64,000 nucleotides of DNA from Sphingomonadales bacterium (GTDB lineage Bacteria; Pseudomonadota; Alphaproteobacteria; Sphingomonadales; Sphingomonadaceae), in NCBI GenBank assembly GCA_025362295.1, contig JANYGX010000023.1:1-64000 (forward strand), in the 5' to 3' direction. The notes below the pieces were generated by a model. The model had not been told where the DNA came from and did no database searches. It saw nothing but the letters and a program-made list of their open reading frames with translations. The position numbers and the translations under genes were made by a program. Shown in pieces: positions 1 through 64,000 of this stretch. Every line of letters begins with the position of its first letter. Position 1 is the stretch's first letter.

Positions 1-183
1 TAGCTTCCCCACACCACCAGCCCGAGGGACGACTATACACGAGGCTGCCCTCGACGTTGCGGGGAGCATCAACGCACGATGACGACCCTACCAAAAAACG
101 CTCCATTGACCGTGCACAGTCACCGGCGCTGGTTGTTTTAAGGCTATAAAGTTCAATCGCCCCTGTCGGCACCAAGGGGGGAG
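1..183. other. Gene-free leader stretch with paired arms
   Basis: I see no coding region here. Bases 3-10 can pair with 61-67 (one bulged T). Inside them, CGAGG at 40-44 pairs with CCTCG at 49-53 across a four-base loop, and CGAGGG at 23-28 could compete for the same partner. CCCCT at 160-164 also pairs with AGGGG at 175-179. This could be the end of a structured RNA or an untranslated region that begins outside the window. I cannot match it to tmRNA, RNase P RNA, SRP RNA or a tRNA. Confidence 0.3.
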
Positions 184-195
184 GTGTGTCGAAAT

Positions 196-933
196 TTAAT
201 GTTCGTGGCGGAATGTGTGGGCATGACCGGCTGCCGGCATGGCCACAGTCTCAATCTTGATAGCCGCCTCCAACGTTTGCAAATTGGGCATCTGCCACAG
301 ACCCGTTTCATTCACAGCCATCAGGGCCTGGTAACGCGGCGTTTGCAGGCCGTCCATAATCTCGGCGGACTGATTATCCAAAATCATGGTTTTATCGCCT
401 GCCACCACGCGCAGCACAGCGTGCGTGGTGTGCAGCAGCTTATCATATACCATCACGATCTGCATGCTGGTCGCCGCTATGCCCAACGCTTGCAATAAAC
501 TATATTTGGCAATGGCATAATCCTCACAGTCGCCGCCACGGGATACAAATTCAGCAATGGTCGCCCAATAATCTTCAACATTATAATTGGCCATGTCGCT
601 GACATACGGGTGTTCATTCACCCAGGTATTCACAGCCTTGATCTGTGTTTCAAACCGCATAGTTTTGAAAGCCGCAAGTGCGCTCACAAGACTTGGGGTT
701 TTGCACGCTGCTTCCATAAACATGACGCAGTGGCTGGAGTTTTGCATAATGGCCATGGCGTCCACCCACATGCCGACAGGGTTGGCGACAACTTTCATGA
801 CGTTGCTTACAGACACTGTGTCTGTTTGCCGTGTTTCGCTATGCAAAGCGGCTGGCTTCAGTGCGTGACTGAAAAAAACAACAACACATAAGCAACGAAC
901 CAAAACAGTTGATTTTTTAATGGTGACTTCCAA
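196..933 (-). CDS. Transglutaminase-like cysteine peptidase (BTLCP family, DUF920)
   Basis: Exported or periplasmic papain-fold protein of about 245 residues. The N-terminus is a short basic stretch followed by a hydrophobic segment, typical of a signal peptide or membrane anchor. The catalytic triad of the family is visible: Cys in GGDCEDYAIAKY, His in TTHAVLRV and Asp in ILDNQ. Relatives include LapG, which cleaves a large surface adhesin, but no adhesin or LapD partner is in the window, so the substrate is unknown. The start is uncertain: there is no ATG before the signal peptide. TTG at 933 has AAGG six bases upstream and is preferred over TTG at 939. It is divergent from the pilus genes at 1168. 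Confidence 0.85.
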   Translation of the reverse strand: MEVTIKKSTVLVRCLCVVVFFSHALKPAALHSETRQTDTVSVSNVMKVVANPVGMWVDAMAIMQNSSHCVMFMEAACKTPSLVSALAAFKTMRFETQIKAVNTWVNEHPYVSDMANYNVEDYWATIAEFVSRGGDCEDYAIAKYSLLQALGIAATSMQIVMVYDKLLHTTHAVLRVVAGDKTMILDNQSAEIMDGLQTPRYQALMAVNETGLWQMPNLQTLEAAIKIETVAMPAAGHAHTFRHEH

Positions 934-936
934 TCC

Positions 937-967
937 CAACCTTACTGTAAGTACAGTTATAAGGTTG
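937..967. promoter_or_regulatory. Inverted repeat covering the SD of the peptidase gene
   Basis: CAACCTTA (937-944) is complementary to TAAGGTTG (960-967), and the inner ACTGTA (944-949) and TACAGT (952-957) form a second palindrome. The only mismatch is a two-base bulge at 958-959. On the minus-strand transcript the AAGG used as Shine-Dalgarno for the peptidase gene lies in the 3' arm, so folding would hide it. It could equally be an operator between two divergent genes. Confidence 0.45.
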
Positions 968-1167
968 AGATATGAACATCGGGTTAACGCACGCTGTTAA
1001 ATGCATCATATCTTCAGGGTTTGAATATATTTTCAAGGCGTCATGAAAGTGCCGCCTGAAGGCGTAACAACAACACCGTGTTCAGTAGGTTAATGCTCAA
1101 AAGCAACGATTTATTTACATATTAAATGTAATTTCGCAATCGAAGTCATACGATTGCAGGAAGATTT

Positions 1168-3204
1168 ATGCGCAAACATCTGAATAAAATTCATCAATAC
1201 ACGCATGTTCTGGGTGGTGATACACGCGGTGCTTCGGCACTTATGTTTGCCTTTTGCTTGGTGCCGTTGATAGGCTTTACAGGTCTTGCCGTTGATGGCG
1301 GCAGGGCTTTTTGGGCGCGCTCGCAACTTATTTCGGCAGTCGATGTGGCGGCCCTTGCTGGTGCACGCAAATTTCGCACAGCCACTGACATTACAATAGC
1401 CAGCGATGCCGCACAGAATTATTTCGATGCCAATTTTACGGCGACCACAAAACAAGTTTCTGTAGTCAGTCTGACGCGCGTGGGGACGATCACAGAGCAC
1501 GGCGTTGAATACACCGTTGTTGGCACGATCAAGGCACAAACACTGTTCATGCGGCTCTTCGGTTTCAACGACATCACCATGCAGGCTAATGCCAAGGCTG
1601 TGCGTTCGGACGGCAAGATGGAGATCGTGCTGGCGCTTGATAACACCGGCTCCATGGGCATCGATTCCGGTGGCGGTGTCAGCCGTATTCAGGCACTCAG
1701 AGATGCATCAGCCAGTTTGATTGACGGGATTTATGGCTCGGCGGAAGACACCGATAATATTCACATCGGCATTATTCCTTATACATCGCAAGTGAATATT
1801 GGCAAGCTTATCGATCCGTCGTTTGTAAAGCAAACGCCTGGCTACACAGATAATACGGACCCAGCCCTTGCTTGGAAAGGGTGTGTCGATGCCGATGCCA
1901 CGAACAATACAATCACAGCAGCAGACGGCAATGATTTAACCAATGTCAAATGGGCGACGGCGCTGGACACACAAGTTTTTGTACCGCCTGCTGCTAGTAT
2001 AAATCCATTTCTGGCTTATTCCTTCGGTGTACAATTTATCGAGACAGAAACCTGTGGTCCGCGCTTGACATGCAGTGCACGTGCTACAGTTTCTCAATCT
2101 AATACGACATATTCTGAAGGCGCTGATGTGGGCACCAAAACAACAAATAACGATATATGCACCGCGTATACAATGGTAGTTCCATCCAAATGCGTACCCT
2201 ATACGAGACCTGTAACCATGATCAATTTCAGTTATGATGTAGGCGCATTCGGATCCGTTTTTACACGGCACGGTATAGTGCCCGGTTATTTGAGTGGATA
2301 TCAAAACATTTTATCGTGGGGTGGTGGCCCCGGATTAACCTACCCATCGCCAACCTATATACAACCTAGTACCACAGACCCTGATGATCGTCTGAAAGCA
2401 TTTCCTGCAATGGCCTATCCAGCTTTTGTGGATGCGACTGATCGCAGTTCCGGCACCAGCGTTATTGGTAAAACTACCGATAGTGATGGTGTTGACATTG
2501 CGAGCCACGACACCCCGGACAATCGTTTTTGGTATCCCTTTGTTGATAATACAACTTCTGCAGCGACAAAATCGCGGCACGCGCCAAACATAACATGCCC
2601 TGAGCAAGTCAAACCTCTCATGCGCGATACTAAAACCAATATTAAAACTTTTTTAAGTACAAAAATGCACGCCTATTATCCAGACTGGGGCACATTTAGT
2701 AATTCAGCCCTGCTGTGGGCGTGGCGCATGCTTTCACCATCAAGCGCTCTGCCCGATCCATCTGTTGGGTACAGCAAAGCGGTTGTGTTGATGACGGACG
2801 GCTTGATGTATGCGCCAGGTTCACAGACTTATGGTGTTCTTTTTGATGGTTATGGTTTTGCAAACGATCTTGTGCGAACACCATACGGATATGCAAGCGA
2901 GCAAAAATTAGTTGTCAATCCAAACGCAGACAACGCCCCGCAAAAAGATGCCCTTGTTGCGCGCTTCAAAAAAATCTGTGACAGTATGCGCAAAGCCAAT
3001 ATCAAAGTTTATGTGGTGCTGCTCAACGTTGTTCCCGGCGTTACCCATAAAGACGGCGGCATAGTCGATGCTAGCGATGTGCAGCCTTATAAAGACTGTG
3101 CCAGCGATATCGTTAATTATTACAACACCAACGACGCGGCGACACTGAAGAATGCCTTTGACGCCATTGCTGGCGATCTGAGTGGTGTCAGGTTGGCAAA
3201 ATGA
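1168..3204 (+). CDS. TadG-like pilus assembly protein with von Willebrand A domain
   Basis: Predicted inner-membrane protein of the Flp/Tad pilus family, 678 residues. The N-terminus has the Tad class signal: a basic stretch, then a hydrophobic helix at about residues 22-42 ending in LAVDGGRAF, and the usual helix with AARKF-like sequence. A von Willebrand A domain follows, with a metal-site motif DNTGSMG starting at Asp158 (D-x-T-x-S rather than the common D-x-S-x-S) and the later strand VVLMTDG near residues 539-545. The middle of about 350 residues is rich in Asp, Thr and Pro and has no motif I recognise. The start is supported by AGGAAG upstream. The stop overlaps the next gene by four bases (ATGA). 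The ATPase, secretin and pilin genes of a Tad system are not in the window. Confidence 0.85.
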   Translation: MRKHLNKIHQYTHVLGGDTRGASALMFAFCLVPLIGFTGLAVDGGRAFWARSQLISAVDVAALAGARKFRTATDITIASDAAQNYFDANFTATTKQVSVVSLTRVGTITEHGVEYTVVGTIKAQTLFMRLFGFNDITMQANAKAVRSDGKMEIVLALDNTGSMGIDSGGGVSRIQALRDASASLIDGIYGSAEDTDNIHIGIIPYTSQVNIGKLIDPSFVKQTPGYTDNTDPALAWKGCVDADATNNTITAADGNDLTNVKWATALDTQVFVPPAASINPFLAYSFGVQFIETETCGPRLTCSARATVSQSNTTYSEGADVGTKTTNNDICTAYTMVVPSKCVPYTRPVTMINFSYDVGAFGSVFTRHGIVPGYLSGYQNILSWGGGPGLTYPSPTYIQPSTTDPDDRLKAFPAMAYPAFVDATDRSSGTSVIGKTTDSDGVDIASHDTPDNRFWYPFVDNTTSAATKSRHAPNITCPEQVKPLMRDTKTNIKTFLSTKMHAYYPDWGTFSNSALLWAWRMLSPSSALPDPSVGYSKAVVLMTDGLMYAPGSQTYGVLFDGYGFANDLVRTPYGYASEQKLVVNPNADNAPQKDALVARFKKICDSMRKANIKVYVVLLNVVPGVTHKDGGIVDASDVQPYKDCASDIVNYYNTNDAATLKNAFDAIAGDLSGVRLAK

Positions 3205-3821
3205 GTGCGTCATGCCTGAAGTTGCGCCGCGATACACGCGGCGTTACGGCTGTTGAGTTTGCACTGGTCTTGCCGATTGTCCTGTTCATGATTTTTGGTA
3301 CCATGCAGCTTTGTTACATAGCCTTTGTTCAAAACCGTATGGAGGCGGCCGTGCGCGAAGGTGCACGGCTCGCTATCACAGGAGATCCGGGCACATTCAC
3401 CAACCGTGAAGATCTGGTGACAGATTATATAACAAACGTCATGAACAGTTATGCGCATGTGGCAACACCGGCACCAAGTGTAAAGATTGAAACAGCCCCG
3501 ACTTTTTCAGCCTATGCCAGCGCACCGCCACTTGAACCGCTGGTCACCGATGTCAATGGCAATGGCATTTGTGATCCTGCCGACCATGACACCTATCTTG
3601 ATTATGACGGTGACGGCACACGCAACACCATTCACAGCATACCGGGGGCAGGCAAACCAAATGAGATTGTCCGCTACACGGCAAGCTTTGGCCTGAAAAC
3701 ATTTATGCCATTTATAGGGCTGCTGTTTGGCACAGATGGTCATGTGATGATCACCGCGCGCACCATTGCCCGCAACGAGCAGTTTGGCAACCTTACCAGC
3801 CTGGTCCCCACACCATGCTAA
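3201..3821 (+). CDS. TadE-like pseudopilin with calcium-binding-type acidic loop
   Basis: TadE-family protein of 206 residues. It has the family signature near the N-terminus: a basic leader, TRGVTAVEFALVLP with the conserved Glu, then one hydrophobic helix. The C-terminal part is periplasmic. Unusually, residues about 113-134 hold two Asp/Asn/Gly loops, DVNGNGICD and DYDGDGT, in the pattern of calcium-binding thrombospondin type-3 or EF-hand-like repeats. TadE proteins normally lack this. The gene overlaps both neighbours and is certainly cotranscribed with them. The function, a minor pseudopilin of a Tad apparatus, is inferred from the family. Confidence 0.8.
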   Translation: MSASCLKLRRDTRGVTAVEFALVLPIVLFMIFGTMQLCYIAFVQNRMEAAVREGARLAITGDPGTFTNREDLVTDYITNVMNSYAHVATPAPSVKIETAPTFSAYASAPPLEPLVTDVNGNGICDPADHDTYLDYDGDGTRNTIHSIPGAGKPNEIVRYTASFGLKTFMPFIGLLFGTDGHVMITARTIARNEQFGNLTSLVPTPC

Positions 3822-4441
3822 ATATTTATGTGACCCACACGATTAAAAAGCTGCTCCGCAATCAGGCTGGTGTGGCAGCGCTTGAATTGGCTTTTGTGTT
3901 ACCCATATTTATCCTTTTGATGTTTGGTGGCTTTGAGGCCTGGCATTACATTATGTCGGATCAGCGTGCGGACCGCGTGTCGTCGTCTGTGGCCGATCTT
4001 GCCTCCCGTATTCAGGATGCGGCATCCGAACCTGTTATCAATGATATTCTTGATGGCGGTGCCTTTATTGGCAAACCGGTTGATTTTACCAACGATGCCG
4101 TTATTCGCCTGACAGCTGTCAATGGCGGCGATTCTCACATAGCGCCCGCCGAGCGCAACAAAATTCTTTGGTGTCGTATTTTCGGTGACCCGACAATTGC
4201 CGCCAGCACACTTGGTGCGGTTAATTCCACTGCCGATCTGTCGTCTATATCCACAGCCCCCGCTATCCTCAATGATGAAAGCACCCTGCTGGTGGCTGAG
4301 GTGGCCGTGAAATACACCTCAACGTTCATGTCTGACATATTGCCCAATCAGGTGATCAAGCGCGTTGCCATTTATCCTGCGCGTTCGGGTGCGGTTTACA
4401 CATTGCCGGTTGGCGGTGCGGGCGCACATCCCTGTCCGTAA
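3815..4441 (+). CDS. TadE/TadF-like pseudopilin
   Basis: Second TadE-like protein, 208 residues, starting inside the end of the previous gene (ATG at 3815, upstream stop at 3819). The N-terminus shows RNQAGVAALELAFVLPIF with the conserved Glu before a hydrophobic helix, the pseudopilin-like processing region. The remainder is predicted periplasmic and carries no other motif I recognise; it ends with a Gly-rich tail containing a Cys. With TadG and the other TadE it forms a three-gene unit. It could be called TadE or TadF; sequence alone does not separate these. Confidence 0.75.
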   Translation: MLNIYVTHTIKKLLRNQAGVAALELAFVLPIFILLMFGGFEAWHYIMSDQRADRVSSSVADLASRIQDAASEPVINDILDGGAFIGKPVDFTNDAVIRLTAVNGGDSHIAPAERNKILWCRIFGDPTIAASTLGAVNSTADLSSISTAPAILNDESTLLVAEVAVKYTSTFMSDILPNQVIKRVAIYPARSGAVYTLPVGGAGAHPCP

Positions 4442-4522
4442 AATAACAAACATCAAATAAGGCTTATTGTTGCCAGTATTTCTGTCTATACAAGAGTAGA
4501 AAAGCTGCAATGGAGACGTCTT

Positions 4523-5647
4523 ATGAGCCTTAGACCCTGGCGTGATATAGCCCGCCGGAAATCCCGTCAGATCATGGTTGGCAACGTGCCTGTGGGCGGT
4601 GATGCGCCGATTGCCGTTCAAACCATGACCAACACCCTGACCTCAGACCCGGTTGCAACGATCGAACAAATTCGCACCTGCGAGGACGTCGGCGTCGATA
4701 TCGTGCGCGTTTCCTGTCCAGATGTGGAAAGCACGGCAGCGCTCAGCCAGATCGTTCGCGCGACCAAAGTGCCAATCGTTGCGGATATTCATTTTCATTA
4801 CAAGCGTGCCCTTGAGGCCGCGGATGCAGGGGCGGCATGCCTGCGCATCAACCCTGGTAACATAGGTTCAGCAGCACGGGTCAAAGAGGTGGTGAACGCG
4901 GCCAAAGCCAATGGCTGTTCCATGCGCATCGGGGTCAACGCGGGCAGTTTGGAAAAACATCTGCTCGATAAATACGGCGAGCCCTGCCCGGAGGCGATGG
5001 TGGAAAGTGCCCTAGAACATGCCAAAATATTGCAGGATAATGATTTTCACGAATTCAAGATTTCCGTAAAAGCGTCCGACGTGTTTCTGGCGGTCGCAGC
5101 CTATCAACAACTGGCGGAGGCTATCGATTGCCCCCTGCATCTGGGCATCACCGAGGCGGGGGCTTTTGTTGGTGGCACAGTCAAATCATCCATTGGCATG
5201 GGGATGCTGCTGTGGGCCGGGATTGGCGATACCATCCGCGTGTCGCTTTCAGCGCTGCCACCGGAAGAGGTGAGGGTGGGTTATGAAATTCTTAAATCCC
5301 TTGGAATCAGGCATCGCGGTGTGCGCATTGTGTCATGCCCGTCGTGTGCCCGGCAGGGCTTTCAGGTGATCAAAACAGTGGAAGCGCTGGAAGCACGGCT
5401 CAGCCACATTCACACACCGCTCTCGCTGTCAATCATTGGCTGTGTGGTCAATGGCCCGGGGGAGGCCCGCGAAACCGATATCGGCCTCACTGGCGGCGGC
5501 AATGGCAAGCATATGATCTATTTGTCCGGCGTCACTGACCATCACATCAACGACGAGACCATGGTTGATCATATTGTTGGTCTGGTTGAGAAAAAAGCTG
5601 CCGAAATCGAAGCCGCGAGTGCGGCTGCCGAGTCAGTGGCGGCCTAA
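4523..5647 (+). CDS. ispG: 4-hydroxy-3-methylbut-2-en-1-yl diphosphate synthase
   Basis: IspG (GcpE) converts methylerythritol cyclodiphosphate to HMBPP in the non-mevalonate isoprenoid pathway. The protein is 374 residues, the usual bacterial length without the plant insert. The N-terminal TIM-barrel region contains the TMTNTLT and VADIHFH motifs. The [4Fe-4S] ligands are present as Cys272 and Cys275 (SCPSC) and Cys307 ([10 protein letters not shown]), with Glu314 as the fourth ligand. A strong ribosome-binding site, GGAGACG, precedes the ATG. It stands alone between the pilus genes and the convergent msrA. Confidence 0.97.
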
Positions 5648-5662
5648 CTAGAGGCTGCCTGA

Positions 5663-6385
5663 TCAGCGACTGGCCGCACTGTTGGCCACCAAAATAGCAT
5701 TCGCCCGGTAGTCGTTTGGAAACAGGCGCTTCAAATCTCGGATTTTTGGCAGATCGTTGACAACGATGTAGGGATAATCGGGGTTAAGCGTCAGAAAATT
5801 CTGGTGGTGCGCTTCGGCGGCATAAAACAGCTTGCCAGGCTCAATGGTGGTGGCCATTGGCTTTTGATACACATGCGCCTTGCTGATTTGAGCCACATAG
5901 GCCGCTGCAATTGAGGCTTGTTCGGCCGATTGCGGGAAGATGGTTGAACGATATTGTGTGCCGTCATCGGGGCCCTGGTGATTGCGCTCGGTCGGGTCGT
6001 GCGCCACGGAAAAGTAAATTTGCAGCAAGCGGCCATAGCTTATCTTGCTGGGATCAAAGGTCACTTTGACAGCCTCCGCGTGTCCGGTACTGCCTGTGCT
6101 TACGACGTCATAATTGGCTGTTAGCTTGCTGCCGCCAGCATAGCCAGACACGGCATTGGTGACGCCCTTCACGTGCTGGAAAACACCCTGGACCCCCCAG
6201 AAGCAGCCGCCGGCTAAAATCGCAGTTTCTGTAGTGGTTGCTTTGGTCCGCGTATCCATGACCGGGGCTGGAACCACACGGACACTCTCGGCCTGCGCCA
6301 GCTGTGTCAGCAGCGCTGCGCCAGTCAACGCAACAGCAAGAACCGCTTTATAAGCCATACTATTAAACTGAGGGTATTTTGGCAT
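5663..6385 (-). CDS. msrA: Peptide-methionine (S)-S-oxide reductase, exported
   Basis: MsrA reduces the S-epimer of methionine sulfoxide. The catalytic motif GGCFWG is present at the start of the catalytic domain, followed by family blocks GYAGG and YRSTIF. The protein has an N-terminal hydrophobic stretch ending LTQLAQAES, a signal peptide that places it in the periplasm. I chose ATG at 6385 because it starts MPKYPQF and leaves 22 bases after msrB; upstream extension to 6439 overlaps msrB. A later ATG at MAYKAV is also possible. It forms a pair with msrB, so both epimers of oxidised methionine could be repaired outside the cytoplasm. Confidence 0.93.
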   Translation of the reverse strand: MPKYPQFNSMAYKAVLAVALTGAALLTQLAQAESVRVVPAPVMDTRTKATTTETAILAGGCFWGVQGVFQHVKGVTNAVSGYAGGSKLTANYDVVSTGSTGHAEAVKVTFDPSKISYGRLLQIYFSVAHDPTERNHQGPDDGTQYRSTIFPQSAEQASIAAAYVAQISKAHVYQKPMATTIEPGKLFYAAEAHHQNFLTLNPDYPYIVVNDLPKIRDLKRLFPNDYRANAILVANSAASR

Positions 6386-6407
6386 GGAGAGGCTCCGTTT
6401 GTTACAA

Positions 6408-6908
6408 TTATGCTGTTGCCGGTTTGAACTTAAGTGCAACGCCGTTCATGCAATAGCGCAGGCCCGTCGGCTTGGGGCCATCGTCAAACACATGACCCAA
6501 ATGCCCGTTGCAGCGACTACAGTTGATAGCAATACGGCTCATGAACAGGGATTGGTCTTTGATTTCAAGCACAGCATTTTTTATGGGCGCCCAAAAACTT
6601 GGCCAGCCGGTGCCGCTGTCAAACTTTGTAGTGGATTCAAATAACGCCAGTTCGCAACCGGCGCACTCAAATACCCCACGGTGCGCTTCATGCAACATGG
6701 GGCTTGAGAACGCGCGCTCCGTGCCGCTTTGTCGCAAAACATCATATTGCTGTGGTGTCAGAATTTTATGCCATTCGGCGTCACTGTGTACAACCATAGT
6801 ATCTTTTCCTTTTTGCAAAGTCGCTTTTGTTGCGCTAGCGAATAAGGGTTGTGAGCCGATAGCTATTATGCTTGCGCCCACATTTTCGAGAAACCGTCGT
6901 CTTCGCAT
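6408..6908 (-). CDS. msrB: Peptide-methionine (R)-S-oxide reductase, exported
   Basis: MsrB reduces the R-epimer of methionine sulfoxide. The 166-residue protein has zinc-binding CAGC and CSRC pairs, the GTGWPSF block and the catalytic Cys in RYCMNG. The N-terminus begins with four arginines and a hydrophobic segment (RRRRFLENVGAS), which resembles a Tat signal, followed by LFASA, a possible cleavage region. It sits immediately upstream of msrA on the same strand, so the two are probably one operon. Export is inferred from the signal sequence; the exact secretion route is uncertain. Confidence 0.92.
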   Translation of the reverse strand: MRRRRFLENVGASIIAIGSQPLFASATKATLQKGKDTMVVHSDAEWHKILTPQQYDVLRQSGTERAFSSPMLHEAHRGVFECAGCELALFESTTKFDSGTGWPSFWAPIKNAVLEIKDQSLFMSRIAINCSRCNGHLGHVFDDGPKPTGLRYCMNGVALKFKPATA

Positions 6909-6985
6909 TTTCGTACACTTCCAAATTCAAGACCAAGTGATAATTCAGTATATAATAGTAAGAGCCCATAAATACCACCTATCAT

Positions 6986-7016
6986 CGTCATCCTTGCTCA
7001 AGAGGCGGGAATGACG
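6986..7016. repeat. REP-like imperfect hairpin
   Basis: CGTCAT at 6986-6991 pairs with ATGACG at 7011-7016, with further pairing of the inner GC-rich arms (CTTGC against GCGGG, imperfect). The arms have the look of the CGTCATTCCCGC/GCGGGAATGACG palindromes that are scattered in many proteobacterial genomes. Only one copy is in the window, so repetition cannot be shown here. There is no T-run, so terminator function is unlikely. Confidence 0.45.
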
Positions 7017-7088
7017 AGACCCTGTTGAAGGCTCTTTGAATGATATAGTTATTAGCACAGTCGAACACATCAGGCTTGTTCAAAAAAA

Positions 7089-7114
7089 GAACCCGGTAGC
7101 GCGCTACCGGGTTC
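7089..7114 (-). terminator. Strong Rho-independent terminator
   Basis: Perfect 26-base palindrome GAACCCGGTAGCG/CGCTACCGGGTTC. On the minus strand it is followed by seven T residues (bases 7082-7088 on the plus strand are A). It therefore ends a minus-strand transcript, either topA itself, 255 bases upstream, or the small ORFs in between. Confidence 0.85.
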
Positions 7115-7120
7115 AGGTCG

Positions 7121-7195
7121 TTATGGTTCAGCGAGTAAACGCGATCCATCGATGATAAGGCCAAAATCCGGGGGAGAATCAAACACCTTAGGCAT
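7121..7195 (-). CDS. Possible 24-residue small protein
   Basis: ATG at 7195 opens a frame of 24 codons reading MPKVFDSPPDFGLIIDGSRL and four more residues, ending in TAA seven bases before the terminator palindrome. Its ATG overlaps the stop of the preceding small ORF (GATGCCTAA), which would allow translational coupling or a frameshift between the two. I do not recognise the sequence. It could be the tail of a frameshifted gene whose head is the ORF at 7188-7322. Confidence 0.3.
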   Translation of the reverse strand: MPKVFDSPPDFGLIIDGSRLLAEP

Positions 7196-7322
7196 CTTCG
7201 GTCAAAGGCAAAGGGGAGTTATTGCTTTTGAACTTAAAATATCCATAGCGCAGGTCAGTGACAGTTTTATGAACCAATGTGTTATTGTCTGAAACAGAGC
7301 GTTTTGCATTTGTGCCATGCAA
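7188..7322 (-). CDS. Possible 44-residue small protein
   Basis: An open frame runs from just after topA to TAA at 7188. With TTG at 7322 as start it encodes 44 residues beginning MHGTNAKRSVSDNN and ending PLTEDA. An AAGGA lies upstream but is far from this TTG, so the start is doubtful. Codon use looks protein-like and the composition is polar, rich in Asn, Lys and Thr. I do not recognise it. Together with the overlapping 7121-7195 frame it fills most of the 255 bases between topA and its terminator. A small RNA in the same place is the alternative. Confidence 0.3.
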   Translation of the reverse strand: MHGTNAKRSVSDNNTLVHKTVTDLRYGYFKFKSNNSPLPLTEDA

Positions 7323-7368
7323 ATATAAAATGAATGATCCTTGATTGTCTTTCCACGATTAATAATGG

Positions 7369-10056
7369 CTATTTTTTAACGGCCTTTTTCTTAACAGCCG
7401 GTTTTTTCGGAACGGCGGCTTTTTTCGGCAGGGCTTTGGCGGATGTTTTGGCGCTGTTAATTTTGGCCACTGTCTTTTTAACCGCTGCTTTTTTGCCCTT
7501 TTTAATCACTGGCCCACGCGCCTCACGTTCCGCAATAAGCCGAACCGCCTCATCCATGGTGGTCGCCAGAGGATCATCATTTTTTGGCAGTGTGGCGTTC
7601 GTGGTGCCGTCGGTGACATAGGCCCCGTATTTGCCAGACAGCACACGAATATTGAGACCAGACCCAGGGTGAGCACCCAGTTCTTTCAATGCCGGTTGCG
7701 GCGCCCTTGCTTCCCCGCGCTTGCCAAATTTTGGCGGTGCCGCAAGCAGTGTGACAGCCATGTTCATACCCACATTGAACACATCTTCAGTCGATGTCAG
7801 CCGGGCATATTTTTTGTTGTGTGACAAGTACGGCCCGTAGCGGCCAATGCTGGCCTTGATCTCTTCACCGGTTTCAGGGTGGACGCCAACCAGGCGCGGC
7901 AACGATAAAAGCTTGAGTGCCATCTCCAGGTCAAGAGTGTCGTGCGGCACATCTTTGGGAATGGAGGCCCGTGGCGGTTTTTCGCCGTCGTCGCGCTTAT
8001 CTTCACCGCGTTGCAGGTACGGCCCGAAGCGGCCTTTGCGGAAAGTGATGGCTTCGTTGGTGTCCGGGTCTTCGCCGATCAGGCGTGGGCCACTGGCAGC
8101 GGCTGCCGCTTCACTTTCCTCAGCCGCACCAAAGGGGCGCGTATATTTGCAGTCCGGATAATCCGAGCACCCAAGGAACGAGCCGAACTTGCCGGAGCGG
8201 AGTGACAAAGCCCCTTTGTGGCAGGCCGGGCATTCTCGCGGGTTGCCGCCGTCCGTGCGCGTTTTGTAAAGATAGCCTTCGAGATATTGATCAAGGGCTG
8301 CAATCACTTCGCTTGGTTTTTGCTCCAGCACTTCTTTGGTTTTGGGTGAAAAATCAGACCAGAATTCCCGCAGCACGTCTTTCCAGTTCAGCTTGCCAGC
8401 CGAAATCTCGTCAAGCTGTTCTTCAAGCCCGGCCGTGTAATCATATTCCACATAGCGGGTGAAAAATTTTTCCAGAAACGCGGTCAGCAAACGGCCCTTG
8501 TCACTTGGTGTGAAGCGGTTGCGCTCTATGGTTACATAATCGCGGTCGCGCAGGGTTTGCAAAATCGAGGCGTAGGTTGATGGTCGGCCAATACCCAGCT
8601 CCTCCATTTTCTTGACAAGGCTTGCTTCCGAATAGCGCGGCGGAGGCTCGGTGAAATGCTGATCGACGGCGAGCTTTTCAACGCTGGGCTTTTCGCCTTG
8701 CGTGAGTGATGGCAACCGCGCACCATCCTCATCACCACTGCTGTCATCAATGTCTTCATCGTAGAGCGCGAGGAAACCCGGAAACACCAGCACCTGGCCA
8801 GAGGCGCGAAACTGGGTGCGCGTGTCGTTCGCCAAAAGGTCAACGGCGGTACGTTCCATGCGGGCACTGGCCATCTGGCTGGCCAGCGTGCGCTTCCAGA
8901 TCAACTCATAAAGTTTCTGTTGGTCAGCGCTCAAATATTTCGCCATGTCTTTGGGTGTGCGGGTTAAATCCGTTGGACGAATCCCTTCGTGGGCTTCCTG
9001 CGCGTTCTTGGCTTTCGCGGTATACACGCGCGGCTTCTCCGGCACATAGGCATCACCATGCTTGGCGCGGATCACATCGCGGCACTGGTGGATCGCCTCC
9101 TGGCTGATGCTCACCCCATCGGTCCGCATATAGGTGATCAGTCCAGTGACCTCGCCGCCAATGCTCACCCCTTCATAGAGGCTCTGGGCAATGCGCATGG
9201 TTTGCTGGGCGGCAAAATAGCATTTGCGCGCGGCTTCCTGCTGTAGGGTCGATGTGGTGAACGGCGCATAGGGGTTGCGGGTGGCAGGTTTTTGTTCAAT
9301 CGCACTGACCGTGTATGTGGCAGCTTTCACCAGCGCATGTGCAGCCTCTGCGGACGCCGCGTTGCCAAGATCAAACTTGTCGAGCCTCTTGCCCTCAAGA
9401 TGTGTGAGCCGCGCTTTGAAGGCTTCGCCCTTGGCGGTTTTCATATCGGCCAGGATTGTCCAGTACTCCCGCGGCTTGAACGTCTCAATTTCAGTTTCAC
9501 GCTGGCACACCAGCCTAAGCGACACCGACTGCACGCGTCCTGCCGACCGCGCACCCGGCAGCTTGCGCCACAGCACTGGCGACAGCGTAAACCCAACCAA
9601 ATAATCCAGCGCCCGGCGGGCGAGGTAGGCATCGATCAACTCGCCATCCAACTGTCGTGGCTTGCCCATCGCGGTGGTGACGGCCGCCTTGGTAATTTCG
9701 TTGAACGTCACCCGCTCAACCCCTGCCAGGCCCTGTTTGGGCAGCGCCTTTTTGGCTTTCAGGGTTTCCAGCAAATGCCACGAAATCGCCTCGCCCTCGC
9801 GGTCAGGGTCGGTTGCGAGAATAACGCGGTCAGCGGCTTTGGTGGCCGTGGTGATCTCTTTCAGCTGCTTGGCACGGTCCGTATCGAGCAGCCAGTGCAT
9901 GGCAAAATCATTGTCTGGTTCAACCGAGCCGTCTTTTGGCGGCAGGTCGCGGATATGGCCAAAGCTTGCCAGAACTGTAAAGTTCGAGCCCAGATATTTG
10001 TTGATTGTCTTGGCCTTGGCAGGCGATTCGACAATCACAACGCTGGAAATGGCCAT
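7369..10056 (-). CDS. topA: DNA topoisomerase I
   Basis: Type IA topoisomerase that relaxes negative supercoils, 895 residues. The Toprim domain is at the N-terminus (VVIVESPAKAKTI, and DPDREGEAISWH with the metal-binding acidic residues). The active-site Tyr lies in LITYMRTDGVSIS near residue 310. The C-terminal half contains one clear four-cysteine zinc ribbon (CPAC ... GCSDYPDC), then topoisomerase C-terminal repeats (YGPYLS, YGAYVT) and a Lys/Ala-rich tail that probably binds DNA. It lies downstream of dprA in the same direction, a common alphaproteobacterial order. The ATG at 10056 is the only good start. Confidence 0.97.
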   Translation of the reverse strand: MAISSVVIVESPAKAKTINKYLGSNFTVLASFGHIRDLPPKDGSVEPDNDFAMHWLLDTDRAKQLKEITTATKAADRVILATDPDREGEAISWHLLETLKAKKALPKQGLAGVERVTFNEITKAAVTTAMGKPRQLDGELIDAYLARRALDYLVGFTLSPVLWRKLPGARSAGRVQSVSLRLVCQRETEIETFKPREYWTILADMKTAKGEAFKARLTHLEGKRLDKFDLGNAASAEAAHALVKAATYTVSAIEQKPATRNPYAPFTTSTLQQEAARKCYFAAQQTMRIAQSLYEGVSIGGEVTGLITYMRTDGVSISQEAIHQCRDVIRAKHGDAYVPEKPRVYTAKAKNAQEAHEGIRPTDLTRTPKDMAKYLSADQQKLYELIWKRTLASQMASARMERTAVDLLANDTRTQFRASGQVLVFPGFLALYDEDIDDSSGDEDGARLPSLTQGEKPSVEKLAVDQHFTEPPPRYSEASLVKKMEELGIGRPSTYASILQTLRDRDYVTIERNRFTPSDKGRLLTAFLEKFFTRYVEYDYTAGLEEQLDEISAGKLNWKDVLREFWSDFSPKTKEVLEQKPSEVIAALDQYLEGYLYKTRTDGGNPRECPACHKGALSLRSGKFGSFLGCSDYPDCKYTRPFGAAEESEAAAAASGPRLIGEDPDTNEAITFRKGRFGPYLQRGEDKRDDGEKPPRASIPKDVPHDTLDLEMALKLLSLPRLVGVHPETGEEIKASIGRYGPYLSHNKKYARLTSTEDVFNVGMNMAVTLLAAPPKFGKRGEARAPQPALKELGAHPGSGLNIRVLSGKYGAYVTDGTTNATLPKNDDPLATTMDEAVRLIAEREARGPVIKKGKKAAVKKTVAKINSAKTSAKALPKKAAVPKKPAVKKKAVKK

Positions 10057-10154
10057 AGGTTTATCCCGTTAAACAGGCGTGCCAAAAGACTGGGCAAGCG
10101 GGGGAGACATAGGGGGCAGATTGCGGCTGCGCAATGGCAGAGTGTCCATTTGCC

Positions 10155-11261
10155 TTAAATATAGTCCAATATAGCTACTTTATGACCAGCTGAACGAACC
10201 AAACGACCGGAAAGGTCCAACTCGAGCAAAATCATATGAACAGTGGCCGGTGAAAATCCGGTGATCTGGATCAATTCATCGACAAGCACGGGTGTTGGTG
10301 TCAGCAGTTCCAAAATTCGCTGGCGATCAACTTCCAAGGGGTCAGCGGGTGCAGCGATGCCATCGGCAAACGGCAATTCCGGCGACGCCATATTAAGGCC
10401 GCCACTCATCCCACGCACGGCCTCCAGAATATCCGCCACGGATTGCACCAGCGTTGCTCCTTCGCGGATCAGCTGATTGCAGCCTTGGGCGCGCGGATCA
10501 AGCGGCGAACCGGGCACAGCCATCACCTCACGGCCTTGTTCAGCTGCAAAACGTGCCGTGATCAATGAGCCGGATTTGAGGGCCGCCTCAACAATCACTG
10601 TGCCAAGGCTGAGGCCGGAAATGATGCGGTTGCGGCGCGGGAAATGCCGACCTTGCGGGATCGTACCAAGCGGTTGCTCGCCTACAATCATGCCAAGTGC
10701 CGCAATTTCTTTGTAGAGGGCTTCATTTTCGGGAGGATAAGGCACATCAATACCGCCAGCGACGGCAGCTATTGTACCGTCGGTCAGGGCCGCGCGGTGG
10801 GCAGCGGAATCAATACCGCGCGCCAAACCCGAGACCACGACCATGCCTTCAGCCGACAATCCTGCCGCCAGTTCGCGCGCTATGCGCAAGCCAGCCGCGG
10901 ATGCGTTGCGTGCACCCACTATGCCTATAGCCGGCTTGTCAAACAGCACGCTATGGCCACGCATGATCAGAATCGGTGGCGCATCCTCGGTCCGCGCCAG
11001 CAGTGTCGGGTAGGGTGCCACATTCCAGATCAGCAGGTGCGCGCCAGCCTTTTCAATAGCGGCGAGTTCACGCTCGGCGCTTGTTGCTGTCGCAATCGTG
11101 ATGTTTGCCCGCGCGCCGCCTCGTTTGGCCAGATCGGGTAGACGTTCGAGCGCTTCAACAGCCGAACCAAACCGGCTCATGAGCGCGCGGTAGGTTACCG
11201 GGCCAACATTGTCAGAGCGCGCTAGGCGCAGCCTCGCCAAGCGCTCAACCTGTGTGATCAT
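10155..11261 (-). CDS. dprA: DNA processing protein DprA
   Basis: DprA (Smf) binds single-stranded DNA and loads RecA during uptake of transforming DNA; it is also kept in many non-transformable bacteria. An N-terminal SAM-like region (LARLRLARSDNVGPVTYRAL) precedes the Rossmann-like core with GIVGARNAS, VVSGLARGIDSAAH and GSLITARFAAEQGREV. The last 60 residues form a winged-helix domain (LTPTPVLVDELIQITG). ATG at 11261 is favoured by AAGGGG eight to nine bases upstream; a TTG at 11279 is the alternative. No other competence gene is in the window. Confidence 0.95.
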   Translation of the reverse strand: MITQVERLARLRLARSDNVGPVTYRALMSRFGSAVEALERLPDLAKRGGARANITIATATSAERELAAIEKAGAHLLIWNVAPYPTLLARTEDAPPILIMRGHSVLFDKPAIGIVGARNASAAGLRIARELAAGLSAEGMVVVSGLARGIDSAAHRAALTDGTIAAVAGGIDVPYPPENEALYKEIAALGMIVGEQPLGTIPQGRHFPRRNRIISGLSLGTVIVEAALKSGSLITARFAAEQGREVMAVPGSPLDPRAQGCNQLIREGATLVQSVADILEAVRGMSGGLNMASPELPFADGIAAPADPLEVDRQRILELLTPTPVLVDELIQITGFSPATVHMILLELDLSGRLVRSAGHKVAILDYI

Positions 11262-11336
11262 CAATAATGCCCCTTGCAAGACCTGTTCATATCAGCAGCA
11301 ACTGTTTAAATATTAAACTGTCGTTCAATAAAATTG

Positions 11337-11777
11337 TTAGATCGTCAGTGGCTTCATGCCCCACTCAACCGTTTCAACGCCACTCTGCACAATACGCCCA
11401 GGGTTGCCGACCACCACCGAGTTATCCGGTACATTCTCCCGCACTAATGTTCCTGCACCTATAATACAGTGATTTCCAATTGTTATACCCGGCATGATAA
11501 TAGTTCCGCACCCGATAAAACAGTGACTGCCGATATAAACATCGCTGTGTTTCCTGTTGACAAAGTCATGGGTCAGAACTGTGACATTGAAGGTTAAAAT
11601 GGTATACTCACCGATGTGAATACCTTTAGGATTGGTTTTATCCAGTTTAGCACTGCGGGAAATGCGACACCCTCGCCCAATCTGCATTTTCCAGACATTA
11701 TTATAATATTGCCGATTGGCTTCACCCAACAATCGGTGCAGCCATGTTCTAGTTTTCGCAATCAAGGGAAGTGACAT
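11337..11777 (-). CDS. Hexapeptide-repeat (left-handed beta helix) acyltransferase
   Basis: Small acetyltransferase of the WcaF/LacA/NodL type, 146 residues. Hexapeptide repeats run from about residue 37 to 125 (IGRGCRI, IHIGEY, VYIGSHCFIGCGTIIMPGITIGNHCIIGAGTLV), ending in the VVVGNPGRIV block typical of sugar O-acetyltransferases. A His in VTVLTHDF is placed like the catalytic His. The substrate is unknown; there are no polysaccharide genes nearby. The DNA looks poorer in G+C than its neighbours dprA and folE, which could mean acquisition by transfer. Confidence 0.8.
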   Translation of the reverse strand: MSLPLIAKTRTWLHRLLGEANRQYYNNVWKMQIGRGCRISRSAKLDKTNPKGIHIGEYTILTFNVTVLTHDFVNRKHSDVYIGSHCFIGCGTIIMPGITIGNHCIIGAGTLVRENVPDNSVVVGNPGRIVQSGVETVEWGMKPLTI

Positions 11778-11900
11778 AAAAGCTCATTTAATAACCGTCT
11801 TATCTCAGGTCATCAATAGTTTCTCGTGGCATTGCAAGTCAATGATATGATAAATTTGTAACAATTCTGCTTGAGTTACCGTCCCAAAATATCAGGGCTT

Positions 11901-12326
11901 TCAAAAGGTCTTCACGTCTTTGTGATAAGTTGTCTGTGGATTGTAGGTCTTGTTTTTGTCAGTTGTGAGCATGGCATTTGCACCGACTACCCGATAAAAA
12001 CAGCTTTGATAGCCGACATGGCATTGCCCTGGCCCATGTGGCTCTACTTTAATCCAGACAGCATCCTGATCGCAATCCATCCGCATTTCCAGCACCCGCT
12101 GTGTATGCCCCGATGTTGCACCCTTGTGCCAGATAGCCTGACGTGAGCGGGACCAGTAATGCGCCTCGCCGGTTTTTAAGGTGAGGGCCAGTGCTTCCGC
12201 ATTCATATGCGCGACCATCAGCACATCGCCGGTGTGCACGTCTGTCGCCACGACTGTCACCAGACCGTTAGCATCGAAACGAGGCGTAAGGGTTGCACCT
12301 TCTTCCAAAGCCAGAACAGTATCCAC
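11901..12326 (-). CDS. hisI: Phosphoribosyl-AMP cyclohydrolase
   Basis: HisI opens the purine ring of phosphoribosyl-AMP, the third step of histidine synthesis. The monofunctional form is present, about 141 residues, without the HisE domain. Family blocks are [42 protein letters not shown], the metal-binding MDCDQDAV and the C-terminal SCFYR. The start is uncertain: GTG at 12326 is just beyond the end of folE, while the frame stays open upstream inside folE. It follows folE on the same strand with almost no gap, a pairing common in alphaproteobacteria. Confidence 0.92.
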
Positions 12327-12331
12327 TGATG

Positions 12332-12949
12332 TTACCCGCGCACCAGATCCATGAATTTGCGTTCGTTTCGCTCCAGCTGAAACACGCCGGTGAACATAGT
12401 CGTGATGGTTGAAACATCGGGTTTGTGCACACCGCGCATGGTCATGCACTGGTGTTTGGCATCAATCAGGATGGCAACACCTTTGGGCTTCAGAACCTCC
12501 TGAATGGTGTTGACAATCTGGGCGGTCATGGTTTCCTGCGTTTGCAAGCGCTTTGCGAAAATATCGATCACCCGCGCCAACTTGGAAATGCCCACCACCC
12601 GCTTGTCAGGGAAATAGGCCAAGTGGCATTTGCCCAGAATTGGCACCATGTGATGCTCGCAGTGGCTTTCCAGAGTTATATCGCGGAGCATGACAATATC
12701 ATCGTAACCACCGACCTCTTCGAAGGTGCGTTGCAGCACTTCGCTTGGATCTTCATCATAACCCGCAAAAAACTCTTCATAAGATTTCACCACACGATGC
12801 GGCGTGTCCGTGAGGCCTTCACGGCTTGGGTTGTCTCCAGCCCAGCGAATCAAGGTGCGCACAGCCGCTTCGGCCTCTGCTCGGCTTGGGCGTTTTGATT
12901 CATGTGTTAAAATCATGGCATTGATGGCAGTAGGGGCAATGGCATCCAT
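12332..12949 (-). CDS. folE: GTP cyclohydrolase I
   Basis: FolE makes dihydroneopterin triphosphate from GTP, the first step to tetrahydrofolate and tetrahydrobiopterin. The protein is 205 residues. Zinc ligands and catalytic region are visible: Cys and His in ESHCEHHM and Cys in KHQCMTMRG; other blocks are [10 protein letters not shown] and GISKLARV. The N-terminal 20 residues are variable. The pterin product matters locally because phenylalanine hydroxylase (phhA, 17.2 kb) needs a tetrahydropterin cofactor. A perfect inverted repeat lies about 80-107 bases upstream of the start. Confidence 0.97.
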
Positions 12950-13028
12950 TGCTTTCTCCTCAGTCCAAAATGGGGCGCGGCGGTATTGACGTGCCTGTGC
13001 ATCGTTTTGTCTTTATACAGATCGTTAC

Positions 13029-13056
13029 CACTATCAAATAGGATTGTTTGATAGTG
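13029..13056. promoter_or_regulatory. Perfect 10-bp inverted repeat between folE and PAP2 gene
   Basis: CACTATCAAA (13029-13038) and TTTGATAGTG (13047-13056) are exact reverse complements separated by eight bases, an 18-bp centre spacing suited to a dimeric regulator. It sits in the divergent promoter region of folE and the PAP2 phosphatase gene. There is no T-run, so a terminator is unlikely. Confidence 0.5.
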
Positions 13057-13168
13057 AAACAACCCACCGAAGAGACCATTGTTGCGAAAAAGGTTTGCAA
13101 GGGATGAAAAATCAGCCAAACACTTAACGTTAATACAAATCGGAGCAAATAATTTGTTTAATATTAGA

Positions 13169-13720
13169 ATGTTGATTGCATTAATGCCTGTTTTGGCAAG
13201 TTTGAGTGGTAATGTCTGTGCCGCTCAGACACTGCCTGTTTCATCTTCAACCTCGACGTGGCATGCTGTCGCGGATGTTGGCGCCATTGGCGTGCCACTG
13301 GTCGCCGGGCTCATCACGCTTGCCGAGCACGACACGGACGGTTTGATCCAGCTTGGCGAAACCGGCCTGCTGGCCGAAGGCACGGCGCTTGGACTGAAAC
13401 AAATTGTCAAATCCACACGGCCCAACGGTCTCGACAACAAGTCTTTCCCTTCAAACCATACAACAGCGGCCTTTTTTGCTGCGAGTTATCTTGAAGATCG
13501 TTATGGCTGGGAGGTAGGCTTGCCAGCGCATATGGTTGCCGTTGCCGTGGCTGTGGCGCGTGTCAAAAGTCGTGATCACCGGGCCGTTGATGTTCTGGCC
13601 GGTGCAGCGATTGGTGAATTATCGGCTTATTTGTTCACGCACAGGCGAGATGAAACCGTCCGGTTTTTTCCATGGTCCACCGGTGATGGGGCAGGGGTTG
13701 CAATGGTGGCGAAGTTTTAG
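13169..13720 (+). CDS. PAP2-family phosphatase, exported
   Basis: Type 2 phosphatidic acid phosphatase family, about 183 residues from the chosen ATG. The three phosphatase motifs are recognisable: KSTRPNG, PSNHTTA and SRDHRAVDVL (the last is a variant of SR-x5-H-x3-D). A signal peptide is predicted at MLIALMPVLASLSGNVCAAQ. Unlike lipid phosphatases it seems to have few long membrane helices, so it may be a soluble periplasmic or outer-membrane-associated enzyme; the substrate is unknown. The start is uncertain because no clear Shine-Dalgarno is seen; the frame is open upstream to TTG at 13079. Confidence 0.8.
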   Translation: MLIALMPVLASLSGNVCAAQTLPVSSSTSTWHAVADVGAIGVPLVAGLITLAEHDTDGLIQLGETGLLAEGTALGLKQIVKSTRPNGLDNKSFPSNHTTAAFFAASYLEDRYGWEVGLPAHMVAVAVAVARVKSRDHRAVDVLAGAAIGELSAYLFTHRRDETVRFFPWSTGDGAGVAMVAKF

Positions 13721-13800
13721 GGATGCTCTCCCTTGTGAGGTGAACCCATATTCTTACATCTGATTGATATCGGCATCTTCAACATATTTCAGAGGCAAGC

Positions 13801-16371
13801 ATGGACATCGAGAAATTCACCGACCGCGCCAAAGGCTTTCTGCAATCGGCTCAGACGGTAGCGCTGCGCAACAACCATCAGCGCGTTGAAGGCACACATT
13901 TGCTAAAAGCGTTGCTGGAAGATGAGGAGGGCATGTGCAGTGGCTTGATTAAGGCTGCCGGTGGCCGCCCAGACCAGGCCCATCAGGCTGTCGAACTGGC
14001 ATTGGCGAAGCTGCCGAAAGTCACGGGTGCGGGGTCGATGGGGTGGGACAATGATGCAGCACGCGTGCTTGATCAGGCGACCGAAGTCGCCAAAAAAGCT
14101 GGGGATAGTTATGTGACGGTTGAGCGGCTGTTGCTTGCGCTTACTTTGGCGCAAGGCACGGTGCCTGCAAAAATACTTGCCGATGCAGGGGTAACAGCCC
14201 TGGGCCTCAATAAGGCCATCAACGATATTCGCAAGGGCCGCAGCGCCGATACTGCCGGTGCCGAAGACCGTTTTGAAGCCCTGAAAAAATTTGCCCGCGA
14301 TCTTACTCAAGCAGCGCGCGACGGTAAGCTCGATCCAGTGATTGGCCGTGATGAGGAAATCAGGCGAACCATGCAGGTGCTTGCAAGGCGCAGCAAAAAC
14401 AACCCAGTGCTGATTGGCGAACCGGGGGTGGGCAAAACCGCAATCGCCGAAGGGCTTGCCTTGCGCATTGTCAATGGCGATGTGCCGGAGAGCCTGCGCC
14501 ACAAAAAGATTATGGCTCTTGATATGGGTGCGCTCATTGCCGGTGCCAAATAACGGGGTGAATTTGAGGAGCGGCTAAAGGGCGTGCTGGAGGAAGTGCG
14601 CGCTGCTGAAGGTGACATTATTCTGTTTATTGACGAGATGCACACGCTGGTCGGCGCTGGCAAGGCCGATGGCGCGATGGATGCCTCAAACTTGCTGAAG
14701 CCGGCACTGGCGCGCGGAGAATTGCATTGCATAGGGGCAACCACGCTCAGCGAATATCGCAAATATGTGGAAAAAGACGCAGCGCTTGAACGGCGCTTTC
14801 AGCCCGTTATGGTGAGTGAGCCAACCGTTGAAGATACGGTCTCTATTCTGCGTGGCCTGAAGGAAAAATATGAGGTGCATCACGGTATTCGCATCACTGA
14901 TGGCGCACTCGTGGCAGCGGCGACACTTTCCAACCGCTACATCACCGACAGGTTTTTGCCGGACAAGGCCATCGACCTGATGGACGAGGCCGCCTCGCGG
15001 CTGCGCATGGAAGTCGAAACCAAGCCGGAGGCAATCGAAAATCTCGACCGGCGCACTATCCAGTTTAAAATTGAACGTGAGGCGCTAAAAAAAGAAAGTG
15101 ATGCCGCCTCGAAAGACCGGCTGACCAAACTGGTGAGCGCCATTGATGCCCTGGAAATGGAATCCGCAAGCCTCACCAAGCGCTGGCAGGCGGAACGCGA
15201 AAAAATGCAGGGTGAAAAAGGCTTGCGCACAGAGCTTGAAGCAGCGCGCCTGGAGCTGGAGCAGGCACAACGGCGCGGCGATCTCGCGCGCGCTGGTGAG
15301 CTCACCTACGGGGTGATCCCGGAGCTGGAGAAGAAGCTGGAAGCCGCCGAACACACAGCCGCCGGTGCCATGCTGCGGGAAGAGGTGACACCAGAAGACA
15401 TTGCTGCTGTGGTCTCGCGCTGGACAGGTATTCCTGTTGATAAAATGCTGGAAGGCGAGCGTGAGAAACTGCTGGCGATGGAAGACGAATTGGGGCGGCG
15501 GGTGATAGGTCAACCAGAGGCTGTGGCAGCCGTCTCCGCTTCCGTGCGCCGTTCGCGTGCTGGCCTGCAAGATCCCAATCGGCCGCTGGGCTCGTTTCTG
15601 TTTCTGGGGCCCACTGGGGTTGGCAAAACCGAATTGTGCAAGGCGCTTGCTGACTTTTTGTTTGATGACCCAGCAGCGATGGTGCGCATCGATATGAGCG
15701 AATATATGGAGAAGCATTCGGTGGCGCGGTTGATTGGTGCGCCGCCCGGTTATGTCGGCTACGAGGAAGGCGGTGTCCTCACCGAAGCCGTGCGTCGCAG
15801 GCCCTATCAGGTGATCTTGTTTGATGAGGTGGAAAAAGCGCACAGCGATGTGTTCAATGTGCTGTTGCAAGTGCTCGATGATGGCAGGCTGACCGACGGG
15901 CAAGGTCGCAAGGCTGATTTCACCAACACCATTATCGTGCTCACGTCCAACATGGGCTCGCAGTTCATTGCGGCCTTGCCGGAAGGTCATGATGTTGCGG
16001 AAGTGCGCGGTGAGGTGATGGACGTGGTGCGCAGCCACTTCAGGCCTGAGTTCCTGAACCGGCTGGATGAGATTATTCTCTTTCACCGTCTGGGCGAAAA
16101 CAATATGAGCGCCATCGTCGATTTGCAGATCGTGCGTGTGATAAAGATGCTGGCTGATCGCAAAATAACCCTCACGCTCGACGATGCGGCGCGCGCCTGG
16201 CTTGCCCGTGTTGGCTATGATCCGGTTTACGGTGCGCGCCCGCTCAAGCGCGCTGTACAGAAATACCTGCAGGATCCACTGGCTGATTTGATTTTGCGCG
16301 GTGGGGTGAAAGATGGGCAAACTGTTGTCGTCAGTGATGGGGATGGGGCACTGAAGTTGGTTGTGCTCTAA
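13801..16371 (+). pseudogene. clpB: clpB, disaggregase gene interrupted by an in-frame TAA
   Basis: ClpB is the Hsp100 AAA+ disaggregase that works with DnaK. Taken across the stop, the frame would encode 856 residues, the family length, with every part present: N-domain repeats (1-140), NBD1 with Walker A GEPGVGKT at 206-213, coiled-coil middle domain (about 400-520), and NBD2 with GPTGVGKTE and GYVGYEEGG. Codon 251 is TAA (14551-14553), where the family has Tyr in [14 protein letters not shown]. The downstream frame has no other lesion. GAGGAG at 14566-14571 precedes a GTG at 14584 by 12 bases, so a second fragment could be translated after the stop. A recent nonsense mutation or a sequencing error (TAT/TAC to TAA) are the main explanations. 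Confidence 0.93.
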
Positions 16372-16373
16372 CG

Positions 16374-17105
16374 ATGGTAAGCTTTGCTCTTGATCCGACG
16401 CTGGATTCACAATCTCTCCATCACGTATTCAAAAACTTTGGCCGCATTCACATTCCGGGAATACTGACAGCCGCAAGCGCAGAAAAACTTTACCGTCATT
16501 TAGCAGAGAAAGCAGACTGGCACTTGTTATTCAACGTTGGTGAGCTGACCTATGACTTAACGCACACACAAATATCTGAGTTGTCAGTCGATAAACAGGC
16601 AGCCCTTATGCTGGCTGTCGAAGCTCGCGCGACAGATCATTTTCAATATATGTTCGAAAGTGTGAAGGTGCCGGACACCCCCTCCCCCTTCGCGGAAGAG
16701 GCGAGAACACAAACGGCGCTCACGGATTTTCACACATTCATGAACTCGCAACCTGTGCTCGATATTCTGCGCACTGTAACCGGCGATCCATCCATAACGT
16801 ACGCAGATGCGCAAGCGACAGCTTATGGTAAAGGTCATTTTCTCACCAAACATGATGACAATGTCACTGGCAAACATCGTCGAGTCGCCTATGTGCTTAA
16901 CCTGACGCCAAATTGGAATCCCGACTGGGGTGGCTTGTTACAATTTCTTGATAACGACGGCCATATAACGGAAGCTTACGCTCCAAAATATAACGCTCTC
17001 AATCTTTTTATTGTGCCGCAAGCGCACAGTGTAAGCTACGTTACACCGTTTGCCAAAGGCAAGCGATATGCCGTCACAGGGTGGTTGCGCGCAAAAATTC
17101 TATAA
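16374..17105 (+). CDS. 2-oxoglutarate/Fe(II)-dependent oxygenase (prolyl-hydroxylase-like)
   Basis: Cupin-fold dioxygenase of 243 residues. The iron-binding facial triad is visible: His and Asp in FLTKHDDNV and the distal His in VPQAHSVS, with Arg in RYAVTGWLR as the 2-oxoglutarate anchor. It belongs with the SM-20/EGL-9-like prolyl hydroxylase group by overall pattern (GGLLQFLD, NLFIVP). It begins two bases after the clpB stop codon and is probably cotranscribed. The substrate is unknown; ribosomal proteins or EF-Tu are targets of some relatives, but nothing here shows that. Its base composition appears lower in G+C than clpB. Confidence 0.82.
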   Translation: MVSFALDPTLDSQSLHHVFKNFGRIHIPGILTAASAEKLYRHLAEKADWHLLFNVGELTYDLTHTQISELSVDKQAALMLAVEARATDHFQYMFESVKVPDTPSPFAEEARTQTALTDFHTFMNSQPVLDILRTVTGDPSITYADAQATAYGKGHFLTKHDDNVTGKHRRVAYVLNLTPNWNPDWGGLLQFLDNDGHITEAYAPKYNALNLFIVPQAHSVSYVTPFAKGKRYAVTGWLRAKIL

Positions 17106-17186
17106 AAACTTTGCAAGTATTTTATAATAATAATCCTTAAAACCAATCGCCAGCCATACACTGAATTTTCTGCGGCCGTGTCAGTG

Positions 17187-18074
17187 CTATGGCATTATGC
17201 GCTGAGATGAATCCAAGGATGACGGATGTGCCTGCGTTCCCCGGTTCAAAACTATATCGCTTGCAAGCACAGTTTCTGGTGCCAGATCGCACTGCGTCGT
17301 TACATCGGAATATATCGGGACAAAATCAGCTTCGAGCGTTTTGCGCAGCAAATCCTCAAAGCTGTCTATGACAAAATACGTCTGTTGGAAGTCATCAATC
17401 CGGTAGGCCGTGCGCATGATGCGCGGCAGATCAAAGCCGAGGCGGTTGGGTGACGGGCTTTCTAGGGCAAATCGTGATTCTGTGAAGCTGGATACGATGC
17501 CTGCGCCGTATAGTTTAAGATCACTACCATCCCTGATCAAGCCAAATTCCACAGTATACCAGTACAAACGTGCCAGATGATGGGTGGCACCAAAGTGTGC
17601 CGCCCGCTGTCCACCCTTGCCATAGGCCTGCATGTAATCGGCAAATACCGGATTGGCGAGCAGCGTCACATGGCCAAAGACATCGTGAAAAATATCCGGT
17701 TCCTGCAAATAATCCAGTTGCTCTGGGCTGCGGATAAAACGACCGGCAACAAAGCGCCGGTTGGCCAGATGGTCGTAGAATACCTCATCGGGCACCAGCC
17801 CCGGCACGGTCACCACCTGCCAGCCTGTAAGCTTGGCAAGTTTGTCGTTGAGTTCGTCAAAATTCGGGATGCCGGGTCTCGACATACGCAGCACATCAAG
17901 GTTTTCCATAAAAACCGGCACCACGCGCCCAGGCAGCAAGGCAACCTGGCGGGCAAACAGCTGATCCCACATCTGATGTTCAGCAGGCGTATAGTCTTTC
18001 CAGCGCTGCGGGATTGTCCAATCCGCCGCTGCACCTGCGAGGGGCGCCGTGATGTTGGTTTTCACAAGACACAT
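17187..18074 (-). CDS. phhA: Phenylalanine 4-hydroxylase
   Basis: Converts phenylalanine to tyrosine with a tetrahydropterin cofactor and iron. The bacterial single-domain form is present, about 295 residues, with no regulatory ACT domain. The iron ligands are visible: two His in EPDIFHDVFGHV and Glu in YWYTVEFGL; SSFTESRFAL is another family block. It overlaps the end of the upstream ABC transporter gene by 13 bases if ATG 18074 is used, or by four (GTGA) if GTG at 18065 is the start. FolE at 12.3 kb and MaiA at 57.0 kb are functionally related. Confidence 0.95.
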   Translation of the reverse strand: MCLVKTNITAPLAGAAADWTIPQRWKDYTPAEHQMWDQLFARQVALLPGRVVPVFMENLDVLRMSRPGIPNFDELNDKLAKLTGWQVVTVPGLVPDEVFYDHLANRRFVAGRFIRSPEQLDYLQEPDIFHDVFGHVTLLANPVFADYMQAYGKGGQRAAHFGATHHLARLYWYTVEFGLIRDGSDLKLYGAGIVSSFTESRFALESPSPNRLGFDLPRIMRTAYRIDDFQQTYFVIDSFEDLLRKTLEADFVPIYSDVTTQCDLAPETVLASDIVLNRGTQAHPSSLDSSQRIMP

Positions 18075-19891
18075 TCCAGAGTTTGAGATTGTTCAGCTTC
18101 CTGTTGGCTTGCCCACATGCCAGCGTAAATTTTATTGCGCATAAGAAGGTCTGTGTGGGAGCCACGCTCAAGAATGCAGCCTTCACCAAGCACAATAATT
18201 TCATCCGCATCGACAACCGTTGATAGCCGGTGTGCAATGATGAGCGTGGTGCGGTTTTCGGCAACAGCGCGCAGGGCACTTTGAATCTCGCGCTCCGTAT
18301 GGGTGTCCAGAGCACTTGTGGCTTCATCAAGAATAAGAATGGGCGGGTCTTTCAAAATGGTGCGGGCAATGGCCACGCGCTGCTTTTCACCACCTGACAA
18401 TTTTAGGCCGCGCTCGCCGACCATAGAGTTATAGCCGTCCGGTAGCCGCATGATAAAATCGTGAATTTGCGCGCGCTGTGCCGCGTCTTCAATCGCCGCT
18501 TGCGTGCTGCCGGGTTTACCGTACCCAATGTTATACCCAATGGTATCGTTGAACAAAACGGTGTCCTGCGGCACTATACCAATCTGTGCCCGCAAACTGC
18601 TTTGGCTGACGTTGGCAATGTTCTGGTCATCAATGCTGACGCTGCCTGTTGCGATATCATAGAATCGATAGAGAATGCGGCTAATTGTTGATTTACCAGC
18701 CCCGGATGCACCAACAATCGCCAGCATGTGGCCACCGGGCACAACAAAGCTCACATCATGTAAAATTTGGCGGCGTGGTTCGTAGAAAAAATCGACGTGA
18801 CTAAAGCATATCTCGCCGGTGCTTGTAACAAGCGGTTTGGCGTTTTGAATATCCTGAATTTCCGGTGCCTGATCAAGCAGGCCAAACATCATCTCCATGT
18901 CTATCAGTCCCTGCTTGATTTCGCGGTAAACCATGCCGAGCATATCCAGCGGCCGGAACAGCTGGCTGAGCAGAGTCTGAACCAACACGACATCGCCGAT
19001 CGAATAGCGACCTTTGGTGACCCCATACACCACCCACACCATGCCAGCCCCCATCAGCAGATTGGTGATCAGCGACTGGCCTATGTTGAGGAAGCTCAGC
19101 GAGTTTTCTGACTTGACTGTGGCCTGTTCGTAAGCGCGCATCGCTTGGCCGTAATGCTCAACCTCCAGTGCCTCGTTATTGAAGTATTTGACTGTCTCGT
19201 AGTTGATCAGTGAATCCATCGCACGCGCACTGGCCTTGGTGTCATTATCGACCATCGAGCGGCGCAGGTTGCGCCGCCACTCTGTGACAACCCATGTGAA
19301 CACAACATAAAGGGCAACAAACAAGAAAGTGGCCGCTACCAGCTCCCAGCCAATGTTCTTCCAGAAAATGATGGCAACAGCCATCAGTTCAAGCACAGTT
19401 GGCACAATGTTGAACAGCATGAAGTAGAGCATGGTGTCGATGGATTTGACACCGCGCTCGATGGTGCGCGACAGGCCGCCCATGCGACGCTCCAGATGAT
19501 AGCGCAGGCTGAGTGTGTGCAGGTGGGCAAACACATCCATGGCCAATTGCCGCACAGCGGCTTGGCTGACTTTCTCATAAACCGCGTTGCGGGTTTGCTC
19601 AAACAGCACCTGGGCAAAGCGTGCAGCGGCATAGCCTGCCACCAGTGCTGCGGCCAGCTGCACCATGGGATGCACGTTGTCACCCAGTGCATCAATGCCG
19701 TGCTTCAGAAAAAACGACATGCTGAGGCCCACGGCCTTGGCTGCAAACAGCAGAACAAGAGCCGCCGCAATGCGCAGGCGTGTGGACGCTTGGCCAGTTG
19801 GCCACAAATAAGGCAGAAAGCGCCGCAGCAGCGACCACGCCGTAACCGTGCGGTTCTGTTCGTCAGTGGAGGTGGTGGCGTGCGGGTCCAT
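18062..19891 (-). CDS. Atm1-type ABC exporter (half transporter)
   Basis: ABC exporter with fused membrane and ATPase domains, about 609 residues. The N-terminal half has five to six membrane helices. The ATPase domain shows Walker A GASGAGKST, signature LSGGEKQRVAIAR, Walker B ILILDEATSALD and the His switch in IIAHRLST. The pattern TWRRNLRRSMVDNDTKASARAMDSLINYETVKYFNNE marks the Atm1/HMT1 group, which exports glutathione-linked or sulfur-containing compounds and metals. ATG at 19891 is chosen; the frame extends upstream into higA but without family similarity. It is probably cotranscribed with phhA. Confidence 0.93.
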   Translation of the reverse strand: MDPHATTSTDEQNRTVTAWSLLRRFLPYLWPTGQASTRLRIAAALVLLFAAKAVGLSMSFFLKHGIDALGDNVHPMVQLAAALVAGYAAARFAQVLFEQTRNAVYEKVSQAAVRQLAMDVFAHLHTLSLRYHLERRMGGLSRTIERGVKSIDTMLYFMLFNIVPTVLELMAVAIIFWKNIGWELVAATFLFVALYVVFTWVVTEWRRNLRRSMVDNDTKASARAMDSLINYETVKYFNNEALEVEHYGQAMRAYEQATVKSENSLSFLNIGQSLITNLLMGAGMVWVVYGVTKGRYSIGDVVLVQTLLSQLFRPLDMLGMVYREIKQGLIDMEMMFGLLDQAPEIQDIQNAKPLVTSTGEICFSHVDFFYEPRRQILHDVSFVVPGGHMLAIVGASGAGKSTISRILYRFYDIATGSVSIDDQNIANVSQSSLRAQIGIVPQDTVLFNDTIGYNIGYGKPGSTQAAIEDAAQRAQIHDFIMRLPDGYNSMVGERGLKLSGGEKQRVAIARTILKDPPILILDEATSALDTHTEREIQSALRAVAENRTTLIIAHRLSTVVDADEIIVLGEGCILERGSHTDLLMRNKIYAGMWASQQEAEQSQTLECVL

Positions 19892-19898
19892 GAAAGGT

Positions 19899-20168
19899 TT
19901 ACTGCGTTGCTTGAATGGGTTGGTTTTTCTTGTGGCGCTTTGCCCAAAGTTTTGTACCAAAAACCGGCAAACTTTCAACCTCTTTACCTTTGGATAAATA
20001 TGCCAAGCGAAGGGCAGTATTGCCAGTGATGGCGCGCGATCCGTTCATGATGTGTGTCATCCGGTTGACAGGCACCTTGATCTGGCGCGACAAGTTGGCA
20101 GCGCTCATGCCAAGCGTCTCCAGATCATCGCGCCGTGTTTCACCAGGGTGGATGGGTGTGCGTGGCAT
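19899..20168 (-). CDS. higA: HigA-family antitoxin (XRE), possibly truncated in function
   Basis: Antitoxin and autorepressor of a HigBA module, 89 residues. The N-terminal two thirds match the family well: MPRTPIHPGE, the helix-turn-helix MSAANLSRQIKVPVNRMTHIMNGSRAITGNTALRLA. After this the sequence departs from the usual continuation (YFGTSxEFWLNLQxxYDL); the +1 frame over the same bases reads KVCRFLVQNFGQ, slightly closer. A frameshift in the C-terminus is therefore possible. A good ribosome-binding site AAGGAA precedes the ATG. Its toxin gene just upstream is broken (20192-20394). Confidence 0.75.
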   Translation of the reverse strand: MPRTPIHPGETRRDDLETLGMSAANLSRQIKVPVNRMTHIMNGSRAITGNTALRLAYLSKGKEVESLPVFGTKLWAKRHKKNQPIQATQ

Positions 20169-20191
20169 AAAAATTCCTTCTTTTGCAGAAT

Positions 20192-20394
20192 ATATTCGTG
20201 ATGACCGGCAATTTCAACATTTTCGGAGCCGGTCACGTTTTTTTGGCCATTCAAAACATATCCGCCACTGATCGTTAATCCGAATACTCGATTGACCTAG
20301 ACAGCCCCGCTTCAGTTTTTCCAAGGGATTGCCCGGACGAGCCGAATCTTGAAGGTTTGTGACTGCATCAAGTGTAATGATTGACGTATAACAG
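20192..20394 (-). pseudogene. higB: higB toxin remnant, 5' truncated and frameshifted
   Basis: Remnant of a RelE/ParE-fold HigB toxin. The readable part begins directly after the stop of the PCuAC gene and matches the family from the middle: ITLDAVTNLQDSARPGNPLEKLKR, then SSIRINDQWRICFEW. The usual first 25-30 residues are absent. At 20238-20244 a run of seven A (minus strand) throws the frame off: as read it ends ...WPKKRDRLRKC. Removing one A restores SENVEIAGHHEY, close to the family ending SENVEIVDYH. With both the head missing and the tail shifted, an active toxin is unlikely. Confidence 0.75.
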
Positions 20395-20835
20395 TTACTT
20401 GCCAGATTGGGCCTCGACATAGAGCTCAATACGGACCTGACCACTGCGTTCAAAGGTTAAAGTCACAGGTATATGGTCACCAGACTTGAGGGGGTGTTTG
20501 ATATTGGTCAGCGCCAGATGGAGGCCAGCGGCACGCATGGGGACAGGCTTGTTCGGGAGCAGGTCAATAGTTTTTTGCGTGGTGCCTGTCGCTGATACAA
20601 AGCTAATGTGTGCGATGCTGCTGGTGGCATTGATGAGACGATCTGGCAGCGGGTTGATATTGTTGAGCGGAAGGCAGGCGATACTTGTTGATTGCGTTGT
20701 CGCCAAAGCCCACGCATGGCCGATTTGAATGCCGTTGTGCGTGTAGCTGTGGGCAGAAACGGCACTGGCCACGATCAATGCGGCCATTGCGGCGAAAGCT
20801 CGAATGAAGTGTCTGGTTGTGTGTAATGTTCTCAT
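20395..20835 (-). CDS. PCuAC-like periplasmic protein (DUF461) lacking copper-ligand methionines
   Basis: Secreted protein of 146 residues with a signal peptide ending VASAVSAHS. The fold family is PCuAC, copper(I) chaperones for cytochrome oxidase assembly: GIQIGHAWA, the central DRLINATSS, and the C-terminal block GLHLALTNIKHPLKSGDHIPVTLTFERSG. The ligands expected in the family are missing: the first Met position reads IACLPLNN, the H-x-M motif reads HIS, and the late HxM-like block reads HLAL. Only one Met remains in the mature part. The ATG overlaps the malate synthase stop (ATGA), so it is translated from the aceB message. Copper binding is doubtful. Confidence 0.75.
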   Translation of the reverse strand: MRTLHTTRHFIRAFAAMAALIVASAVSAHSYTHNGIQIGHAWALATTQSTSIACLPLNNINPLPDRLINATSSIAHISFVSATGTTQKTIDLLPNKPVPMRAAGLHLALTNIKHPLKSGDHIPVTLTFERSGQVRIELYVEAQSGK

Positions 20836-22418
20836 TGTGCAAAATACTGATCGTAAGCCGGCAGAGTCAAGAACTCGGCACAGGTCTCTGCAAGCATCAT
20901 ATCGAGCATCAACGTCGCCGCCTCATTATATTTGCCAGAATGGAAAAAATTATCACCGATATCCATGCGCCAGACTTCCAGCTGCTGAGCCACGGTCGCT
21001 GAAATCATATCGGCGTCCACCAGTTCACCACTATCAAGTTTGGTGCCTGTTTTGCGCCATTGCCATATCTGGCAGCGGCTTATTTCAGCTGTGGCGGCAT
21101 CTTCCATGAGATTGTGGAGCGGTGCTGCTCCCTGGCCGCGCAGCCACGAGGCCATGTAGCCAATGCCGACGTTGATGTTCATCGTTAATCCCTGCATGGT
21201 TCTGGGGCCAGCGCAGGCGGTGGTGAGGTCCACTGCGGTTGGGCGAACATCCGGTATTTTAATCAGCTGGTTTGGCCCCGGCATGATCTGGTTGAATACC
21301 TCCATCGCCACACTCACAAGCCCAGGATGTGCGACCCACGTGCCATCGTGGCCGTCGGTTGCTTCGCGGGTTTTATCAGCTTTTACCTGCTCGAAAGCCG
21401 CTGCGTTTTTCACATCATCGCCTTTTACCGGAATGAACGCTGACATGCCGCCCATCGCATAGGCGCCGTGGATGTGACAGGTGCGGATGGTGTTAAGCGC
21501 ATAGGCGCGCATGAACGGCACAGTCATGTTAACGGCTGCACGGTCTGGCAACACGGCGCGCGCATTCGTGCGCTGGCGCTTGATGAAGCTGAAAATATAA
21601 TCCCACCGTCCGCAATTAAGCGCCACAATATGTTCGCGCAGGGCCCAGAGAATTTCCTCGGTCTGAAAGGCGGCTGGCAGGGTTTCAATGAGTACAGTTG
21701 CCTTGATCGTGCCAACCGGAATTTTTAACAGAGACTGCGCGAAAACAAAGATATCATTCCACAGGGCGGCTTCAAGATAATGCTCCATTTTCGGCAGGTA
21801 AAAATAGGGCCCTGAGCCATTTTCAATCAATTTTTTTGCGTTGTGGAAAAAGTATAGGCCAAAATCAAACAGTGCCCCCGCAATCGGTTCACCGTCCACC
21901 AAAAAGTGTTTCTCGAGCAGATGCCAGCCGCGCGGCCGCGCAATCAGCGTTGCCGTGCTTTCATTCAGTGTATAAGTTTTGCCTTTGTCTTCAAACGTAA
22001 TCGTTTTATGCACAGCATCACGCAGGTTAATCTGGCCCTCGACCATAATCTCCCAGGCTGGCGTTGAGGCATCCTCGAAGCAGGCCATATAGCATTTTGC
22101 ACCTGAGTTCAGCGCATTGATCACCATCTTGCGGTCAACCGGGCCGGTGATTTCGACACGGCGATCAGCAAGGTCAGCGGGGATTGTGCCAATCTGCCAT
22201 GGGGCACTGCGGATGCTTGCTGTTTCTGCAAGAAAATCGAGTTTACTCTCGCCACTATCGAGCTTAATTTGTAAAGTATCACGCGCTGCAAGTCTGGCTT
22301 TGCGCGTCGCATCGAACGCACGATGCAAAATGCCAAGAAACTGGCACGCCTCATCGGTGAGAATAGCACTGAAGCCGGGATTAAGTGGGCCTGTAATGGT
22401 GATGCCTGGTATGGTCAT
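20832..22418 (-). CDS. aceB: Malate synthase A
   Basis: Condenses glyoxylate and acetyl-CoA to malate, the second step of the glyoxylate shunt. The protein is 528 residues, the length of the AceB (A-type) enzyme rather than the longer GlcB. Blocks visible are CYMACFEDASTPAWE, LIARPRGWHL, VLIETLPAAFQTEEIL, CGRWDYIFSFIK and GTWVAHPGLV. The catalytic Asp is in the MEDAATAEISR block. It lies downstream of the regulator gene and divergent from nothing; a 73-base gap separates them, so it may have its own promoter. Confidence 0.96.
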   Translation of the reverse strand: MTIPGITITGPLNPGFSAILTDEACQFLGILHRAFDATRKARLAARDTLQIKLDSGESKLDFLAETASIRSAPWQIGTIPADLADRRVEITGPVDRKMVINALNSGAKCYMACFEDASTPAWEIMVEGQINLRDAVHKTITFEDKGKTYTLNESTATLIARPRGWHLLEKHFLVDGEPIAGALFDFGLYFFHNAKKLIENGSGPYFYLPKMEHYLEAALWNDIFVFAQSLLKIPVGTIKATVLIETLPAAFQTEEILWALREHIVALNCGRWDYIFSFIKRQRTNARAVLPDRAAVNMTVPFMRAYALNTIRTCHIHGAYAMGGMSAFIPVKGDDVKNAAAFEQVKADKTREATDGHDGTWVAHPGLVSVAMEVFNQIMPGPNQLIKIPDVRPTAVDLTTACAGPRTMQGLTMNINVGIGYMASWLRGQGAAPLHNLMEDAATAEISRCQIWQWRKTGTKLDSGELVDADMISATVAQQLEVWRMDIGDNFFHSGKYNEAATLMLDMMLAETCAEFLTLPAYDQYFAQ

Positions 22419-22491
22419 GGCTTAACTTTCTGTAATGTTAAATTATGTTGAAATATATGGGGTAAAAATATCGTTGTCATGCTTACTCCCC

Positions 22492-23943
22492 TCAAACCGT
22501 AAACCCGAACGCGCTTGGCCCGCGCACACGCTCATCAATGATCAGGCGTCCGGCAACCGGTGGCTGGCTGCGCTGGCGGCAGGTGTCGCGCGGGCATAGT
22601 GCACAGTTGGTGCCAATCGGTGTGGTGGTTGGCGTGTCAAGATCGAGGCCACGTGCATAAATCAAGTGGCGGGCATATTTGAGCTCGCAGCCAAGGGCAA
22701 CAGCAAATTGAGGGGCAGGTTCGCCCCATGGTAAGGTGTAGGCGCGCACTGTGCTGGCAATCGAAAAATAGCGCGTTCCGTCTGGCATTTCAATAATCTG
22801 GCGCAACACATCGCCGGGTTGCCGGAACGCCGCATGGACATGCCAGAGTGGGCAGGTGCCGCCAAACTTCGAGAAGTGAAAGCGGCCAGCGGAAAACCTT
22901 TTCGAAACGTTACCTGCCTGATCAACCCGAATGAGAAAGAACGGCACCCCGCGCATTGACGATCGCTGCAAGGTTGTCAGCCGGTGGCAAACCTGTTCGA
23001 TCGAAGCCCCAAAGCGTGTCACCAGCAATGCAAGATCATAGCCGGTTTCTTCAGCCGCAGCATGGAAACGTCCATAAGGCATAAGTACACTTGCCGCAAA
23101 ATAATTGGCAAGATTGATGCGCAATAGGCGGCGGCTGGCATCATCAGTGAAGCCGGACTCATTCACATGCGCTTCAATCACCGTTCGCGCTTCCAGCTGC
23201 GCAATTTGCACAAGCGCCTGAAACACACGCCCTGGCGGATCAAGCAGCTCCGAAAGCTGCAATTGTTTGCGGTGATGATCGTATCGGCGAAGCGATTCCG
23301 GCAGCACATCCGCCGGCAGAATACGAACAGAAATGGAATGCTTGCTGCTCAGGCGTGTTTTAAGCGCGGTCAACAATCCATCACCGGTGATGCGCAACTC
23401 TTCCGCCAGCGCTTCTCCTTGCGCCTCAAGCTCGGGAAAATGGTTCTGCCTCGACTGTATCAGCTCGCGCACCTGTTCCAATGGGCTACGGGCGTCGAGT
23501 GTCTCGCGCACAGAATCTTCGCTATCGACAGTCGTTCGCGCGGTCACTGCGTCCCGGTAAGCGCCGTACAGTCGCACCAGCGCCTCCGAAACCGCTGGTG
23601 TTGACTGGGCGGCATCCTGGATTTCGCTGCGTGACACCGTCAAACTGCGAAACATCGGGTCGCTTAGCGCTTCTGCCAGCGATCCCATCAGCGCATCGGT
23701 CAAATCTCCAGTCAAATCGCGCACATCGATGTTGAACACCGTTGCCAGTCGCAGCAGAAACTGCGCGGTCACTGGCCGCTGGTTGCGTTCAATGAGGTTC
23801 AAATAGCTTGGCGATACACTTAAATCCTCCGCCATGCGGGCCTGACTAAGGCCGAGCCCGGCCCGCAATCGCCGCACGCGCGGCCCGGCAAAGAGCTTGC
23901 TCTCGGTGCCGTCTCTGGATTTGGGTTTCAATTGGCTGGCCAT
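22492..23943 (-). CDS. ScfR/RamB-type XRE regulator of acyl-CoA/glyoxylate metabolism
   Basis: Transcription regulator of 483 residues. An XRE helix-turn-helix is at about 24-75 (LRAGLGLSQARMAEDLSVSPSYLNLIE). The middle has an ImmA/IrrE-like region (FAASVLMPYGRF, LVTRFGASIEQVCHRLTTLQR), but no HExxH is seen, so it is probably not a protease. The C-terminal DUF2083 domain ends with the cysteine cluster CALCPRDTCRQR. Relatives (RamB in Corynebacterium, MccR/PrpR types) control glyoxylate-shunt or methylcitrate genes and sense short-chain acyl-CoA. Its position between aceB and divergent aceA supports the same job here. Confidence 0.88.
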   Translation of the reverse strand: MASQLKPKSRDGTESKLFAGPRVRRLRAGLGLSQARMAEDLSVSPSYLNLIERNQRPVTAQFLLRLATVFNIDVRDLTGDLTDALMGSLAEALSDPMFRSLTVSRSEIQDAAQSTPAVSEALVRLYGAYRDAVTARTTVDSEDSVRETLDARSPLEQVRELIQSRQNHFPELEAQGEALAEELRITGDGLLTALKTRLSSKHSISVRILPADVLPESLRRYDHHRKQLQLSELLDPPGRVFQALVQIAQLEARTVIEAHVNESGFTDDASRRLLRINLANYFAASVLMPYGRFHAAAEETGYDLALLVTRFGASIEQVCHRLTTLQRSSMRGVPFFLIRVDQAGNVSKRFSAGRFHFSKFGGTCPLWHVHAAFRQPGDVLRQIIEMPDGTRYFSIASTVRAYTLPWGEPAPQFAVALGCELKYARHLIYARGLDLDTPTTTPIGTNCALCPRDTCRQRSQPPVAGRLIIDERVRGPSAFGFTV

Positions 23944-23997
23944 GTCCCATCATATGGCTGTTTGCAATTGCAGAGGCAAGCCAGATTCACTCAAAAA

Positions 23998-24125
23998 TTT
24001 ACAAATTTACAATAATGACAACTTTAAAATATTATAATACACACATTTAATGGTGCAAAGCACAATACATATATGTTATATCTATCAACAATATTGCAGT
24101 TGTTCATGATTTTACAATTCATGAT
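23998..24125. promoter_or_regulatory. Repeated motifs in the aceA/regulator promoter region
   Basis: The 230-base AT-rich gap between the regulator and aceA contains TTTACAA three times (23998-24004, 24006-24012, 24111-24117). The last copy is flanked by a direct repeat, TTCATGAT at 24103-24110 and 24118-24125. TGCAATTGCA, a perfect palindrome, lies at 23963-23972 close to the regulator start. These are the best candidates for binding sites of the ScfR-type regulator; the assignment is inference. Confidence 0.45.
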
Positions 24126-24173
24126 ACCGTACAGTTACATTATTGCTACGCATAGTTAATAAAAGGAAGAGTT

Positions 24174-25454
24174 ATGACACAGCACAGTTTTGAAGCCCTT
24201 GTTCCGACGGCTCAAAAAGGACGCTTTGATGGCATTGAACGGCCCTATTCAGCCGCTGATGTGGCGCGCTTGCGCGGTTCTCTGCTGATCAAGCACACGA
24301 TTGCCGAGCGCACGGCGAACACGTTGTGGCACAGTTTGAAGACCGAGCCTTATGTCAATGCTCTGGGGGCCATCACCGGCAATCAGGCGATGCAGATGGT
24401 GCGCGCTGGCCTCAAGGCGATTTATCTCTCGGGTTGGCAAGTGGCCGCTGACAACAATACAGCGGGTCAAATGTACCCGGACCAATCGCTATACCCTGCC
24501 AATGCCGGACCAGAAATGGCCAAGAAAATCAATCGCACATTGCAACGCGCCGACCAGATTGAACATTCCGAAGGTGGTGTAAAGCATGACTGGTTTACAC
24601 CGATTGTCGCCGATGCTGAAGCTGGTTTTGGCGGGCCGCTTAACTGCTTTGAAATCATGAAAGCCTATATTGAAGCTGGTGTTGCCGGTGTGCATTTTGA
24701 GGATCAGCTGGCGTCTGAAAAAAAATGTGGCCATTTAGGTGGCAAGGTGCTGATTCCAACGCAGGCTGCCATCCGCAACCTCGATGCAGCACGACTGGCG
24801 GCTGATATCTGCGGTACACCCACAATTATTTGCGCGCGAACCGATGCCGAGTCTGCCAAATTGCTGACATCTGATGTTGATGACCGCGACAAGCCTTTCA
24901 TCACCGGCGAGCGCACTGTGGAAGGTTTTTTCCGCCTGAAAGATGGCACAGGCGTTGACCACTGCATTTCGCGCGGCATTGCTTATGCGGCTCACGCCGA
25001 TCTGCTGTGGTGGGAAACGTCACAACCGGATTTGAACGATGCCAAGCGCTTTGCCGAAGCGATCCAGAAGGCCCATCCGGGTAAAATGATGGCCTATAAT
25101 TGCTCGCCGTCGTTCAATTGGGAAAAAAATCTGGATAAGGACACCATCGCCAAATACCAGCGCGAGCTTGGTGCCATGGGTTACAAGTTTCAGTTTGTCA
25201 CGTTGGCCGGTTTCCATCAGCTTAACTACGGCATGTTTGAGCTCGCGCGTGGCTACAAGGATCGTGGCATGGCGGCGTATTCAGAATTGCAGCAAGCCGA
25301 ATTTGCTTCTGAAAAATATGGCTACACCGCAACACGCCATCAGCGCGAAGTCGGCACTGGCTATTTCGATGCTGTGGCGGAGGCCATTTCAGCCGGGCAA
25401 TCATCCACCACGGCACTAAAGTCATCCACGGAGGCTGATCAGTTCAAGCATTAG
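24174..25454 (+). CDS. aceA: Isocitrate lyase
   Basis: Splits isocitrate into glyoxylate and succinate, the first step of the glyoxylate shunt. The 426-residue protein shows the catalytic Cys185 in KKCGHLGGK, the metal-binding [10 protein letters not shown] and IICARTDAE, and NCSPSFNW. This is the short proteobacterial form. AGGAAG precedes the ATG. It is divergent from the ScfR-type regulator and its end overlaps the end of convergent argH by 11 bases. Confidence 0.98.
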
Positions 25455-26850
25455 ATGTTGATCCCAGTGCACCGCGCAAAGTGGCAATACGTGCCCGCAC
25501 CTGATCAGGTGCGGTGCAGCCATAGCTCAAACGACTGGCAACGGACGCGTCTATGCTAAGCACATCAAATATAGCTTTAGTGATGCGTGCATCGCACCCT
25601 TGTAAATCCGCAAGATCGAGCGCGGCCAGATCACAGTTTTTGTGTTCGGCGATCTTCACTGCCTGACCGGTGATGTGATGGGCCTCGCGGAACGGTACAC
25701 CCGCCACGCGCACCAACCAGTCCGCTAGATCCGTGGCTGTGCTGTAGCCCATGGCCGCAACCCGTCGCATGGCATCAGCGTTGAATACCAAAGTGTCTAC
25801 CATGCCGGTCATGGCAGCCAGACACAAACTTAGCGTATCAAACGCTTCAAACACAGGCGACTTATCCTCCTGCATGTCTTTTGAATACGCCAGTGGCAGG
25901 CCTTTCATGACCACTGCAAGGCTTTGAAATAACCCCAGCATCTTGCCTGATTTTGCGCGCACCAGTTCCGCAGCATCCGGGTTACGTTTTTGTGGCATGA
26001 TAGAGGAACCAGTGGAAAACGCATCCGGCAACGTAATGAAACCATAAGGCTGACTGGCCCAAATAATGATTTCTTCTGACAGACGCGACAGATGCACAGC
26101 CGTGATGGCAGCAGCACCTAAAAACTCCAATGCAAAATCCCGATCTGAAACGCTGTCGATGGAGTTATGTGTGGGGCCATTAAAGCCGAGTGCTTTGGCT
26201 GTCATATGGCGGTCAATGGGAAAACCTGTGCCAGCCAGAGCCGCAGCCCCCAATGGACATTGATTAAGCCGTGCACGGGCATCAGCAAACCGCCCGCGAT
26301 CACGCTCGATCATTTCGATATAGGCAAGCAAATGATGGCCAAGTGTAACCGGCTGGGCAATCTGCAAATGAGTGAAGCCGGGCATTATGGTCTCTGCATG
26401 GTCTTCGGCACGCGCCAGCAGAGCGCGTTGAAAAGCCCTGAGGCTCACATCAAGCTCGTCACACGCTGCACGAACCCAGAGTTTAAAGTCAGTCGCCACC
26501 TGATCGTTGCGCGAGCGTGCTGTGTGCAGGCGTTTGGCGGGTTCGCCAATCAGTTCAAACAGTCGCGCTTCCACATGCATGTGAATATCTTCGAGCGCTG
26601 GTGACCAGATCATTGTGTCGGTGTTGATTTCCGCAAGTACCTGATCGAGTCCGCTAGCGATTACGGCTGCCTCATCAGCGCTCAAAATACCAACAGTTTC
26701 AAGCATCGTGGCATGGGCTTTTGAGCCGGCGATATCTTGTGTTGCCAACCGTTTATCCACGTCGATAGATGCATTGATCTCCATCATAATGACAGCTGGG
26801 CCGCCAGAAAAGCGGCCACCCCACTGGCTGTTCGAGCGGTCTTTAGCCAT
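25444..26850 (-). CDS. argH: Argininosuccinate lyase
   Basis: Cleaves argininosuccinate to arginine and fumarate, the last step of arginine synthesis. The 468-residue protein shows superfamily signature [12 protein letters not shown] with the catalytic Ser, [13 protein letters not shown], and [15 protein letters not shown]. The N-terminal WGGRFSGGP is typical. It is third in a argG-argF-argH run, two bases after argF, and its 3' end overlaps aceA on the other strand. Confidence 0.98.
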
Positions 26851-26852
26851 GA

Positions 26853-27785
26853 TTAAATTTCCAGTTTACCCAAACACCAAAGCAAAATTGCTTTCTGCAC
26901 ATGCAAGCGATTTTCCGCCTCATCCCATACAATAGAGTGTGGCCCGTCTATTACAGCGTCCGTAACCTCTTCGCCGCGATGGGCTGGCAGGCAATGCAAA
27001 AATACGGCACGTGGATCAGCCTGGGCTATAAGCGTAGGTGTTACCTGAAACGCCTGCATGGCAAGCAATTTATCGGCATTATCCTGTTGGTGCATGGAAA
27101 GCCACGCATCTGTCGCAACGGCGTGAGCGCCAGCCACGGCCTCATTGGCACTCTTTAAAACTCTGATTGTGCTGCCGAGCATTTTGGCTTTGGCCATTAT
27201 GCAAGCATCAGGCGCATAGCCTTCCGGTACGCCAAGGTTTATATGAAAGCCAAATAAGCCGCTGGCCTCAATCAGTGTTTGTGCCATGTTGTTGCCATCG
27301 CCCAGCCATGCCCATGTGCTGCCAGCCACATGACCCCTGTGGTCTTCATAGGTCATGATATCGGCCATTACCTGACAGGGATGGGTTTGATCAGTGAGGC
27401 CATTGATCACCGGTACAGTTGCGTGTTGTGCCAGCTCAAGCAGTTTGCCATGTGCGCTGGTGCGCAGCATAATCGCATCCACATAACGCGACAATGTGCG
27501 CGCCGTGTCGGCGACAGTTTCGCCTCGCCCCATCTGGATATCACTTGACGAGAGCATGATGGCTGTGCCGCCCAGTTGATGCATGGCTTGCTCAAACGAC
27601 ACGCGCGTGCGCGTTGATGATTTTTCAAACACCATGGCAAGTGTATGGCCTTCAAGCGGCTTGTCGCTGTCAGGCGCACCTGTTGGTAGCCCCTTGCGTG
27701 CATCCCGGCGCACTTTTGCAAGGGCCAGAATACGCTTGAGAGCTGGGGCACCGGCTTCTGTCAAACCCAAGAAATGCTGCATCAT
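26853..27785 (-). CDS. argF: Ornithine carbamoyltransferase
   Basis: Forms citrulline from ornithine and carbamoyl phosphate. The 310-residue protein has the carbamoyl-phosphate site [11 protein letters not shown], the motif HPCQ in [10 protein letters not shown], and the catalytic Cys block [15 protein letters not shown] in the ornithine loop is also present. It begins directly after the argG stop (27786) and ends two bases before argH, so all three are one operon. Length and motifs favour the anabolic enzyme. Confidence 0.97.
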
Positions 27786-29012
27786 CTAGTGTCTGCCGCG
27801 CTGCGCCAACAGCCTTAACCGCAACGCATTTAATTTGATGAAACCTTGGGCGTCATGCTGGTCGTAGGCGCCGGCATCATCTTCAAACGTAACCATTTTT
27901 GCTGAATAGAGTGAATGTGGTGATTGGCGACCAACAATGTAAACCCCACCTTTATAGAGTTTCAAGCGCACTGTGCCGCTCACCATTTTTTGGCTGTGAT
28001 CAATTGCCGCTTGCAACATCTCGCGCTCTGGTGAAAACCAGAAACCGTTATAAATTAACTCCGCATAACGCGGCATCAGCTCGTCTTTTAGATGTGCTGC
28101 CCCACGATCAAGCGTAATTTGTTCAACACCTCTGTGTGCCAGATGCAAAATAGTGCCACCTGGCGTTTCATAAAGGCCGCGTGATTTCATCCCGACATAA
28201 CGGTTCTCGACCAGATCAAGCCGACCAATGCCGTTGATTCGCCCCAGCTCGTTTAAGTGCCCGAGCAGGGTTGCTGGCGACATATGTGCGCCGTCAATAG
28301 CCACAGCATCGCCAGCTTCAAACTCAATTGTTATGAAAGTGGGTTTATCCGGTGCATCCTCTGGCGACACGGTGCGTGAATAGACATAGTCCGGGCATTC
28401 GTCCCATGGGTCTTCCAGCACCTTGCCTTCTGATGATGTGTGCAGCAGGTTGGCATCTGTAGAAAATGGCGCTTCGCCGCGTTTGTCTTTGGCGATGGGG
28501 ATCTGGTTCTGTTCGGCGAATTCAATCAGTTTGCTGCGCGATGTCAGATCCCACTCGCGCCACGGTGCAATCACCTTAATATCCGGATTTAGCGCATAAT
28601 AGCCGAGCTCAAAACGCACCTGATCATTGCCCTTGCCGGTAGCGCCGTGGCAAACAGCGTCTGCGCCGACGAGCTTGGCAATTTCAATCTGGCGTTTGGC
28701 GATGAGTGGCCGTGCAATCGAAGTGCCAAGCAGATAAAGCCCCTCATACAGCGCATTAGCGCGCATCATTGGGAATACATAGTCTTTCACAAAGGTTTCG
28801 CGCAAATCATCGATGAAAATATTGTCTGGCTTGATACCAAGTAACAAGGCCTTGGCCCGCGCTGGCTCCAGCTCCTCGCCCTGACCGAGGTCAGCGGTAA
28901 AGGTTACAACCTCGCAACCATAATGCTTTTGCAGCCACGTGAGGATGACGGATGTATCCAGCCCGCCGGAATAGGCCAGCACCACCTTATTAATTTTAGC
29001 GTGCGCGTTCAT
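27786..29012 (-). CDS. argG: Argininosuccinate synthase
   Basis: Joins citrulline and aspartate at the cost of ATP. The protein is 408 residues from ATG 29012, with the N-type ATP pyrophosphatase loop [13 protein letters not shown] at the start, then [13 protein letters not shown] and the citrulline-binding blocks. The open frame extends 18 codons upstream to 29066, but family proteins start at about this Met, and the run [10 protein letters not shown] is typical. First gene of the argG-argF-argH operon; its promoter must lie between 29013 and the divergent genes at 29.1-29.3 kb. Confidence 0.97.
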
Positions 29013-29155
29013 GTGCCGGTCTCCGTGCAAAAAGAGCGACATATGGGAAGAGTTGTCATGATGCAATGGTTCATCTTGTGAACATCTGCATAAGGTATTG
29101 CATAAGTCTCATATTTTCATTTAACTTCTCTAATACGACAACCTTATCTGCATTT

Positions 29156-29293
29156 ATGCGCTCATGCATGATATTATGGAGTGTGTTGGTGATGGTCGTA
29201 CTGGCCTTTGCTCATAATCAGCAGAGAGAAAGAGTCATGGATCAATGGCAGCCATATGTTGATTGGTATGATTGTTATCTGAAAGTGTCATAA
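29156..29293 (+). CDS. Possible small membrane protein coupled to the SDR gene
   Basis: Open frame ending in TAA that overlaps the ATG of the next gene (TAATG at 29291-29295), a sign of coupled translation. From ATG 29156 it encodes 45 residues: one hydrophobic helix (MILWSVLVMVVLAFAH) and a charged, Trp/Tyr-rich tail (QWQPYVDWYDCYLKVS). The frame stays open up to 29066. No clear Shine-Dalgarno and no family I recognise, so this is a tentative call. The alternative is simply leader DNA of the SDR gene. Confidence 0.35.
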   Translation: MRSCMILWSVLVMVVLAFAHNQQRERVMDQWQPYVDWYDCYLKVS

Positions 29294-30144
29294 TGAAAAA
29301 ATTATTGATATTCGGGCTAGGGTATACAGCGCAGGCTTTGTTAGCGCAGCTGGATGACGACTGGGAAATTGCGGGTACGACGCGATCTGGTGGTTATCGT
29401 TCCGTCTATCCACTCACGGAGAAGCCCCGGCACGTATCGGTTTTTAAATTTGAAGACACGGCCGTCGTGACAGAAGCCCTTGTCACGGCCACCCACATCC
29501 TCTCGTCTGTGCCACCTGATAACGATTCCGCGCTGCCTGATCCAGTACGCCGCCTCTACGGCGCAACGCTCGAAACCATCAACCCACTTTGGCTTGGTTA
29601 CCTGTCCGCCACTGGCGTGTACGGCGACACGGGCGGTGCGTGGGTTGATGAAACATCACCAGTGGGATCAGGTCGTCGCACAACCCGCACCGTATGTGAT
29701 CTCGCCTGGCAACAGGACATCCGAAGCCATATCTTTCGCCTGCCAGGCATCTACGGGCCCGGTCGATCGTCGCTGGATAGGGTGCGCTCTGGCCAAGCGC
29801 ACCGCATTAATTTGCCCGGTCATGTCTTTTGCCGTGTTCACGTGGCAGATATTGTTGGCACGCTGGTGGCAAGCATGTCTCAGCCAAAGCCCGGCATTTA
29901 TAATGTCATTGACGATGAGCCCGCCTCGGGTGCCTGTGTCACTGCATACGCCTGCGACCTTACCGGCACGCCTTACCCACCGCTGCAAAGCTTAGACGAG
30001 GCGGATCTCACGGTCATGGGCCGCAATTTCTATGCCGAAAGTCGGCGTGTGGACAATCATAAAATCAAGCATGACCTGGGCGTTCGTTTGGCGTATCCTA
30101 CATACCGAGAAGGCATAAAGGCCTGTTTGGATTCGGAGCGTTGA
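29293..30144 (+). CDS. SDR-family NAD(P)-binding protein, YeeZ-like
   Basis: Protein of 283 residues with a Rossmann fold of the extended/atypical short-chain dehydrogenase group. The dinucleotide site is GLGYTAQAL near residues 8-16, unlike the GxxGxxG of typical epimerases but usual for YeeZ-type proteins; LSATGVYGDTGGAWVDE and RLPGIYGPGRS are family blocks. Enzymatic substrate unknown. ATG at 29293 is preferred; an upstream TTG at 29272 is in frame. The stop is one base before the molybdoenzyme gene, so the two are probably cotranscribed. Confidence 0.85.
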   Translation: MKKLLIFGLGYTAQALLAQLDDDWEIAGTTRSGGYRSVYPLTEKPRHVSVFKFEDTAVVTEALVTATHILSSVPPDNDSALPDPVRRLYGATLETINPLWLGYLSATGVYGDTGGAWVDETSPVGSGRRTTRTVCDLAWQQDIRSHIFRLPGIYGPGRSSLDRVRSGQAHRINLPGHVFCRVHVADIVGTLVASMSQPKPGIYNVIDDEPASGACVTAYACDLTGTPYPPLQSLDEADLTVMGRNFYAESRRVDNHKIKHDLGVRLAYPTYREGIKACLDSER

Positions 30145-30145
30145 C

Positions 30146-32425
30146 ATGATGAAGTTTGGATTGGGCCAATCGGCCTTGCGGGTTGAGGATGCGCGGCTGC
30201 TCACCGGCAAGGGTCGTTTTACGGACGATGTGCAGCTTGAGGGCATGGTTTACGGCACCACATTGCGCTCGCCTCACGGCCACGCGCGCATTTTGGCCAT
30301 TAATACCAGTGCTGCCAAAGCCATGCCACACGTATTGGCGGTTTACACGGCAGCCGATCTCGCTGACTACGGTGCCATTCCGTGCCTTGCCTCGATCAAT
30401 CCGGATGCGGCGACACCGCGCTATGCGCTGGCCTTGGATGTGGTGCGCTTTGTTGGCGACGGCGTGGCGTTTGTGGTGGCCGAAACCCGCGATGCAGCCA
30501 AAGCCGCCGCTGAGGCCATCGTGGTGGATTATGAGGATCTGCCAGCCGTGGCCACAATGGATGAGGCCATGGCAGCGGGTGCGCCAGCACTTTGGGCGCA
30601 CAGCCCGGACAACCAGTTATGGACATGGCACGTAGGGGACCAGGCTACCACAGATGCCGCTTTCAGCGCAGCTGCGCATATTACAAGGTTGCGCCTGGTG
30701 CAAAACCGTGTCGCGCCAACCTCAATGGAAGTGCGTGCAGCGGTTGCGGATTACGATGCTACCACGGGCTACACCTTGCACACTGGCAGCCAGGGCGTTG
30801 CCAACATGCGCGGCATGCTGGCTGGTGCCATTCTCAAATGCCCCCCAGAGCACGTGCGTGTTATCACCGGCGATGTCGGCGGCGGCTTTGGCATGAAAAG
30901 TTTTGTCTATCCGGAATATATTCTGGTGCTGCACGCCGCAAAACATCTCGGACGTCCTGTCAAATGGACAGGGGATCGCAGCGATGCATTTCAAACCGAT
31001 ACGCACGGGCGTGATATGGTGTCGGACGCGGCACTGGCACTTGATGCCAAAGGCATGTTTCTTGGTTTGCGGGTGAAAACCTGGTCGAACCTCGGGGGCT
31101 ATCAGGCACAGTTTGGCCCAGCCATTCAAACCTTTGCCGGGGGCAAAATGGTTGGTGGTCTTTACCGCATTCCTGCGATGTACAACGAAGTGGTGGGCGT
31201 TGCCACCAACACAGCGCCAGTGGACGCATATCGCGGAGCCGGGAGACCAGAGGCCGCCTACATTACCGAGCGACTGGTGGAAACGGCAGCCATGGAGATG
31301 GGTATTGGCCGCGACGCCATCAGACGGCAGAATTTGTTGCGGCCAGATGAACTGCCGTACCAATCACCGCTCGGCAATCTGTTTGATGTGGGGAATTTTC
31401 CGGCCCTCCTCGATAAAGCCATTGACGCCGCGGACTGGCACGGCTTTGCAGCCCGTAAAACTGCCTCTGCCAAGGCTGGCAAGCGGCGCGGCCAGGGCAT
31501 GTGTTATTATGTCGAGATCGCAGGTATTGCCGGCAATCAGGAATATGCTGATGCGAAGTTCATGAGCGATGGCACAGTGGACGTCGCGGTCGGCACGCAA
31601 TCAAACGGTCAGGGCCACGAGACGGCTTACGCGCAGGTTGTCGCAGCAACACTGGGTGTTGATATGGCGCGTGTGCGTATTGTGCAGGGCGACACTGACC
31701 GGCTTGAGGTTGGCCACGGCACCGGCGGCTCGCGCTCGATGCAATTTGGTGGTGCAGCCTCCATTGAAGCCTGCAAGGCTATTATTGCCAAAGGCAAGGC
31801 ACTCGCCATGGCGCATCTGGACAGCGAGAGCATCGACTACGAGGCCGGCCTTTTTAAAGCCAGCGGCACCAACCGCAGCATTGATCTGTTCGAGCTTGCA
31901 AAACGTCACCCGCAGGCGCTCGATGCGCGGGGCCACTATAAAACTGACAAACCCACACCCACCTATCCCAATGGCTGCCACATTGCCGAAGTGGACATTG
32001 ATCCTGATACAGGGGTCGTTGAGGTGGTGCGTTATTCTGTCGTTGATGATTTTGGCACCATCATCAACCCCATGCTGCTGCAAGGGCAAATTCATGGTGG
32101 TGTTGCGCAGGGGCTGGGTCAGGCGCTGATCGAGAATGTTGTCTATGGTGAGGGTGCACAGCTGCTCACCGGCTCGATGATGGATTATGCTCTCCCGAAA
32201 GCCAGCCACATGCCGCATATGACGTTCGAGAGTTTTGGCGTGCCCAACCCCAACAACCCGCTGGGTGTGAAAGGCTGCGGCGAGGCTGGCACCATCGGTG
32301 CCATGCCCTCGATCATGAACGCCATAGTCGATGCGCTGGACGGTGTGCAAATTCACATGCCGGCAACGCCGGAAAAGGTGTGGCGCGCGCTACAAGGCAA
32401 GGTGGTGCGCTTGGCTGCAGAGTAA
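30146..32425 (+). CDS. Xanthine-dehydrogenase-family molybdopterin-binding subunit (CoxL form II-like)
   Basis: Large catalytic subunit of a molybdenum hydroxylase, 759 residues. The N-terminal a/b-hammerhead domain (about 1-130) has RLLTGKGRFTDD. The molybdopterin-binding part carries GGGFGMK, AYRGAGRPEA (the form II pattern, rather than AYxCSFR of true CO dehydrogenase), GQGHETAYAQ and near the C-terminus GVKGCGEAGTIGA with the base-catalyst Glu. The FAD and 2Fe-2S subunits normally encoded beside it are absent, with an SDR gene upstream and a convergent gene downstream. The substrate could be an aldehyde or N-heterocycle. ATG 30146 or 30149. Confidence 0.9.
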   Translation: MMKFGLGQSALRVEDARLLTGKGRFTDDVQLEGMVYGTTLRSPHGHARILAINTSAAKAMPHVLAVYTAADLADYGAIPCLASINPDAATPRYALALDVVRFVGDGVAFVVAETRDAAKAAAEAIVVDYEDLPAVATMDEAMAAGAPALWAHSPDNQLWTWHVGDQATTDAAFSAAAHITRLRLVQNRVAPTSMEVRAAVADYDATTGYTLHTGSQGVANMRGMLAGAILKCPPEHVRVITGDVGGGFGMKSFVYPEYILVLHAAKHLGRPVKWTGDRSDAFQTDTHGRDMVSDAALALDAKGMFLGLRVKTWSNLGGYQAQFGPAIQTFAGGKMVGGLYRIPAMYNEVVGVATNTAPVDAYRGAGRPEAAYITERLVETAAMEMGIGRDAIRRQNLLRPDELPYQSPLGNLFDVGNFPALLDKAIDAADWHGFAARKTASAKAGKRRGQGMCYYVEIAGIAGNQEYADAKFMSDGTVDVAVGTQSNGQGHETAYAQVVAATLGVDMARVRIVQGDTDRLEVGHGTGGSRSMQFGGAASIEACKAIIAKGKALAMAHLDSESIDYEAGLFKASGTNRSIDLFELAKRHPQALDARGHYKTDKPTPTYPNGCHIAEVDIDPDTGVVEVVRYSVVDDFGTIINPMLLQGQIHGGVAQGLGQALIENVVYGEGAQLLTGSMMDYALPKASHMPHMTFESFGVPNPNNPLGVKGCGEAGTIGAMPSIMNAIVDALDGVQIHMPATPEKVWRALQGKVVRLAAE

Positions 32426-32429
32426 CGCC

Positions 32430-33569
32430 TTAGCCCGCTGTCTGGTCCTGCTTATCTGCTTTAGCCCGCCAGTTCGGGCTGTGCCGTACCCTGACAATCC
32501 GGTTCACCGGCACCAGATCAATGCCTTTGCCGATAAGGGTTTTTTGCCAGGCTTCCAGCGTGTCTAGAGTCACATTATGCGGGTGGCCGATGGCGATGGC
32601 GCTGCCATGGCGGCGGGCCAGCGCTTCGGTTTCCGCCAGCTGCACAGCTACATAACCGGCATCCTGATCATTATCGAGAAACACATCGCGCTCAGCATAG
32701 GCCATACCCATTTCTGAAGCCAGCAAGCGTGCCGCTGAATGGGGTGTGGTGCGCGAGTCAATAAAAAACATACCGTCTTTGTGCAGCGCGTTCATCACCA
32801 GTGCCATATCTTTTTCGTCCGCTGTAAAGGCGCTGCCCATGTGGTTGTTCACACCGTCGTAGCCGGAAAAACGGCTGAGGTTCCATGCCAGCCTGGCTTG
32901 CAACTCATCAGGCTCAAGCGCTGTAAGCATGGCGTGCGGGCCGGGGTCAGCACCGGTTTTCCCTTCCATAGGCATGTGCACCAGCACTTCGTGTCCTGCC
33001 GCCCGCGCCTGATCGACCTGGGCTTGTACACCCGTTGCGTAAGGCAGATATGAAAGTGTAAAACCACCATCCAACCGCGTGGCGCGGGTTGAGGCTGCCT
33101 TGCGCAAACCCATGTCGTCAATGATAACAGCAATCATCGGGCGCTGGCCCGTTAGCAGAGGTTTGGCGGGAGATATCGTTTCCGGTGTATCACCCTCTGG
33201 AGTTTCAGATGGTGCTTTTACCGGTTTTGCCATGGGCTTCACGCCTTCCTCGGTTTCTGTCAGCGCCAGACCCTTGCCTTCAAGCTCGGCTTGCGCCCTT
33301 GCAATGGCCGCTGCACTCACATCAACCGCGACAGCCGGGCCGTATTGCACTTCAGTATCGTGCCGCTGAAACCGGTGGGCAATACCGGCACTGGTTAACA
33401 GCAACAGCGCCAGGCCAAAAAAATAAATCACGTGCTTGCCATCAGCCGCACGTGCTGAAGCCGCGATTTCGGCCGACGGCATGGGGCGTTCAAGCTCCAT
33501 GGGGTTTTCGTCTGTGTCAAATTGGTCCGGTTCAATCATGGCATGGTCTTTATCACCATCTATACGCAA
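32430..33569 (-). CDS. Divergent polysaccharide deacetylase family protein (DUF610, YibQ-like)
   Basis: Protein of about 379 residues, membrane-anchored: a single helix at about residues 47-64 (VIYFFGLALLLLTSAGIA), then a Pro/Glu/Thr-rich linker to about 150. The C-terminal catalytic-like domain has VIIDDMGL, HEVLVHMPMEG, GVNNHMGSAFT, FFIDSRTT and IAIGHPHN, the pattern of the divergent polysaccharide deacetylase family. In relatives the gene is often next to a ctpA/minor envelope cluster; here it is alone, facing the CoxL-like gene with a four-base gap. Start may be ATG 33569 or 33539. Confidence 0.85.
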   Translation of the reverse strand: MRIDGDKDHAMIEPDQFDTDENPMELERPMPSAEIAASARAADGKHVIYFFGLALLLLTSAGIAHRFQRHDTEVQYGPAVAVDVSAAAIARAQAELEGKGLALTETEEGVKPMAKPVKAPSETPEGDTPETISPAKPLLTGQRPMIAVIIDDMGLRKAASTRATRLDGGFTLSYLPYATGVQAQVDQARAAGHEVLVHMPMEGKTGADPGPHAMLTALEPDELQARLAWNLSRFSGYDGVNNHMGSAFTADEKDMALVMNALHKDGMFFIDSRTTPHSAARLLASEMGMAYAERDVFLDNDQDAGYVAVQLAETEALARRHGSAIAIGHPHNVTLDTLEAWQKTLIGKGIDLVPVNRIVRVRHSPNWRAKADKQDQTAG

Positions 33570-33621
33570 AGGGCCAGAGTGTCTAAAGAAGGAAGCCTGA
33601 TAACCCTATGGAATTGCGCGC

Positions 33622-34218
33622 ATGATTCTGCTGATCGATAATTATGACAGTTTCACCTACAATCTGGTGCATTATTTTGGTGACCTGGGGGCTGAGGTTG
33701 TCGTGGTGCGCAACGATGCCATAAGTGTCGCAGAGGCCATAGCCATGCAGCCTGAGGCCATTGTGCTCTCGCCTGGTCCATGCACACCGAACGAAGCGGG
33801 TATCTGCATGGCGCTTATTCTGGCGGCTGCAACTGTCCGTTTGCCATTGCTTGGTGTGTGTCTGGGTCACCAAGCGCTGGGGCAAATTTACGGCGGCAAG
33901 GTGGTGCGGGCCGCACAACTGATGCACGGCAAAACCAGCCCGATTGCGCATGACGGCACGGGTGTGTTTGCCGGTTTGCCAGACCCGTTTACAGCAACCC
34001 GCTACCACTCGCTGATTGTCGAGCGTGATAGTTTGCCGGACTGTTTTCGCATCACCGCTAAAACAGCGGATGGCACGATCATGGGCATCGCACACAAAGC
34101 CCTGCCTTTCCATGGTGTGCAGTTCCATCCTGAAAGCATTGCTACCGAACATGGCCACGACTTGCTGGCGAATTTCATGCGGCTGGCTGCAATGTCACCA
34201 AAAGCCTTGGCCGCCTGA
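33622..34218 (+). CDS. trpG: Anthranilate synthase component II (glutamine amidotransferase)
   Basis: Class I glutamine amidotransferase supplying ammonia to anthranilate synthase, 198 residues. Catalytic triad: Cys in [13 protein letters not shown], His and Glu in VQFHPESI. N-terminal [13 protein letters not shown] is the family signature. In some bacteria the same protein serves aminodeoxychorismate synthase (PabA). TrpE is not in the window. It starts the run trpG-trpD-trpC-moaC-moeA, three bases before trpD. Confidence 0.95.
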
Positions 34219-34221
34219 GCG

Positions 34222-35238
34222 ATGATTGCAGATTGTATACACAAGATGCAGGCTGGTGAAGATTTATCGCCAGAACAGGCTAGCCAGCTTTTTGGTGACA
34301 TGCTGGACGGCAAATTTGATCCTGCGAAAACCGGTGACGTGCTGATTGGCCTTGCACAAAAAGGCGAGACAAGTGTCGAGCTTGCCGCAGCAGCGCTGGC
34401 CATGCGTGCGCGCATGACCCAGGCCACCGTGCGCGCTGATGCTATTGATGTGTGCGGCACTGGCGGGGACGGCGGGCAAACTCTTAATATTTCCACAGCG
34501 GTTGCACTTGTTGTGGCAGCGTGTGATGTGCCGGTTGCCAAACACGGCAACAGGGCAGCGTCATCGCAAAGCGGGGCGAGCGACGTGCTGAGCGCGTTGG
34601 GTGTTAATATCAACGCGCCAAGGCCGGTGATGGAGCGCTGTGTCAATGAGCTGGGGATCGGATATTTCGCGGCCCCGCTGTATCATCCAGCGCTCGCAGC
34701 TCTGATGCCAATCCGGAAGAGTTTGGGCATTCGAACAATTTTCAATCTGCTTGGCCCCTTGTGCAATCCCGCCGCCGTCAGCTCACAATTGATCGGTGTG
34801 GCCGATGTAAAGTTGATTGATATATTCATTGATACGACCATGCTTCTGGGGCTGGAAAGGGCCACTGTGGTGTCTGGACATGGGCCAATGGATGAATTTT
34901 CGCTGAGCGGTACCAATCACTACCGCTCGTTTGTGCATAAGAATAAGGTTGATTTGCAGTCTTGCAGCCCGTGTGATTTTGGCTTTGACGAAGTTTCGAT
35001 AACCGCTCTCAAAGGTGGCACACCGGCCCACAATGCAGAGCGCCTGCACGCGCTTTTGAGTGGCGAACGCGGCCCCTACTACGATATTGTTGTTTTGAAT
35101 GCCGCCTTTGCTCTTGACGTTGCACGGCCAACTGGTGGCACCCTTATGGATTACATGCACAAAGCACGTGAGGCTTTAGACAGTGGGAAGGCAAAGCAAC
35201 TTTTGCAGCGCTGGACAGACATGAGCCATCAATTATGA
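34222..35238 (+). CDS. trpD: Anthranilate phosphoribosyltransferase
   Basis: Adds phosphoribosyl pyrophosphate to anthranilate, the second step of tryptophan synthesis. The 338-residue protein has the PRPP-binding [35 protein letters not shown], and the [18 protein letters not shown] blocks. It overlaps trpC by four bases (ATGA). The start ATG at 34222 follows trpG closely, with GCCTGAGCG containing no strong Shine-Dalgarno, which suggests coupling to trpG. Confidence 0.97.
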
Positions 35239-36029
35239 CCACACATCTCGACCGTATTGTCGCTGATAAGCGTGATCACATTGCGGCTTGCAAAGTGCAG
35301 CGTTCGCATGCCTCGCTTGAGGTTATTGCAAAACAGCACACGCCACCGCGCGGTTTTTACAGCGCATTGCAAGCCGCGCAAACCACCGGCTACGGTTTGA
35401 TTGCCGAGATTAAAAAGGCCAGCCCGTCAAAAGGCTTGATCCGTGCAGACTTTGATCCACCGGCCCTTGCCCGAGCCTATGCAGCCGGCGGTGCCACATG
35501 CCTGTCTGTGCTCACAGATGTGCCGTATTTTCAGGGTGATGATAGGTATCTGCAAGCGGCCCGCGCGGCAGTGGCACTGCCGGTATTGCGCAAGGATTTT
35601 TTTGTTGATGTGTACCAGATCACCGAGGCGCGCGCTCTTGGTGCCGATTGTATTCTTCTCATCATGGCATGTCTTGAAGATACGCAAGCCACAGAGTTGG
35701 AAGCTGCCGCTCATGCTCTTGCAATGGACGTGCTGATTGAAGTGCACGATGCTGACGAGCTCGAACGCGCCCTCAAACTGCGCTCGCCGCTCATTGGTAT
35801 CAACAATCGCAACCTGAAAACGTTGGAGGTCGATGTGAACACAGCCATCACGCTCGCACAGCAGGTGCCGCCAGATCGCTTATGTGTCGGCGAGAGTGGT
35901 CTGGCTGCAAAAGCGGATCTTGATCATCTGGCAGGGCACGGCGTGCGCTCGTTTTTGGTCGGTGAGTCGTTGATGCGTCAGGCAGATGTGGCCGCTGCCA
36001 CCCGCCGGTTACTGACCGGTGCAGCATGA
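35235..36029 (+). CDS. trpC: Indole-3-glycerol-phosphate synthase
   Basis: Ring closure to indole-glycerol phosphate, a TIM-barrel enzyme of 264 residues. Motifs are [15 protein letters not shown] (catalytic Lys), VLRKDFFVD (catalytic Lys), [21 protein letters not shown] and [12 protein letters not shown] with a C-terminal phosphate site FLVGESLMR. It is the stand-alone form, without a fused TrpF. It overlaps both neighbours by four bases, so it is within the same polycistronic message. Confidence 0.97.
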
Positions 36030-36499
36030 GTGCCATCACCCACCTCGATGCACAGGGGGCCGCTCACATGGTTGATGTCTCGGCGAAAGCAAGCACAGTG
36101 CGTGTGGCAATAGCGGAAGCGGTGATTGATATTGGCAAGGCCGCTTTCAAGGCTCTCACAACGGGTAGTGCACCCAAAGGCGATGTGCTGGCGACAGCGC
36201 GCATTGCTGGCATTATGGCCGCCAAACGCACGGCTGAACTTATTCCGCTCTGCCACCCGCTACCGATCAGCACGGTCGCCATTGATGTGGTGCTGGATAA
36301 GAGTGCAAGCGCTGTCCGTCTGACAGCAACTGTCAAAACCACCGGCCAGACGGGTGTGGAAATGGAAGCGTTGACCGCCGCCAGCGTAGCCGCACTGACA
36401 ATTTACGATATGTTGAAAGCGATTGATAAAACAATGAGTATCACATGCGTCAGATTACTATCAAAAAGCGGCGGCAAATCCGGCGACTGGCAGCGATGA
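36026..36499 (+). CDS. moaC: Cyclic pyranopterin monophosphate synthase
   Basis: MoaC, with MoaA, converts GTP to cyclic pyranopterin monophosphate, the first step of molybdenum cofactor synthesis. The 157-residue protein shows [10 protein letters not shown] near the N-terminus, [30 protein letters not shown] (active-site region) and [20 protein letters not shown]. Sits at ATGA overlap with trpC and with moeA, the usual alphaproteobacterial arrangement. MoaA is not in the window. Confidence 0.97.
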
Positions 36500-37680
36500 T
36501 CCCGGTTGCCGAAGCGCAGGCACGCCTGCTTGGGTTGGTCACAGAACCCACGGCATTCGAAACAGTGCCTGTTGCGCGCGCCGTTGGGCGCATACTGGCC
36601 GCTGATGTCATCGCCAAACGCGATCATCCACCATTTGCCGCGTCTGCCATGGACGGCTACGCAGTGCGGTTCATTGATGTGGCACAAGCACCGGCACAGC
36701 TTATTGTGGTTGGCAGCGCTATCGCTGGCAAACGCTATACAGGGCCGGTCAAGCCCGGCGAGGCCATTCGTATTTTAACCGGCGCACCAATGCCGGAAGA
36801 TTGCGACACTGTTGTGCTGCAGGAGGAGTGTTTGCGCCGCGATGCCCAGCTGACCGTTCACGCAGCACCCGAGTATGTGGGCGTGCATGTGCGGTGCGCT
36901 GGGCTTGATATGGTTGCTGGCACGCGTATCGCCAGCAAGGCCGAGCTGATCACGCCGCGCTTGGCCGGTTTGATCGCTGCTGGTGCCGTTGCTGATGTTG
37001 TGGTTCATAGCCGACCCAGTGTTATGCTGTTAGCCTGCGGCGATGAGTTAAAACTGCCGGGTGAGACACTTGGGGCTGACGATGTTGTCAGTTCAAACTC
37101 GCTGGTGCTGGCTGGCATGCTGCGCGCCGAGGGCGCCTGTGTGTCTGGTGATGATAGGGTGATTGGTGATGATCCTGCGGCTCTTGAAGCGGCTATCCGC
37201 GCTTCAACCGCTGATATATTAATCAGCATAGGCGGCGCATCGGTTGGTGACCGTGATTATATGCAAGCCGCACTCATGGCTGCTGGGGCTAGCATCGATT
37301 TCTGGCGTGTGGCACTCAAACCCGGCAAACCCATGATGGTGGGCAAACACGGCAAGCAAATCATTCTTGGTCTGCCGGGTAATCCGGTTTCAGCCTATGT
37401 GTGCGCGCTGCTGTTTGCTGTGCCGACAATTAAAGCCATGCTTGGCCAACGGGCCGTTCTGCCGCACACAGAAAAAGCCATGTGGGGTGTTGATATGCGC
37501 GAAAACGGACCACGCACCGAATATGTACGGGTGACACTCAACAATGGTATCATCATACCCCTGAAACCACAGGACAGCTCCATGCTCTCGGTACTGGCGC
37601 GTGCCAATGCCCTGGCCATCCGACCACCCCATGCGGTGGCTGCACCCTCTGGTGAGATGGTTGATATCATCCGGCTTTGA
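36496..37680 (+). CDS. moeA: Molybdopterin molybdenumtransferase
   Basis: MoeA inserts molybdate into adenylylated molybdopterin. The 394-residue protein shows [31 protein letters not shown], the MPT-binding core with [15 protein letters not shown] and [18 protein letters not shown], and [16 protein letters not shown]. The start ATG at 36496 overlaps the moaC stop (ATGA); an upstream frame start at 36445 lies inside moaC and is not needed. The nearby orphan molybdopterin subunit at 30.1 kb is a possible client. Confidence 0.96.
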
Positions 37681-37711
37681 AGTTACGTGGCAAGCGTGGT
37701 ATAATTGTATC

Positions 37712-38392
37712 ATGAATGAAGTTGCTCTCATGCCCACAAAAATTGCCACCGAAAATAAAGCCATCGATGCCTTCATGGCGGTCATAGCCAGGCGCGGTTG
37801 GCCGCAAGCAACACTCGATGTGGTGGCAGCAGAAGCTGGCATGCCGCTGTCCGATATGCTGCGCATTGGCAGCAGTCGCTTCGATTTACTTGAAGCCTTC
37901 GGCAAACGCACCGACTGTGAAGCTGTCCGCGCTGCTGAAGATGAAGGTGGTTCGCAAGCCGTCCGCGACCGGCTGTTCGCGCTTGTCATGGGACGGCTCG
38001 ATGCATTGGACACCCACAAGGCCGCAATCAAGGTCCTTATGAAAGCAGCCCCTGCTGATCTCGGCCTTGCATTGTTTTTTGCCCGCGAGGTGCCGCGCTC
38101 GATGGCGCTGCTGGCCGAGGCGGCTGGCGTGTCTGCAGCTGGGCCGCTGGGGGCGATACGCGCCCATGGTCTGGCTGTGCTGTACCTCAGCGTTGTGAGG
38201 GTGTGGCTGCAAGACGACAGCGAAGATCAAGGGCCGACACTAAAGGCACTCGATAAAAATCTGGCAACAGCCGAGACGTGGGGGTCGAGACTTGCACAGC
38301 CGTTTGAGGGCTCGCCGTTCAGAAGATCGAAAGCCAGAACAAACGCACCCGATAGAGAAAGCCCGGCTGAAGCCGCTGCCGAGCAAGACTAG
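37712..38392 (+). CDS. COQ9/TetR-like protein
   Basis: Protein of about 226 residues. The N-terminal 60 residues look like a TetR-type helix-turn-helix (AIDAFMAVIARRGWPQATLDVVAAEAGMP), and the rest resembles the ubiquinone-biosynthesis protein COQ9 with the block VRVWLQDDSEDQGPTLKALDKNL. Such proteins bind isoprenoid lipids in eukaryotes, and in alphaproteobacteria are often annotated as TetR regulators. The acidic Ala/Glu C-terminus is unusual. ATG 37712 is chosen; the frame opens earlier within moeA. Coq7 lies at 62.7 kb, which fits a role in quinone synthesis but does not prove it. Confidence 0.75.
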   Translation: MNEVALMPTKIATENKAIDAFMAVIARRGWPQATLDVVAAEAGMPLSDMLRIGSSRFDLLEAFGKRTDCEAVRAAEDEGGSQAVRDRLFALVMGRLDALDTHKAAIKVLMKAAPADLGLALFFAREVPRSMALLAEAAGVSAAGPLGAIRAHGLAVLYLSVVRVWLQDDSEDQGPTLKALDKNLATAETWGSRLAQPFEGSPFRRSKARTNAPDRESPAEAAAEQD

Positions 38393-38413
38393 GATGTGAA
38401 GTTCTCCAGACCG

Positions 38414-38932
38414 TTACTTTCCCATCACCAGCGCTTCAATATCCCCCCGCCCGGCTGGGTCAACCAGAGCCATCAGCACCTGCCAAAATCCTGATACGGC
38501 CTGGGCTCCGCAGGCACTATAAGCACGCTGCATGGTGGCCTTGAGTGCCTCAAATGTCTTCAGTTCAAGTGCCGCTCCAGCCTCGGTCAGGCTCAGGTGT
38601 CGCTGCCGCCGATCTCCAGTGCCAATTGTGCTCACCACCATGCCTTGCGCTTGCAAATCGTTCAGCACCCGCGCCAGACTTTGCTTGGTGATGCTAAGGA
38701 GTTTCAGGAGATCAGACACAATCAGGTCCGGCTTCCGAGCAATAAAATAGAGCGCCCGGTGGTGGGCGCGGCCAAGACCGTGCTGCACCAGCACAGCGTC
38801 AGGCCCACTGGTCAAATCGCGATAGCCGAAGTACATCAATTCTATGCCATGACGAAGTTCCACATCGCGCAGGAACAATGGTGAGGCCTGATAGGAAACG
38901 GCATAAGACGTAATATTTAATATGTCAGCCAT
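38414..38932 (-). CDS. MarR-family transcription regulator
   Basis: Winged helix regulator, about 172 residues from ATG 38932. The HTH is in DLLKLLSITKQSLARVLNDLQAQGMV, followed by the wing GDRRQRHLSLTEAG. ATG at 38932 (MADILN) is preferred over 38968 because family members start here and because a -10-like TATAAT lies upstream of 38932 at 38955-38960. Divergent from ilvE; MarR/ilvE pairs of this sort are frequent in alphaproteobacteria. The ligand is not known. Confidence 0.85.
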   Translation of the reverse strand: MADILNITSYAVSYQASPLFLRDVELRHGIELMYFGYRDLTSGPDAVLVQHGLGRAHHRALYFIARKPDLIVSDLLKLLSITKQSLARVLNDLQAQGMVVSTIGTGDRRQRHLSLTEAGAALELKTFEALKATMQRAYSACGAQAVSGFWQVLMALVDPAGRGDIEALVMGK

Positions 38933-38954
38933 ATTGACATAGTACCTTTTCTTA

Positions 38955-38989
38955 TTATACAAATACAATCTAATTTGAAATTAAATTAC
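38955..38989. promoter_or_regulatory. MarR promoter with overlapping inverted repeat
   Basis: The minus strand reads TATAAT at 38955-38960, a consensus -10 box for the MarR gene. Just upstream, TAATTT (38972-38977) and AAATTA (38984-38989) are reverse complements with a six-base spacer, 18 bp in total, the size of a MarR-family operator. It would cover the -35 region of this gene and could also affect ilvE. Confidence 0.45.
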
Positions 38990-39036
38990 AACTAAATCGG
39001 ACCATACAACAGCTTATAAAACAATGGGAGACTAAA

Positions 39037-39918
39037 ATGGCACTTGAAGGCGCACCATTTCACGACCGGGACGGCGAAATATGGTTTGATGGCACAATGC
39101 TGCCGCACCGGGATGCCAATATCCATATTCTAACCCACGCCATGCACTATGCGTCAAGCGTGTTTGAGGGCCAGCGGGCGTACGGCGGGGAAGTGTTCAA
39201 GCTCACCGAGCACAGCCAGCGGCTGGTCAATTCGGGCAAAATACTGGGCTTTGAAATTCCCTATACAGTGGACGAAATAAACGCTGCCTGCAATCAGGTG
39301 CTGAAGTCCAATGGCATGGAAACCTGCTATATGCGCCCTGTAGCATGGCGCGGTTCGGAACAAATGGGCGTGTCCGCGCCCCATTCCAAAATCCATCTGG
39401 CTATAGCAGTGTGGGCATGGCCGAGTTATTTCAATGCCGAGACCAAAGCTCGGGGCATCCGCATGAACATCGCACGTTTCAGAAAGCCCGCCCCATTCAC
39501 TGCACCAACCGATTCAAAAGCCGCTGGGCTTTACATGACCTCTACCATCAGCAAGCACGAAGCTGAAGCCGGTGGCTTTGCGGATGCTCTTATGTTTGAC
39601 TGGCGCGGACAAGTGGCTGAGGCGACCGGTGCCAATATTTTCTTTGTGCGGGACGGTGTGCTGTTCACCCCAACGCCGGATTGTTTTTTGAACGGCATCA
39701 CCCGGCTGACTGTTATGGACCTCGCCCGCAAGCGCGGCATCACAGTGCAAGAACGCGCCATCTGGCCGGAAGAACTGGAAAGCTTCGAGCAATGCTTTTT
39801 AACGGGAACAGCCGCCGAGGTAACACCGGTTGGCTCAATCGGCCCATGGAATTTCGAAGTGGGATCGATCACAAAGCAGTTGATGCAGGATTATGAGGAT
39901 CTGGTTTGGCGCAAGTGA
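39037..39918 (+). CDS. ilvE: Branched-chain amino acid aminotransferase
   Basis: PLP fold type IV enzyme, 293 residues, transferring amino groups to branched-chain 2-oxo acids. The N-terminus has [30 protein letters not shown], the PLP lysine lies in [11 protein letters not shown], and the phosphate-binding [10 protein letters not shown] follows, with the late block [16 protein letters not shown] Shine-Dalgarno GGGAGAC is eight bases before the ATG. Divergent MarR gene upstream may regulate it. Confidence 0.96.
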
Positions 39919-39952
39919 AATTTACACAGCCCAGACATCACCACAGGAATTC

Positions 39953-41155
39953 ATGATTATGACACCATTCAAAACCATCGACGATCTTGGCGATCTCACC
40001 GGCAAGCGGGTGTTGGTCAGGGCCGATCTTAATGTGCCGGTGAAGGACGGGGTGATCGGCGATATCACGCGCCTGCAGGCGACAGCCCCAACCATCCACG
40101 GTCTGCTTGCCAAAGGGGCCACAGTTTTGGTGCTGTCGCATTTTGACAGACCCAAAGGCAAGGTTGTGCCAGCCATGTCGCTGAAGCCAATTGCAGCAGC
40201 GCTTGCCAAAGCGCTTGCAATGCCGGTTACATTCATCGAAAATTGTGTTGGTGCTGAGCCAAAAATTGCGGTTGCAGCGCTGGCGCCTGGCAGCGTCGCA
40301 GTGCTCGAGAACACACGGTTTCACGCTGGTGAGGAAAGCAACGATCTGACCTTTGCACAGTCCCTGGCAACGCTTGGTGATATCTATGTGAACGATGCCT
40401 TTTCGGCTGCGCACCGCGCTCATGCGAGCACCGAGGCGCTCGCCCACGTGTTGCCATGCTACGCCGGTCGTTCGATGGCAGCGGAACTGAAAGCGCTGGA
40501 AGCAGCGCTTGGTAATCCGCAAAAACCAGTTGCAGCCATTGTGGGCGGCGCGAAAGTTTCCAGTAAGCTCGATGTGCTCATGCATCTGGTTGAGCGGGTT
40601 GATCATCTGATTATTGGTGGCGGCATGGCCAACACGTTTCTGGCCGCACGCGGCATCAATGTTGGAAAATCTTTATGCGAACATGATCTTGCAGATACCG
40701 CGCGCGCGATCTTTGCAAAAGCCGAAGCCGCCAACTGTATTGTACATCTGCCCTATGATGCGGTGGTTGCCACAGAGTTTCGCGCCAACCCGCCAACCCG
40801 CACTGTTGCCGTGACAGAGGTTCATGATAATGAGATGATCCTCGATGCAGGCCCGGCAGCGATTGAACAGTTTGGCGATGTGTTGAAACTCTGCTGCACA
40901 CTGGTCTGGAACGGCCCGCTGGGTGCGTTTGAAACACCGCCGTTTGACACAGCAACTGTTGCCGTGGCGCGTATGGCTGCCGCGCTGACTGAAGATGGTT
41001 CGCTGCTCTCTGTTGGCGGCGGCGGCGATACAGTCGCAGCGCTGCATCATGCCGGTGTTGCCGATACATTCAGTTTTGTGTCAACGGCTGGTGGGGCGTT
41101 TCTCGAATGGATGGAAGGGAAAGCTTTGCCGGGGGTTGAGGCTTTGTCGAGCTAG
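39953..41155 (+). CDS. pgk: Phosphoglycerate kinase
   Basis: Glycolytic/gluconeogenic kinase, 400 residues. Family blocks: [15 protein letters not shown] at the N-terminus, [29 protein letters not shown], the hinge [15 protein letters not shown], and the ATP site [17 protein letters not shown] 39953 is preferred because AGGA lies five to six bases upstream; ATG 39959 is in frame two codons later. The frame starts earlier inside ilvE, but the family does not extend so far. The stop overlaps the stop of the convergent mrcA gene by four bases. Confidence 0.96.
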
Positions 41156-43560
41156 TAAATCCCGCCAGTGTCCGCTTGAAACTCCGCGTCGTTCGTGGCG
41201 TGAACCGCAGATGAAACGCTTTGCCGTTGCGAGCTGCGGAGCGGCTCGGTGCCGGGCTTGAAAGCCTCAAAAATCACGTTGTCCCCTATATCACCAGCCG
41301 CGAGTTTTCCCGAGCGCGCATCCACGCGCACCAGCCGAATGCCATCCGGCAGGCGGAACGGTACTTTGGGGGTGTCTTTAAGCGCCTCGGCCATGAAGTT
41401 CTTGAACACTGGTGCCGCCACAGTGCCACCCTGAAAGCCGCTCATCGGGCGCGGCTTGTCATAGCCAATATAGAGCCCGGCCACCAGATCCGGTGACATA
41501 CCGATGAACCATACATTGGTTGCCTGGTTTGATGTGCCGGTCTTGCCGGCCATAGGCCTGTCGAGCTTCGAGACAACCTTGCCGGTGCCGCGCTGCACGA
41601 CACCTTCCAGCACATGGACAATCTGGTAGGCGGTTTGCGGATTCAGCGCTTGTGGGCGATTGTCAGGTATGGCCGGTGGCGGCAGGCCGCTCCAGTCCGC
41701 CTGATTGCAGTTGGGGCACGGCCGACCATCATGCTTGTAGATGGTCTTGCCGTTCCGGTCCTGAATGCGGTCGATGACTGTGCCGGTGATTTTCTTGCCG
41801 CCGTTGTCCAGCATGGAATAAGCTGTCACCATGCGGGCCACAGTGGTCTCGCCAGCACCAAGCGCCATGGCAAGCACAGGCACCATATGATCGACCACGC
41901 CCAGCCCGATGGCGGTCTTGGCAATCTTGCGCATCCCCACCCTATCTGCAAGGCGCACGGTCATCAGGTTGCGCGACAACTCAACACCGGTGCGCAGGGT
42001 TTGCGGGCCATAGGTGCGGTCTTTTGTAAAGTTATGAAAGCATTTGGTGCCTTGGTTGTTGCCCTGATCGACGCAAAAATCCGCATCGACAATGATCGAT
42101 GAAGGCGTGAAACCGTTATCAAATGCTGTCGCATAGACAAACGGTTTGAACGACGAGCCGGGCTGGCGCATGGCTTGCGTGGCGCGGTTGAACTGAGATT
42201 TTCGGCTGTCAAAACCGCCGACCATCGCCAGAATGCGGCCTGTGTGCGGGTCCATCGCCACAAACGCACCGCTGATTTCCGGAATCTGTTTGAGCTTGTA
42301 TTGGCCTTTTGCGCCAGCCGGGGCAACGGCAATCACATCACCGGTTTTCATGCTGGCAGCCGATCCCGCCGACCCGTGCCAGTCGTTCAGGCTCCATTCC
42401 GGCAAAAACCCGTCGTCGCCTTCCGCAAAGCCGATTTTCAGGCCACTGCTTTCACGCGCTGTCACCACGGCCCCACGCCAGTCCGCCAAGCCGACTGGCA
42501 CCTTGGCATCGGCCAGCCGTCCGCGCCAGTTGCCGTCGAGAGCAATATGCGTGAACGGCCCGCGCCAGCCGCGCCTGTCGTGCGCCAGCAGGGCTTGTCG
42601 CATAACCTTCTCGGCTATCACCTGCAAGCGGCTGTCGATGGTCGAACGCACTGTAAGGCCGCCTTTATATAGCTGGTCCTCACCAAATTTGCGGCCGATC
42701 TCGCGGCGCACTTCTTCCAGAAAATAATCCCCGCGATAATCTTTGCTGGCTGCACGGGTTTCCACTGAAACAAGGTCAGCGGCCTGTGCCGCGGCTCCCT
42801 GTTCCGGTGTTATATATCTGTTGCTGGCCATTTGCCCGAGCACCCAGTTGCGCCGTTCGGTGGCATCGTCCTTATCGCGCACTGGGTCGTAATTGCTTGG
42901 TGCCTTGGGCAGGGCTGCAAGATACGCCATCTCCTCTAGGTTGAGTTCACCCAGTGCCTTGTTGAAATAGCTGAGCGCTGCTGCGGCCACACCGTAGCTG
43001 TTGCGCCCCAGGAATATCTGATTGAGATACAGTTCAATGATCCGCTGTTTGGAATAGCTCTGCTCAAGGCGACGGGCAAAAATCGCCTCGCTGATTTTAC
43101 GCTTCAGCGTCCGCTCCTCAGTATTGCCGAGCAAGTTCTTCGCCAGCTGCTGGGTGATGGTCGAAGCGCCTTGCGAGCGTCTGCCCGTGCCCCGCTGCTG
43201 GTAGTTCACCCACACAGCGCGCGCGACACCCGTAAAATCAATGCCGGAGTGACTGAAAAAATTTTTGTCTTCCGCTGATATAAACGCATGAATAAGCTGC
43301 GGCGGTATCTGCACATACGGCACAAAGGCCCGGCGCTCACGGGTGAATTCGGTAAGCGGGCTGCCGTCACCCGAAAGCACCTGAGTGCCGAGCGGCGTCT
43401 CATAGGTTTGCAACTGCTCCGGTGTTGGCAGACCTTTGGAAAAATACTGGTAACCGCCCACAACCACCAACACCCCGACAAGGCCAAAACCAAGCGTCAG
43501 TTTGGCAAGGCCAGCCAAAAAACGGCGCAGGCGAGATTTTGGAGGGGGTTGATCGGTCAT
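41152..43560 (-). CDS. mrcA: Penicillin-binding protein 1A
   Basis: Bifunctional peptidoglycan synthase, 802 residues. An N-terminal membrane helix ([17 protein letters not shown]) is followed by the glycosyltransferase domain with catalytic Glu in [14 protein letters not shown] and later [10 protein letters not shown]. An OB-like insert precedes the transpeptidase: SxxK in [11 protein letters not shown], SxN-like SRNLMTV, and KTGTS in [16 protein letters not shown]. The C-terminus is Ser/Gln-rich. The start codon ATG 43560 gives [17 protein letters not shown], a basic cytoplasmic tail. It is convergent with pgk. Confidence 0.96.
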
Positions 43561-43598
43561 ATGCCGTGTCTACGCCGACACCCCGCTGTGATCAAGCC

Positions 43599-44021
43599 TC
43601 AGCCAACCAGCTCGATCCCAGCAAAGAAATAGCTGATTTCGGTGGCTGCGTTTTCAGCGCTATCCGAGCCATGCACGGAATTTGCTTCAATGCTTTCGGC
43701 ATGCACCTTGCGGATGGTGCCGGCATCGGCATTGGCAGGGTTGGTGGCGCCCATGACTGTGCGATATTTAAGCACGGCATCCTCGCCCTCCAACACCTGC
43801 ACCACCACTGGTCCGGACACCATGAAACTAACCAGATCGTTGAAAAATGGGCGCTCCCGGTGCACTGCATAAAAACCTTCCGCCTGGCCTTTGGTGAGGT
43901 GCAGGCGCTTTTGGGCGATCACCCGGAGGCCAGCGGCCTCGATCATGGCATTAACAGCCCCAGTGAGGTTGCGCCGTGTGGCATCCGGCTTAATGATTGA
44001 AAATGTACGTTCGTTGGCCAT
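43599..44021 (-). CDS. ndk: Nucleoside diphosphate kinase
   Basis: Transfers the gamma phosphate between nucleotides through a phosphohistidine, 140 residues. N-terminal [19 protein letters not shown], the catalytic His in [14 protein letters not shown]-terminal [13 protein letters not shown] Shine-Dalgarno is GGAGAAACC near the ATG. Stands alone between the MFS exporter gene and mrcA, all on the same strand. Confidence 0.98.
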
Positions 44022-44105
44022 GAGGTTTCTCCAGAAGGGCTAAAATTGATCTGGGAGGCGTGTAGCCTTCGCAGGTGCGGAATGCAAGTTCTCGTGCTTA
44101 TTTGA

Positions 44106-45341
44106 TTAAGCTATTTTCATACTCACTTGCTTTTGCGTCACCTGCACACCAACCATCAGCGCCAGCAGCAAAAATAGTGAAGCCAATAAAAAAGGCGCAC
44201 CCGGCGCGTGAACCGGTGCATTGCGGCTAATAAAATACGCAAATATCTGGGTGAACAGCAAGGGCCCAATCATACCGGTGATGGCCGTGATGCCCTGCAA
44301 GGCGCCTTGCAGGCGGCCTTGCTCGGTGGGAAGCAAGGTTTGTGTCATCATGCCCTGCACAGATGGACCGGCCAATCCCCAGAACGACATCAGCGGCAGA
44401 GCCAGCCAGAATTGCAGACCGTCGCCAGCCAGCCCCATAAGCACAAAGGAAATCGTGCCACTCACATAGCCGGCAATCATCGTGCGCCGTTCACCAAACC
44501 GCGCCACGATTGGCCGCACCAGCCCGCCTTGCACAATCATCGATCCCACACCGACAAAAGCAAAAACGATGCCGACAGTTTTAGAACTCCAGTGATAGCG
44601 ATAGTCAGCAAACAAAACAAAAATAACCGGCAGCACCTGATGCGCAAGGTTGTGCAGGAAGTGCACACTGGCAAGGCCCAGCAATGCCGGTTTTGATTGC
44701 AGCAAGTCAAACGACGCTACAGGGTTCGCCTTACTCCACTGGAAGGCTGTACGCTTGTCTTTGGCAAGCGATTCCGGCAAAACAAAAAAACCATAAAGTG
44801 CGTTGGTAAGGCTGAAACCGGCGGCCACCCAAAACGGCAAGCGCGGGTTCACATGACCAAGAAAACCCCCAAGCACTGGCCCGATAATGAAACCAACACC
44901 AAAGGCAGCACCCAGCATGCCAAAACCAGCGGCACGTTTTTCGGGCGGCGTGACATCCGCGATGTAGGCACCAGCGGTTGAGATGCTGGCAGCGGTAATG
45001 CCGGAAATCAAACGGCCGAGATAAAACCAGACCAGCGTCGGCGCCCAGGCCATGAGAATGTAATTCAGCCCCAAACCAACATTGGAGAACAGGATAACCG
45101 TGCGCCGGCCAAAGCGATCTGACAGTGCGCCAAGTATGGGCGCGAAAATAAATTGCATCAAAGACCACGAGAAGCCAAAAAAACCCATGAGTTTTGCAGC
45201 ACTGCCAGAGTTGCCGCCTTCCATCTGCAAAATGAGCTTTGGCATCACTGGTATAATGAGGCCCACCGCCAGCATATCGAGCATGACAGTCACAAAGATG
45301 AAGGCGATGGCTGCACGGCGCGGCACTTTTGTCTCACTCAT
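44106..45341 (-). CDS. MFS efflux transporter, TetA-like
   Basis: Major facilitator with 12 predicted helices, 411 residues. The loop 2-3 motif appears as [14 protein letters not shown] and motif C-like GPVLGGFLG is in helix 5, both typical of drug:H+ antiporters of the TetA(A/B/C) group (TCR/Tet MFS). The first ATG that makes sense is at 45341, where it overlaps the stop of the upstream dsbA-like gene (ATGA); longer starts inside that gene are unlikely. Whether tetracyclines are the substrate cannot be told from sequence; chromosomal members often are not resistance genes. Confidence 0.88.
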
Positions 45342-46123
45342 CGCGAGGCACTGGTCGCGCGACTTTTTCTGATTTCGGCGATCCACGCGCGAAATTCATT
45401 GAAACGGCCCGCGCCTGAAATAATGTGGTCACCCAGCACATAGGTTGGCGTGCCGGTAACGCCCAGAACCCGCGCCAGCTCGATGTTGCGTTCAATCGCA
45501 TCACTGAGCGCTGTTGTCGCCACATCGGCCATGGCGCGGCGCTCATCGAGCCCTGCAGTTCGGGCTGCCGCTACGAGTGTTTGTTCAGTGATCGGGCCTG
45601 AGGTTTCAAACAAGGCATCGTGAAAGGCTTTGTGTTTGCCTTGTTTGGCTGCCGCAAGCGCCAACAACCCAGCGTGGCGTGAAATGGGCTCGTGGCCCGG
45701 TTGGTCAAGCGCTGGAAAATGCCGGTAGACAATCCTGAGGTTTGGGTCGCTGTTTACGAGGGCGTCCTCCTCGGTTTTGGCCTGATGGCAATAGGGGCAA
45801 CGGTAATCAAAGAACACCACTAGCGTTACATCGCCGTTCGGGTTGCCACCCACGGCACCGGGAAACGACGGCGTGGTGAGTTCCGGCCCGGCGGACACCA
45901 GTGTGGCCTGCACCTGCCGCTGCTCAAGCCGCTTGATCGCCTCTGGAATGATTTCCGGATGATTGAGGATATAGGCCCGGATTTGCCGGTCGATGGCCGG
46001 GTCTTCGCTGGGAGCGGCAACAGCACTGGCGTGTTGGGTTGCGTGCTGCGCCCCCTTCATGGCAGCAGCGGCTGCGCCAAAAGTGGCAAGAATGAAAGCG
46101 ATAATAATGCCGGTCAAGCGCAT
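45338..46123 (-). CDS. DsbA-family thiol-disulfide oxidoreductase, exported
   Basis: Periplasmic thioredoxin-fold protein of 261 residues with signal peptide MRLTGIIIAFILATFGAAAAA. The redox motif is CPYC in FFDYRCPYCHQAK, a DsbA/DsbG-like com1 family member; the cis-Pro is in GVTGTPTYVLG. An N-terminal helical extension (IDRQIRAYILNHPEIIPEAIKRLE) resembles ScsC/Com1 proteins, which oligomerise through it. A DsbB partner is encoded at 62.2 kb. ATG 46123 is preferred over 46135 because of the signal peptide. Confidence 0.93.
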   Translation of the reverse strand: MRLTGIIIAFILATFGAAAAAMKGAQHATQHASAVAAPSEDPAIDRQIRAYILNHPEIIPEAIKRLEQRQVQATLVSAGPELTTPSFPGAVGGNPNGDVTLVVFFDYRCPYCHQAKTEEDALVNSDPNLRIVYRHFPALDQPGHEPISRHAGLLALAAAKQGKHKAFHDALFETSGPITEQTLVAAARTAGLDERRAMADVATTALSDAIERNIELARVLGVTGTPTYVLGDHIISGAGRFNEFRAWIAEIRKSRATSASR

Positions 46124-46145
46124 GGTGAATTCCAATCCTTAATTT

Positions 46146-46168
46146 CCTCTCTCCCGCAAGGGGTGAGG
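46146..46168. repeat. CCTCTCTCCC/GGGGTGAGG hairpin element
   Basis: CCTCTCTCCC (46146-46155) is followed by GCAA and GGGGTGAGG (46160-46168), which pair imperfectly. The same kind of element lies at 49587-49611 and 55240-55261. All three are intergenic. They resemble the short CCTCTCCC-loop-GGGAGAGG repeats found in many proteobacteria. Confidence 0.5.
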
Positions 46169-46173
46169 ATAAC

Positions 46174-47532
46174 TCATCCCCTACCGCGACGCTTCTTTTT
46201 CTTCAACTCTTCTTCGGTCAGCACCTGAATGTCCTGCGCGCGTATCCACTCCGGCGATTCGCGCGGCAGCCCTGCAAGCGCTGTCTTGGCACTGCCCAGC
46301 GCGCGCCGGAGCTCGCCAGTCAGCCGGTAGCGCTCAGCCGAGGCAAGCGCTGTGCGCGGTGTATCGCCAAGCTTGTCGTAGACTGTGCCCAGTTGCAGCC
46401 AGGCAAACGGATCGTCAGGGTCGAGCCGCACAGATTTTTCCAGCACCTTGCGTGCTTCGACCAGCACGGTCGTATCCTCAGTGGCCACCAGCGCCTGGCC
46501 AAACTCCATCAAAATCAGCGGATCGTCGGGTTTGATCTGAACGGCTGTGCGGAGTGGCTGCAAAGCCTCCTGCACAAGGCCACCCTCCATCAGCAACTGG
46601 CCTTTGGTTTCCAGATAATAGGGGTCTTTGGGATATCTCGTGAGCAACCAATTAAGTTCGGCTTTTGATTTTTCTGGCTGCGATGATTTATGCCAGGCGT
46701 AAGCGCGTGCATAATGTGCCTGATCTGACTGATCTTTCTCAGGATACAGATTAAACGTGCGCTCTGGTTCAAAAATAAAGCCAGCAAGCTTTGCCTTAAT
46801 GCGCAGGAATCGGTCGTTAAGCGTTGGATCAATCGGCGTGTTAAACGCTGGCGATTTTTGCACCCGTTCCTGAAGCGAGGCAATACGATCGGTGGTCAGC
46901 GGGTGATCGGTGGAAAACGCATCGCGGGTGACAGCATTGCGGTATTCCTGGCTTTGCAGCTTCTCAAAAAAAGCAATGTAACCCTTGCCGGAGATGCCCG
47001 CCTTGTTAAGGTACGACATGCCCGCCTGATCGGCTTGCGATTCAACGATCTGGCTGGAGATCAATGCATCGTTATAGGCGGCAGTTTGCCCGCCGGTGAT
47101 GAGCGCAATGCCAAGATCACCAGCACCAGCTGCGACCGCCGCAGCACCCAGCACCAGCGACAAGAGGCTGATGCCGGTCGCGCCCTTGGTGATGCCGTCG
47201 CGGAGCGATGAATGCCCACCTGCCATGTGGCCGGTTTCATGCGCCATAACACCAATCACCTGGTTGATATCGTCCGCCGCAAGGATGGTGCCAGCGTTTA
47301 TGCCAATATCCTGAAAGCTGGTGCCAGCGTTGATGTCAGTATCGCTGAGCAGCACCACTTGGGCAGATTTCGGGTCGATTTTAGCGGCTACCAAAATAGG
47401 TTTGATGGCATCCTTGAACAGCGCTTCAGTTTCTGCGTCGCGGAGCACCGATTGGGCACGAGCCGGTAGCGTGGTTGCAAAAGCACAGGCGATAATGGTG
47501 CACAGTCGAATAATGAGATGTAATACTGTCAT
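46174..47532 (-). CDS. M48-family metalloprotease with TPR repeats (BepA-like)
   Basis: Periplasmic zinc protease of 452 residues. A signal peptide (IIRLCTIIACAFATTLPARA) precedes the M48 domain with zinc motif HETGHMAGGH and the third ligand Glu in VESQADQAG. The C-terminal 180 residues form TPR repeats (ARAYAWHKSSQPEKSKAELNWLLTRYPKDPYYLE and following). The arrangement matches BepA/YfgC, which checks assembly of the LPS transporter LptD and other outer-membrane proteins. It is on the same strand as the dsbA-like gene, which fits a shared envelope role. Confidence 0.93.
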   Translation of the reverse strand: MTVLHLIIRLCTIIACAFATTLPARAQSVLRDAETEALFKDAIKPILVAAKIDPKSAQVVLLSDTDINAGTSFQDIGINAGTILAADDINQVIGVMAHETGHMAGGHSSLRDGITKGATGISLLSLVLGAAAVAAGAGDLGIALITGGQTAAYNDALISSQIVESQADQAGMSYLNKAGISGKGYIAFFEKLQSQEYRNAVTRDAFSTDHPLTTDRIASLQERVQKSPAFNTPIDPTLNDRFLRIKAKLAGFIFEPERTFNLYPEKDQSDQAHYARAYAWHKSSQPEKSKAELNWLLTRYPKDPYYLETKGQLLMEGGLVQEALQPLRTAVQIKPDDPLILMEFGQALVATEDTTVLVEARKVLEKSVRLDPDDPFAWLQLGTVYDKLGDTPRTALASAERYRLTGELRRALGSAKTALAGLPRESPEWIRAQDIQVLTEEELKKKKRRGRG

Positions 47533-47632
47533 ATGAAAATTGTTCCTGATTGATTACTTAATCATACATCTCAATCATGGCAATTATCAGGTTTTCAGGC
47601 AGCATAGCAACGTGATTGCAGCACGGACTGTG

Positions 47633-48979
47633 CTATCTCGCGGCGATTGTAAATTCAGCCCCCAACCCCTGCATTAGCGCTACAAAGCTTGGAAAGCTTG
47701 TGGCAATCGGGCTGGCATCATCGATTGTGATAGGGTGTTTTGCAACCAGTCCCAAAACGGCAAAACTCATGGCAATGCGGTGGTCAAGGTGGCTTGCGAT
47801 GGTCGCACCGCCGTAGACCGGTGCACCGCCGGAACCAGTGATCTCAATCCAGTCTGGCCCTTCAAGCACAGGCACACCGCAGGCTTTCAACCCCTCGGCC
47901 ATGACCGTGATGCGGTCGGATTCTTTCACCCGCAGCTCGGCAAGGCCATTGAATCTGGATACGCCGTCCGCCAAAGCCGCTGTAACAAACAGCACTGGAA
48001 ACTCATCGACCATCGTTGGCACAATATCTGGCATCGTTTCGGTTGCGTTGAGAGCGCCGCCTTTGACCAGCACGTCGGCCACAGGTTCGCCACCAACCTC
48101 ACGGTGGTTTGTCAGGCTTATATGAGCGCCCATATCCTGCAGCACTTTAATCAAACCCGCACGGGTTGGGTTAACCCCGACATTCTCGATGACGACGTCC
48201 GACCCCGCCACCAGAACGGCTGCCACAAGCGGAAATGCTGCGGATGATGGGTCACCCGGCACCACAATGGCTTGCGGTTTAAGTTCAGATTCACCCGTGA
48301 TGGTTATAATGCGTTCATGCCCGTTCACCTCCACATCGATTGTTGCGCCAAAGCCGCGCAGCATGCGCTCGGAATGGTCTCGGGTCGCCTCCGGCTCGAT
48401 GATCGTCGTCTTGCCCGGTGTGTTAAGGCCTGCCAGCAAAATAGCCGATTTGACCTGGGCACTGGCCACCGGAAGCCGGTAGGTTATGGGCACCAGCGGC
48501 GCGCGACCCTGGATGGTCATCGGCAGCAAACCGCCGTCACGACCACTGAACTCGGCCCCCATATGCGTCAGCGGCTCGGTCACCCGTCCCATTGGTCGCC
48601 GACGTAACGACGCGTCGCCGGTGAAAATGCTCACGATCGGGCAACTGGCCGCCAAACCCATCAACAGCCGTGTTGAGGTGCCGCTGTTGCCCATATCAAT
48701 CACGTTTTCAGGCTCAAGCAAGCCACCGACGCCAACCCCGTGGATGTGCCACAAACCCATGCTATCCTTTATGATATGAGCACCGTAAGCGCGCATGGCG
48801 GCAGCTGTTGCCATCACATCTTCCCCTTCCAGCAAGCCAGATACAGTGGTTTCGCCAATTGCAAGCGCTCCCAGCATCACAGCGCGGTGGGAAATGGATT
48901 TGTCACCCGGCACAGTCACACGGCCATGCAGCCGGTCTGTTTTGCGCGATGTCAGCGCCTTTGGCTGATGAACCGTCAT
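47633..48979 (-). CDS. aroA: 3-phosphoshikimate 1-carboxyvinyltransferase (EPSP synthase)
   Basis: Sixth step of the shikimate pathway, 448 residues. N-terminal GRVTVPGDKSISHRAVMLGALA contains the Lys-Ser pair; MGNSGTSTRLLMGL, LRRRPMGRVTEPLTHMGA and RVKESDRITVMAEGLKACG are the other blocks. The GDASLRRRPM region is class II-like and the residue after NSGTS is Thr, typical of alphaproteobacterial enzymes. It is divergent from the zinc-ribbon gene at 49101, with a 121-base gap between them. Confidence 0.97.
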   Translation of the reverse strand: MTVHQPKALTSRKTDRLHGRVTVPGDKSISHRAVMLGALAIGETTVSGLLEGEDVMATAAAMRAYGAHIIKDSMGLWHIHGVGVGGLLEPENVIDMGNSGTSTRLLMGLAASCPIVSIFTGDASLRRRPMGRVTEPLTHMGAEFSGRDGGLLPMTIQGRAPLVPITYRLPVASAQVKSAILLAGLNTPGKTTIIEPEATRDHSERMLRGFGATIDVEVNGHERIITITGESELKPQAIVVPGDPSSAAFPLVAAVLVAGSDVVIENVGVNPTRAGLIKVLQDMGAHISLTNHREVGGEPVADVLVKGGALNATETMPDIVPTMVDEFPVLFVTAALADGVSRFNGLAELRVKESDRITVMAEGLKACGVPVLEGPDWIEITGSGGAPVYGGATIASHLDHRIAMSFAVLGLVAKHPITIDDASPIATSFPSFVALMQGLGAEFTIAAR

Positions 48980-49100
48980 ATTATGTCCTTGTTAAGCCAA
49001 AATCCTTTGACAGCCCGAGGTGGCTATGGCAAGGCAACATTGCATTTGCGGGCATGTCGATGGACATAGCCTGCCTTAAACTATTTTCAGGAGATTATCT

Positions 49101-49424
49101 GTGGCCAAACCAGAATGGGGTACCAAGCAATCCTGCCCCAAGTGCGGCACGCGCTTTTACGACCTTGGCAATAACGAACCTGTGGTGTGCATAGAATGCG
49201 CCAACGAATGGGCGCCGGAACCCTATCTTAAGTCCAAACAGCCGCTGCCGTTCGAAGCTGAAAAAGCTGCTGTGCCAGCCGCCGAGGGTGAAGACGGTGA
49301 TGTGCTTGTAGCCGATGATCTCGATATCGATGATGATGCGGAAGACAGTGTTGCTGACGTTTCATTGGATGATGATGACGCAGATATCTCGGATGTTGTT
49401 GATCCCAACAGCGAAGACGAGTAA
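49101..49424 (+). CDS. TIGR02300-family zinc-ribbon protein
   Basis: Small acidic protein of 107 residues. The N-terminus has a four-cysteine zinc site, CPKCGTRFYDL and CIECANEW, and the remainder is a long Asp/Glu/Val tract (DDLDIDDDAED and so on) with low complexity. The start is GTG, supported by CAGGAG seven bases upstream, giving MAKPEWGTKQ. The family is restricted to alphaproteobacteria and has no known function. It sits directly before tRNA-Ala, as in many relatives. Confidence 0.88.
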   Translation: MAKPEWGTKQSCPKCGTRFYDLGNNEPVVCIECANEWAPEPYLKSKQPLPFEAEKAAVPAAEGEDGDVLVADDLDIDDDAEDSVADVSLDDDDADISDVVDPNSEDE

Positions 49425-49436
49425 TACCACCTTATT

Positions 49437-49512
49437 GGGGCCTTAGCTCAGCTGGGAGAGCGCTACGATGGCATTGTAGAGGTCAGCGGTTCGATCCCGC
49501 TAGGCTCCACCA
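49437..49512 (+). tRNA. tRNA-Ala (anticodon GGC)
   Basis: Full cloverleaf of 76 bases including an encoded CCA. Acceptor stem GGGGCCT/AGGCTCC contains the G3-U70 pair that identifies alanine tRNA. D-stem GCTC/GAGC, anticodon stem CTACG/TGTAG with loop ATGGCAT, anticodon GGC at 49470-49472, T-arm AGCGG-TTCGATC-CCGCT. It reads GCC and GCU codons. Confidence 0.97.
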
Positions 49513-49520
49513 AAATAATA

Positions 49521-49551
49521 CGGCCTGACAGGTATCTGTCAGGCCGTTTTT
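49521..49551 (+). terminator. Rho-independent terminator after tRNA-Ala
   Basis: Perfect 11-bp stem CGGCCTGACAG (49521-49531) with CTGTCAGGCCG (49536-49546), loop GTAT, followed by five T. Ends the tRNA-Ala transcript, and possibly the TIGR02300 gene. Confidence 0.9.
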
Positions 49552-49586
49552 ATATTTAAAACTTTTTAGATAGATTTGCGATTTTT

Positions 49587-49611
49587 CCTCTCTCCCACTG
49601 CGGGAGAGAGG
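49587..49611. terminator. Hairpin repeat, possible bidirectional terminator
   Basis: CCTCTCTCCC (49587-49596) pairs perfectly with GGGAGAGAGG (49602-49611) around a five-base loop. TTTTT precedes and AAAA follows, so on the minus strand it looks like a terminator for the DUF481 gene. It is the best-preserved of the three CCTCTCCC-type elements in the window. Confidence 0.6.
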
Positions 49612-49659
49612 AAAAGAATATGCGTCAAAGGCAATTGCCATTACGCCATATTAATTAGC

Positions 49660-50601
49660 CTAAAACGCATACCCAATTGTAAAACGTTCTGCCGTATCGG
49701 TTTTTTTGGCGGCTGTGGTTTTGCTTTCGTTGCGGATATCAAAGCCAGCACTGGCTGTAATATGATCGGTGAGCTTAGCGTTGAGGGCGGTTTTGGAGAA
49801 TGTCGAGCGGCCACTCTTGTCAAACAGTATACCGGCATTTTCTGTGAAACTAATTCTGTCGCTGAGTTTCCAGAGTATGTCTCCATTCACCCGGCCACCG
49901 ATATTGCTGGCAGACCCGGCTGGCAGAAAAGCGGGCGGGGCAAGCGGATTGGCCACGACAAATTTCGTCTGCCGCGCTGCCGGGCCAGCTTCCAGGTCAA
50001 ACGTAAAGTTTGGCTCGTTAACAACTCTATAGCCAAGGCCGGCCGATTCTGTGAACCGGCGGCTGTAACCGGCAAATTTATCGGCTTCCCAACCAACCAG
50101 GCCGAAGAAATACAACCGGTCATTGAACTTGTAGTTGGTTTCGAAATTGGCATCGTAGTGTTTGCGAGTGGTAACACCGTTGGTTTTCAGAAAATCAGCA
50201 TCGGCGTGCACCTTATTGCGCCATTGCAGGCCATCGCGTTGCAAAGCAATGCCGACATAAAGATTGCTTGCCTTGGTGTTGCCCTGAGCAAAATTAAGGC
50301 CGAGGTTAGCATTGCCGGTCCAATTTTCAAAGGCGCCGGCCTCGGCAAGCTTGGCAACGCGCGCATCTTCAACTTTCTTTTGATATGCTGCCACATAGGC
50401 ATCAATTTCTGCGGCGGATGAGGCATTGGCCTTTTTGGCGAGCTCCGCAGTTGTTTTCAACGTGTCGGCACTCCCAGACGCAACAGCCTGATCGAGTATA
50501 GCTTTGATTTGATCCGGTATCGGATCGGCATGAGCCATCACTGATAAAGATGTGGACACCAGCAGCGCAGCCACAGTGGCCAATGAACGAAACACTAACA
50601 T
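49660..50601 (-). CDS. DUF481-family outer-membrane protein (YdiY-like)
   Basis: Predicted outer-membrane beta-barrel of 313 residues. A signal peptide ends near LSVMAHADP. Residues about 30-85 form a helical, Ala/Lys-rich region (LAKKANASSAAEIDAYVAAYQKK). From about 92 the sequence alternates as beta strands, with GNANLGLNFAQGN at the start and the C-terminus ends in aromatic FTIGYAF, as in barrel proteins. DUF481 proteins are induced by salt in relatives; function unknown. There is a candidate operator 19-39 bases upstream of its start. Confidence 0.85.
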   Translation of the reverse strand: MLVFRSLATVAALLVSTSLSVMAHADPIPDQIKAILDQAVASGSADTLKTTAELAKKANASSAAEIDAYVAAYQKKVEDARVAKLAEAGAFENWTGNANLGLNFAQGNTKASNLYVGIALQRDGLQWRNKVHADADFLKTNGVTTRKHYDANFETNYKFNDRLYFFGLVGWEADKFAGYSRRFTESAGLGYRVVNEPNFTFDLEAGPAARQTKFVVANPLAPPAFLPAGSASNIGGRVNGDILWKLSDRISFTENAGILFDKSGRSTFSKTALNAKLTDHITASAGFDIRNESKTTAAKKTDTAERFTIGYAF

Positions 50602-50619
50602 ATATTACCTTTCAATATG

Positions 50620-50640
50620 ACGACCTAATATCTTGGTCGT
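50620..50640. promoter_or_regulatory. Inverted repeat upstream of the DUF481 gene
   Basis: ACGACC (50620-50625) and GGTCGT (50635-50640) are reverse complements with a nine-base spacer, 19-39 bases before the DUF481 start. It may be a regulator site or a hairpin in the leader of this gene. The rest of the 163-base gap to the DUF2336 gene shows nothing clear. Confidence 0.3.
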
Positions 50641-50764
50641 GAACGGTAGATGCTGTCGAAATGTGTCAAACTCGTGTTAAATCAGAGTCTTGAAGAATTC
50701 CACTAGCGACTGTGACACGAAAAACACACTGACTGATGTGTACGCGCGCTTTACCGTGAAAATG

Positions 50765-52009
50765 TTACGCTTCACCAAACAAGGCAAGAATGTTTTCCAT
50801 TTCACTGTGTGGCAGGGGGAATTGTGTGCCGCCTTTTGGGGTAATCAATTGTGACGCTGGAATGCGGACAAGCTTCTGCTGAATATCATAAGCCGTACGC
50901 GCCGAGAGCCCGGCTTTCCAGCACAGCGCCATCACGGCCTGCCCGTTTTTTGAGGCGATGATTTTATCAACGGATTTTTTGAAGCCCGTGGCCATGGCCA
51001 GGCCTTCAACTATGCTTTTGTGATCACCCGCGCTCAACTGTGCTGCAACCCATGTGTTGTCAAATTGACCGCTGGCTATGGCATGTAAAGCGAGTGCATG
51101 AGCTGCGGTATCTTCATCACGCGCGAGATGCGCATTAACAGGCTCGGCGTCAATGCGGTGCTTGACGGATTTCAGAATCGAGTCCGCATCTTCGTTGCTA
51201 AGCACATGCGCAGCGAGCATCTGATCGACCAGCGAGGCGGCAACAAATCCGGCAATGCGCCGCATCACACGTGTTGAAAGGCTGGCACGCAGGGCCAGTG
51301 GCTCATGCCAGCTTGGCACCGCCGGTGCGCTGTCAAGAATGGCATCAAGTGTGTCTTCGCGAATTTGCGCATTCCGATTGCCAAGCAATGTGGCAATCGC
51401 ATCCACATCATTGCTGGTGGCCAGGGCTTCGGCAAGATCGCCACTGATCGGCGTGCGCCGGGCAATCGAGGAGAGCGCACCGCGCGTGCGGGACGCTGCG
51501 ATAATTTCCTTGAGATCAGCATCACCCAGCAATGGTGAATATTCAAGTATCGGACCACAGACAACCAGTTCATGATCGTTGGCCAACCGCCGGATTACGT
51601 CTTTGGGCACGTGGGGGCTGGATTTGATAGCCTCAACCAGAAGTGCGCGCACTTTGGTGGCTTGGTCCTGTGCCAGTGTTTCCATGAGGCTTATGGCTTG
51701 CTCGCGAAGTTTTGTGCGCTCGCTTTCCGGCAGGCCAGGCACCAGTCGGCCAATTTTGCGAGCGAGTTCCGCACGCACATCTTCAGCGTCGTCAGAGACC
51801 AGAAAAGCGTCTGCCTGATACGGCGTCGCCGGGTTTCTGGCAACCAGCGCCCGAACATCCGTATTGCCTTTTTCAGCAAGATAATACAGCGCCTCACGCG
51901 GCGTGTCCGGATGGGCGGCAAGGTTTTGCCAATCGGCCCGGTTGCCGGTTTCCAGCGTTGCAATCAATTGGGCATACGGCAGATTATCATTGCTTGTTTT
52001 GTGTTTCAT
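50765..52009 (-). CDS. DUF2336 domain protein
   Basis: Soluble, almost all-helical protein of 414 residues with no signal peptide. The HEAT-like helical region matches DUF2336 (LIATLETGNRADWQNLAAHPDTPREALYYLAEKGNTDVRA and the repeats of REDTLDAILD type); ISLMETLAQDQATKVRALLVEAIK is another repeat. Function unknown; members are widespread in alphaproteobacteria and often lie next to signalling genes. Start ATG 52009 lies five bases after the stop of the diguanylate cyclase gene, so it is coexpressed and may act with it. Confidence 0.8.
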   Translation of the reverse strand: MKHKTSNDNLPYAQLIATLETGNRADWQNLAAHPDTPREALYYLAEKGNTDVRALVARNPATPYQADAFLVSDDAEDVRAELARKIGRLVPGLPESERTKLREQAISLMETLAQDQATKVRALLVEAIKSSPHVPKDVIRRLANDHELVVCGPILEYSPLLGDADLKEIIAASRTRGALSSIARRTPISGDLAEALATSNDVDAIATLLGNRNAQIREDTLDAILDSAPAVPSWHEPLALRASLSTRVMRRIAGFVAASLVDQMLAAHVLSNEDADSILKSVKHRIDAEPVNAHLARDEDTAAHALALHAIASGQFDNTWVAAQLSAGDHKSIVEGLAMATGFKKSVDKIIASKNGQAVMALCWKAGLSARTAYDIQQKLVRIPASQLITPKGGTQFPLPHSEMENILALFGEA

Positions 52010-52014
52010 ACAGG

Positions 52015-53637
52015 TTATCTGGCCCCAAAGATTTTAAGGCAGCCTCTGCCGCTGCGTTTGGCTTCATAAAGCGCTTCATCGGCACGCTTCAGCAAAATCT
52101 GCAAATCGCCAACCGGCGCTTCCCATGACGCCATACCGATAGAGAGCGATAACGGGACATCGGCATGGCCAAATCCATCACGGATTTTTTTGATACCTTT
52201 TTGGAGCGCTTTAGCAACACGTTCTGCCCCCACGGTTGTTGTGTTATCGAGCCAGACGACAAACTCATCGCCGCCAACGCGGGCCGGAAGATCGGTATCG
52301 CGCACTGTATCACGCAGCAAAGCACCAACCGCCATCAAAGCCTGATCGCCGGCATGATGGCCCAGTGTATCATTGAGCACCTTGAAGTGATCAACATCGA
52401 TCGCCAGCAGCGTGCCATTGCCACCATGTCGCACCAGCTTGGCAAGGTGCCGCTGCATCTCACCGGAAAAAGCCCGGCGATTGGCAAGTCCGGTTAGCAT
52501 ATCGGTGAGTGACAGGCGATTGAGGCCGATGAGATGCTCGGCCTGTGCGGCCACCAAGGCAATCGTATCGGCCACGGTATCGAGTTCCTGACTCTCATCT
52601 TCAGTCCAGGCCGCATCATAGCGCCACAAGCGTAGCAGGCCGAATTGCTCACCGTTGGCGCGGCACTCTGTAGACATGACACAAGCCGTCGGGGCATTTT
52701 TGCTTAGAGCGGTTGCCTCCTGTTCCTTGCCAACGCGGACTCCGTTTCCGGTGCCGGTCAGCTCGCAGGCATCAGCGGCAAAATGGTCGCAAATTTTTTG
52801 CAGGGCATCTTTAATCATCAGTTTGCCGTCAAATTGATCACGCGCAGCCGCAAGCACTGCAAGTTGCAAGCCTTCCCGGCGGTTTGAGCGTTCAAGTGCA
52901 GCTGTGGCATGGCGCTCAGATGTTACATCCCGCGCAATAATCCGCGATCCGAACCATTGTTCAGCCCGCATGATTGGAGCCGTGACCACAGTGATGCAAC
53001 GCTGCTCACCGGCACGATCCGTCAACCAGAGATCAATCGGCCCAACACGCTTTTCGCTGACCATAGCGGTGGCCGCTGTGCCCCAAAGCGTTATGGGCTG
53101 GTCGTTTAAGGCCCAAGGTTCATACCCGAGAGCACCTGCGGGGCTCACATAGCCAAAGCAGCCATTGGTATCGATTTCTATGCAGAAATCGCCCGCCGCT
53201 TCCGCAAGATCCTTGAACAGGGCGCGGCTGTCTTTCAGTGCGGAGATCAGATGGTCTTTGAGACTGGTCTCGACAGCTGTCCACAGCACGAGCATGTCAT
53301 CCAGACCAAGCTGCACAGGAAAGGCCCTGGCACTGAAGCAGCGCTTGGGCTCACCGCTGGTGATCAGTTCCATTTCAATGGCTTGGTGATTGACCAGCAC
53401 ATCATGGCTGCTCTGCTGCAACAGCTGCCAGCACTGTGCATCATCCAGCAGCAAGGCGGCACTGGCATTTTTGTTGCAGAGCTGGCCGTGGGTGTTGATA
53501 GCAAAGGTTGGCCCAAGCCTCCCATGAAACAAATGGCTTGCGTCGATTGCGATACGCGGCCCCTGCTTCACAAGCGAAGGCAGGTGATCACTTTCATCAT
53601 ATCGGGTCGCAACGACCAAGGATTGTGCTTCTGACAT
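52015..53637 (-). CDS. PAS-GAF-type diguanylate cyclase
   Basis: Makes cyclic di-GMP. The protein is 540 residues with no membrane helix. A PAS domain is likely at about 138-250 (FCIEIDTNGCFGYVSPAGALGYE), a GAF-like region at about 255-365, and the GGDEF domain at 370-540. The active site GGDEF is intact (ARVGGDEFVVW) and the allosteric I-site RDTD lies five residues before it, so the enzyme should be active and product-inhibited. The input signal is unknown. It forms a two-gene unit with DUF2336. Confidence 0.93.
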   Translation of the reverse strand: MSEAQSLVVATRYDESDHLPSLVKQGPRIAIDASHLFHGRLGPTFAINTHGQLCNKNASAALLLDDAQCWQLLQQSSHDVLVNHQAIEMELITSGEPKRCFSARAFPVQLGLDDMLVLWTAVETSLKDHLISALKDSRALFKDLAEAAGDFCIEIDTNGCFGYVSPAGALGYEPWALNDQPITLWGTAATAMVSEKRVGPIDLWLTDRAGEQRCITVVTAPIMRAEQWFGSRIIARDVTSERHATAALERSNRREGLQLAVLAAARDQFDGKLMIKDALQKICDHFAADACELTGTGNGVRVGKEQEATALSKNAPTACVMSTECRANGEQFGLLRLWRYDAAWTEDESQELDTVADTIALVAAQAEHLIGLNRLSLTDMLTGLANRRAFSGEMQRHLAKLVRHGGNGTLLAIDVDHFKVLNDTLGHHAGDQALMAVGALLRDTVRDTDLPARVGGDEFVVWLDNTTTVGAERVAKALQKGIKKIRDGFGHADVPLSLSIGMASWEAPVGDLQILLKRADEALYEAKRSGRGCLKIFGAR

Positions 53638-53698
53638 GCACGAATTGTAATACGCAGCGCTTAACAGGTGCTAAATGGAATGCTACAGATTGGCATAT

Positions 53699-54382
53699 AT
53701 GAAGCAAAATAATCTTTCACACATAAACACCTGGATTTTTGATCTGGACAATACACTTTATGATCCAAAATATAACTTATTTGGTCAAATTGATGTGCGT
53801 ATGGGTGAATATATCCAGAATATCATGACTGTCGATGCGCCTGAAGCACGTCGCATCCAAAAGCATTACTTTCAGGAACATGGCACCACCCTGCGGGGTC
53901 TTATGGCTCATCAGGGTATCGAGCCACGGCATTTCCTTGATTATGTGCACGATATCGATGTCACCGTTCTGCCGCCAGACCTTGAGCTTGCACAGCAACT
54001 GGCTGATCTGCCGGGCCGCAAACTGGTGTTCACCAATGGTGACGAGCCCTATGCAAGGCGTGTGATGAATCAGTTGCAAATCAGCGCTGCATTCGAAGCG
54101 GTGCATTGCATTATCGCCATGGATTATCTCCCGAAGCCGGATGCACGCGCCTATGCAGGATTGCTCAGTGCGCACGCTGTCGATCCTGCACGGTCGATAT
54201 TTTTTGAGGATATGGCGCGCAACCTGTCGCCGGCAAAAGCCCTGGGCATGACAACCGTGTGGCTGGACAACGGATCTGAATGGGGTGACCGAGATGCCTT
54301 GCCCGACCATATTGATATTAAGATACCCGGCCTACAGCCGTGGCTCAAACAGACGGTCGAACACCTGAAGGCACACACATGA
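53699..54382 (+). CDS. Pyrimidine 5'-nucleotidase (HAD family)
   Basis: HAD-superfamily phosphatase of about 227 residues. Motif I is FDLDNTLYD (nucleophile Asp), motif II LVFTNG, motif III Lys in DYLPKPD, motif [11 protein letters not shown]. The pattern matches the SDT1/YjjG-like pyrimidine 5'-nucleotidase group. ATG 53699 or 53675; no Shine-Dalgarno is clear. The stop overlaps the start of dapD by four bases, which makes a coupled operon. Confidence 0.88.
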
Positions 54383-55218
54383 GCGATCTTAAAACCACCA
54401 TTGATCTCGCCTGGGATGATCGCACAGCCGTGACGCTTGCAACAAAGGGCGCTGTGCGGGACGCAGTGGACACTGCCCTTGCCGGCCTTGATCGCGGCAC
54501 ATACCGCGTGGCTGAAAAAAAGGATGGCACATGGGTGGTGCATCAGTGGCTTAAAAAAGCCGTGCTATTGTCGTTCCGGTTGAATGACATGGCAGAAATT
54601 TCCGGTGGCCCAGGTGGCGAAGCGCCGTGGTGGGACAAAGTGGCCTCCAAATTTTCCGGCTGGGGCGAACAGCAGTTTCGTGCTGCTGGTTTTCGCGCTG
54701 TGCCTGGCTCGATCGTGCGCCACGGTGCCTATGTGGCACCAGGCGCTGTGCTGATGCCAAGCTTCATCAATCTTGGCGCTCATGTCGGGGCCAACACGAT
54801 GGTTGATACCTGGGTGACAATTGGTTCATGTGCTCAGGTCGGTGCCAATGTGCATGTGTCCGGCGGGGTTGGTATCGGCGGGGTGCTGGAACCCTTGCAG
54901 GCTGGGCCGGTTATTATCGAGGATGATTGTTTTATCGGCGCGCGCTCTGAGGTTGCCGAAGGTGTTATTGTCGAACAGGGGGCAGTGCTCTCCATGGGGG
55001 TGTATCTTGGTGCATCAACCAAAATCATTGATCGCAGCAGCGGCAAAATTTTTGTTGGCCGCGTGCCCGCCTATGCGGTTGTGGTGCCGGGGTCGCTGCC
55101 GGGCAAGCCGCTCCCCGACGGCACACCGGGGCCGGGCTTGTATTGCGCGGTGATTGTCAAACGGGTGGACGCGCAAACGCGAGCAAAGACCGGCATCAAC
55201 GAGCTGTTGCGTGATTGA
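54379..55218 (+). CDS. dapD: 2,3,4,5-tetrahydropyridine-2,6-dicarboxylate N-succinyltransferase
   Basis: Succinylase branch of lysine/diaminopimelate synthesis, 279 residues. An N-terminal helical domain precedes left-handed beta-helix repeats ([51 protein letters not shown]). The C-terminal part has [13 protein letters not shown]. Start ATG 54379 overlaps the HAD gene stop. Together with dapE it forms the middle of the pathway. Confidence 0.97.
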
Positions 55219-55239
55219 GATGATAGCGCAAAACATAAT

Positions 55240-55261
55240 CCTCTCCCTCAAGTGTGGGAGG
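55240..55261. repeat. CCTCTCCC/GGGAGG hairpin between dapD and dapE
   Basis: CCTCTCCC (55240-55247) and GGGAGG (55256-55261) are complementary with one bulge. The right arm also provides the only good Shine-Dalgarno for dapE, seven bases before a GTG at 55269. It belongs with the similar elements at 46146 and 49587. Confidence 0.5.
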
Positions 55262-55268
55262 AATGACT

Positions 55269-56417
55269 GTGGCTGATATGATGACCATCAATCCCATAGC
55301 TTTCGCCCAATCGCTCATTCGCTGTCCATCGGTCACACCCGAAGATGCCGGTGCGCTCGACTTGCTTACAACCACACTCACTGGCCTTGGCTTCACCTGC
55401 AACCGGCTGAGCTTTGGCGACGCACCGAACGGTCCAGTCGATAACCTCTATGCACGCATTGGCACGGGTCAGCCGCACTTTTGCTTTGCTGGCCATACCG
55501 ATGTTGTGCCTGCTGGAGACCTTGCGCAATGGTCGGTTGATCCGTTCGCTGCAACAATCAGCGATGGGATGCTGGTGGGTCGCGGTGCCAACGATATGAA
55601 AGGTGCGATTGCTGCGTTTGTATGCGCTGCAGCCGCAAAGATAAATCAGGGCTTCAAAGGCAGTTTAAGCTTGCTCATCACGGGCGACGAAGAGGGCCCG
55701 GCAGAATTTGGCACTGTCAAGGTGCTGGAGTGGATGCAGGCGCAGGGCGAATTGCCGGATCACTGCGTTGTCGGTGAACCCACATCCGCGCGGCGGCTTG
55801 GCGACATGATCAAGATTGGCAGGCGCGGCAGCATGAACGTGCACATCACCGTGCTCGGCGCGCAAGGCCATGTGGCCTATCCTGATCGCGGCGATAACCC
55901 GATCACGCGGCTGGTGCGGCTGCTGAACGAACTGAAACAAAAAACACTCGACACCGGCAATGCGCATTTTCAAGCGTCCAATTTGGAGGTCACGGATATT
56001 GCTGTTGGCAATCACATAGACAACATGCTTCCGGCAACAGCGCGCGCGCGGCTGAATATTCGCTTTAATACCGAACATACCGGCAGCGAGCTTAGCGCGT
56101 GGATCAAACAGGTGGTAAGTGACCATGCACCGCGTCATGAACTTGATATCAGGATTTCCGGTGAGGCCTTTCTCACCCAGCCGTGCAGTCTATCCGATAT
56201 GATCATTGAAGCCATCAAAACAGAGACAGGTATGATGCCTGAACTTTCCACCACTGGCGGCACATCGGATGCACGGTTTATAAAGGCTGTGTGTCCGGTG
56301 GTTGAGTGCGGGCTGGTCGGGCTTTCCATGCACAAGGTTGATGAGCAGGTGCCGATTGCTGATATCGAGGCGCTATCGCGCGTATATAAAGCTATTCTTG
56401 ATCGGTATTTTGTATGA
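55269..56417 (+). CDS. dapE: Succinyl-diaminopimelate desuccinylase
   Basis: M20-family zinc enzyme that removes succinate from N-succinyl-LL-diaminopimelate, about 382 residues. Motifs are the first metal ligand in AGHTDVVPAGD, GRGANDMKGAIAAF (bridging Asp), the catalytic Glu pair in TGDEEGPA, and GGTSDARF with the last His in LSMHKVDEQ. The start is uncertain: GTG 55269 has ideal spacing to GGGAGG, while ATG 55281 best fits the family N-terminus; ATG 55263 is also in frame. The stop overlaps the next gene by four bases. Confidence 0.93.
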   Translation: MADMMTINPIAFAQSLIRCPSVTPEDAGALDLLTTTLTGLGFTCNRLSFGDAPNGPVDNLYARIGTGQPHFCFAGHTDVVPAGDLAQWSVDPFAATISDGMLVGRGANDMKGAIAAFVCAAAAKINQGFKGSLSLLITGDEEGPAEFGTVKVLEWMQAQGELPDHCVVGEPTSARRLGDMIKIGRRGSMNVHITVLGAQGHVAYPDRGDNPITRLVRLLNELKQKTLDTGNAHFQASNLEVTDIAVGNHIDNMLPATARARLNIRFNTEHTGSELSAWIKQVVSDHAPRHELDIRISGEAFLTQPCSLSDMIIEAIKTETGMMPELSTTGGTSDARFIKAVCPVVECGLVGLSMHKVDEQVPIADIEALSRVYKAILDRYFV

Positions 56418-57010
56418 TTAAAAACATAGAACATAATATTTTATATGCGTGGCATTTGCTGGTGGGCAAGCAGGCAGCGCTCAAACACATGATGTTTGGG
56501 CGCGAGGCCGTGCAACACTCGTGGTATGCAGTGTTGCTCGCTGTGCCGTTTCTGGTGCTCAATGCCTTTGCCGGCAAAGTGAGCGGACCGGTGATTGCCG
56601 AGATGGCGAAAATCAAGAATTATGTTGTGCCGTCGCTTGCGATGACGATGGTCATAGCTGTGGCTGCATGGATAATCGGCATTATGGTGCAGCGTTCCAT
56701 GGCCGTTCTGCTGGGTCGGAAAAACAAGGCCGATGTTATCGTGGTGGTCAATAACTGGTTGCGGTTATTGATCAATTTCATCGGTGCGCCAATCAGCCTG
56801 TTGGTGGCCGTGCATTGGCTAAGCCCCAGTATAGCTCTGTTCATTGGATTTTGTTTGAGCGTCTATATGCTCGCCCTGATCACCTGGATCAACGGCATCA
56901 TCCTCGACGTCAGCTGGTGGCGCGCCTCAGCCATCACGCTTGCCGTTTTGTCTTCCGAATTTGTTGTGATCCAGTCGGTTTATATTCTCTCTGGTGGTGC
57001 CAAACCATGA
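56414..57010 (+). CDS. Unknown multi-pass membrane protein
   Basis: Integral membrane protein of 198 residues with about five hydrophobic segments (near 39-56, 75-95, 112-133, 139-160, 168-190). The N-terminal 30 residues are predicted cytoplasmic and include HMMFGREA. No family recognised with certainty; the layout of helices resembles Yip1-type proteins. It overlaps dapE and maiA by four bases at either end, so it is translated within the same operon. The context gives no clear job. Confidence 0.7.
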   Translation: MIKNIEHNILYAWHLLVGKQAALKHMMFGREAVQHSWYAVLLAVPFLVLNAFAGKVSGPVIAEMAKIKNYVVPSLAMTMVIAVAAWIIGIMVQRSMAVLLGRKNKADVIVVVNNWLRLLINFIGAPISLLVAVHWLSPSIALFIGFCLSVYMLALITWINGIILDVSWWRASAITLAVLSSEFVVIQSVYILSGGAKP

Positions 57011-57627
57011 AACTTTATGATTACTTCAGGTCATCGGCAAGCTACCGTGTCCGCATCGGTCTTGCCCTGAAGAACCTGCCATTTGAGGACGTGATGATAG
57101 ACTTGCGCACTGGTGCGCAGAACGATGCCACCTACACCAGCATCGCGGCATCAGGTCTGGTGCCAGCGCTGGTGACAGACGACGGGGCCGTGCTTGGCCA
57201 GTCGCTGGCGATGCTGCGCTATCTTGACCGGTTGCACCCTGAGCCCGCCCTGTTTCCTGCAGACCCGTTGCAGGAGGCTTATGCCATGGAAATGGCACTC
57301 ACCATTGCGTGCGATATTCATCCGCTCAACAATTTGAGGGTGCTGCAGTATGTGCAGCATGACCTTGGCGTAGATCAATCTGCAAAAGACAAATGGTACA
57401 GTCACTGGGTGCAAAAAGGCTTTGCGACTCTTGAACGGCTGGTGTCGCAGCGTGGCGGTGAATATTGTCTGGGTCATACGCTGTCGATTGCCGATGTGTG
57501 TCTGGCACCGCAGATGCTCAATGCTAGACGTTTCAAGGTAGATATATCAGCGTTTCCAAAACTGCTGGCCATCGATGCACGCCTGATGGTGCTTGATGCC
57601 TTCAGGAAAGCTGCACCAGACTCGTGA
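57007..57627 (+). CDS. maiA: Maleylacetoacetate isomerase (zeta-class GST)
   Basis: Glutathione-dependent isomerase of tyrosine breakdown, 206 residues. The glutathione-binding and catalytic Ser motif RSSASYRVRIGLALKNL is at the N-terminus, and the C-terminal helical domain has HPLNNLRVLQY and LGHTLSIADVCLAPQ. ATG 57007 overlaps the preceding stop (ATGA). HmgA and FahA, which usually accompany it, are not in the window; phhA is 39 kb away. Confidence 0.9.
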   Translation: MKLYDYFRSSASYRVRIGLALKNLPFEDVMIDLRTGAQNDATYTSIAASGLVPALVTDDGAVLGQSLAMLRYLDRLHPEPALFPADPLQEAYAMEMALTIACDIHPLNNLRVLQYVQHDLGVDQSAKDKWYSHWVQKGFATLERLVSQRGGEYCLGHTLSIADVCLAPQMLNARRFKVDISAFPKLLAIDARLMVLDAFRKAAPDS

Positions 57628-57646
57628 TACCAGAAAGGGTAGTTCT

Positions 57647-59710
57647 ATGCTTCGGATATTTTTTATTATGATGGTCCTCTCTACTGCCGCTGCTGCACAA
57701 CCGGCTGATGATTCTCATCAGTGGCTTGAAGATGTATCTGGTGCAAAAGCTATCGCGTGGGTGAAAGCCCGCAATGCTGAAACACTGACGGTTCTCGAAG
57801 CCTCGACGCATTTTGCCAGCTATCGCGACCGGGCACTTGCCATACTGGAGGACAAACACCGCATTGCCTACCCGACGATCCAGGCAAATCATGTCACCAA
57901 CTTCTGGCAGGATGAGGTGCATGTGCGCGGCATCTGGCGGCAGGCAAGCCGTCAGTCGTATCTGAGTGGGGCACCAGCGTGGACAACGGTTATTGATCTT
58001 GATGCGCTTGGCAAAGCCGAAGGCCGCAACTGGGTATGGAAAGGCGCTGATTGCCTGGCGCCGGATTATGCCCGCTGTCTTATTTCGCTTTCGGATGGTG
58101 GCCGCGATTCTGTCGAGGTGCGTGAATTTGACATGAACAGCAAAAGTTTTGTCAAGGGTGGTTTTTTCATCCCCGATGCCAAACAGGATATCAGCTGGTG
58201 GGACAGCAACACGCTGTCTGTCGGCACCAACTGGGGTGAGGGGTCACTCACCACGTCCGGTTATCCGCGTCAGCTGAAACTTTGGCATCGCGGCACAACG
58301 CTTGCCAGTGCAGTGCCGCTGGCGGAAACGGCTGCGTCAAGCGTTTCCATTTCAGCGCTTGTGGCGCATGATAAAGGTCGTCATGACCACATGGTTTATG
58401 AAGGGTTGAATTTCTTTTCCGGCAAACTTCTTCATGTGACACCGGACGGGCGAAAAATTCCGTCGCCGCTGCCAGACGATGCTGATATCAAGGGCGTCAG
58501 TGCTGGCGCAGTGCTCGCGTTACTGCGCACAGGCTTTGGCGGATATGCCAGCGGTTCACTGGTGTCCTACGCTATTGATCCTCTGGTTGGCACTGGCAAA
58601 ACCACACTTGAGCTGGTTTATGCACCGGGCGACAAGGCTTCAATCACTGAAGTGCAGGCGGCAAAATCTGTGATTTATATTGCAACACTTGATACGGTGA
58701 CGGGGCGGCTGAAAGCAGCAACACATGGTTCATCAGGCTGGACTGTCAAAGACATCTCCATGCCGGCTAATGGTGATGTGACGCTGGTATCGGCCAGCGA
58801 TACAGATGATATGTTGTTTGCGCATTTCGCCGGGTTTACCACGCCGGACACACTATATGCTGTCGGCTTAGCAGCGCCGAAAGTGGTTGCCGCCTTGCCC
58901 GCCCGGTTTGATGCTGGAAAATTCGAAGTTTTGCAGAAATTTGCCATATCAAAAGACGGCACCAGCATTCCTTATTTTATCATCAGGCCAAAAGGCAGCA
59001 CCGGTCCGCTGCCGACCTGGCAATATGGCTATGGTGGTTTTGAGGTTTCAATCACACCGTCTTATGTGGGGCCCGCTGTGCAATTCTGGCTGGAGGAGGG
59101 CAACCAGTATGTGGTGGCGAACATTCGCGGTGGCGGCGAGTTCGGCCCGGCCTGGCATCAGGCAGCACTAAAGCAAAACCGTCAGCGCGCCTATGATGAT
59201 TTTCATGCCGTGGCGGAGGATCTGATCAGTCGCAAACTCACCACAGCAAAGCAGCTGGGCATTGACGGTCGCTCCAATGGCGGGCTGCTGATGGGCGTCG
59301 CCTACACCCAGCGACCGGATTTATATCATGCCGTGCTGATGGGCGTGCCGCTGGCGGACATGAAGCGCTACAATCATCTGCTGGCGGGGGCATCGTGGAT
59401 GGATGAATACGGCAACCCAGATGATCCTGCCGACTGGGCCTATATCTCAAAATATTCGCCTTATCAGAATATCAAAAAAGACGTGACCTATCCGAAAGTG
59501 TTTTTTTATACCTCAACCAAGGATGACCGCGTTCACCCCGGCCACGCGCGTAAAATGGCAGCGCGGATGATGGAGTATGGCAAACCGTTTTTCTATTACG
59601 AGAATATCGAAGGTGGCCATGCCGGTGTCGCCAATCTCAAGGAAAATGCGTATCGCGCCGCCCTTATGGTATCATACATGAACCGCGAACTCAAAGACAT
59701 CGACAAATAG
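57647..59710 (+). CDS. Prolyl oligopeptidase family serine peptidase, exported
   Basis: S9 family enzyme of about 687 residues with a signal peptide (IFFIMMVLSTAAAAQ), so it is probably periplasmic. The N-terminal part contains the seven-bladed propeller; the C-terminal alpha/beta hydrolase domain has the nucleophile Ser in GRSNGGLLMG (Arg instead of the usual Gly before Ser), the Asp in TKDDRVHPGHA and His in EGGHAGVAN. The start ATG 57647 is preferred for its signal peptide and AGGGTAG upstream; the open frame extends into maiA. It may release proline-containing peptides. Confidence 0.92.
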   Translation: MLRIFFIMMVLSTAAAAQPADDSHQWLEDVSGAKAIAWVKARNAETLTVLEASTHFASYRDRALAILEDKHRIAYPTIQANHVTNFWQDEVHVRGIWRQASRQSYLSGAPAWTTVIDLDALGKAEGRNWVWKGADCLAPDYARCLISLSDGGRDSVEVREFDMNSKSFVKGGFFIPDAKQDISWWDSNTLSVGTNWGEGSLTTSGYPRQLKLWHRGTTLASAVPLAETAASSVSISALVAHDKGRHDHMVYEGLNFFSGKLLHVTPDGRKIPSPLPDDADIKGVSAGAVLALLRTGFGGYASGSLVSYAIDPLVGTGKTTLELVYAPGDKASITEVQAAKSVIYIATLDTVTGRLKAATHGSSGWTVKDISMPANGDVTLVSASDTDDMLFAHFAGFTTPDTLYAVGLAAPKVVAALPARFDAGKFEVLQKFAISKDGTSIPYFIIRPKGSTGPLPTWQYGYGGFEVSITPSYVGPAVQFWLEEGNQYVVANIRGGGEFGPAWHQAALKQNRQRAYDDFHAVAEDLISRKLTTAKQLGIDGRSNGGLLMGVAYTQRPDLYHAVLMGVPLADMKRYNHLLAGASWMDEYGNPDDPADWAYISKYSPYQNIKKDVTYPKVFFYTSTKDDRVHPGHARKMAARMMEYGKPFFYYENIEGGHAGVANLKENAYRAALMVSYMNRELKDIDK

Positions 59711-59720
59711 CAAGACCGTC

Positions 59721-60416
59721 ATGCGACCAGATATTCAGACGCTGCAACACTATTATGCAAGCCCTGCGGGTCGCAAGATACAAATGCGCCTGATTGACGT
59801 GTTGCAGCCTTTGCTCACCCGGCACAAACAGGCACGGCTGCTTGGGCTTGGTTATGCAGCCCCCTTTTTGAACGGGCTGGCGGAGTCCACCGAGCGTGTG
59901 GTGCTCGCCATGCAGGCAAGCCAGGGGGCCCAGCGCTGGCCAGAGGCCGGTGGCAATTGTGCCTGTCTCGTTGAAGACAAATCCCTGCCATTTGCCGATA
60001 GCCTGTTTGATCAGGTGCTGGTGGTCCATGCGCTTGAATTCGCTGGGCCTGCACGGCGTATGCTGCGTGAGTTGTGGCGTGTGCTGGCACCGGGTGGTAC
60101 GCTTGTGTTTATCGTGCCAAACCGCACCAGTTTGCTCATGCTGGCATCAAAATCGCCTTTTTCGAGCGGCGAGCCCTACACACGCCAGCAATTGTATACG
60201 CTGCTCACCGATGCGTTGTTTCAGCCCCTTGCGTGGCAGACAGCACTCACCTTGCCATCGCTGCCTGGCGGTCATGCTGTTGACAGCGTGCTCAGTCAAT
60301 CGGGCCTTGGCGGGGTACATATCGTCAAGGCCGGCAAACAAGTCGGTGCCATTCCAAAACCTATGGTGCGGGCCGGTGGTCGGCGTATCATGGTCGCCAC
60401 AGGCGCAAGCGCGTGA
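59721..60416 (+). CDS. SAM-dependent methyltransferase (class I)
   Basis: Type 11 methyltransferase of 231 residues. The SAM-binding motif I is degenerate, LLGLGYAAPFL, followed by motif II-like acidic residues (VEDKSLPFADSLFDQVLVVHAL) and post-motif LRELWRVLAPGGTLVFIVPN. This family in alphaproteobacteria has unknown substrate. It overlaps the pspF start by four bases (GTGA) if the GTG is used there. Confidence 0.82.
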   Translation: MRPDIQTLQHYYASPAGRKIQMRLIDVLQPLLTRHKQARLLGLGYAAPFLNGLAESTERVVLAMQASQGAQRWPEAGGNCACLVEDKSLPFADSLFDQVLVVHALEFAGPARRMLRELWRVLAPGGTLVFIVPNRTSLLMLASKSPFSSGEPYTRQQLYTLLTDALFQPLAWQTALTLPSLPGGHAVDSVLSQSGLGGVHIVKAGKQVGAIPKPMVRAGGRRIMVATGASA

Positions 60417-61423
60417 GCATGCAGGACCCTGTTCGGCTGCTCGGGCAAGCGCCAGCGTTTCTCGATGCCCTCGACAAGCTTTCGCAGGCCGCCCCTTTGG
60501 AGCGGCCGGTGCTGGTGATCGGCGAGCGCGGCACCGGCAAGGAGCTGGCCGCAGAGCGCTTGCACCGGCTGTCAAAGCGCTGGGAGGGGCCGCTGGTGCA
60601 ACTCAACTGTGCAGCCCTTCCCGATACATTGATTGATGCAGAATTGTTCGGCTATGAACCTGGCGCATTCACCGGTGCCACAAAGCCGCGTGCTGGACGG
60701 TTTGAGGATGCCGATGAGGGCACATTGTTTCTCGACGAGATCGGCACGCTGTCGGCTCAGGCGCAGGAAAAGCTTTTGCGGGTGGTTGAATATGGTGTGC
60801 TGCAGCGTCTTGGGTCTAGCCGCCAGATCGCGGTGGATGTGCGGGTAATCGGGGCAACCAATGCGGATTTGCCAGCGCTGGTTGAGGCGGGCACGTTCCG
60901 CGCTGATCTGCTTGACCGGCTGTCGTTTGAAGTCATCACCCTGCCGCCGCTGCGTCACCGGCTGACAGATATTCCCTTGTTGGCGGATCATTTTGGCAGG
61001 CGTATGGCGGCAGAACTGGAATGGAGCGGTTTTGCTGGCTTCACTCAGGAGGCCATGCAGCAGATGGCCAAACACAACTGGCCAGGCAATGTCCGCGAAC
61101 TTAAAAATGCCGTGGAACGGTCAATCTACCGCTGGGCCAACGCGGAGGATGCTGTTGCAAGCATTATTTTCGATCCATTTGATTCGCCTTACCGACCACG
61201 GCCAACCACGGCGCATGTCCCGGCTGTTCCACACCCGGAAGCGGTTCACGAAAGCTCAGCATCGGCACCAACGGACTATCTGGCCATTATTGCAGCGCTG
61301 GAAAAAAGCATGCTGCAAGGTGCCATGCAGAACGCCAAACACAACCAGCGTGCGGCCGCTGCTGCGCTGGGGCTCAAATATGACCAGCTGCGCCATGCCT
61401 TGAAGAAACATGGCATGTTGTAG
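60413..61423 (+). CDS. pspF: Sigma-54-dependent activator PspF
   Basis: Bacterial enhancer-binding protein of about 336 residues without a receiver domain, as in PspF. The AAA+ domain has Walker A GERGTGKE, the sigma-54 contact GAFTGA (in PGAFTGATK), Walker B GTLFLDEIG and the arginine-finger region FRADLLDRLSFEVITLPPLRHR. The C-terminal Fis-type HTH is NQRAAAAALGLKYDQLRHALKKHGM. Start GTG 60413 or ATG 60419. Phage-shock genes pspA/B/C, normally divergent from pspF, are not in the window. Confidence 0.93.
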   Translation: MSMQDPVRLLGQAPAFLDALDKLSQAAPLERPVLVIGERGTGKELAAERLHRLSKRWEGPLVQLNCAALPDTLIDAELFGYEPGAFTGATKPRAGRFEDADEGTLFLDEIGTLSAQAQEKLLRVVEYGVLQRLGSSRQIAVDVRVIGATNADLPALVEAGTFRADLLDRLSFEVITLPPLRHRLTDIPLLADHFGRRMAAELEWSGFAGFTQEAMQQMAKHNWPGNVRELKNAVERSIYRWANAEDAVASIIFDPFDSPYRPRPTTAHVPAVPHPEAVHESSASAPTDYLAIIAALEKSMLQGAMQNAKHNQRAAAAALGLKYDQLRHALKKHGML

Positions 61424-61444
61424 AGAGTTTCGAATACAATGTTT

Positions 61445-61499
61445 TTTCTCTGCCTTACGGGCAATCTCGGCTTACCCGTCCGAGTGTTGCGCAGAGAAA
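61445..61499 (+). other. Structured leader with interleaved pairing arms
   Basis: TTTCTCTGC (61445-61453) pairs perfectly with GCAGAGAAA (61491-61499). Inside, ACGGG (61457-61461) is complementary to CCCGT (61475-61479), and CTCGG (61466-61470) to CCGAG (61480-61484), in crossed order. The element lies in the 155-base gap between pspF and the DedA-family gene. No T-run follows, so it is not a simple terminator. Confidence 0.4.
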
Positions 61500-61578
61500 T
61501 AAGTCATGTGGGCTTAATTATATAACTGAAAACACTTCCGGCTTGGCCTCTGACGCCTGTTCTGCTAACGCACCTGAC

Positions 61579-62214
61579 ATGATCAAAAAAATTTATGCTT
61601 GGGCACTTGATGTCGCCGGTCGCCCGAATGCCATGTGGTGGCTGCTTTTAATTTCTTTTCTTGAAAGTTCCATTTTCCCCATCCCGCCGCACACCATGCT
61701 GGCACCGATGTGCATGGCACAGCCGAAAAAATCGTTCCGGTTTGCTTTTGTTTGCACACTTGGCTCAGTGCTTGGTGCACTGCTTGGTTATGCCGTGGGT
61801 TATTTTCTCTACGACACAGTAGGCACGGCGTTCCTCCGCATAACGGGCCTTACCCAAAGTTTTCCGGTTGCAGCGTGCAACTTGCGCCACTACGGCGTTC
61901 AGCTGATCATCATCAAAGGCGCGACGCCGATCCCGTTCAAACTCATCACCATCACGGCAGGCTTCATTCACATGGCCATGTTGCCGTTCATCGGCGCGTG
62001 CCTTGTATCGCGGGCGTTCCAGTTTTTTCTGGTGGCAGGCCTATTTTGGAAATTCGGCGAGACTATCAAACCGTTCATCGATAAATATCTGCCATGGGTC
62101 GCTGGCGGGGTTGCCGTGGCATTGATTGGCGGGTTTGTTGCTCTGCATTACTTAGCGCCGCATGGCAGCACAGGTGCTTGTGCAGTGGCAGCGACCAAAG
62201 GAACCGCGCCATGA
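61579..62214 (+). CDS. DedA-family membrane protein (YqaA-like)
   Basis: DedA/VTT-domain protein of about 211 residues with four to five hydrophobic segments. The conserved reentrant-loop region is FLESSIFPIPPHTML near residue 28 and the second KGATPIPFKLITITAG. Family members take part in lipid carrier recycling (undecaprenyl phosphate or phospholipid scrambling) and in membrane potential maintenance. ATG 61579 or TTG 61543; no good Shine-Dalgarno. A structured element precedes it. The ATGA overlap with dsbB suggests coupled translation. Confidence 0.85.
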   Translation: MIKKIYAWALDVAGRPNAMWWLLLISFLESSIFPIPPHTMLAPMCMAQPKKSFRFAFVCTLGSVLGALLGYAVGYFLYDTVGTAFLRITGLTQSFPVAACNLRHYGVQLIIIKGATPIPFKLITITAGFIHMAMLPFIGACLVSRAFQFFLVAGLFWKFGETIKPFIDKYLPWVAGGVAVALIGGFVALHYLAPHGSTGACAVAATKGTAP

Positions 62215-62669
62215 TTTTGCAGCAAGCCTCGCGCACCACCACCGGTCTTGCCCTGGCCGCATCGGCAGCCCTGTTGCTAGGGGCCTACGCCTTTCAGTAT
62301 CTCGGCGGCCTTGCGCCGTGCGAGATGTGTCTGTGGCAGCGCATACCGCACTGGAGCCTCATTGCCGTGGCGGTCATTGCCCTTGTCCTGCGGCAAACCC
62401 GCCATGTGCTGCCTGTGCTGGTGCTTATCCTGCTTGTCAGTGCCGGGCTTGGGGTTTATCATGCTGGTGTTGAATATCACTGGTGGTTGGGGCCACAGCG
62501 CTGCACGGTGCCAAATATTCCAACTGACATTTCTGCTATTATTGCTGCACCGATCATTCAGTGCGACAAGGCGGCATGGCGCATGTTTGGCATATCCATG
62601 GCAGGCTATAATTCACTATTCTCATTAGCGATGGCGATTTTCGTTTTTCGCCGCTGGAGGCAGACATGA
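62211..62669 (+). CDS. dsbB: Disulfide bond formation protein B
   Basis: Quinone-dependent reoxidant of DsbA, 152 residues with four hydrophobic helices. The first redox pair is CEMC in APCEMCLWQRIPH and the second pair is Cys in QRCTVPNIPTDIS and QCDKAAW. Overlaps DedA and coq7 by four bases on each side. The partner DsbA-like protein at 45.3 kb has a CPYC site. The neighbour coq7 makes ubiquinone, the electron acceptor of DsbB. Confidence 0.94.
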   Translation: MILQQASRTTTGLALAASAALLLGAYAFQYLGGLAPCEMCLWQRIPHWSLIAVAVIALVLRQTRHVLPVLVLILLVSAGLGVYHAGVEYHWWLGPQRCTVPNIPTDISAIIAAPIIQCDKAAWRMFGISMAGYNSLFSLAMAIFVFRRWRQT

Positions 62670-63220
62670 CCCCGAGAGGCAAGCGACCCGCACACCTGCC
62701 GGGAGACAAACCGGCCCATGTTGCACGGATGCTTCGTGTCGATCACGCCGGCGAATACGGCGCAGCGCGGATTTATGCAGGCCAATTGGCTGTGATGGGT
62801 TTTCGGCACCGGGACAGCGCCACGATCAGCCACATGGCGGAACAAGAGGCACGCCATCTCGATACGTTTGACCGATTGATAACCGAGCGCCGGGTTAGGC
62901 CAACGCTGCTTGGCCCGATCTGGCATGTGGCAGGCTATGCGCTTGGCGCGGCCACGGCGTTGCTTGGCCCCAAAGCTGCCATGGCGTGCACAGTTGCAGT
63001 TGAATCTGTAATTGAGGATCATTACGCAGCGCAAAGCCATGCGCTTGGCGACAGCGACCCTGAGCTTAAAGGTTTTATTGATGATTTTCGCAATGACGAA
63101 CTTGGCCACCGCGATACAGCTGTGGCTCACGGCGCTGAAGATGCTCTGGGCTACACGCTCATGGCCGGCATCATAAAAGCGGGATGCCGCGTGGCCATCG
63201 CTGTAACCGAACGGATATGA
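62666..63220 (+). CDS. coq7: Demethoxyubiquinone hydroxylase
   Basis: Di-iron hydroxylase (UbiF-type reaction) of ubiquinone synthesis, 184 residues. The iron-binding Glu and Glu-x-x-His motifs are visible: DHAGEYGAARIY, EQEARHLDTF, VESVIEDHYAAQ, and DELGHRDTA. N-terminal basic stretch. ATG 62666 overlaps the dsbB stop, ATG of the next gene overlaps its stop. The COQ9-like protein at 37.7 kb may be a partner, as COQ7-COQ9 interact in eukaryotes. Confidence 0.95.
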   Translation: MTPRGKRPAHLPGDKPAHVARMLRVDHAGEYGAARIYAGQLAVMGFRHRDSATISHMAEQEARHLDTFDRLITERRVRPTLLGPIWHVAGYALGAATALLGPKAAMACTVAVESVIEDHYAAQSHALGDSDPELKGFIDDFRNDELGHRDTAVAHGAEDALGYTLMAGIIKAGCRVAIAVTERI

Positions 63221-64000
63221 CCGCAAGACGCTTTGCCATTGCCGTGCATGGCGGTGCCGGGCGCTATACAGCGGATCAATTCAGTGTTGAGGAACAGGTT
63301 GCTTACCATGCTGGCCTGGCAGCGGCATTGCACGCTGCAGAAAAAATCTTGCACACAGACGGCTCAGCTTTGGAGGCTGTTGAAACAGCTGTGTGCACAC
63401 TGGAGAACAACCCGTTGTTCAATGCAGGTCTCGGCGCTGTACTGGCGCACGATGGCACAGCTTGTCTGGATGCCGCCATTATGGACGGGGCCACATTGCG
63501 CGCTGGCAGTGTTGCTGCCCTGCAAAGCACACTAAATCCTGTTAAGGCAGCGCGCGCTGTTATGGAGCGTTCCCCGCACGTGATGCTGGCCGGGCCTGAG
63601 GCCGATGCTTATGCGGCTTCAATCGGTCTTGCGCAGGTGGCGAACAGTTACTTCATTACGGCCCCGCGTTTAGCACAACTTGCAACGGCCAAAGCTGCTG
63701 GGGCTGACTTTAATATTTCAAAGTTCGGTACGGTGGGTGCTGTCGCCTGCAACCGCAAAGGCGATGTGGCCGCCGCCACCTCCACAGGCGGGATGACCAA
63801 CAAACGCTGGGGTCGCATAGGCGACGCGTGCATCATTGGTGCTGGTACCTATGCGGACAATGCAAGCTGTGCCGTTTCTGCCACCGGCCACGGCGAATAT
63901 TTCATCCGCACCACAGCGGCTCGCACGGTCGCCGCTCTGGTTGAATACAAAGGTTATAGCCTTGCCGATGCTGTGGCTTATGTGCTCCACACCATCCTCG
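63217..64000 (+). CDS. Isoaspartyl peptidase/L-asparaginase family protein (partial)
   Basis: Ntn-hydrolase of the asparaginase 2 family, cut by the window end after 261 codons. The N-terminus is AIAVHGGAGRY and the autocleavage/catalytic Thr is in KFGTVGAVACNRKGD, preceded by the family's linker; TSTGGMTNKRWGRIGD (substrate binding) follows. Expected length about 300 residues, so roughly 40-50 are missing. Start ATG overlaps the coq7 stop. It could act as isoaspartyl dipeptidase or asparaginase; sequence does not tell. Confidence 0.93.
   Translation, partial: MTARRFAIAVHGGAGRYTADQFSVEEQVAYHAGLAAALHAAEKILHTDGSALEAVETAVCTLENNPLFNAGLGAVLAHDGTACLDAAIMDGATLRAGSVAALQSTLNPVKAARAVMERSPHVMLAGPEADAYAASIGLAQVANSYFITAPRLAQLATAKAAGADFNISKFGTVGAVACNRKGDVAAATSTGGMTNKRWGRIGDACIIGAGTYADNASCAVSATGHGEYFIRTTAARTVAALVEYKGYSLADAVAYVLHTIL

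Follow-up and report, generated by a model that had tools for sequence, protein, structure and literature searches.

The window, a 64,000-nucleotide stretch lying within contig C18 of a draft genome (2,587,644 bases in 37 contigs, rated 100% complete and 0% contaminated), carries a clpB gene on the forward strand (13801..16371, +), which was identified by frame reading, a genome search, and an NCBIfam match. The frame comprises 856 codons plus a stop, beginning with MDIEKFTD and ending with LKLVVL*. Translation of this interval bears out the starting observation of an earlier note on this DNA, as the frame is open except for exactly one internal stop, a TAA at codon 251 (14551..14553, +). The 5' open reading frame (13801..14553, +) encodes 250 amino acids that cover the N-terminal domain and NBD1 through and past its Walker A motif (residues 206-213), and the 3' remainder (14554..16371, +) is open to the normal stop and encodes the Walker B motif of NBD1 (276-279), the middle domain, and NBD2.

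Both pieces match TIGR03346, the ClpB equivalog model of NCBIfam. The 5' frame scores 307.8 bits, with residues 6-250 aligned to model positions 1-245, and the 3' frame scores 1029.4 bits over positions 257-851 of 853; each falls below the full-length cut-off of 1232.1, and jointly they span nearly the whole model. With the 3' frame also conserved, the sequence is intact on either side of the TAA, as had been claimed. The Walker motifs are preserved in NBD1 (GEPGVGKT at 206 and FIDEMH at 276) and in NBD2 (GPTGVGKT at 603 and LFDEVEK at 673), and the tyrosine of pore loop 2 is kept (GYVGYE at 650). The TAA nevertheless deprives the gene of two features by which we recognize a ClpB: no single unbroken frame encodes both AAA+ domains, and a stop codon stands where pore loop 1 should have an aromatic residue.

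The gene is single copy in the 2.59-Mb draft genome. A genome search recovered one other relative, on contig C23, for which ClpA is the highest-scoring NCBIfam model (the stretch tested scores 973.2 bits), and a second clpB or a ClpG/ClpK-like back-up was rejected on this basis. The genome also encodes one Hsp20 and a protein matching HSP70 over the whole model, which we name DnaK, both uninterrupted. Among named relatives, the window ClpB protein is best matched by a Sphingosinicella MAG (78%) and by Polymorphobacter glacialis (76%), so the gene is probably of Sphingomonadales origin. Downstream of clpB, a gene of the 2OG-Fe(II) oxygenase family (16374..17105, +) has its ATG 2 bases past the clpB stop. 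In the two nearest relatives, the 9-10 kb surrounding clpB contained neither this gene nor the PAP2 gene that lies upstream of clpB in the window.

A promoter-like element upstream of clpB

A promoter-like match, CTTG-N17-CTTACAT, lies upstream of clpB (13732..13759, +) and is presumably of the heat-shock (RpoH) type, going by the consensus. It fits a loosened pattern that, besides the window, 38 of 53 relatives show ahead of clpB, where a shuffled set of 54 would be expected to give 0.04 hits; the pattern had been loosened after viewing seven upstream regions that belong to seven of the same 53 relatives. A first, stricter regular expression with a fixed C matched the window and none of the 53. 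Two of the 38 matches are unusually far upstream (143-146 bases).

Many of the relatives L004-L032 and L163-L187 contain an inverted repeat in the spacer, TGTTGC-N6-GCAACA or sometimes TGTGGC-N6-GCCACA, whose arms pair at no fewer than five of six positions in 29 of the 38 relatives with the element. The window has kept the outer boxes but not the repeat (2 of 6 pairs). Repeat arms pair a little better with the partner they belong to than with shuffled partners, which is a weak signal: the observed mean was attained in 16 of 500 shuffles. In a strict form, the 28-base element is present in 10 of 40 genomes (L195-L204), with a single occurrence per genome that always lies directly upstream of a clpB start, and it is absent from the source genome; a control with the reversed pattern gave no hits. 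The element looks like a putative clpB-specific operator.

Pore-loop position and age of the lesion

Codon 251 aligns with the pore-loop-1 tyrosine of Escherichia coli ClpB, Y251, which is described in one study as the NBD1 pore-loop residue contacting substrate (PMC6546751). We surveyed this position in 111 records, consisting of 109 relative loci, the window, and locus L001, which is the same gene as that of the window. The loop motif was matched in 103 records, two of them the window gene itself, and the 8 of 109 relatives unmatched by the pattern were left out. Among the 101 relatives read, the residue is Tyr in 84, Phe in 17, and a stop in none. The alignment of codon 251 with the pore-loop residue, as the earlier note had it, therefore stands, whereas a strict tyrosine does not, and the position appears to be aromatic, important but not absolute.

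The emphasis that had been placed on this position adds little. The identity of the replaced residue is irrelevant because a stop removes everything downstream whichever residue is hit, and, in a second study, E. coli ClpB Y251A retains partial activity (PMC6593972). Besides codon 251, 97 codons of clpB are one substitution away from TAA. Landing on a notable residue is also unremarkable because six of nine comparable headline residues that we checked (K212, K250, E254, K609, Y651, and Y654) can reach TAA by a single substitution, the exceptions being E256, E279, and E676. The chance of a TAA at some notable residue of clpB is several per cent, which makes for a modest coincidence and not an extraordinary one.

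The window clpB carries five private changes at 384 columns that are otherwise invariant in a comparison with 48 relatives, a count that leaves out 6 of 54 loci missed by the start finder. Past the stop, there are four at 303 columns invariant in the 48 relatives (V363I, L422F, L448I, and V705A). By our reading, all of the changes are conservative, and the sequence past the stop appears free of decay. Five exceeds the median of one, although it is equaled or surpassed in three others among the 49 sequences; the raised count could reflect a longer branch, in a lineage without a near relative to shorten it. So few private changes, all conservative, led us to reject a long-standing pseudogene, and apart from codon 251, the gene resembles a functional clpB. 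Because the stop is isolated and the downstream sequence is intact and conserved, the lesion is either very recent or a consensus error.

Interruptions elsewhere in the genome and in the family

We scanned 453,862 sampled bases of the source genome for same-frame stops with coding-like sequence both before and after them, from which 40 were listed and the clpB TAA ranked first. Ten of the 39 others were read (ranks 2-9, 14, and 17). Nine of these have different Pfam families on their two sides and so mark neighboring genes, and the tenth (locus L158, stop at 12445) has no Pfam family on either side. Genome-wide searches, which report stops within the matched domain only, found none in 38 ABC_tran, 20 TonB-receptor, and 20 adh_short matches. 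With no other interruption confirmed in the sample and no stop in these 78 domain matches, stop-making consensus errors are not common in the source assembly.

Of the 148 other genomes in the family, 134 gave a clpB match that is full length and free of stops, 4 gave none at the threshold used, and 10 gave a partial one. Among the partial matches, seven reach a contig end by coordinate (confirmed against the contig extent for G164; by coordinate for the other six), the match in G034 is divided between two contigs, and the remaining two are broken internally. Nonsense clpB is thus rare in the family, yet broken copies do appear in assemblies. The internal breaks are a single frame change near codon 586 in G104 (L190) and, in G007 (L192), three such changes lying between codons 431 and 588 together with a reported TGA, a pattern that resembles sequencing error. 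A further genome, G080, has two full-length clpB copies, on its contigs C1 and C2, with 79% and 78% identity to the query.

Readings of the internal stop

The earlier note had also raised a split gene, in which the 3' part is translated from a GTG and is active alone or with the 5' fragment. The signals are present as it described them: GAGGAG (14566..14571, +) is followed 12 bases later by an in-frame GTG (14584..14586, +), Val codon 262, and the 3' frame is conserved and uninterrupted. However, GAGGAG and GTG occur together in 22 of 53 relatives whose clpB is unbroken (the motif was unmatched in one of 54 loci), whereas a dedicated second start should be absent from unsplit relatives. GAGGAG corresponds to two Glu codons of the conserved EFEERLK and does not appear credible as a dedicated ribosome-binding site; because the pair is common in unbroken relatives, the supposed second start looks like a by-product of the coding sequence. 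Twelve bases is a long spacing between a ribosome-binding site and a start. The break moreover parts Walker A from Walker B of one ATPase domain, a product from codon 262 would lack both the NBD1 Walker A and the pore loop, and none of the 134 full-length family matches shows such a split. We rejected the restart at 14584 on these grounds and consider a functional split highly unlikely. Reading through or recoding the TAA into full-length ClpB would likewise agree with a frame that stays open and conserved to its normal stop. Against this, TAA terminates 105 of 275 open (stop-to-stop) frames of 250 codons or more in the sampled bases, a count that includes the clpB TAA itself and may take in some non-genic frames, and TAA is on this evidence an ordinary stop in the source genome. 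None of the 36 tRNAs detected with RF00005, all of them typed, has the UUA anticodon of an ochre suppressor, in a census that is incomplete in that tRNA-Ile was not among them, and no other internal TAA of this kind was confirmed in the sampled DNA. Stop-codon usage and the detected tRNAs led us to discard readthrough or a code change, and there is very little chance that full-length ClpB is made in this way. A disaggregase gated at translation, with active ClpB built from two products translated separately or made by readthrough in pore loop 1, is equally far-fetched; even taken together, functional split and readthrough are improbable.

What is left is a choice between a real base and a wrong one, which correspond to the recent loss and the sequencing error also offered in the earlier note. 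We favor, with a probability of roughly one half (0.53), a normal alphaproteobacterial (Sphingomonadales-like) clpB whose single nonsense change arose very recently in the cells or population sequenced. This reading is supported by one internal stop in the sole clpB found, at a site that is aromatic in all 101 relatives read and in a gene that is full length in most of the family, by the lack of decay past the stop, by retention of the promoter-like match, and by the lack of any other confirmed interruption in the sample. Counting against it, nonsense clpB is rare, as G007 and G104 alone among the 148 other genomes are broken inside, and by frame changes; the private changes exceed the median; and the absence of a second lesion is equally predicted by a sequence error. 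A one-base consensus or assembly error, including strain mixing if this is a metagenome-assembled genome, would leave the real gene intact, and we regard it as a serious possibility at somewhat less than even odds. A single substitution suffices for it, in a gene that is otherwise clean and conserved and keeps its promoter-like match. Of about 7,700 possible substitutions in clpB, 223 create a stop, so that a few tens of errors in the coding sequence of a genome would be enough to yield one. The missing tRNA-Ile fits a draft or binned genome, as does the failure to find a 16S in the source assembly, a weak indication since the control for this search was positive in only 9 of 14 genomes. An error is disfavored by the lack of another confirmed interruption in the sampled bases and by the 78 uninterrupted domain matches, and by the rating of the assembly.

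If the nonsense change is real, as we infer, translation would produce a 250-residue fragment containing the N-terminal domain and the first part of NBD1. Such a fragment would presumably be unable to form the two-ring ATPase, making this a null allele, and aggregate clearance would then be left to DnaK and the small heat-shock protein without their ClpB partner. Expression of the oxygenase gene 2 bases downstream may also drop by polarity. A real loss would add one more bacterium whose sole ClpB has gone with no disaggregase of the same family in reserve and would help to probe when ClpB is dispensable, and an error would be a caution against drawing biology from the position of a single base. 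Neither outcome would be surprising. Literature searches led to the two pore-loop papers (PMC6546751 and PMC6593972), and among the titles listed in further searches none was on point.

We found nothing at this locus to suggest a split or recoded protein of a novel type, and the stop is an ordinary one. Like E. coli ClpB, the window clpB encodes an N-terminal domain, two AAA+ domains with Walker motifs, a middle domain, and pore loops; unlike it, NBD1 is cut by a TAA at codon 251, between Walker A and Walker B. In having a sole lesion with the rest of the gene intact and conserved, it resembles a recent nonsense pseudogene or a single-base assembly error, from which it differs solely in the conspicuous position of the stop.
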